Virus record (IMG/VR): IMGVR_UViG_3300027905_000020
Span: 1 to 28,772 of that record
DNA: 28,772 nucleotides
Origin: a virus
Strand: one strand, 5' to 3'
Shown here one piece after another: positions 1 to 28,772 of this stretch (its first letter is position 1; each line of letters begins with the position of its first letter). The position numbers and the translations under genes were made by a program. A model generated the notes under the pieces. That model saw only the letters and a list, made by a program, of their open reading frames with translations, ran no database searches and was not told the origin of the DNA.

Positions 1-212
1 TGCAGCGGCGCATCTGCAACCTCGCTGGGCAAAAGACGCAGGTATCGCCTCCCACCACTTTGTACGGGCCAGGAAGCTCGTCCTCGGTGCCGGCGCTATA
101 CACGGCGATTGACTTCACAGTGGCGCAGGCGCTCTCTTGCACGATCAACCTTGGGAACGCCGCGGACTACTACGTGATCGACACCTTCCAGGCCGTCGTC
201 ATCTTCTCGTAA
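1..212 (+). CDS. C-terminal end of an unidentified phage protein
   Basis: An open frame enters from the left edge and stops with TAA at 210-212, giving about 69 residues. The segment is rich in Ser, Ala, Thr and Tyr and ends in YYVIDTFQAVVIFS, a beta-prone tail of the sort seen in virion proteins. Its position upstream of scaffold and capsid genes fits a structural or packaging-region gene, but I do not recognise the family and the N-terminal part is outside the window. Third positions are GC-rich as in the confident genes, which supports the frame. Confidence 0.6.
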   Translation, partial: QRRICNLAGQKTQVSPPTTLYGPGSSSSVPALYTAIDFTVAQALSCTINLGNAADYYVIDTFQAVVIFS

Positions 213-220
213 GTGGTCAC

Positions 221-248
221 TTGCACACAAAAACGGGTGTGGTAATAT
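221..248 (+). promoter_or_regulatory. Weak candidate promoter upstream of the 270-551 gene
   Basis: The 57-base gap between 212 and 270 holds TTGCAC (221-226) and TAATAT (243-248) separated by 16 bases, in an AT-richer patch than its surroundings. The boxes match the sigma-70 consensus only at three and four of six positions, so this is a guess based on location and composition. Confidence 0.2.
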
Positions 249-269
249 CGCAACACTTTTGGAGTCTTG

Positions 270-551
270 ATGCAGCGGAAGCTCGAGAGCGATGAGTTGA
301 CCTTCTTGGCGCGTTTGAACGTGTCCCCCGATGGTCGATTCCTCCTTGGTCTTCTGCTCAAAGAGATTGAGTTCCTGAACGTAAGGAGCCGGAACCAGGA
401 CTCTCCGGCAGTCTTTCGGACCCTCGGGGCTGCTGATGCGCTGGCAGGCGTCATCAGTAAGTGCGAAGGTGCAAGGGCAATCCTTGAAGGCACTGCGGCT
501 CGGCCACGTATGCCCCGCAGGCTGGTAAATAGTGCCGACCAGACAGAATAG
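270..551 (+). CDS. Small phage protein of unknown function upstream of scaffold
   Basis: The ORF gives 93 residues from ATG 270, which has GGAG at 261-264, five bases upstream. A TTG at 267 is in frame but less likely to be the start. The sequence is a compact alpha-helical protein (ESDELTFLARLNVSP, then FLLGLLLKEIEFLNV, then LGAADALAGVISKCEGAR) with no signal peptide or membrane segment. Small helical proteins of this kind sit between portal and scaffold genes in many podophages; a role in capsid assembly or packaging is only inferred from position. I do not recognise a named family. Confidence 0.7.
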   Translation: MQRKLESDELTFLARLNVSPDGRFLLGLLLKEIEFLNVRSRNQDSPAVFRTLGAADALAGVISKCEGARAILEGTAARPRMPRRLVNSADQTE

Positions 552-574
552 GCGCTCACCAAGAATCAGATTCG

Positions 575-1588
575 ATGCCCCTTGCCAGGGATAGGTCTAT
601 CGAGGATGCCGTGTTACTAGAGAACCCGAACCAAGAATCACCCGGAGTAAAGGTCCCGAAGCAGGCGACCGCTCGTGCAGACGAAGCTCGCCGCAGACTG
701 ACCCCTCCTGTACCCGCAACTGATATTGCCCCTCCGGCAACGGATGGGACGGCAACACACCCGGCCCCGGTAGCATTCACGGTCGATGAGTTGCTTCAGG
801 CCCCTAGTCCCGAGAAGGACGCGAGCCTTAGCTACTGGAAGTCCCGCGCGAACGCCATCGAAGGCTTTCGCCGCGCCGACGTAAAGCGGCTGGAGGCAGT
901 AATCGCGGACTCGAGCGGACGGATAGGAGCCCTGGAAGCCCAACTCGCCGCATCCGCGAAGGCCAATCCGACCGTCGAGGCGCTGCCCGAAGTCGATGTG
1001 CGCAATTTCTATTCCGATGCGATGCTGGAAAAGATCGGACCAGAAAATGCAAAGGAAATCTTGCAGGCTACCCTCAAGAGCGTTCAACCGTTGATTCAGC
1101 AACAGATCGAGGCAGCGACGAAACCGCTGATCGAGGCCACCGCTAAAAAGACGGCAAGCGAGAAAGAGGCGGCGCAAGTCTCATTTGTCGAGGCCCTTAC
1201 AGCAGGGTGCCCGAATTGGGCAGAAATCGACGCGATGCCGACTTGGCGTAAGTGGCTTGAGGGTGTGGAACCGGCTTCCGGTCTCACCCGCCAGGAAATC
1301 GTCAACCGACACAAGGCGCGCAACAACGCGGCAGGGATCGTGAAACTGTTGGACGAATTTGTAGCAACGCTGAATCCGGCTCCCACTCCGCCGAAACCGA
1401 ACGTGACCGTAACAGGTTCGTTGGGCTCGGGGAACGAGGCACCGGAAGCGCCGAAGTCTGACGGCCCGCCGTTGACTGACGCGGATCTTCGGACGTTCTA
1501 CAAAGATGCCGCCATACCAGGGAAGTTGAGCGCGGAGTACAAGGCGAATTTCGAGGCTCGGATTAAGCGAGAACGAGGCCGGATGTAA
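575..1588 (+). CDS. Scaffold-like capsid assembly protein
   Basis: A 337-residue hydrophilic protein directly before the major capsid gene. Residues 1-80 are Pro/Ala/Thr-rich and probably disordered. Residues about 85-125 form a predicted coiled coil (SYWKSRANAIEGFRRADVKR and onward). Residues 180-270 are helical and include a PNWAEIDAMPTWRKWLEG-type segment and RHKARNNAAGIVKLLDEF, which I associate with podophage proteins placed at the scaffold position. The C-terminus is short and very basic (RIKRERGRM), a common feature of scaffolds, whose basic end binds the coat. The start ATG has no strong Shine-Dalgarno sequence and the frame is open further upstream, so the exact start is uncertain. 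Scaffold function is inferred from position, length and composition. Confidence 0.75.
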   Translation: MPLARDRSIEDAVLLENPNQESPGVKVPKQATARADEARRRLTPPVPATDIAPPATDGTATHPAPVAFTVDELLQAPSPEKDASLSYWKSRANAIEGFRRADVKRLEAVIADSSGRIGALEAQLAASAKANPTVEALPEVDVRNFYSDAMLEKIGPENAKEILQATLKSVQPLIQQQIEAATKPLIEATAKKTASEKEAAQVSFVEALTAGCPNWAEIDAMPTWRKWLEGVEPASGLTRQEIVNRHKARNNAAGIVKLLDEFVATLNPAPTPPKPNVTVTGSLGSGNEAPEAPKSDGPPLTDADLRTFYKDAAIPGKLSAEYKANFEARIKRERGRM

Positions 1589-1640
1589 TCGCATCCGACT
1601 GAGACGTTCCGCTTGACGCCAATAATTTGGAGATTTTGAA

Positions 1641-2618
1641 ATGGGAATCGGCGTACCTCGCGCGGCCGGCGTACCGGACTACACGTCCTCGGGAACGATC
1701 AATTTCGATCCTGTGGTCTATTCTGGTAAGTTGGTCGAGAAGTTCTACAAGACCACCGTTTTCGGTGAAATCGCAACGACCGACTACGAAGGCGACATCG
1801 CGGGCTTTGGTGCCCAGGTTGTCATTCGTACCGTACCGGACATTACCGTGTCCACGTACACGATCGGCGCTGGCCTCACGGCTCAGTACCCGTCGCGCAA
1901 TTCGGTCACTTTGACCATCAACCAAGCGTATTCGTTCGCGGTTGCCCTGAACATTGTCGACTCGCGCCAATCGGACATCGACCTGTCCGATGTGTTCGCG
2001 AACGACGGATCGATCCAACTCAAGATCGCCGCCGATGCCGATATGCTTCAGACCATCCCGACCCAAGTCGATGCCAGCAACACTGGCGCCGCCGCGGGCC
2101 AGGACTCGGCCAACCTGAACCTCGGCACGCTCGCAGCCCCCGTCGCCATTCTTCCGACCGGCGCCGCCTATCCCCAGCAGAACGTCATCGACGCGATCAC
2201 TTGGGCCGGGCAAGCTCTGGACGAGAACAATGTCACCGACGAAGGCCGCTGGTTTGTCGGGACGCCTTGGTTCACGAACAACCTGAAGCGTAGCGATCTG
2301 CGGATCGCCTCGTTGGCGGGTGACGGCGTGTCCATCCTGCGTAACGGCAAGGCTGGGGTCATCGACCGCTTCAACCTGTTCCAATCGCGGAACGTGTTGA
2401 AGAACGCTCCTGGGTCGGGCATTACGACCAGTTGGAACCTGATGTGGGGCCACTCGGCCGGTTTGGCTTTCGCTGCGCAGATCGTTGAAGCGCAGATGAT
2501 CGACAACCCGAACGACTTCGGCTACATCATCCGGGGCCTGATGGTCTTCGGCTTCCAGGTGATCGCGCCGACTTACATCGGCACGACCTTCGCGTACCCG
2601 GTCGCCAACCAAGCGTAA
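1641..2618 (+). CDS. Major capsid protein
   Basis: A 325-residue protein expected to form the icosahedral shell. It follows the scaffold gene, has a strong GGAG at 1629-1632 eight bases before ATG, and shows codon use typical of highly expressed genes. The sequence has the alternation expected of HK97-fold coat proteins of the P22-like branch: an N-terminal region (KLVEKFYKTTVFGEIATTDY), a beta-rich segment with VVIRTVPDITV, then SVTLTINQAYSFAVALNIVD, a segment RWFVGTPWFTNNLKRSDLR in the middle, and a hydrophobic beta-rich C-terminus. No protease or delta domain is visible, so scaffolding is supplied by the upstream gene. A GC hairpin lies five bases after the stop. The family assignment is from pattern and context, not a search. 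Confidence 0.88.
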   Translation: MGIGVPRAAGVPDYTSSGTINFDPVVYSGKLVEKFYKTTVFGEIATTDYEGDIAGFGAQVVIRTVPDITVSTYTIGAGLTAQYPSRNSVTLTINQAYSFAVALNIVDSRQSDIDLSDVFANDGSIQLKIAADADMLQTIPTQVDASNTGAAAGQDSANLNLGTLAAPVAILPTGAAYPQQNVIDAITWAGQALDENNVTDEGRWFVGTPWFTNNLKRSDLRIASLAGDGVSILRNGKAGVIDRFNLFQSRNVLKNAPGSGITTSWNLMWGHSAGLAFAAQIVEAQMIDNPNDFGYIIRGLMVFGFQVIAPTYIGTTFAYPVANQA

Positions 2619-2623
2619 TTGAC

Positions 2624-2641
2624 GGCCGGCTGATGCCGGCC
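2624..2641 (+). promoter_or_regulatory. GC hairpin after the capsid gene
   Basis: GGCCGGC-TGAT-GCCGGCC forms a perfect 7-bp stem with a four-base loop just downstream of the capsid stop codon. It lacks a T-tract, so it is more likely an mRNA 3'-end stabiliser or processing barrier, or a weak attenuator, than an intrinsic terminator. The small gene at 2676 lies beyond it and before the true terminator. Confidence 0.5.
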
Positions 2642-2675
2642 TGATAGAACGCACGAACGAAACAGGAGAGTTGAA

Positions 2676-2924
2676 ATGGCAAAGAACGTCAAGAAGCCCA
2701 TGAAGTCTGGTGTTCCGGAGGAATATCGTCTCCCCGGCGCAACTGGCGACGTGGCTCTTCCGCCCGAAACGATTTCCCGTCAGCGTAAGCTGGCCTCTGG
2801 CAAAGCAGGGATGCACTTCAAGAATCCCCCGCTTGGTCCGGACCAGACCTACGAAGACGGCGAAATGAAGCATAAGAACCGTGCCACTTCCGGCGTTGCC
2901 GGCCGTGGTATCCTGGGCAACTAG
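2676..2924 (+). CDS. Small hydrophilic protein between capsid gene and terminator
   Basis: An 82-residue, Lys/Gly/Pro-rich protein without membrane or signal segments; the start ATG follows an AGGAG. The N-terminus is basic (MAKNVKKPMK) and the body contains short polar stretches (PEEYRLPGATGDVALPP, GPDQTYEDGEMKHKNRATSG). Being last in the capsid transcription unit, it may be a minor capsid or head-decorating component or an assembly factor, but I do not recognise a family and this is inference from position only. Confidence 0.7.
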   Translation: MAKNVKKPMKSGVPEEYRLPGATGDVALPPETISRQRKLASGKAGMHFKNPPLGPDQTYEDGEMKHKNRATSGVAGRGILGN

Positions 2925-2942
2925 GATCGGTTGAACGAAAAT

Positions 2943-2974
2943 CCCGCGGGGCATGGTGCTCCGCGGGGCCTTTT
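2943..2974 (+). terminator. Strong intrinsic terminator closing the capsid unit
   Basis: CCCGCGGGGC (2943-2952) pairs with GCTCCGCGGG (2958-2967) around an ATGGT loop: a 10-bp stem with one G-T pair, preceded by GAAAA and followed by GGCC and TTTT at 2971-2974. It lies between the capsid-region stop (2924) and the next Shine-Dalgarno sequence (AGGAG, 2976-2980), so downstream neck genes depend on read-through or another promoter. Many podophages place a terminator here so that coat protein is overproduced relative to tail proteins. Confidence 0.85.
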
Positions 2975-2986
2975 CAGGAGCAGTGA

Positions 2987-3475
2987 ATGAGCACCTTGAA
3001 CCAAGTCAACGAGCCGCGCCTTCAGAACGCCAAGAACGCAGCGTTTGCGCCGGCCCGATCGCACAACCCCACAATTCAACCCGGCAAACTGCCCAGCGTG
3101 CTCTGCGTGCGGCGCGACATCGGCGCGCTCGTCATGGCGACGCCGCTCTCGATGCAGTTGAGCAACGGGAACATCTTTCCGTATCCGGGTAGTCCGAAAG
3201 ATAGCCGTCAGAAAATCGAGGATTACCTGACGCTCATCAACACCGGCGTATCGGCCAAGGCCCAGCGCGGGGACGTGGACATCGGCAAGATGAGCCGCAG
3301 CGACCTGCTCGAGTTTGCCGAGGACGAGTACGGCCTGACCGAGCTTCGCGACAACAAGAAGCTGTCGCTGTTCGACATCCGCAAGGCCGTCATGGCCGCG
3401 CACTCCGCATCCGTGATCGCCAACGGCCTGCCGGCCGGGCTGCAACGCGGGATGACGGGCATCGGCGTCGAGTGA
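2987..3475 (+). CDS. Head-completion-region protein, paralogue A (C-terminal HeH/Rho-N-like motif)
   Basis: A 162-residue protein starting at ATG 2987 after AGGAG (2976-2980). The first 35 residues look disordered. Residues 40-65 (VRRDIGALVMATPLSMQLSN) and 98-137 (KMSRSDLLEFAEDEYGL followed by LSLFDIRKAVMAAH) match the next gene in the same order. The C-terminal block has the pattern of helix-extension-helix or Rho-N/SAP-like modules, which bind nucleic acid or protein in other settings. I do not recognise the full-length family. It overlaps the next gene by four bases (GTGA), implying coupled translation. A role at the capsid vertex or DNA-filled head is inferred only from position. Confidence 0.7.
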   Translation: MSTLNQVNEPRLQNAKNAAFAPARSHNPTIQPGKLPSVLCVRRDIGALVMATPLSMQLSNGNIFPYPGSPKDSRQKIEDYLTLINTGVSAKAQRGDVDIGKMSRSDLLEFAEDEYGLTELRDNKKLSLFDIRKAVMAAHSASVIANGLPAGLQRGMTGIGVE

Positions 3476-3858
3476 GTGAAGTTCGCGTCATCGCGATCCG
3501 CAAGTCGGACGCGGCGCTGATGTACGCAACTCCCAGGGCGATCGAACTGTCGCAAGGGGAATTGATGCAGTTCCACGGCAATTTCATGGCCGAGGAATTT
3601 GAGCGCCGGCTGTACGTGGCTGGCATCACGAAGATCGCTGGCACCGGAGCCGTGATCGAGGAACACGACGCCGGCCGCTTGGACCTGTCTCGGATGACTC
3701 GAGCCGATCTGCTAGAATTTGCCTCGGATAAGTACGGGCTCAAGTTTGGCCGGAAGACTCCGACCGAAGACATCGTGAAGGCCATAGGGGAGCGCGCTGG
3801 TGGAGCAAGGTTGGTTCTCGAAGCAGGGGCAAGCGCAGGCGAAAAAGCGGTCGGATGA
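3472..3858 (+). CDS. Head-completion-region protein, paralogue B
   Basis: A 128-residue protein starting at GTG 3472, which overlaps the TGA of the preceding gene. Residues 6-31 (VIAIRKSDAALMYATPRAIE) align with residues 40-63 of the preceding protein, and residues 74-106 (RMTRADLLEFASDKYGL and TEDIVKAIGER) align with its C-terminal block, so the two are tandem paralogues. The middle part (FERRLYVAGITKIAGTGAVIEE) is distinct. Its last 59 bases are also read by the short gene at 3800. Function is unknown; the shared module suggests both bind the same kind of partner. Confidence 0.7.
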   Translation: MSEVRVIAIRKSDAALMYATPRAIELSQGELMQFHGNFMAEEFERRLYVAGITKIAGTGAVIEEHDAGRLDLSRMTRADLLEFASDKYGLKFGRKTPTEDIVKAIGERAGGARLVLEAGASAGEKAVG

Positions 3859-3976
3859 CGCGCTCTGGTGCGCGGCGACCCGCTGGAACCAGCCGCCGCC
3901 CGTAATCGGGGCTGGCGTCCTGGTGCGAGATATTGACCTGGCCGCGAATGACCCGCGGCGCGGGAGGGTCGCGTGA
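3800..3976 (+). CDS. Short overlapping phage gene (58 codons)
   Basis: An open frame GTG 3800 to TGA 3974-3976 gives 58 residues. It has a strong GGGGAG (3787-3792) seven bases before the start, overlaps the preceding gene by 59 bases and the next gene by four (GTGA), and fills what would otherwise be a 114-base gap in a gap-free region. The product is hydrophilic with a basic start (KQGQAQAKKRSDDALWC) and a WNQPPPVIGAG turn followed by LVRDIDLAANDPRRG. No family is recognised. The coupling on both sides and good Shine-Dalgarno sequence make it a likely real neck-region gene. Confidence 0.65.
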   Translation: MEQGWFSKQGQAQAKKRSDDALWCAATRWNQPPPVIGAGVLVRDIDLAANDPRRGRVA

Positions 3977-4623
3977 CCATCCTGGTTGAAACCATCATGC
4001 AGACGGCCCGCGGGATCACGCTCGATCCCAACGGCGTGACGTGGCTGGACGCCGACATGGAGCGGTTCCTGAACCATGTCCTCGCCTCCGCGGCCAACTG
4101 GAAGCGCGACATCTACCCGCAGATCATCACGATTCCGCTGGTGGCTGGGACGATCCAGACCGCCCCGGCCGGCGTCCTGATGGTCATGGAGCCGTACTAC
4201 AACACGGTCTCGGGCGCAAGCTGTACCAAGGGCGAATTGAGGCTCCTGAGCCGCCGGTTCCCGGCCTGGCGCGAGAACAACCCGACTACCGACGTCACCG
4301 ACATCTTCGTGGACGAGCGGTCCCCGGACATCTTCCAGTGCTTCCCGCCGAATAACGGCACCGGAGAAATTCAAGCCCTTGTCGGCGCGACGCCGATCAT
4401 CGGCGCGTTCGGCTGCTTGCCGACAAGCAATACCGTATTCCCGCTACCGGACAACTACCTGGGCGCGGTCGTGGACGGCCTGGTTGGTCTGTGCTTCGGG
4501 TCGAACACACGGCGGCAGGACATTGTGAAGGCTAATTTCTATTGGTCCCGGTGCCAAGCCGGGATCATGGGCGGCAAGCAAGCTCAGCTCGAGCCCGCGC
4601 CGATGCTGGGTGAGAAGGAATAG
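3973..4623 (+). CDS. Head-tail adaptor-like protein (tail tubular A-like)
   Basis: A 216-residue protein starting at GTG 3973, five bases after GGGAGG. It has the layout of podophage adaptor proteins: an N-terminal helix with WLDADMERFLNHVLASAANWKRDIYP, a beta-strand segment IITIPLVAGTIQTAPAGVLMV, and a C-terminal helical bundle (LPDNYLGAVVDGLVGLCFGS followed by RRQDIVKANFYWSRCQ). Proteins of this pattern form the ring joining portal to tail, like T7 gp11. It lies immediately before another neck-type protein and the nozzle gene, which fits that role. The call rests on pattern and position. Confidence 0.7.
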   Translation: MTILVETIMQTARGITLDPNGVTWLDADMERFLNHVLASAANWKRDIYPQIITIPLVAGTIQTAPAGVLMVMEPYYNTVSGASCTKGELRLLSRRFPAWRENNPTTDVTDIFVDERSPDIFQCFPPNNGTGEIQALVGATPIIGAFGCLPTSNTVFPLPDNYLGAVVDGLVGLCFGSNTRRQDIVKANFYWSRCQAGIMGGKQAQLEPAPMLGEKE

Positions 4624-4625
4624 GC

Positions 4626-5378
4626 ATGGCCGTCTTCGGTTCGTTCTCGCTCAACCCTGGACCCGCTACCCCGGAAGTGACTCCGGGAACCCTGGCCGGC
4701 GTCCCTGCGGCCGGCATCGTCACGCCCCAAGCGTTCGTGCAGATCAACGCGATTTCCGGGGACGTGGCCTCGATCATCGAGAAGGCCCCGCTCGCGATCA
4801 TATATCAAGCCTACGCGCGCGCCGCTCGAGAACTTTGCCGGCGCACGATGATGCTCACGCGCACGGTGGTCCCGTACCTGACGCAGGCGAACCAGCCGAT
4901 CTACAACCTGGGCTCGGACGCGAACTTTGAAATCCTCGGCCTGAAGGCCGGGCAGATCCAGCAGCTTTCCCCGAATCAGTCGTGGGTGGACCTGTGGACG
5001 AACACGGATGCGGCGAACTTCGACCCGAACCGCCAGCCGTCGCTCCCGACCTATGTGAACTACATCCCCGAGGGGATGGTCAACTTCTACCCGATCCCGA
5101 ACAATGCGTACCCGGTGCAACTCGAGGTCTACGTCCAGACGCCGGACAATGCAACGCAGATCCCCTTGGACCTGTACCGGAAATACAATCGCTACATCGA
5201 GGCCGGCGCGCTCGCGCACCTTTACGGCCTGAGCGATGAGCCCTGGTACAACCCAATCGAGCGCGACCGCAACAAGGCCGTGTTCGAGGAAGGCTTCGGC
5301 CAGGGCCGTTCCGACATCGCTCGCGGCAAGCAAGCGGGCAGTCTCCGGGCAAAACCGCGCGCCTTCCTCGCGAGGTAG
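4626..5378 (+). CDS. Neck/tail completion protein
   Basis: A 250-residue protein with an AAGGAA Shine-Dalgarno sequence overlapping the previous stop. Residues about 57-80 (LAIIYQAYARAARELCRRT) and 183-225 (LYRKYNRYIEAGALAHLYGL, DEPWYNPIERDRN) show the pattern of a podophage virion protein family in which an EFC/ELCRRT helix and a GAL..LY......PW.NP motif recur. Between them is a beta-rich core with PEGMVNFYPIPNN. It is placed between adaptor and nozzle genes, so it is most likely part of the head-to-tail interface. The exact location in the virion is inferred. Confidence 0.7.
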   Translation: MAVFGSFSLNPGPATPEVTPGTLAGVPAAGIVTPQAFVQINAISGDVASIIEKAPLAIIYQAYARAARELCRRTMMLTRTVVPYLTQANQPIYNLGSDANFEILGLKAGQIQQLSPNQSWVDLWTNTDAANFDPNRQPSLPTYVNYIPEGMVNFYPIPNNAYPVQLEVYVQTPDNATQIPLDLYRKYNRYIEAGALAHLYGLSDEPWYNPIERDRNKAVFEEGFGQGRSDIARGKQAGSLRAKPRAFLAR

Positions 5379-5380
5379 GC

Positions 5381-8300
5381 GTGACAATCGACGTATCCGA
5401 TTTTAAGGGTGAGGCGCCTCGGCTGGCTCCCCGTTCTCTGCCCAATCAGATGGGACAGAACAGCGAGAACGCGCGCCTGCTCTCCGGCGACGTGGATACG
5501 TGGTACGGCTTCAGCGAGTCCACAACCCAGCCGATCGTCGTCGATCCTCTGACGATCTACTACCTGGCCGAGGAAGTTTGGCTGACCTTCAACTCGACGC
5601 CGAATGCTGGCGGCAACGTGTTCCAGAAGCTATGGGAGTCAAACCTGGGCACGCCGTTTTGGGTGCCAACTGTCGGAGACCCGTATTTCAACGGCAGCGT
5701 CTCTAACTTGATCCCGGCCATTCTCGGGAACGATGGCAACGTAATCCGCATCATTGACTATAAGACCGGTACCACGAATACGGCGACCACTGGGCCAATC
5801 GCAGGGCCTCCTGTGGGAGACGGATACATATGGCAGGTTGATCCAGTGAGCGGCGGCACGGCAACATCGCGCGCCGCCGGTGCGCAGGAAGCCGCAATCT
5901 TCGGGTCCGCTTACTTCGGCGTTGGGGCTGCAGCGAGCTATCCGGGTGTCGGCAACTACATGGCGCAATGGCAGGAGAACGACATCGCTTGCGAATTAGC
6001 GAACGGATTGCTCGTGCTTGTTACGTGGCGCGGGACCGAGATCATTGGTGGCGTTTCTACCAGTGGATACGCCGGACTATTTACGATCAATTCGGTTGGC
6101 ACGCAAGTCGTTGTGTACGACATTATTCCTGCGCTCAGTGGGTCGCCTGGATACTTGAATGCTACCTTCCCATGCGCCGATGGTGTGCATCTGATAGTTC
6201 TTACGGGCAATGGTATAAATGCGGGCGCTACGGCGTGGCACCTTGTTGCGTGCGGTGCTGCTGGCGCCACGGAGATTGCGACAGGCGCGTGGTCAACCGG
6301 ACCAGAGGCGCTTAATGGGGATCCTGCATACGTTGGCGGCGGATCATCTGACGGACCCACAACCTGGTCCGAATCGTCTGAGAATACGATCGCTATGCTC
6401 GAGTCGTTCACGGCGACCGCGACCACCTATTACCTATGGCTTGTGTGTGGAGGCGCGCGCTTAGGCTATTGCCTAAGCCTGACGAACGGCTCGAACTATA
6501 CGGTCATCCACCATTGGGACGGCACGGGAACGAATTTCTGCATGGTGCAGAATCAGGCAGCACACGGCGTTCCGTCCTCATCGGTGTGGGCGGATGCTGG
6601 ACAGTGTGCAATCCTCATCGGTAACTACATGGCAATGTGGCAGCGCGCTCAGAATGGCGCCACTGCCAACGTCATCACCGCGTCCGAAGCAGATATCGAG
6701 AAGGCGGCGATCAGCGGGGACGTTTCGTTCCGCACGTACTTCTGCGGTACGGATGCGCCGCGCTTCACGGACATCGGTCTTGCGAGCGGACGGACGGCCG
6801 GCGGCAATCCCGTTACCGGCAGTGCGTCGCTGGGCGCAGGCTTCCCCGGCAATGGGCCGTTCCCGATCTATTCGCGCAAGATCGGCGTGCCGAACCCGAC
6901 GTTCGTGCCGACCGTAACCCCTGTCCAGGCTTCAGCGGGTAGCACGATTTCAACACTCGTTGAAAACTTCAATAATCCCGTCCAGTGGACGCTCTCGACG
7001 GCGACGCTTCAAGACAGTAATTTCGCGAGTACAGGCGGCTACCCGGCCGGGGACGCGCTGCACCTTCAGTCGATCGGCGGAGAAGCATACGGCTACAAAA
7101 ACTTTGCGGTTGACCCAACTCAAGCCGTCACGATGGAGGTCGAGTTTGCGCTGTCCTTCGCGGCCAACTGCTATCAAGGGCAGGGCTACCTGGACTTCTA
7201 CGTTGGTATGGATGCCAGCGGGCAGGGAACGTGCATCCGCGTCTACATCAATTCGGCAAGCAATGCGGTGGCGGGCTCGAGCAATGTGCTCATTGAGTTT
7301 TGTCCGGTCACGGGCTTTGTGATCGGCGCGGCGCTCTCCACTACAACGATCGCCTCGGGCTCGATCCCGACGTGGAACGGCACTGGCTACTACATTGGAC
7401 CATTCCAAGGGAGCCTATACAACCAGGCCGTCATTACGATCGGCGCTCCGAGTGCGGCCGGCGTATCGGCCATGAGCATCACAATCAAGACGGTCAACGG
7501 CGCAGGGAACTTCGTGACAGCTACCGGCTTGACCGCGAGCTACGCATCGTGCCCGAACAATGGATCGACCTACGGCGTGCAGGCTTTCACCGCGCCCGGC
7601 AACTCCATCCCGTACTGGTTCTCGGTGAACTACGACAACTTCACGATCATCGGAACGACGCCTCTGACTGCCGCGGCCTCCGAGGCGACTGCCTACGTTT
7701 ACACGCTGCTCAATGACCTGGGCGAGGAAAGCGGCCCGTCGCCCGCGAGCGCGGTAATTACTCGCAACCTTGGGTATGGAGTAAACGTCACGCTGCCGGC
7801 CTCGCTATCGCAAGCTGGCGTGGATTCCACCTACTTTCAGGGTGGAAGTGCGTACATCCCGAAGGTGCAGAATGCGATCAGCTTCAACCCTGGCGGTCCT
7901 TCGCCCGGCATCAACCTGTACCGGCTCGTTACTAGCTCGTCCGGCGGAACGCAATTCCTGCTCGTGGCATCCGACCTCCCGATGGGTCAGACGTATCTCG
8001 ACATCATCGCGGACTCGGCGCTCTCCGAGGTCATCCCGTCTTACTTCACGCTTAACGGCGTGATCGGAACCTGGGACGTGCCGCCGACGAACATGCTTGG
8101 CATCCTCGCTCTGCCGAATGGGATTTACGCAGGATTCTTCGGCAACACGATCTGCCTCTCCGCGCAAGGTATTCCCCATGCGTGGCCGTTGATATTCCAG
8201 CAGACGGTGGACTATCCGATCGTCGGGATTGCGGCGATGGACGCTGCCGTGATTGTCTGCTCCGAGAAGTACCCGTATGTTTTCTATGGGCAGACGCCGG

Positions 8301-9013
8301 ATGCGTACTCGGCAACCAAGGGGTCCTATCCCCATGCCTGCGCGACCAAGAAGTCGATCGCAAACGTGAAGGGTGTCGGCGTCGTCTACGCGACGTTCGA
8401 GGGATTGGTCGCAATCTCCGGGCCGGGCAAGGAAATCATGCTCACGGAGCAGCTATTCACGAAGCGCGAGTGGCAGGCACTCAACCCCTCGAGCATGATT
8501 GCGGTCGTCAACGACAATCGGTACTTCTGCTTCTACTCCGCTAGAGGATACGCGGGAGGCTTCTACATCGACATGGACTCGCAGAGGTCCGCTGGCAAGG
8601 TAAGCCTGGGCTTCCACGCTTACACACGCTTCAACGATCCGCTATCGGACAACCTGTACCTCGTGCTGGACGAGGACTACCTGGGCCTGGACATTTCGCT
8701 CAATACGATCGTGACCTTCGACTCGGACACGCTCAACCCGTTGCCGTTCGTGTGGAAGTCCAAGCAGTTCTACGTCGATCATCCGCTCGCGTATTCGCAG
8801 TGCCGCGTTAAGTCGGACTCCTACGCGAATACCACGATCACCCTGTTCGCTGATGGGCAGGCATACGCGACTCTGCCCGTGACCTCGGGCAACGAGTTTG
8901 CAATTCCGCGACCGCCGAACGGCGTCCTGTTCCAGTACTTCGAGTTTCAGATTCAGGGAACCGATAGAGTCAATCGCGTCCAGTTCGTTGAGGACGGGCA
9001 GGAGTGGACCTAA
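5381..9013 (+). CDS. Large tail nozzle-like protein with lectin-like insertion
   Basis: A 1210-residue protein starting at GTG 5381, with GAGG at about 5373. The N-terminus (FKGEAPRLAPRSLPNQMGQNSENARLLSGDVDTW) has the signature of podophage nozzle/stabilisation proteins, the functional counterpart of T7 gp12. The family's C-terminal part is seen from about residue 905 (LPNGIYAGFFGNTICLS, DYPIVGIAAMDAAVIVCSEK, SYPHACATKKSIANV). Between them are extra segments: about 525-760 resembles a concanavalin-like beta sandwich (LVENFNNPVQWTLS ... VTMEVEFALSF ... YLDFYVGMDA), and about 765-806 a fibronectin-III-like strand set (YVYTLLNDLGEESGPSPAS). T7 gp12 is about 800 residues, so this is roughly 400 longer. 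The insertions could display surface- or glycan-binding domains on the tail. Confidence 0.78.
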   Translation: MTIDVSDFKGEAPRLAPRSLPNQMGQNSENARLLSGDVDTWYGFSESTTQPIVVDPLTIYYLAEEVWLTFNSTPNAGGNVFQKLWESNLGTPFWVPTVGDPYFNGSVSNLIPAILGNDGNVIRIIDYKTGTTNTATTGPIAGPPVGDGYIWQVDPVSGGTATSRAAGAQEAAIFGSAYFGVGAAASYPGVGNYMAQWQENDIACELANGLLVLVTWRGTEIIGGVSTSGYAGLFTINSVGTQVVVYDIIPALSGSPGYLNATFPCADGVHLIVLTGNGINAGATAWHLVACGAAGATEIATGAWSTGPEALNGDPAYVGGGSSDGPTTWSESSENTIAMLESFTATATTYYLWLVCGGARLGYCLSLTNGSNYTVIHHWDGTGTNFCMVQNQAAHGVPSSSVWADAGQCAILIGNYMAMWQRAQNGATANVITASEADIEKAAISGDVSFRTYFCGTDAPRFTDIGLASGRTAGGNPVTGSASLGAGFPGNGPFPIYSRKIGVPNPTFVPTVTPVQASAGSTISTLVENFNNPVQWTLSTATLQDSNFASTGGYPAGDALHLQSIGGEAYGYKNFAVDPTQAVTMEVEFALSFAANCYQGQGYLDFYVGMDASGQGTCIRVYINSASNAVAGSSNVLIEFCPVTGFVIGAALSTTTIASGSIPTWNGTGYYIGPFQGSLYNQAVITIGAPSAAGVSAMSITIKTVNGAGNFVTATGLTASYASCPNNGSTYGVQAFTAPGNSIPYWFSVNYDNFTIIGTTPLTAAASEATAYVYTLLNDLGEESGPSPASAVITRNLGYGVNVTLPASLSQAGVDSTYFQGGSAYIPKVQNAISFNPGGPSPGINLYRLVTSSSGGTQFLLVASDLPMGQTYLDIIADSALSEVIPSYFTLNGVIGTWDVPPTNMLGILALPNGIYAGFFGNTICLSAQGIPHAWPLIFQQTVDYPIVGIAAMDAAVIVCSEKYPYVFYGQTPDAYSATKGSYPHACATKKSIANVKGVGVVYATFEGLVAISGPGKEIMLTEQLFTKREWQALNPSSMIAVVNDNRYFCFYSARGYAGGFYIDMDSQRSAGKVSLGFHAYTRFNDPLSDNLYLVLDEDYLGLDISLNTIVTFDSDTLNPLPFVWKSKQFYVDHPLAYSQCRVKSDSYANTTITLFADGQAYATLPVTSGNEFAIPRPPNGVLFQYFEFQIQGTDRVNRVQFVEDGQEWT

Positions 9014-9973
9014 ATGGCAAGGGCCGGATTCCCCGCGGTTGCCATTCCGCCGAGTGCTGCGCGCGATGTCCAGATCGCGGTGCAGAATATCCGCGCGCGT
9101 CTCGAGGCTCTTGAGTCAAGTTATGCTCCATCGAAAACGGTAAACGCGCAGATTGCCTCGGTCTCGGCGCAGATCGGGACAAGCTCTAGTTCCTCGTCTT
9201 CGTCCGGGATAGCGGACGCCCTCAGCAATGGCATGACCTACGGACGCGAGAATGCGTCCTGGGTGCAAGTGCTGCCGCAGCCGATCGCGAGCAGCACGAA
9301 TGCTGCATACGACATCGTTTTCTACGACGGCACGAGCGCCGCGCTTATCTCCAGCGCACTGACTTTCAACCCGTCCACCGGCACTCTGCAAGTCACTGGC
9401 ACAAGCGGAACAGCACTTTACACATCTGGTGCTGCCCTTGGTGGAACGATTGGAAACACATCGTCAGTTGCTAACTTCAACTACAAGTCAGCAAACAACG
9501 ATCAGCTTCAGCTTTATGGATATAGAGCAACAACCGGAACATCGTGGACCAATGCTCAACTACGCCTTGAAAAAATCGTAGATGTCACCCACCAAGGCTA
9601 CATCTACTTTGGTGATGGTGGAGTAGGAAGCCCGGCAGGAACGGCAGGGCTTATCCTCGGTAGCACTGGCAAGGATGCGCTTTACATCAACACTACGGGT
9701 AACGTCAGCATCCCTGCACCATCGAGCGGAACAGCATTGACAGTTGATGGCAGCGCGCAGACGGGAGCGCTAACCGTTACTGGCAACGAGAATGTGACGG
9801 GAACGCTGACCGTTACGGGCGATGTGCTCGCGCCCAACATCCTGAACTTCACGGCGTCCGCGAGCGCCCCAGGAAGCCCGAACGTCGGAGACCGCTGGGT
9901 GAACACGAGCAACGGCGTTCAATATACGTGGTTTAACGACGGCAGCGGCAATCAGTGGGTCCAGTTCACGTAA
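9014..9973 (+). CDS. Tail fibre-like protein
   Basis: A 319-residue protein whose ATG directly follows the preceding stop (TAAATG), with AGGAG at 9000-9004. The N-terminal 50 residues form a helix (DVQIAVQNIRARLEALE) that may anchor it to the tail. Residues about 56-64 are a serine run. Residues 100-260 consist of beta-strand repeats typical of trimeric fibres (STGTLQVTGTSGTALYTSG, SGTALTVDGSAQTGALTVTG, NVTGTLTVTGDV). The C-terminus (GSPNVGDRWVNTSNGVQYTW) is a short motif that recurs at the ends of phage fibre proteins. Codons 130-196 are markedly AT-richer in third position than the rest. Host binding is the expected role; the receptor is unknown. Confidence 0.75.
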   Translation: MARAGFPAVAIPPSAARDVQIAVQNIRARLEALESSYAPSKTVNAQIASVSAQIGTSSSSSSSSGIADALSNGMTYGRENASWVQVLPQPIASSTNAAYDIVFYDGTSAALISSALTFNPSTGTLQVTGTSGTALYTSGAALGGTIGNTSSVANFNYKSANNDQLQLYGYRATTGTSWTNAQLRLEKIVDVTHQGYIYFGDGGVGSPAGTAGLILGSTGKDALYINTTGNVSIPAPSSGTALTVDGSAQTGALTVTGNENVTGTLTVTGDVLAPNILNFTASASAPGSPNVGDRWVNTSNGVQYTWFNDGSGNQWVQFT

Positions 9974-10888
9974 ATGGCTACGATCAACTTTCCGCTCAGT
10001 CCGGTCCTCAACCAGCAATATGCCTTCGGGAACTTTGCGTGGTTTTGGGATGGTAACGGCTGGCAGCTTGTCGGCGGCAAGCCTGGTGGTAGCACGGCGT
10101 TCGTGCCAATCCCACCGCACGTTTTTCATGATGTCGCTTTACCCAATCGAGCCGAAACTTTCGTTGGCGAATACATGCCGGTGTTGCTGCTGACGACCAA
10201 TCAGAACAATGTCAATGTCTTCACGGCGGTCGGCTCCCCGTCCGGTGTCGTGAATGTGCTGGTTGTCATTCCAAGCGGCGTCACAATCGGAAGCGCCACC
10301 CCAGGAACCGGGGCAGCGAACGCAGCGCTCCAAACTGGTACCGGATGGGCCGCAGGGTCCAGCATTACGCTGACGGGGGCCGGGACGATTCTTGGAGCCC
10401 CGGGCCTTGGAGGCTCGGGTGCGAATACGGGTGCGGCTGGGAATCCTGGTGGCGCTGGGGGCGATGCTCTCTATATGAGCATCCCGGTAACAATTCAATA
10501 CTTCATAGGTACAATAGCGGGAGGCGCAGGCGGCGGCGGTCAGGGCGGCGGCGGAACAGCGAATGCCGGCGGAGTAGGTGGTGCAGGTGCGGCATCGGTT
10601 GCGGCCAACGGCACGGCAGGAACGGCTGGGGCTGGCACGAGTCCAGGTGGGGCGGGCTCCGCGGGTACTGCGCACGCAACCGCTGGCGGCAACGGCGGCA
10701 ACGCAACAGGCACCGGCTCGGGCGGTGGCGGCGGTGGCGGCGGCGTAGGCTTCCCTGGTGGAACTGGTGGGACCGGAGACTCGGGCGCGCATGCGGCCGG
10801 CGCGGCGGGTAATGCGGGTAATGCGATCCGCAAGAATGGAAATACGCTGACTGGCAGCGCGACGACAATATACGGGACGGTAAGCTGA
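9974..10888 (+). CDS. Glycine-rich tail tip or fibre protein
   Basis: A 304-residue protein starting at ATG 9974, right after the previous TAA. Residues 1-35 repeat the short fibre-end motif (QYAFGNFAWFWDGNGWQLVGG). Residues about 85-130 are beta-rich. From about 134 to 290 the protein is dominated by Gly and Ala, with strings such as GGAGGGGQGGGGT and GSGGGGGGGGVGFPGG, interrupted by DALYMSIPVTIQYFIGTIAGG. This is the layout of glycine-rich fibre domains, in which polyglycine-II helices pack into a sandwich and exposed loops bind receptors, as in the S16 gp38 adhesin. The end (RKNGNTLTGSATTIYGTVS) is also typical of such domains. Receptor binding is inferred. Confidence 0.72.
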   Translation: MATINFPLSPVLNQQYAFGNFAWFWDGNGWQLVGGKPGGSTAFVPIPPHVFHDVALPNRAETFVGEYMPVLLLTTNQNNVNVFTAVGSPSGVVNVLVVIPSGVTIGSATPGTGAANAALQTGTGWAAGSSITLTGAGTILGAPGLGGSGANTGAAGNPGGAGGDALYMSIPVTIQYFIGTIAGGAGGGGQGGGGTANAGGVGGAGAASVAANGTAGTAGAGTSPGGAGSAGTAHATAGGNGGNATGTGSGGGGGGGGVGFPGGTGGTGDSGAHAAGAAGNAGNAIRKNGNTLTGSATTIYGTVS

Positions 10889-11940
10889 TGGCTTCGACAC
10901 TCACATGGAACACCGCGGTTGGGGCCACTTCGGCGGCGGCGACGGCGGTTCAATTCTTCACGGACTTGAATACGCTCGTTAACGCGCAGGCAGGCAACTC
11001 TGCTTTCGCGTGGCAGGTTGGTACTCTAAATACGAGCAACACGGGCGCGAATCCGACCTACATTACCCTCGTCCAGAAGTCCACGATCGCCGCCTCTGGA
11101 GGGATCGCGGCCAATCCAGGTCCCGTAATCCTGATCTGTAACTACGCCTCGGGTCCAAGTTTCTATAACACGAACACGATGGATGCTGTTCCATCGGCTA
11201 GCCAGTTGCAGGTCTCGTACTTCCCGAGCGCGACAACTGTCACCCCGGCGGCTGGTGCGCTCAATGTCACTGGCTCTACGCAGGCCATTACTACGATGGG
11301 CAATGACACGAACTGCGTCAAGATGACAAACATGGTAACGGGGATCGCGACCGTCTACACCGTAGGGTATCAGCTTTCTTACGCGGACTCGGCGGATTGT
11401 GTTTATATTTGCATGGGGCCGACAGCTTCATCTTGGGGTGGGCAGTACGCTTTCATGGCAGGACTCGGGATAGTGGACTATTCCGGTAACGTCTATGGTT
11501 GCTGCGTGCATTTCAATAGCACTCCTGCGGTCAATTCGACAGGCATCATTACGATATGGACGGCATCTGGCACTGCAACGGAATCGGCGGCAGCGTCCGG
11601 TCGCGTGTTGCGCACAAACTACGGGGCTGCGAATCGTACCTATTACGATGCGTTCGTTGTGCCGGGCTGGGCCGCGCAAACCGCCGGTGTTACGGCAGAC
11701 ATCCTGCAAAACAACACGAATGGATACGCATACTTCGCTCCGATACAGTTGATGGGTAACGCGAAGGGGGAAGGTGTGGTGCTCAAGCTGCGGCAGATTG
11801 GTTTTGGTCCGCAGACCGTTGTTAATTACACGAACTACTACACTACTGGACCAGTCGTCGCTGCCTCGCAACTCGTGGCCTGCACCGGAGGAACTGCAAC
11901 TGCTTCCGTTATTCCTTGGCTAACGGACTTCCAACTATGA
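10888..11940 (+). CDS. Virion protein of unknown role, tail-fibre cluster
   Basis: A 350-residue protein whose ATG overlaps the previous stop by one base (TGATG). It is rich in Thr, Ala, Ser, Asn and Tyr, predicted beta-strand throughout, with an N-terminal helix (AAATAVQFFTDLNTLVNAQAG). Features include PGPVILICNYASGPSFYNTN, SADCVYICMGPTASSWGGQY and RTYYDAFVVPGWAAQTAG; there is no signal peptide or transmembrane segment. The position after two fibre-like proteins and a composition like theirs make a tail-associated or receptor-binding structural protein likely. I recognise no named family. Confidence 0.65.
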   Translation: MASTLTWNTAVGATSAAATAVQFFTDLNTLVNAQAGNSAFAWQVGTLNTSNTGANPTYITLVQKSTIAASGGIAANPGPVILICNYASGPSFYNTNTMDAVPSASQLQVSYFPSATTVTPAAGALNVTGSTQAITTMGNDTNCVKMTNMVTGIATVYTVGYQLSYADSADCVYICMGPTASSWGGQYAFMAGLGIVDYSGNVYGCCVHFNSTPAVNSTGIITIWTASGTATESAAASGRVLRTNYGAANRTYYDAFVVPGWAAQTAGVTADILQNNTNGYAYFAPIQLMGNAKGEGVVLKLRQIGFGPQTVVNYTNYYTTGPVVAASQLVACTGGTATASVIPWLTDFQL

Positions 11941-12119
11941 TCCTTCACGAACTATCCGACTTGCAGATCCAGGGGCACCTTAACCTGGCCCGACGCTCGT
12001 GCGAGAACATGCGCTGGGACCCGTTCCTGTGCCGGGACGTGCGCAAGGAAATCACCTACCTGGAGGACGAGCTAAAGCGCCGGCACCCGGGTATTCCCTT
12101 CCCGACCGTGTGGCCGTGA
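11937..12119 (+). CDS. Small hydrophilic protein of unknown function
   Basis: A 60-residue protein. ATG 11937 overlaps the preceding TGA (ATGA); an upstream in-frame TTG at 11916 is less likely. The sequence is helical and charged (LHELSDLQIQGHLNLARRSC, then VRKEITYLEDELKRRHPGI), compatible with a short coiled coil. It is coupled to the fibre cluster and precedes the ejection-protein genes. Role unknown. Confidence 0.6.
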   Translation: MILHELSDLQIQGHLNLARRSCENMRWDPFLCRDVRKEITYLEDELKRRHPGIPFPTVWP

Positions 12120-12144
12120 CGGCGTTTGCTGGCTCTGGTATCAT
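12116..12144 (+). promoter_or_regulatory. Candidate promoter before the ejection-protein block
   Basis: GTGACG (12116-12121) and TATCAT (12139-12144) are spaced by 17 bases. The first matches TTGACA at four of six positions and the second TATAAT at five of six. The site begins the 114-base gap between the fibre block and the gene at 12234, the longest gap in this part of the window. This is a sequence match only. Confidence 0.35.
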
Positions 12145-12153
12145 CCCGGAACG

Positions 12154-12261
12154 GTGAGTGCTTACTACCGTCTAGGTCCGATTCCGCTCGCCTGGCGAGT
12201 AATCGGTGGCGTCTCTAGCCCCGAGGTCATCGAGTGGGATTCTTCAGCGGAAGCACGGTAG
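12154..12261 (+). CDS. Possible 35-residue ORF in the 12120-12233 gap
   Basis: GTG 12154 to TAG 12259-12261 is open for 35 residues beginning MSAYYRLGPIPLAWRVIGG. It overlaps the start of the next gene by 28 bases and has only a weak GGA upstream. Third positions are about half GC, below the local norm, so it may be chance. Otherwise the gap holds the candidate promoter and nothing else I can see. Confidence 0.25.
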   Translation: MSAYYRLGPIPLAWRVIGGVSSPEVIEWDSSAEAR

Positions 12262-12944
12262 GGCCGACCCCGGCGGAACAGCAGCTAGATGCTGCGTTCC
12301 AGCAGTCGTATCAGGTCTACCAGTCTACCTACCTGCCCGTCCAGCAGCACTTGACGAGCGTTCTCACGTCCATGAACCAACCGAACTCCTGGGAGCGTCA
12401 GGAGGCCGAGGGCAAGGGCAACGCCGACGTAGCTGACGCCTTCGCGCGGTCGGACGCGCAGCAGACGGCGAACGAAATGGACCGCGGGATCAACCCGAAC
12501 TCCGCGGCCTTCAAGCTCGGAGCGACCGGCTCCGCGGTGGCGGAAGCGAACCAGAAGGGAACGGCGATCAATGCCGGCAACGAGGCGATCGACAAAGCCT
12601 ACCTGTCCGGCCTGTCCAGCATCGCGGCGGCTGGCTCGAGTCTTGCCCAAACGGCCGGTGGCGCGCTCGGAGCGGCCGGAGAGGTTGGGAGCCGGGAAGC
12701 GATCACGAACGCCAACGAGTCGAACACGGTCAACGCGGCAACCATGAGCGCGGTCGGGCTAGGGCTTGGCGCGGCCGGCATGGCGGAGTTCAGAACTCCA
12801 CCCGCTCCACCCGATCCTGGCGGCGGTGCGGGCATTAACGTGGACACTAATAGTCTCTATACCCAAACGATGCAGAACGTTCCTGGCCTTGCGCAGTTTT
12901 GGGATCCCACAAATTCATCCTTCTTGGGGGTCCTCAAGCAATGA
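12234..12944 (+). CDS. Internal virion (ejection) protein, small paralogue A
   Basis: A 236-residue protein starting at GTG 12234, eight bases after GAGG. Residues 13-48 are helical with YLP at 33-35; EMDRGINPNSAAF (residues 81-93) is followed by long Ala/Gly helices (AVAEANQKGTAINAGNEA onward), and an Ala/Gly-rich hydrophobic stretch lies about 125-180. The R-GI-P-S motif and the helical Ala-rich body are typical of podophage internal proteins ejected with the DNA. The C-terminus (TPPAPPDPGGGAGINVD) is flexible. The next gene appears to be a shorter paralogue. Injection role is inferred from pattern and from lying just before the giant internal proteins. Confidence 0.65.
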   Translation: MGFFSGSTVGPTPAEQQLDAAFQQSYQVYQSTYLPVQQHLTSVLTSMNQPNSWERQEAEGKGNADVADAFARSDAQQTANEMDRGINPNSAAFKLGATGSAVAEANQKGTAINAGNEAIDKAYLSGLSSIAAAGSSLAQTAGGALGAAGEVGSREAITNANESNTVNAATMSAVGLGLGAAGMAEFRTPPAPPDPGGGAGINVDTNSLYTQTMQNVPGLAQFWDPTNSSFLGVLKQ

Positions 12945-13342
12945 GCATCTTCGGAGGCCCCTCGCCCCCTCCTGATCCGGCCGCGCAGGCCGCATCCAGC
13001 GTCGCCGCGTCGCAGTGGCAGGACTACATGCAGCAGTACCTCCCGCAAACGCAAACGCTGATGAACTACGCGACCAGCAACACGCCGATCCAGCAGGCTA
13101 TGCAGACGGCGCAGACCAATGAGGCCGGCGCACAGACGCAGGCGGCAGGGATTTCCGGTCGCCAGCTTGCGAATGCTGACGTGATGTTGACGCCGCAGGA
13201 GAAGCAGGCGCAGGCGCAGCAGACCTCCCTTGGAAACGCAGCCGGGATGGTTGGAGCGATCAACACGGCGAAGGATACGACCTTCGCGAATCAAATGGGC
13301 ATCATGGGTACGCCGATGTCCGGCATCACGGGGAGCGCATAA
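12941..13342 (+). CDS. Internal virion (ejection) protein, small paralogue B
   Basis: A 133-residue protein; ATG 12941 overlaps the previous TGA (ATGA). An in-frame start at 12899 would add 14 residues read inside the previous gene and is less likely. After a proline-rich start (FGGPSPPPDPAAQ) it carries YLP at 33-35, the same position as in the preceding protein, followed by Gln/Ala-rich helices (TPIQQAMQTAQTNEAGAQTQ) and an NAAGMVGAINTAKDTTFANQ segment. It lacks the long C-terminal part of its neighbour. It is likely a component of the ejected DNA-delivery apparatus. Confidence 0.62.
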   Translation: MSIFGGPSPPPDPAAQAASSVAASQWQDYMQQYLPQTQTLMNYATSNTPIQQAMQTAQTNEAGAQTQAAGISGRQLANADVMLTPQEKQAQAQQTSLGNAAGMVGAINTAKDTTFANQMGIMGTPMSGITGSA

Positions 13343-13629
13343 TGGCCGGCTTGGACATGACGGACCCGACACTTCGCCAAGGCGGCGGCGGGCTCGGGCT
13401 CGGGGATGCAGAGGCTCGTACCGCAGACACTATGGGAGAGGCTGCGGCCTACTCCGAGTCGGCGCGGAACCAATACAATGCCCACGTCGGCGCGCAGAAT
13501 GCGATCGGCATTCAGAGGCTCGCAGGGGTGGCCGGAGCGGTAGCCGGGACGGCCATCGGTGGCCCGGTGGGAGGCGCGCTCGGCGGATCTCTCGCGAGCC
13601 TTGCGGCCGGCGCGTTCAAGAACGGGTAA
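13342..13629 (+). CDS. Small glycine-zipper internal virion protein
   Basis: A 95-residue protein, ATG 13342 overlapping the previous TAA by one base and preceded by GGGGAG at 13330-13335. Residues 1-57 are polar; residues about 59-91 form a hydrophobic Gly/Ala segment (LAGVAGAVAGTAIGGPVGGA, then SLASLAAGAF) with repeated GxxxG spacing. Glycine-zipper segments insert into membranes or pack tightly as helices, which would suit a protein that helps open the cell envelope during genome entry. The function is inferred from composition and from its place among ejection proteins. Confidence 0.62.
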   Translation: MAGLDMTDPTLRQGGGGLGLGDAEARTADTMGEAAAYSESARNQYNAHVGAQNAIGIQRLAGVAGAVAGTAIGGPVGGALGGSLASLAAGAFKNG

Positions 13630-13638
13630 GGGAAAATC

Positions 13639-15402
13639 ATGTATGGAATGAACGGCAATTTCGGCGGAATGCCCTACCAGTCCCCAGCGGCTTCGCTCAC
13701 TGGCGGGATCGAGGCCGGCATTGGCATCGTGCAGAACCAGCAAGCCCTGGAGCAGCGCACTGCGCAGGCAGCGCAGGATCGGCAGGACCGGCTTGACCAG
13801 CAGCAGACTGTGAACCAGCAAAGGGACACTGAGTTGCGGATGCAGCAGGCGCGGGATGATATGACAAACCGTCGCTTGGATGATGCCGAGCAAAAAAGCA
13901 ACATCCAAGAAGCGCAGGCAGGGCTAGATGGAGAGGTCGCGCAACTGCGTCAAGTTAGTCAACAGCGCCTAGCCGAAGCCGGTAACGATCCAAAAAAGAT
14001 CGACCCGGATGCCTTTGCCGGAGATCAAGCCAAATGGGCCGACATCAACAGGCGTCAGACGGCAATCAACCAGGCGCGTGGCGGGGCTTTTTTGAACGGT
14101 CAAATGCAGATCGCTAACCAAACGGTCAAGCAGATGTCCACGGACCCAACGTACCTCGATAACCCTGCCAATGCGGATAGCATCGCGCACGCGATTACGC
14201 TCACGACGCACATGGATGGTGCGAACTTCCTGCGCGGCCCTAACGGGCAGTCGAACTTTGAAGCGCAGCAGGACGATTTCAACAAAGCGTTCAGCACTCA
14301 GGACCTACCGCTGCTGGGCAAAGTCATGGGGACCATTTTCAAGCCGCAACTGGAGGCAGGCAGGCTCGGGATGTATGACCCGCTGGGCGGGCTCGTCAAC
14401 GATGTTAGCCTGCACGGCACGCAACCGCTCGTGCCATCACCGCATGGTCAGTCCATGATGCCGGTGCTATCGGTCACTGGCACGCACCCGGACGGCTCTG
14501 TGAGCACGCAGCCGGCGGCATTCCCTGCCGCGGCCGGATTCGCGCATGATGACAACCAAGAAGGACATACGATCACCCCCGGCGACCTCGCGGCCCACAT
14601 GGGAAATCTTGGGATTGTCCAGGCGATCGTGAACTCGCACCCTGGCGTGCAGGCTGCTCTGCGCGCGAGCGCGGCCAACCCGAATCCGATCACGCAAGAC
14701 GCGGCGGCTTTCTACACGATGCTCGGCGCCAAGGCGGATCACTCGACGCTCGAAAAGATCGGGGAGAGCGAGCGCCTTGTCTCGATCCCTCGGGATGCGC
14801 AAGGAAACCCAACCGGCCCTCCTGTAGAAGTCCTCGCGCCTACTCCGCTCGCGCAGCGCAAGGAAAACGCTGCTCTCTTGGAGTTTAAAGCCGGGCAGTC
14901 TCTTGTCGGACAACCGCATCTACGCCCCGATGAGGAAGGGCCGGGCAACTATACGCAGGCCGAAGTGAACGGCATTCAATCACACATCCTGCCTCGCGCC
15001 AAGGCGCCGACTGCTTCTGCCGCGCGCCTGAGCGGAGAGGATGCGGCTGCACAAGTCGCAACGCAGCAAGGCGTGCACTTCGACGCGCAGAGCGGAGCGT
15101 GGCGACACGACGCGGACGGCAAGCAGTTGAGCCAAACCGAGGCAGGCGCTCTACAGCACCAGATCGACGCGGCAAAGGCGGCCTCGCATCAGCAGGCAGG
15201 ACTAGGACCAGTGGCCGGCAAACAGGCCGTAACAACGGTTCCTACTGACCATCCTCCAGGTTCGGTGGGTGCTCAGTACCAGGTATATCCCGCCAACCCT
15301 GCTGATCGAGTCATCGGCCAGCAGTATCGCAATCAAGGCGGCGGCGTAGCGACCTGGACGAAGACTGGATGGGTTCAAAATGCCGCCCCAGCCGCTCACT
15401 GA
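13639..15402 (+). CDS. Internal virion (ejection) protein with coiled-coil N-terminus
   Basis: A 587-residue protein after AAGGGA. Residues about 30-115 are a Gln/Arg/Asp-rich coiled coil (LEQRTAQAAQDRQDRLDQQQ onward). The middle (about 150-400) is mixed helical with DPTYLDNPANADSIAHAITL, FEAQQDDFNKAFSTQDLPL and TPGDLAAHMGNLGIVQAIV. The C-terminal 150 residues are Ala/Gln-rich and end in a short beta motif (QYRNQGGGVATWTKTGWVQN). The ORF overlaps the giant downstream gene by 23 bases, implying coupled expression. Such proteins in podophages form part of the internal core and translocate DNA. No enzymatic motif is visible. Confidence 0.68.
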   Translation: MYGMNGNFGGMPYQSPAASLTGGIEAGIGIVQNQQALEQRTAQAAQDRQDRLDQQQTVNQQRDTELRMQQARDDMTNRRLDDAEQKSNIQEAQAGLDGEVAQLRQVSQQRLAEAGNDPKKIDPDAFAGDQAKWADINRRQTAINQARGGAFLNGQMQIANQTVKQMSTDPTYLDNPANADSIAHAITLTTHMDGANFLRGPNGQSNFEAQQDDFNKAFSTQDLPLLGKVMGTIFKPQLEAGRLGMYDPLGGLVNDVSLHGTQPLVPSPHGQSMMPVLSVTGTHPDGSVSTQPAAFPAAAGFAHDDNQEGHTITPGDLAAHMGNLGIVQAIVNSHPGVQAALRASAANPNPITQDAAAFYTMLGAKADHSTLEKIGESERLVSIPRDAQGNPTGPPVEVLAPTPLAQRKENAALLEFKAGQSLVGQPHLRPDEEGPGNYTQAEVNGIQSHILPRAKAPTASAARLSGEDAAAQVATQQGVHFDAQSGAWRHDADGKQLSQTEAGALQHQIDAAKAASHQQAGLGPVAGKQAVTTVPTDHPPGSVGAQYQVYPANPADRVIGQQYRNQGGGVATWTKTGWVQNAAPAAH

Positions 15403-18400
15403 CGAGCAGTTTGAGGGCTTAGCGCCAGCGCAACCTGCTGCCTCCGCCCCTCTTGGTGGCGGGATGTCGGACGCCGACTTTGAGAGGGTGACGCCAACGC
15501 GGCAGATGGGGACGGCCGAGACGGCTGGCCGCGACGTGGTAGGCGATCTCGTCCCGATCATGCGCGGCGGGATGATGTTCGCCGCATCGGTGGCCGGAGA
15601 GGCTGCGGACCTCAATAATGCGGCCGCGGCTGGCATGAAAGGCATCGGCCTTGACGTTCCCACCATTGACAAGGAGCGTGAGCAAGACGGCATCTTCGCT
15701 GCTATGGACAGGACAACGACCGCGATGCGCGAGTTTGCCGCGCCCAAGAACGCCGAAGGAACGGTGACGGGGCATGTGCTCGGCGCGCTCGAGAGCATCC
15801 CGGCCGGCATGTTATCCGCGGCCGGCGGCTTCGGCGGTATCGACAAGGCTCTCGACGTAGTTCGACACGGCGGAACGGTAGAGGATGCTGCCCGTGCCGG
15901 CATTACGCAGGCCGCTTTCGATGCCGCTACGACCCTCATAGAAGTGGGGGTGGCGGCGAAGGCTGGCGCCAAGGCGGCGGGCGCGGTCGCGAAACCTCTG
16001 GCGACGGCCGCGGCTGGTGGCGCTACTGGCATCTTGGGTGGCGCAGCGGAGCGGGCTGGAGAGAATGCCGCGCTGCCTTCCGGAGAGCAGTTCCAGGACA
16101 TGCGCCAGAACGTGCTTCCGACCTGGAAGCAGGGGATCATGGAAGCCGGCGGCGGCGCGTTGTTCGCGCTCGCCGGCGCATCCGAGGCTGCGTACGCCAA
16201 ACGCATCGCGGATAAGGGGCGGCAACCCCCCGCTCCCCAGGCCGGACTATCCCCAGCCGATCAGATGCGTGTGGCGGTTGGTTTGCCGCCCCTTGGCGAG
16301 CCCGGGAAGGCCCCTACGGGCTTCGGTCCCCCCGAGGCTGGCCCTGGCGAGGTAGAGCACATCGAAGCGGCGCCAGCGCCCGCAGAAGGCCGCTACGGTG
16401 GCGGATTGAACCTCGCACCAGGAGGTCCGGAGCGCATTACCGCGGCTCCAGCGCCGCACTACGTCGAGTTTGAGGGTGCCGCGATCCCGCAGCCGGAGCC
16501 CCGGCCCGGAACCGAGGGCATGACAGTCCACGAGGGCGAGCACGTAGAGGCCGCTCCGGCGCCCCCGTCGAAGGAAACCGGCGTCGAGGGCATGGCGGCG
16601 GAGCCCGTCGAGAACGTCAAGGGCGCTCCGGCGCCGAAGGGCGAGGCTCCTGGGCTGGCCCCCGAGGAAGGCGAGCAGATCGAGGGCGTGCCGTACAAGA
16701 GCCCGCGCCAGATCGAGCTAGAACGCAACCTCGAGCAAGCGGAGACGCCTGGCGCGAAGACGGTAATCCGGGCGGAGATTGCGAAAGAGAAAAAGATCCA
16801 GGCCGACGCCGACTCGGCGGACGAAATGCGCGACCTTGCGAACCAGACGAAGGACCCGGTGCTCGCGCAACGGCTGCGTGAGAAGGCTGATAAACTCGCA
16901 CCAGCGGCGCCCCCGGAAAAAGAGGGGACTGCGCCCACCGGCCAAGAAACAGAACCTACTGGCGGCGTCGCTACCACCGAGTCCAAGCCGATCGGTGTTG
17001 GCTCGTCTCCATTCCTGCGCAAGATCGTCGAAGACAACGGCGGCATCCATCCTTCGGAGGCCGCGGACCTGGGGCTCGACCCCGCCAAGTCGCGCAACAT
17101 AATGATCGGCGGCAACGCCAAGGGCTCGCTCGTGCGCCGCGCTGGCGCGCGCATGGACCAGCTTACCGAGTGGGCACAGCAGAACGGCTACCTGTCCGAA
17201 AAAGACATACACGATGCGGACAACAACCTTCCCGGCGGATCGCACGAACTGACCCGGCAGTTGATCCGCAACGAGCTTGCCAAGCCCGGCTCCACGATGC
17301 CGCTCCGCGACCAGTCGCACATGTTCGACGTGCTGCGCGAGCACGCGCGCCAGCAGGGAATCGTTGAGCGCGCCGAGCAGGCCGGCATCGAGACCGGCAA
17401 CCGCCCCATTGAGGACATCGAGAATGATCTTTATAAACATGAGGACCAAGCGCACGTCGAGGGGCATGGGCTCGATGTTGGGACGCACGCCGAAGGGCTG
17501 GGTGATGTCCACGCGCTTGCGCAGCGGCCCGGCGGCGAAGACCTCATCGAACGGCTCGCCGTCAAGCATGGGGATGACTACGACGGATTCATCAAAGAAG
17601 TAAGGGAGAACCTGAATGGCAATCGGACACCAAATGCTGGCCGCGGCGCAGTCAATGAGCCCGGACCAGGTGGCGCGAATGAAAAACCAGCAGTACGTGG
17701 CGAGCCTGAAGGCGCCCCCGCAAATAGAGCCGGTGAAAACCCCCTACGGAATCAACAACGCACTGAGCCCGCTGAAGCCGGGGCAACTCCTGAAGCCGGA
17801 CGCCCGATTCAACCAGCCGGGGCCGAGCGCGGAAATGAGGCCGCAGCCGGCGAAGGAAAACCTCTAGGCAGAGTAGTCACAGAGGCGGAGCGCCAGCGCA
17901 ATCCGAACCTTGAATTTAAGGGCGAAGCTCCGGACCCGAAGGCCGCAGAGACGATGCAGCTTCATACGCGCATCGTCAAGGCCGTGATGGACGGCCTTGG
18001 GCTCGGGAAAATCATGCGCAACGTGAAGTATGTAGTTGATAGCACGCTTGCGGAACATAATTGGGACGGCCTCGCAACCCTGTATCCCGATGGTTCGCGC
18101 AAAATCAGCATCAATCCAATCGCGCTCGCCAAGAGCGCGGTAGAGAGGATCGCGCATGTTTTTCTGCACGAGCATGGGCACGCCCTCGACACGGGTGAAA
18201 TATATTCGAGCGACCCGGCACTGAAGTTCGTTAATGTCATGCGCGACGGCAAGCCTTTCGTGGAAGCTGTAGGGCAGGCAGCGAAGGAGGTCGAGGCGAT
18301 CTGGAAGAACCATATCAAGGGCGGGGAAATGTACGACTACCCGCTGAAAAATGCGCGGTCTGGTGCAGTCTTCCCGGAAGGCTATGCAAATGCCGGCAAG

Positions 18401-21358
18401 CCGATGTATGACGCCCAGGGAACTCAATCGGAAGTTTTCGCTCAAAACTTCTCGTACTACAATCATCCTCTATACAAGGAGATTCTACGAAATGAAGCCC
18501 CAACGGCCTACAAACTCATCGAAGACGCCATTGCTCACGCCAAGGAAAACGGCCCCCTCCCCGAAGGCGGCAACCTCGGACGCTGGATCGCAGTCAATAA
18601 AGACACCTTCGCCCTCGGACGAGACGACCTCTCCGCTGCCCGTAGCGCTGGGCGATCCGCCGGAGGCTTTTCCAAATCTGGAACCGGGCTTTTTGAACAA
18701 GTCGAACGTGTCCAGCCGCGACCTATCGAGGCTGCACGAACTGAGGGGCCAAATGCAGGACGAGGCGAACCAGAGCGGGAGCCCGGACGAGGAAGCCCGG
18801 TTGAGCGGTTCCGGAGTGCAGTAGAGACGCTGCGGCAAAGCCCGATCGTCCAGAAGGCGCAGGCCCTCGCGGAGCCGCTGATCCGCGATTTCCAAAACAA
18901 GGTCTCGCCCATGACCACGGGCTCCGATCGATCGCAGGCGATGGCGAAGGACTTCGCGAGCTCGATCCGCGAGGCGGCCGTGAACTATAACCACTTCCAC
19001 GAAGTCCTCACCGAGAACTTTACGCCCGAGGAAAACGGCCGGATGTGGGAAGCCGGCGACGAGGAAAACGATAAGCGCATGGCCCAGGCCAAGCTTGATG
19101 CGGACACGAAAGCGTCCCCGATGGAGCGCAGCCTGCGGCAGGACCAGATCAACCGGCAGTTCGCCGGCAAGGGAATTGACTCTCTGCCTCCGCAGCAGAA
19201 GGCGGTCATGGATTTCCTGAACGAGCACGGGCAGATGCTCCTGGATCGCGCCCGGCAGGCCGGCATGTACGAAGGCTCCGGCGTCCCGTACTGGACCCCG
19301 CGCGTGGCCGCGATGATGGGCGAGGACGGCGAGCTTGGGAAGCTCACCGAGGGCGAGGGTGGCGGCAAGAGCGCCCTGACCACGACCTCCCCGAACCTGA
19401 TCGGCCGAAAGTACGAGACCACGCTGGAGTCTGAGCAAGCCTTGAAGGCCAAGTTTGGCACCGGCGCCGGATACGTCAAGGACATCCGCGTTATGCCTCG
19501 CGCCATGGCCCGCCTCGAGCGCGCGATTGCCGGCCGCGAGTTGGTCAACAAGATCGCGGATCTGTCGCAGGAAATGGCGATGGACCCGACGCAGTTCACG
19601 ACGTTCGATCACCCGGCACTCAAGAGCTACAGGGCCGAGCCGCAGCCTGACGGCACGGTGAAGTGGAGTATCAAGCAGCGCATGATCCCGAAGGAGTTTG
19701 AAGGCCCGCTGAAGGCGGTCCTCACGCAGCCCTCTGGTGCGATCTACAAGGGCCTGCTCGCCATGAAAAACGCGGCAACGTCCATCATTATGAACTCGCC
19801 GTTCATCCACTTGGGAGTGGAGGTCGGCCGCGCGCTGCCGGTCATGGGCGGCAAGATGGCTACGGTCTCGTTCTGGAAGGATGGCAGCGCCATGCTCAAG
19901 GACCTGCCGACGATGCGCCGCTTCCTGCAAGCGGGCTACGTTCCGATCGGTCGGCAGAATCTCTCCGAGGATCTTGGGGCGATGATGCGTGAACCAGAGT
20001 TGACACCCGGCCGCAGCATCACCGCGAAGCTAGTCGGTGGCGCCGTGGGGCTCGTGAACAAGGGAGCCGGGCAGGCGGTCAAGGGCGCTATCGACAAGGC
20101 GGGCGACTTCGTACACGGCACGCTGCTGTGGGATCGCGTCGCGCAACTACAGGCTGGCATCGCGGTATCCCTAGAGCGCCAGATGATCGCGGACGGCATG
20201 GACCCGAGGGCCTCTACGTTAGTGGCCGCTCACATAGCAAACCGCTATGCAGGCGCTTTGCCGGCCGAGTCTATCTCGCAGAACGGTCGCAAGATCGCGA
20301 ACCTGCTGATGTTCTCCCGGTCGTTCACGCTGGGCAACCTTGGGGCAATGAAAGACACGATGACAGGCCTCCCGCAGGACGTGCGCGCGCAGCTTATGCG
20401 CGACGTGAGCGCGGACCAAGCGAACAAGGCTCTGGACTTCGCCAAGCGCAAGGCCCGGATGGGTCTGGTTGCCGACATCGGGATGCTCTACGGCATCAAC
20501 GCCGTCGCCCAGGCCGGCGCTGGCGTGTTCCAGAGCATGATGAAGGACAACAAGGATCTGCCGGAAGCCCTGGCGGCGCAGGGCGAGAAGTACTCGAACA
20601 TCCTCCATGACGCCATGACGCGCCTCGTGGAGCACCCAGTCCTGTCGGTGCTGCATCCGTTCGATACGATCCAATCCTTTCTGCCGCAAGCCACGAACGA
20701 GCCCGGCAAGGAGAACCGTGTCCTCATTGGACATTCCCCGGACGGCACCGCTCACTACATGCGGATTCCTCTCGGCAAGGTCGGGGAGGAAATGCAAGGC
20801 TGGATGACGAAGCCCGGCGAAATGCTCGACCGTAAACTGTCCACGCTCGCGAAGCCGGTCGTGCAGGGCTGGACCGGAGACCTTGGCTTTGGCCGGCAAC
20901 TCTACAAACCAAACGATGACGGGATGACCAAGGCCGGCGAATTTGTGATGAACTTTATGAAAGCCCAGGTACCTGCGGATCAGATCGAGGCCACCTATCG
21001 CACGCTGTCGGGCCAAGGGCAGGACATGGATCTTGCCAAGACGGTTGGCCCGCTGATGGGCCTCACCTTCAGCCAAGGGGCGCCCGGCGGCGAGGCGATG
21101 GGGGAACTCTACGCGGAACGCAAGGAACACGCGGCCGATCTTGCAGAGGCGGCGCCCGCCATCAAGCAAGCGATCAAGGCCGGCGACAATGACCAGGCCG
21201 AGAAACTGATGGACGACGCCCATCTGACGCCCCAGGAAAAACGCTTCCTGTATCATGCTGCTAGCAGTACCGGGCCGACGAAGACGCAACGTAGGAACTT
21301 CTTCGGCACCGCAACAGAGGACGAGAAGGCGCGCTTCGAGCACGCACAGGAGCAGTGA
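15380..21358 (+). CDS. Giant polyvalent internal virion protein with HExxH peptidase motif
   Basis: A 1992-residue protein from ATG 15380. Residues about 50-285 are Ala/Gly-rich and partly hydrophobic. Residues 326-440 hold five degenerate PAP-containing repeats. About 540-745 is a helical domain (NGYLSEKDIHDADNNLPGG). Residues 930-934 are HEHGH within RIAHVFLHEHGHALDTGE, a zincin-type active site. After a linker come long helical domains (about 1150-1960), including MKNAATSIIMNSPFIHLGVE, and a charged C-terminus. This modular build matches 'polyvalent' proteins of phages, which are packaged and ejected with DNA. The peptidase could cut envelope or host targets. Two linkers (17616-17867 and about 18666-18824) read poorly in this frame and well in +1. 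The adjoining ORF upstream overlaps it, and the holin gene follows directly. Confidence 0.8.
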   Translation: MPPQPLTDEQFEGLAPAQPAASAPLGGGMSDADFERVTPTRQMGTAETAGRDVVGDLVPIMRGGMMFAASVAGEAADLNNAAAAGMKGIGLDVPTIDKEREQDGIFAAMDRTTTAMREFAAPKNAEGTVTGHVLGALESIPAGMLSAAGGFGGIDKALDVVRHGGTVEDAARAGITQAAFDAATTLIEVGVAAKAGAKAAGAVAKPLATAAAGGATGILGGAAERAGENAALPSGEQFQDMRQNVLPTWKQGIMEAGGGALFALAGASEAAYAKRIADKGRQPPAPQAGLSPADQMRVAVGLPPLGEPGKAPTGFGPPEAGPGEVEHIEAAPAPAEGRYGGGLNLAPGGPERITAAPAPHYVEFEGAAIPQPEPRPGTEGMTVHEGEHVEAAPAPPSKETGVEGMAAEPVENVKGAPAPKGEAPGLAPEEGEQIEGVPYKSPRQIELERNLEQAETPGAKTVIRAEIAKEKKIQADADSADEMRDLANQTKDPVLAQRLREKADKLAPAAPPEKEGTAPTGQETEPTGGVATTESKPIGVGSSPFLRKIVEDNGGIHPSEAADLGLDPAKSRNIMIGGNAKGSLVRRAGARMDQLTEWAQQNGYLSEKDIHDADNNLPGGSHELTRQLIRNELAKPGSTMPLRDQSHMFDVLREHARQQGIVERAEQAGIETGNRPIEDIENDLYKHEDQAHVEGHGLDVGTHAEGLGDVHALAQRPGGEDLIERLAVKHGDDYDGFIKEVRENLNGNRTPNAGRGAVNEPGPGGANEKPAVRGEPEGAPANRAGENPLRNQQRTEPAEAGATPEAGRPIQPAGAERGNEAAAGEGKPLGRVVTEAERQRNPNLEFKGEAPDPKAAETMQLHTRIVKAVMDGLGLGKIMRNVKYVVDSTLAEHNWDGLATLYPDGSRKISINPIALAKSAVERIAHVFLHEHGHALDTGEIYSSDPALKFVNVMRDGKPFVEAVGQAAKEVEAIWKNHIKGGEMYDYPLKNARSGAVFPEGYANAGKPMYDAQGTQSEVFAQNFSYYNHPLYKEILRNEAPTAYKLIEDAIAHAKENGPLPEGGNLGRWIAVNKDTFALGRDDLSAARSAGRSAGGFSKSGTGLFEQVERVQPRPIEAARTEGPNAGRGEPEREPGRGSPVERFRSAVETLRQSPIVQKAQALAEPLIRDFQNKVSPMTTGSDRSQAMAKDFASSIREAAVNYNHFHEVLTENFTPEENGRMWEAGDEENDKRMAQAKLDADTKASPMERSLRQDQINRQFAGKGIDSLPPQQKAVMDFLNEHGQMLLDRARQAGMYEGSGVPYWTPRVAAMMGEDGELGKLTEGEGGGKSALTTTSPNLIGRKYETTLESEQALKAKFGTGAGYVKDIRVMPRAMARLERAIAGRELVNKIADLSQEMAMDPTQFTTFDHPALKSYRAEPQPDGTVKWSIKQRMIPKEFEGPLKAVLTQPSGAIYKGLLAMKNAATSIIMNSPFIHLGVEVGRALPVMGGKMATVSFWKDGSAMLKDLPTMRRFLQAGYVPIGRQNLSEDLGAMMREPELTPGRSITAKLVGGAVGLVNKGAGQAVKGAIDKAGDFVHGTLLWDRVAQLQAGIAVSLERQMIADGMDPRASTLVAAHIANRYAGALPAESISQNGRKIANLLMFSRSFTLGNLGAMKDTMTGLPQDVRAQLMRDVSADQANKALDFAKRKARMGLVADIGMLYGINAVAQAGAGVFQSMMKDNKDLPEALAAQGEKYSNILHDAMTRLVEHPVLSVLHPFDTIQSFLPQATNEPGKENRVLIGHSPDGTAHYMRIPLGKVGEEMQGWMTKPGEMLDRKLSTLAKPVVQGWTGDLGFGRQLYKPNDDGMTKAGEFVMNFMKAQVPADQIEATYRTLSGQGQDMDLAKTVGPLMGLTFSQGAPGGEAMGELYAERKEHAADLAEAAPAIKQAIKAGDNDQAEKLMDDAHLTPQEKRFLYHAASSTGPTKTQRRNFFGTATEDEKARFEHAQEQ
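16355..16690 (+). repeat. Degenerate protein repeat (E-[HRNQ]-x-x-[AG]-[AV]-P) in the giant protein
   Basis: Five related motifs begin at residues 326 (EHIEAAPAP), 351 (ERITAAPAP), 387 (EHVEAAPAP), 411 (ENVKGAPAP) and 432 (EQIEGVP) of the 1992-residue protein, spaced 21-36 residues apart. The intervening sequence is Gly/Pro/Glu-rich. This is a repeat of short linear motifs in a flexible linker, with no exact DNA repeat. Confidence 0.6.
17616..17867 (+). CDS. Nested +1-frame gene A inside the giant protein gene
   Basis: ATG 17616 to TAG 17865-17867 encodes 83 residues entirely within the 1992-codon ORF, one base out of frame. AAGGGAG (17602-17608) lies seven bases before the ATG. By my count 68 of its 83 sense codons end in G or C (82%), while the same bases read in the long frame give 36 of 83 (43%), the value expected of second positions. 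The product looks protein-like (QMLAAAQSMSPDQVARMKNQ, then PYGINNALSPLKPGQLLKPD), whereas the long frame here is low-complexity Gly/Ala/Pro/Glu. A TGA sits directly before the ATG in the same frame. Function unknown; no membrane segment. Confidence 0.6.
   Translation: MAIGHQMLAAAQSMSPDQVARMKNQQYVASLKAPPQIEPVKTPYGINNALSPLKPGQLLKPDARFNQPGPSAEMRPQPAKENL
18492..18824 (+). CDS. Nested +1-frame gene B inside the giant protein gene
   Basis: ATG 18492 to TAG 18822-18824 would encode 110 residues in the same +1 frame as nested gene A. AAGGAG (18476-18481) lies 10 bases before the ATG, and the frame is open further upstream. The last 52 codons (from 18666) have GC third positions in 40 of 52 (77%) against 23 of 52 (44%) in the long frame; further upstream the two frames are about equal, so the true start is uncertain. 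The C-terminal part (NKSNVSSRDLSRLHELRGQM onward) is hydrophilic and helical, and the N-terminal part is Ser/Thr/Pro-rich. Function unknown. Weaker case than nested gene A. Confidence 0.42.
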   Translation: MKPQRPTNSSKTPLLTPRKTAPSPKAATSDAGSQSIKTPSPSDETTSPLPVALGDPPEAFPNLEPGFLNKSNVSSRDLSRLHELRGQMQDEANQSGSPDEEARLSGSGVQ

Positions 21359-21691
21359 GTGAACGAAGAATTGAAAGCGGCCGTAGAGACCGTGGCAACC
21401 GGCGCCGGAGTAGGGACAGTCGGTGGCGTTGCCCGCATGATTTTCTTCGGGCAGGAGGGCAGCTTCATGGCGCACCTTAGCGTCACGGGTATGGCTGCGT
21501 TTATCGGCATCCTGGCCGGCTTGCTGGCCTCGTCCTTTGCCGTCTCGGAGAAGGTGCAGTGGGCAATCATCCTGATGGCAGGATTCACGGCCCGCGATCT
21601 TCTGACCGGCCTTCGCGCTATGGGCGCGGAGTTTGCGGCAGACCCCCTTGCGCTTGTGATGCGCGTATGGCGGGCGATCAAAGGACAATGA
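21359..21691 (+). CDS. Holin
   Basis: A 110-residue protein starting at GTG 21359, right after the previous TGA, with AGGAG (21348-21352) six bases upstream. It has a Gly/Ala-rich first hydrophobic segment (about 12-30, ending GGVARMIFFG), and clear membrane segments at about 42-60 (VTGMAAFIGILAGLLASSF) and 66-85 (VQWAIILMAGFTARDLLTGL), with a basic tail (RVWRAIKGQ). This matches small three-helix phage holins of the LydA-like kind, which form inner-membrane holes that trigger lysis. The following genes encode another membrane protein, a DUF5675 protein and spanins, as expected of a lysis cassette. Confidence 0.75.
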   Translation: MNEELKAAVETVATGAGVGTVGGVARMIFFGQEGSFMAHLSVTGMAAFIGILAGLLASSFAVSEKVQWAIILMAGFTARDLLTGLRAMGAEFAADPLALVMRVWRAIKGQ

Positions 21692-21692
21692 A

Positions 21693-22037
21693 ATGCTCAC
21701 CATCAATATCGTTACGGTGGCGCTCCTGTTCGGGGCGCTAGTCCTCTCGCTGGCTCAATTCGCATCGAAGGCGATCGGCGGCGACGAAGTACTCAACTCC
21801 ATGCGCGTCCTGCGCATGGCGGGATGGACGATAGGGATGGTTTGGGCGCTCGAGCGCTGTGCAGAATCCGGCCCCGGCGTTCACCCCATGCACCTAGTCG
21901 TCGCGCTTCTGGCCTTCACGGAGATAGTCACCGGCCTACGGCGGTTCCGCGACATCCTGAACGCCGAGACTTACCAGTGCAAGTATGGGAGGCCGCGTGC
22001 AACGACTAACGATCAGCCGCAATCCATCGACCGATGA
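21693..22037 (+). CDS. Second holin-like membrane protein (possible antiholin)
   Basis: A 114-residue protein; ATG 21693 lies one base after the holin stop, with AAGGA (21681-21685) upstream. Membrane segments are seen at about 4-24 (INIVTVALLFGALVLSLAQF), about 42-54 (AGWTIGMVWAL) and 65-82 (PMHLVVALLAFTEIVTGLRR), followed by a polar tail. Its last 41 bases overlap the next gene. A pair of small membrane proteins at the head of a lysis cassette commonly works as holin and regulator, but which is which cannot be told from sequence. Confidence 0.62.
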   Translation: MLTINIVTVALLFGALVLSLAQFASKAIGGDEVLNSMRVLRMAGWTIGMVWALERCAESGPGVHPMHLVVALLAFTEIVTGLRRFRDILNAETYQCKYGRPRATTNDQPQSIDR

Positions 22038-22416
22038 GGGAACTACCGGGGATGCGGTATTCCCTGGGTGGAATGGCTTCTCGATAGAGCTTCCCTGGCG
22101 CGACAACGCGCCGGACATTTCCTGCATCCCTCCGGGCGTCTACACGGCGACGCTCGTCTTCTCGACCAAGTTCAACCGCCATGTCTACCTGCTTCAGAAC
22201 GTGCCGGGCCGCACCGCCTGCGAACTCCACATTGGGAATTGGGCCGGGGACACGAGCTTAGGGTACAAGTCGGACGTGGAGGGCTGCACCGTCTTCGGCA
22301 CCGCCCTTGGGTCTCTGGCCGGGCAGACTGCTGTGCTCAACTCCGAGACCGCCCTGAACTCCCTGCTTGCGGCAACCGGCGGCGCTGATATAGAAGTAGA
22401 ATATCGTTGGAAGTGA
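21997..22416 (+). CDS. DUF5675 family protein, probable lysis-cassette enzyme
   Basis: A 139-residue protein from GTG 21997, four bases after GGGAGG (21987-21992); an in-frame ATG at 21985 has no Shine-Dalgarno sequence. The family signature is clear: TISRNPSTDEGTTGDAVF, SIELPWRDNAPDISCIPPG, then VPGRTACELHIGN and SDVEGCTVFG. The His of HIGN and the Cys of EGC recall the His/Cys pair of L,D-transpeptidase-like enzymes, so action on peptidoglycan is plausible, but this is inference; the family has no settled activity that I know of. No other endolysin candidate lies in this cassette, so it may supply muralytic function or the endolysin may lie elsewhere. Confidence 0.82.
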   Translation: MQRLTISRNPSTDEGTTGDAVFPGWNGFSIELPWRDNAPDISCIPPGVYTATLVFSTKFNRHVYLLQNVPGRTACELHIGNWAGDTSLGYKSDVEGCTVFGTALGSLAGQTAVLNSETALNSLLAATGGADIEVEYRWK

Positions 22417-22435
22417 TAAACGGAAAGTAGCTGAA

Positions 22436-22936
22436 ATGACGATACTCGAAAAGTGGCTGTTCGTGCTCGGCGTCTCGCTGCTGGCCCTGGCCGGCATCTT
22501 CGAGTGCGGCCGGCTGTCGGCTTCGGCTAAGTACGAGGCACAGATCGCGTCCATTCAAGCCGCTCAGAAGCAAGCCCTAGCAGACGCCGAGGCCGAAAAA
22601 GCCCGGCTGCTCAGTCAGTACGCGCAAGCCGCGCAGGAGGTAAACCAAGATGCTCAGAAAACTATTGGCGATCAGTCTGCTCTCATTGGCAAGCTGCGCA
22701 ACGCCACTCCCACAATCCGTCTGTGTTCCTCCGCCGAAGTGTCCAGAGAACCTGTGCCAGCACCCAACGGACCAGGAGCTACAGCAGGCGATCGACCAAC
22801 TGCAAGCGGCCCGAGCACAGATCCAGAAATTGCGATCGACGCAGACTCCCTCGACACCGGCCTCGGCATCGCAATCGACGCCCTCAAAGCCGAGCAACTG
22901 AACCGTCAGTGGCTCCGCGGCACCGGGCAGTTGTAA
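22436..22936 (+). CDS. Rz: Rz-like inner-membrane spanin
   Basis: A 166-residue protein with an N-terminal membrane segment at about 7-25 (WLFVLGVSLLALAGIFECG) and a following coiled coil (about 30-80: YEAQIASIQAAQKQALADAE onward), the layout of i-spanins. The C-terminal half is variable and Pro/Ser/Asp-rich because the same DNA also encodes Rz1 in the +1 frame. With Rz1 it spans the periplasm and fuses inner and outer membranes in the last step of lysis. Assignment rests on topology, location and the nested lipoprotein. Confidence 0.85.
   Translation: MTILEKWLFVLGVSLLALAGIFECGRLSASAKYEAQIASIQAAQKQALADAEAEKARLLSQYAQAAQEVNQDAQKTIGDQSALIGKLRNATPTIRLCSSAEVSREPVPAPNGPGATAGDRPTASGPSTDPEIAIDADSLDTGLGIAIDALKAEQLNRQWLRGTGQL
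22650..22901 (+). CDS. Rz1: Rz1-like outer-membrane lipoprotein spanin nested in Rz
   Basis: An 83-residue protein fully inside the Rz gene, one base out of frame. ATG 22650 has AGGAGG (22635-22640) nine bases upstream. The signal peptide MLRKLLAISLLSLASC has a lipobox LASC with acylated Cys16. The mature part starts Pro/Cys-rich (PQSVCVPPPKCPENLC), continues with a short helix (QELQQAIDQLQAARAQIQKL) and a Ser/Thr/Pro end, typical of o-spanins. It pairs with the Rz product. Full embedding is known from lambda and other phages. Confidence 0.88.
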   Translation: MLRKLLAISLLSLASCATPLPQSVCVPPPKCPENLCQHPTDQELQQAIDQLQAARAQIQKLRSTQTPSTPASASQSTPSKPSN

Positions 22937-23007
22937 TGGGCTGGGTGATCTTCCTGTCGGTGATTGCCTGCATCGTACTCATTATGTGGATAGAGGACCA
23001 TGAATAG
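22936..23007 (+). CDS. 23-residue single-membrane-span peptide
   Basis: ATG 22936 overlaps the Rz stop (TAATG) and the frame ends at TAG 23005-23007, overlapping the ATG of the KTSC gene at 23000. The product is almost entirely one membrane span (GWVIFLSVIACIVLIMW) with an acidic IEDHE tail. No strong Shine-Dalgarno sequence is present, so translation would depend on reinitiation after Rz. The overlaps on both sides and the hydrophobic content argue that it is real, perhaps a lysis modulator. Confidence 0.5.
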   Translation: MGWVIFLSVIACIVLIMWIEDHE

Positions 23008-23212
23008 AACCAGCGTCAGATCCAGCAACATCGCCTCGGTCGGGCATGACCCGGCCACGAACAGGCTCGAGGTTGAGTTTTCCAACGGCTCGGTCTACAG
23101 CTACTCGGACGTGCCGGCTGAGAAACACACGGCTCTTATGACCGCGCCCTCGATCGGGATGCACTTCGCCAAGAACATCCGCGGCGTGCATCCCGCTATA
23201 CGAGATTCCTAA
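23000..23212 (+). CDS. KTSC domain protein
   Basis: A 70-residue protein consisting of one KTSC domain: RSSNIASVGHDPATNRLEVE, then FSNGSVYSYSDVPAEKHTAL and APSIGMHFAKNIRG, with the Ser-Ser-Asn start and the strand pattern of the family. GAGGA sits immediately upstream. Its role is uncertain, although phages carry it often; RNA-binding has been proposed for the family from related contexts. It is the last gene of the rightward unit and overlaps the leftward operon's last gene by four bases. Confidence 0.85.
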   Translation: MNRTSVRSSNIASVGHDPATNRLEVEFSNGSVYSYSDVPAEKHTALMTAPSIGMHFAKNIRGVHPAIRDS

Positions 23213-24498
23213 GCCTCGAAGCCGATCCAATTCGGTGCGTGGTCGAACCTGGGGTTTTCCAGGTGGACCGCCATCTGGAAGCTGATGCCCTGCTCGGCGT
23301 TCGTGACCCACAAGGCTTGCTGCGGTATCTCGAACGGGAACTTGTTCGAGCGCGCATACTCGTCATAGCCCTTTCCCGAGCCGTTGACGATCACGCGCTG
23401 AAGCTGGATCAACTGATGCCAGTGCCCGACCATCATCGTGTCGTAGGCCCGGTTTATCTGTGTTGCTAGGCTTCGGTTTCGGTGGTCTCCGCGAATGATC
23501 GGGCCGATGGCGCCGATGATCCCGTCCCCTCCGCGGCCCAGGTTGTCGCCGTGCTCCAGGTGGTAGCGGTAGCCGAACACGTTCCAGTCCACGTCGATGC
23601 CGCGAGCCACATTAAAGACTATGCGCTTGTCGTTCTCGAAGTGCTTCGCCAAGAACATATAAACGAGCCAGTCCCAATTCGTGAAGTTGCGATTCTTATT
23701 CTGCATCTTCTTGGTGAGACGGCCGTGGTTGCCGGTGACGCACGGCACGAAGACGTGCCCGAACTCATCGGCAAGCGTCTTGATGCACCAGACAAGCGTG
23801 CCCCATAGGCGCACGACGGCCACGGGAGTAGGCGAGTCGTTCGTGTTGACCAATTCCTCGTGGATGTCGCCCGTCACCATGTCGCCTCCCAGCGGTAAGA
23901 CTATCCCAGGGTAGGCTTTGCTGGTAAGGTGGTGCTTGAGCAGAGCGGTAGCGACCTCGACCATCCGGCGGGCGCGGCGCTCCATGATCGCAAGGTCGAA
24001 CTCGTTCACGCCGTTTATCTGCTCGGGGAATACGCGCTCGCCCGCGTGCCAATCCGAAGCGAACAGGGTAGGGACGTTGCCGGCGTGTTTCTTTGCCATC
24101 GGCCGGAGCACCCAACTCGGAACGTCATCCAGGGAATCGCGGATGCCGATGATCGTGCTCTTGATGTACTCGGCGTCCATCGTCTCGCGCTTGACGCTTT
24201 CAACCTGGGCCTTCAGTTCTCGAACCTGATCGCGCAGGCGCTCCTGCTCGGCGTCAAACTTTGCCTTCACGAGCTTGTCGATGACGTGCGCGGCCGGCGC
24301 TGGAGCGGAATCCAGCACCTTGCCTTTGGGCTTCTGGAAGCCCTGCAACTGTAACAAGCCCGCTTCCTCGGCCTTTCTCACGCGCGAACTGAACTTGTTG
24401 TAATTCATGCCCATAGACTTGGCGCCGGCTACGCGACCGTATGCCAGGTAAGCCTTCGCTACTTCCTTCAGTTCCGAGGCCGATGTCGCTGCTGTCAT
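23209..24498 (-). CDS. HTH plus calcineurin-like metallophosphoesterase
   Basis: A 429-residue protein, start ATG 24498 with AGGAGA upstream. Residues about 9-50 form a helix-turn-helix (GRVAGAKSMGMNYNKFSSRV), then a coiled-coil linker (residues 75-110). The metallophosphoesterase core has SDWHAGE (148-154), GGDMVTGDIHEE (204-215), GNHGR (256-260), LEHGD (314-318) and GHWHQ (358-362), which supply the expected metal ligands Asp149, His151, Asp206, Asn257, His258 and His359/His361. It belongs to the large superfamily that includes Mre11/SbcD nucleases. It is last in an operon that starts with Bet and a YqaJ exonuclease, so a nuclease role in phage recombination or DNA processing is plausible, but the substrate is not shown by sequence. 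Confidence 0.82.
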   Translation of the reverse strand: MTAATSASELKEVAKAYLAYGRVAGAKSMGMNYNKFSSRVRKAEEAGLLQLQGFQKPKGKVLDSAPAPAAHVIDKLVKAKFDAEQERLRDQVRELKAQVESVKRETMDAEYIKSTIIGIRDSLDDVPSWVLRPMAKKHAGNVPTLFASDWHAGERVFPEQINGVNEFDLAIMERRARRMVEVATALLKHHLTSKAYPGIVLPLGGDMVTGDIHEELVNTNDSPTPVAVVRLWGTLVWCIKTLADEFGHVFVPCVTGNHGRLTKKMQNKNRNFTNWDWLVYMFLAKHFENDKRIVFNVARGIDVDWNVFGYRYHLEHGDNLGRGGDGIIGAIGPIIRGDHRNRSLATQINRAYDTMMVGHWHQLIQLQRVIVNGSGKGYDEYARSNKFPFEIPQQALWVTNAEQGISFQMAVHLENPRFDHAPNWIGFEA

Positions 24499-24507
24499 GC
24501 CAATCTC

Positions 24508-24936
24508 CTAGATTTTGCGGCGCCAGTACTGCGCGTCCGCTCCTGCCCACTTGTAGGTGGGGATGTAAGCCTTGAACCCGCACGCGATCAGACTATTGAC
24601 GGATGCTGGGTTGCGGTAGGTGTTGGTAATGAGGTAGGACCAGCCGATGCGGCGAGCCTTGGCGATGCGTGCGCGAATGAGGCGCTTCTGCACGCCGTGC
24701 CCACGAGCCTCCGGCAGAAGTCCGGCGCGCGCGAGGAATCCGCAGTCGGCCCACTTGTGAGACTGGCGCAGGTTCGCGTAGCCTATGGGCAAACTATAGT
24801 ACTCGTCATAAACTAGCCACCAAAAACCCGCGCCTCCTGGGAAGGGAGCATCTACTGCGTCGAACAGCGCAGCATCCATCGAGATAATTACGGGCGCCTC
24901 ATCCTCGAAGCGGACCTCGCGGATGCTTAGGATCAT
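24508..24936 (-). CDS. GNAT family acetyltransferase
   Basis: A 142-residue protein of GNAT size. The acetyl-CoA pyrophosphate loop is ARGHGVQKRLI (residues 77-87), with the R-x-x-G-x-G/A pattern reduced to RGHGV. The preceding strand is FLARAGLLPEA, and the C-terminal motif B is NTYRNPASVNSLIACGFKAY. The start ATG 24936 overlaps the preceding stop (ATGA). The substrate cannot be told; small GNATs in phage early regions have been suspected of modifying host proteins or phage DNA-binding proteins. Its position directly after three Lys-rich proteins makes lysine acetylation of those worth testing. Confidence 0.85.
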   Translation of the reverse strand: MILSIREVRFEDEAPVIISMDAALFDAVDAPFPGGAGFWWLVYDEYYSLPIGYANLRQSHKWADCGFLARAGLLPEARGHGVQKRLIRARIAKARRIGWSYLITNTYRNPASVNSLIACGFKAYIPTYKWAGADAQYWRRKI

Positions 24937-25124
24937 GCGTTGTTCGCGGAGATTCGTTTCTTGCGCACCGGCTTGCGCACCGGCGAGCGCGTGGCAAAGT
25001 TGTCGCCCACGTTGGTAGGCGTGCGCTTGCTCACCGGGGGCATGGCGCCGCGGTCCTGGCGCGCGCTGGGCTCGGAGAAGTCCCCGGTAAGGATGCGCTG
25101 GCCCTTGCGGTTGGGCTTTTTCAT
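24933..25124 (-). CDS. Small basic protein of unknown function
   Basis: A 63-residue, strongly basic protein (KKPNRKGQRILTGDFSEPSA at the start; SPVRKPVRKKRISANNA at the end) without hydrophobic segments. ATG 25124 overlaps the previous TGA, and its own stop overlaps the GNAT start. The composition suggests nucleic-acid binding or disorder. No family recognised. Confidence 0.68.
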   Translation of the reverse strand: MKKPNRKGQRILTGDFSEPSARQDRGAMPPVSKRTPTNVGDNFATRSPVRKPVRKKRISANNA

Positions 25125-25300
25125 CGGGAAGTCTTCTTGACCGCCGGCTTCTTAGCGGCCGGCTTGAGGCCCTTGGCAGTCGTCTTGCTGCCTTTCTTGA
25201 GTCCGATCTTGTTGAGCGTTCCGTAAACGGCCCCAGGGTTGCCGGGGTATTCCTTCTTCAGCTTCTTCTCAACCTGCTCGACCGCACTCCCCTTTGGCAC
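25121..25300 (-). CDS. Small Lys/Ala-rich protein with histone-tail-like end
   Basis: A 59-residue protein. GTG 25300 follows GGGGAAG, which is part of the previous gene's end; the frame is open further upstream but that part is probably not translated. Residues 6-32 (AVEQVEKKLKKEYPGNPGAV, YGTLNKIGLKKG) match a short motif I have seen in many phage and bacterial small proteins (EKKLKKEY..NP.AVYGTLNKIG). The remaining residues (KGLKPAAKKPAVKKTSR) resemble the Lys/Ala/Pro tail of histone H1-like proteins. DNA binding is a reasonable guess. Confidence 0.7.
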   Translation of the reverse strand: MPKGSAVEQVEKKLKKEYPGNPGAVYGTLNKIGLKKGSKTTAKGLKPAAKKPAVKKTSR

Positions 25301-25301
25301 G

Positions 25302-25547
25302 TTACTTCCCCTTCTTGCCGAGGACACGATCTGCCCTGGCGTCGATCTTCTTCTCAGCAGCCGCCGATAGCTTGCCGGCGTGTTCTTCCTTGCTGGCGTA
25401 TGACTTGGCGACTCGAGCGTGTTTCTTATCCGGCATAGGATAGCCACCCTTGCCGGCCTCGTTCTTACCGCCCTTGCCCTTCACTTCCGGCAGGCCGAAC
25501 TTGCTCGGCGGGATTTTCTTGCGTTGTGCTGCGGTTAGCTTTGCCAT
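25302..25547 (-). CDS. Small basic protein of a common phage family
   Basis: An 81-residue protein from ATG 25547, preceded by GAGGG. It starts AKLTAAQRKKIPPSKFGLPE and contains YPMPDKKHARVAKSYASKEE, the P-I/M-D-K-x-H-A pattern of a widespread small phage protein family of unknown function. Lys and Gly abundant; no membrane segment. Its stop lies one base from the next gene's start codon, and its own start overlaps the preceding gene by 13 bases, so translation is coupled. Confidence 0.72.
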   Translation of the reverse strand: MAKLTAAQRKKIPPSKFGLPEVKGKGGKNEAGKGGYPMPDKKHARVAKSYASKEEHAGKLSAAAEKKIDARADRVLGKKGK

Positions 25548-25741
25548 TTGACCCTCACTGCTTCCACATCCCAACAAATGGCCGCTCTGACTTCGCGGCC
25601 GGCCTGGATTGCAACCTCGCGGCCATGCGCTGCTGCGATCCCGCGCAAGTATAACTGAACCGCTTCTCGATCACCGTCCTTTGCATGGGACACGGCGTCC
25701 AGGAAACGGTTCCGAGAATCTGCAAGTAGGTTAGCGCTCAC
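25535..25741 (-). CDS. Small unknown protein in the recombination operon
   Basis: A 68-residue protein from GTG 25741; the Shine-Dalgarno sequence is weak and it overlaps the preceding gene by 11 bases, suggesting reinitiation. The sequence is helical and amphipathic (NRFLDAVSHAKDGDREAVQL, RGIAAAHGREVAIQAGREVR). No recognised family. Confidence 0.58.
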   Translation of the reverse strand: MSANLLADSRNRFLDAVSHAKDGDREAVQLYLRGIAAAHGREVAIQAGREVRAAICWDVEAVRVKWQS

Positions 25742-26039
25742 TTACGCCGAACTTCATGTGGTCAACCATCTGAATCGTCATCCAATTCACGTAACGCTGC
25801 CACTGATCACGGCGCCTCATGTCCGGCGCCATTTCACGCGCAACGGCCTCGCGCATGCGCCGGAGCCCTTGCGAATGGCAGCGTTGCAGATGGCGGATTC
25901 CCTGCGCTATGTGATAGCGAGCCTCGAACTCTTTGTCCAGGATCACAGTCTCTATATACATCCGAGCCCAAGCCTCGGGGGAAATCTCTGCACATTCCTC
26001 GAACCATTGTGTGCGGCCCTCGTCCGCCGGCTCGATCAC
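25731..26039 (-). CDS. Unknown helical protein in the recombination operon
   Basis: A 102-residue, charged, mainly alpha-helical protein (GRTQWFEECAEISPEAWARM, RYHIAQGIRHLQRCHSQGLR, DQWQRYVNWMTIQMVDHMKF). GTG 26039 overlaps the stop of the exonuclease gene (GTGA). No signal peptide or membrane segment. I do not recognise it; coupled translation with the exonuclease suggests a related role. Confidence 0.62.
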   Translation of the reverse strand: MIEPADEGRTQWFEECAEISPEAWARMYIETVILDKEFEARYHIAQGIRHLQRCHSQGLRRMREAVAREMAPDMRRRDQWQRYVNWMTIQMVDHMKFGVSER

Positions 26040-27733
26040 AGCAGCGTTACCACGAACTGCGTAGCCGAGACGTTGCGAACCGTGAACTCGCGGCCGGAGT
26101 CAAGGAGGTCGTGCAACTGCACGCGATGAGGATTGATCCCTGGATTCTTGACGACGCGAGTTGAACTTGCGTCAACCTTTGTAGAGAGATTCTTCTCCCC
26201 CTCTTTCCGAGTCTCTATCTTCGTCATACCGGCATCAACGGCGCCGACCTTGGGCGCCTCTTCCTGGCGCGCCTTTTTCTGTCGCATCTGCTCGGCCTGG
26301 AGCGCTCGGCGTTCCTCCGCCTCGATGCGCTGATTCTCCTTGCGCACTTCTTCCTGCAACCGCGCCTGTTCGGCCTCGAGCTTCCGGCGTTCCTCCGCCC
26401 GTATCTTCTCGCGCTCTGCCTCGGCTGCGGCCTCCGCGGCGGCACGCTGTTTCGCTAGGTAGTCGGCAACGCGCTTCTCGGCTATGGCCAGGCAAGACTC
26501 TGGCTCGCATCGCATTAGGCCCTGTAGGTCCCCGAATAAGAAAGGGTAGTCCTCACGCATAGCGGAGGTCGCGCGTAGGTTCTTGTCGAACAGATCGGCC
26601 TGTGCGTTCGCCGCAATCTTGGCGTCCGCTAGACACTGAGCGACCGCGGCCTTGATGCTATCGATGTTCTTCTTGCCCTTCACGGCCTCCGCGAATAAGT
26701 TGTCCCGCCCCGATTCGATGGTGATGGGAGCTACGCGCTCGCTCAACGCGCGGCAGTGCTCGGCCAGGGCTTGCTTGCCGGCGGTTAGAATCTCTGCTCG
26801 GCGCCGGATCTTCTCGGCGTCCACGATCTTGGCAAGCTCGAGGCGCTTCGACCTGAAGGTAGCGGCAATCTCGTCGCCGGCCCGGAACAGGGCATCCACG
26901 TCGGCCATCTGCGCCTGCACCGCGGCCTTCGTGACCTCCCAATTTTCCTCGCCGGACTTCAGGAACTTGACTTGGTTCTCGGCGTTCGAGAAGTCCTCAT
27001 CGGTTTCCAGGGTGGTCTTGATCTGCGCGATGAATGCCGCGGCCTCGCTGCGTAGGGCGGGGAGGTTCGAGCGCAGGACCTTGCCCTCAACCTGGACGGC
27101 GAGCGCCGGCAACGCGCGGATCACCGCGGCGGCAGGCTTCACCTTGATGTCCTCATGCTTGTACGCGGCGACGTCCTTGTTGAACTGATCCCAGGCGGCA
27201 ATCAGAGCCTCGCGGCGCTCTGGCACGGACAGGTACGGATGCCACACAGTATTCTCATCGGTCCCATCCGACACACAGAACAGAATGCAACCGGCGTCGG
27301 AAACAAGCAACTGGTGTTCCATCTGCCAGTAGTAGAGAGGGTCCAGCGCATCGAAATCTCCTGCCTCGAAGTACGCCAGGAGCGCGGCGTTCAGCAGCTT
27401 TACCTCCAGCCCGGTATCCTCCAGCATATTCAGGCCGTCGAAGCTCGCGAGGAATCGGCCGCACGACCCAATTACCGGATAGAAGTCATCGCCCGTGGCC
27501 GTCGAGACGACCGCACGCGCCTTGGGCTCGACCGCATGTCCGGCGTCCAGAACCTTCTCGCGAACGAAGTCCGAGAAGGTGCGCTCATCTCCCGTGGCTT
27601 TCATCCGCACGAGGTCGGCTCGAGTCATGTGCGGGCTCGCGCCCATGATGACCGGCGCCTCGGATGCGCAGTCAAACTTGAACCGAAGGGCGTCCCACTC
27701 GGGGGAGCCCTGCACTACGTCGTGGGTAATCAT
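26036..27733 (-). CDS. YqaJ-type recombination exonuclease fused to a long coiled coil
   Basis: A 565-residue protein, about twice the usual length for a YqaJ exonuclease. N-terminal PD-(D/E)xK nuclease motifs are clear: QGSPEWDALRFKFDCASEAP (8-27), GHAVEPKAR (65-73; Glu69), SFDGL (97-101; Asp99), GLEVK (108-112; Glu110 and Lys112) and WQMEHQL (136-142). Residues about 180-390 match the helical, charged pattern of the DUF1351-type protein found with phage recombination genes. Residues about 425-500 are a continuous Glu/Arg/Ala/Gln coiled coil, and the final 40 residues form a beta-rich end. It works 5'-to-3' on duplex ends to make single strands for Bet, encoded just upstream with a 4-base gap and a Shine-Dalgarno sequence inside the bet end. 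Confidence 0.88.
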   Translation of the reverse strand: MITHDVVQGSPEWDALRFKFDCASEAPVIMGASPHMTRADLVRMKATGDERTFSDFVREKVLDAGHAVEPKARAVVSTATGDDFYPVIGSCGRFLASFDGLNMLEDTGLEVKLLNAALLAYFEAGDFDALDPLYYWQMEHQLLVSDAGCILFCVSDGTDENTVWHPYLSVPERREALIAAWDQFNKDVAAYKHEDIKVKPAAAVIRALPALAVQVEGKVLRSNLPALRSEAAAFIAQIKTTLETDEDFSNAENQVKFLKSGEENWEVTKAAVQAQMADVDALFRAGDEIAATFRSKRLELAKIVDAEKIRRRAEILTAGKQALAEHCRALSERVAPITIESGRDNLFAEAVKGKKNIDSIKAAVAQCLADAKIAANAQADLFDKNLRATSAMREDYPFLFGDLQGLMRCEPESCLAIAEKRVADYLAKQRAAAEAAAEAEREKIRAEERRKLEAEQARLQEEVRKENQRIEAEERRALQAEQMRQKKARQEEAPKVGAVDAGMTKIETRKEGEKNLSTKVDASSTRVVKNPGINPHRVQLHDLLDSGREFTVRNVSATQFVVTLL

Positions 27734-27737
27734 CGGC

Positions 27738-28574
27738 TTATCCTTCCTCGCCCGGCTCGCGCTCCGCGTCCGGCCCAGGCAGCGCCTCTATCACTTCCTT
27801 CTGCTCCGCGGTGAGCGTGTAAAGCGTGCTCAGTTTCGCGATGATGTCTGCCGCGGTCTTTTTGCCGGCCCGGATCATCTTGCCGCCAGCCGCTAGGTTC
27901 AAGTCGAACTTCTCATGATCGCACGCCGGCAAGGCAACGACTGGCTCCGGGCCAGGAAGTTGCGGCGTATCTGTCGGCGTAACGTCTATGTACTTGCCTT
28001 CCATTTCTTCCGCTGTCGGGGCGGCTGCGATGTCCGGGAATGCCTTGCGTAGCGCCTGGGCCTCGGTGCACTTGGCAAGCTGCCCGCGCGGGCGCTTTTT
28101 CCACATCGCGTTTGGCGCGATCGTGTCGCGACTGGCGGTAGCGTAGTTCTCCACCCAATATTCTATTGCAGAAAAACTACACTTCTCCCCGTTCACGATG
28201 CGGTAGACCGTGACCCTGCACCACTCCGGGTAGGTAATCTGCACGCCTTGCAAGTTGTCTTCAATCATCGGGCCGAACTCAGGCTCCGTGACGCCAGCAA
28301 ATCCGCCGGAGCGCGACGCCTGCGTGCGGTATAGGTTGACGCCGGGCATGATGACATCGCGCTTTACGAACTTGTCGCCAACCTTGACCGACATCGGGAC
28401 GATGTAGACCGGCTTCTGAAGCGGGTCCAGCTTGGCGGCGCGGCAGTAGTTCACGACCAGCGCAATGGACTCCAGCTTGGCGCCAGGATAGAGCGAGGAT
28501 TCGAGGATGGCAAACAGCTTTTCCTCGGGCAGCGCAAGCGCGCCCTGCTCTACTACGGTAAGATCGTTTGACAT
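27738..28574 (-). CDS. bet: Bet-family single-strand annealing protein
   Basis: A 278-residue protein; ATG 28574 follows AGGAGA. It carries hallmark segments of the lambda Bet/RecT group: NYCRAAKLDPLQKPVYIVPM (42-61), DVIMPGVNLYRTQASRSGGF (73-92), and WKKRPRGQLAKCTEAQALRK (158-177) followed by AFPDI. The C-terminal 80 residues are linker and an acidic tail (GPDAEREPGEEG), which in such proteins can contact host SSB, though I cannot show that here. It anneals single strands produced by the exonuclease next to it. Length fits the family (lambda Bet 261 residues). Confidence 0.92.
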   Translation of the reverse strand: MSNDLTVVEQGALALPEEKLFAILESSLYPGAKLESIALVVNYCRAAKLDPLQKPVYIVPMSVKVGDKFVKRDVIMPGVNLYRTQASRSGGFAGVTEPEFGPMIEDNLQGVQITYPEWCRVTVYRIVNGEKCSFSAIEYWVENYATASRDTIAPNAMWKKRPRGQLAKCTEAQALRKAFPDIAAAPTAEEMEGKYIDVTPTDTPQLPGPEPVVALPACDHEKFDLNLAAGGKMIRAGKKTAADIIAKLSTLYTLTAEQKEVIEALPGPDAEREPGEEG

Positions 28575-28599
28575 TGATTCTCCTAGACTGAGGCTTTGA

Positions 28600-28772
28600 G
28601 TGCCGTCCTACCTGAAAGTTCCGAAGATCCGCGACAAGAAGCTACGGCGCAGGATTAGCCTTCTTCCATGCGTCAACTGCGGCGTACATGGCAGGACCCA
28701 GGTCGCGCATATCGGCGGGCTTGCAGAGGGCAAGGGACGCGGGCTTAAGGTATCGGACGACACGGACCACCT
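28600..28772 (+). CDS. HNH-like zinc-site protein, N-terminal part (cut by window edge)
   Basis: The frame starts at GTG 28600 after GAGG (28590-28593) and continues to the edge. Residues about 23-26 are CVNC, followed by AHIGG and GKGRGLKVSDDTDH. A CxxC with a nearby AHxx and GKG.G.K.SD is the layout of small phage HNH-type or DUF968-like nucleases and recombination-accessory proteins, whose second zinc pair (often CxxxH) would be beyond the window. It lies divergently 25 bases from the bet start, so a recombination or Holliday-junction role is possible. The family is inferred from this short N-terminus. Confidence 0.62.
   Translation, partial: MPSYLKVPKIRDKKLRRRISLLPCVNCGVHGRTQVAHIGGLAEGKGRGLKVSDDTDH

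Follow-up and report, generated by a model that had tools for sequence, protein, structure and literature searches.

Among phages, the Rz/Rz1 spanin genes overlap, with the small Rz1 nested in the +1 frame of Rz, and in the D/E pair of the microvirus phiX174 two proteins are made from one sequence, with codon usage telling which of the two frames is the older (PMC8227390). The usual criteria for recognizing the older frame of an overlap are codon usage and phylogenetic spread (PMC8227390). Another comparison is offered by the very large phage polyvalent proteins that have zincin-like metallopeptidase domains (Iyer et al. 2017, PMC5512222); they are modular, carry an HExxH motif, and change domains between relatives. 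Neither "overlapping" nor "linker" appears in the text of that article. A further point of reference is phrog_2423, a PHROG family of small basic phage proteins. Our searches of the open-access literature returned no description of the nested-slot arrangement that we report here.

The window (the whole stretch of 28,772 nucleotides that was analyzed) is a contig of an uncultivated virus whose head genes match PHROG head families. The features on which the following analysis centers are:

15380–21358, plus strand: long host gene, 1,992 amino acids, with HEHGH at residue 930
17602–17608, plus strand: Shine-Dalgarno sequence AAGGGAG of the nested gene, within long-frame codons (...KEVREN...)
17615–17869, plus strand: long-frame segment over the nested gene, residues 746–830, a Gly/Ala/Pro/Glu linker
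17616–17867, plus strand: nested gene A, 83 amino acids, ATG to TAG, in the +1 frame of the long gene
18167–18181, plus strand: HEHGH motif of a predicted metallopeptidase-like domain, downstream of the slot

Like Rz1, the small gene of this locus is read in the +1 frame of a gene that encloses it, but Rz1 is a lipoprotein and the lysis partner of Rz, whereas gene A sits in a virion gene at a slot that in relatives can hold unrelated genes. No signal peptide or lipobox is visible in the gene A protein when its sequence (MAIGHQMLAAAQSMSPDQ...) is read directly, and it contains no cysteine. The window also has a second nested gene, of the classical type, in a likely Rz/Rz1 pair, namely, an Rz-like gene (phrog_312) at 22436–22936 and a +1 nested, lipobox-bearing, lipoprotein-like ORF at 22650–22901 (MLRKLLAISLLSLASCATP...). 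In phiX174, the internal gene, E, is regarded as the later arrival, whereas at the present locus it is the long frame that looks newer and the internal gene that looks older. The long protein resembles the polyvalent proteins in its very large size, its modularity, its HExxH motif, and the change of domains among relatives, but its Pfam ATLF match is weak (E 0.024) and below the cut-off, which does not establish domain membership. The long gene probably encodes a large protein of multidomain virion or polyvalent type. Finally, phrog_2423 proteins are small and basic, occupy the same nested slot in relatives, and sometimes stand in tandem with gene A, but the gene A protein does not match the family, and elsewhere phrog_2423 has relatives that are free-standing or that form the N-terminus of a head maturation protease.

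Gene A and its signals

The initial annotation had described an ORF at 17616–17867 that ends in its own TAG, with a Shine-Dalgarno sequence seven bases ahead of its ATG and a TGA directly before it, and all of these elements are present as described; the TGA is in frame with the ATG. Its hand count of third-position GC content (GC3) was reproduced as well: across the 83 shared codons, the value is 0.82 for the nested frame and 0.43 for the long frame. The predicted product has a pI of 9.8 and the tail motif PGPSAEMRPQP, and the long-frame linker is acidic (pI 5.5). AlphaFold modeled helices at residues 4–12 and 16–32 of the gene A protein, followed by a largely coiled tail, at a modest confidence (pLDDT 73, pTM 0.33) that is too uncertain to support a fold search. 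A frameshift product is an unlikely source of the small frame, given the in-frame stop ahead of the window's ATG and the start with a Shine-Dalgarno-like sequence that is common to the family described below.

Homologues of gene A are all nested

Repeated rounds of searching, including records reached via the major head protein, yielded homologues of gene A in 19 other uncultivated phage contigs (20 records with the window), and every one of them sits inside a long ORF, in the +1 frame. The first homologue found is 59% identical to the 83-residue protein, without gaps and likewise nested, while the long proteins of the window and of that contig are only about 29% identical over their alignable region. 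Where the record is long enough, the host ORFs comprise 881 to 3,112 codons (one record, L140, is cut at its edge). The family has in common the tail motif GPTAxxRPxP, or one near it, and its lengths are mostly 52 to 89 residues. Close homologues have 52 to 63% protein identity and keep start and stop; each of the 17 listed members begins with ATG or GTG and has a stop of its own, with a purine-rich, Shine-Dalgarno-like sequence ahead in nearly all. L110, whose likeness is at the N-terminus only, was not counted.

The initial annotation had also suggested a search for the 83-residue product as a stand-alone gene. None was found in the loci examined, annotated phages, plasmids, or species genomes. 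Searches of annotated phages, plasmids, and bacterial genomes turned up no relatives of gene A, the weak phage and plasmid hits looking like chance, and comparisons with Pfam and PHROGs gave nothing significant. Among cultivated relatives, the family is absent from the fetched loci of Rhizobium phages RHph_TM3_14A and RHph_N3_13 and of HMO-2011, CRP-9, and HTVC115P. By sequence, no solved relative was found in the PDB; a match to Flattop (E 0.018) was taken as a low-complexity chance hit.

Selection in the two frames

A comparison of rates in both frames had likewise been proposed, with conservation confined to the long frame, or loss of the nested start or stop in relatives, named as evidence against the small gene. 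What we found was the reverse, since conservation lies in the nested frame and a start and a stop are kept in the family. Over 11 pairs, pN/pS in the nested frame was 0.26 to 0.52, indicating purifying selection, and in the long frame inside the overlap it was 1.35 to 2.11, indicating no constraint; control long-frame codons upstream of the overlap gave 0.28 to 0.85. Differences across the overlap fall mainly at nested third positions, and nested identity is far above what long-protein conservation alone would lead one to expect. Because the alignment behind these 11 pairs had been made in the nested frame, we repeated the test on long-frame alignments, where, in six of six pairs, no part of the gene had a lower ratio than the overlap windows.

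Base composition shows the same pattern. Long-frame GC3 was lower in all of the 22 overlaps considered (17 carrying a member of the window's family and 5 in which the slot has a different nested ORF), with a mean drop of 0.29 (Wilcoxon p = 5e-7), and nested GC3 across the overlaps was near or slightly above the genome norm.

At first glance, an open +1 frame might be expected by chance in GC-rich linker DNA. When the long protein was held fixed and synonymous codons were shuffled, the +1 frame remained open in 49% of trials, so the length of the ORF is by itself unremarkable. What exceeds chance in the nested ORF is its inverted GC3 and the conservation of its frame. The identity among close homologues, the retained start and stop, and the purifying selection in the nested frame also stand against a chance ORF, which the selection tests (the 11-pair pN/pS comparison and the six of six pairs on long-frame alignments) refute and to which we give virtually no credence. 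From these sequence comparisons, the 83-codon ORF is very likely a real, functional small gene.

A different possibility is that the small frame alone is translated, with the long ORF corresponding to two separate proteins and its open frame in the overlap being a by-product of composition. The missing constraint on the long frame inside the overlap would fit this, as would the fact that, in ordinary genes of these phages, this frame is open more often than the other alternative frame (0.286 vs 0.139 over 83 codons). Against it, the long frame is uninterrupted in every record, although with random nested codons it would be open in only 5 to 54% of cases per record (figures that ignore kinship), and the overlap is flanked on both sides by constrained long-frame sequence, as the initial annotation had noted when it stated that the long frame codes on either side. 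We therefore conclude that the long reading is kept as well, and consider an untranslated linker very improbable; both proteins are probably made. The description of residues 746–830 as Gly/Ala/Pro/Glu filler is borne out by an acidic linker whose sequence is unconstrained but whose reading frame is open in every record.

The slot in relatives

The same site carries other genes, or none, in related phages. The following records illustrate its tandem and empty forms:

L153, 1501–1644 and following: tandem nested pair, phrog_2423 type and then gene A family (L156 likewise)
L103, reverse complement 12036–12440: empty slot
L104, reverse complement 8738–9142: empty slot

In L109, L113, and L114, the slot holds a +1 nested gene of phrog_2423 (E 3e-18 to 5e-20), a profile to which the window's nested protein has no match. 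In the relatives with these differing slot contents, the host long proteins share homology to either side of the slot. In L153 and L156, a gene of the gene A family directly follows the stop codon of the phrog_2423 gene, both in the +1 frame, and in L154 the two are both present but farther apart. L098/L155 have a gene A family member nested and the phrog_2423 gene free-standing, 12 nucleotides after the long gene. In L103 and L104, the same long gene has an empty slot, the linker is missing, and GC3 is normal. The slot proteins examined are all small and basic (pI 9.8 to 11.6). Because the host domains flanking the slot differ between subgroups, equivalence of the slot is firm only within subgroups.

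Elsewhere, relatives of phrog_2423 are ordinary free-standing genes in Pbunavirus, annotated as "virion protein" in one record, and in Acinetobacter phage RM_A1 a phrog_2423-like sequence (L146, 2501–2602) forms the N-terminus of the annotated head maturation protease.

In a single record, L101, the same slot contains a third, unrelated small basic ORF of 41 amino acids in the +1 frame (8760–8885).

Origin of the linker

Two histories could account for a selected small gene inside a long one. In classical overprinting, the long gene and its linker would be older and the small gene would have been born within that linker as a de novo +1 frame. Most internal viral overlaps have been described as a de novo +1 frame (PMC8227390), and the failure to find gene A free-standing is compatible with such a birth. 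However, it is the nested frame that has genome-typical GC3, the long-frame sequence is unconstrained in the overlap, the empty slot goes with a missing linker, and the alternative slot gene phrog_2423 is widespread as an ordinary gene. On this evidence, de novo birth within the linker is unlikely.

We consider it highly probable instead, on the strength of these comparative patterns, that genes for small basic late proteins have been swallowed by a growing multidomain virion protein and that the linker is their out-of-frame read-through. This history is most directly evident for phrog_2423; since no free-standing relative of the 83-residue protein was found, for gene A we infer it by analogy with phrog_2423. 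By the usual criteria, codon usage (through GC3 only) and phylogenetic spread (for phrog_2423 only) suggest that the small genes predate the linker. The initial annotation had called the gene "overprinted" and had offered capture or read-through into a linker, or production of both proteins, as explanations. The latter proposal is supported by the relatives, with their nested conservation, open long frame, exchanged slot genes, and empty slot; the former term would fit better in the opposite sense, as it is the long protein's linker that has the look of the more recent reading.

Under the swallowing history, the small frame would be the older and selected frame in the overlap, and the long protein would have gained its linker by reading out of frame through at least one neighboring small gene, joining the flanking domains. 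The read-through would have used the frame in which stops are rarest, and the greater openness of this frame in ordinary genes helps to explain why the frame is constant, while shared ancestry may explain the remainder. Selection would then hold the linker open and hardly constrain its sequence. A single late mRNA would probably yield both products: translation from the start of the long gene would give the long protein, and internal initiation at the nested ATG behind AAGGGAG would give the small basic one.

Viewed across the records, it seems rather likely that one lineage of tailed phages possesses a slot for nested genes, in which unrelated small basic genes are exchanged, singly or in tandem, with the long frame always reading through in the same shifted frame. 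Gene swallowing, not de novo birth of the small gene, would then be one route by which large modular phage proteins acquire linkers and join domains. As for the role of gene A, its position in the virion region, the relatives of phrog_2423, and its charge suggest a head or virion function; its product is most likely a small, basic accessory protein of the head or virion, one that perhaps binds nucleic acid or acts together with the long protein in assembly.

Overlaps are usually explained as a new small gene inside an old large one, and the comparative evidence here points the opposite way. Because relatives show the site filled, exchanged, doubled in tandem, and empty, the question of origin is testable. 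A corollary is that the linkers of giant phage proteins may be relics of neighboring genes. In practical terms, conserved virion-region genes of this phage lineage probably escape gene callers in which large overlaps are forbidden.

In another part of the window, genes for a RecE-like/YqaJ exonuclease and a RecT-like annealing protein lie adjacent to each other on the minus strand (26036–28574).
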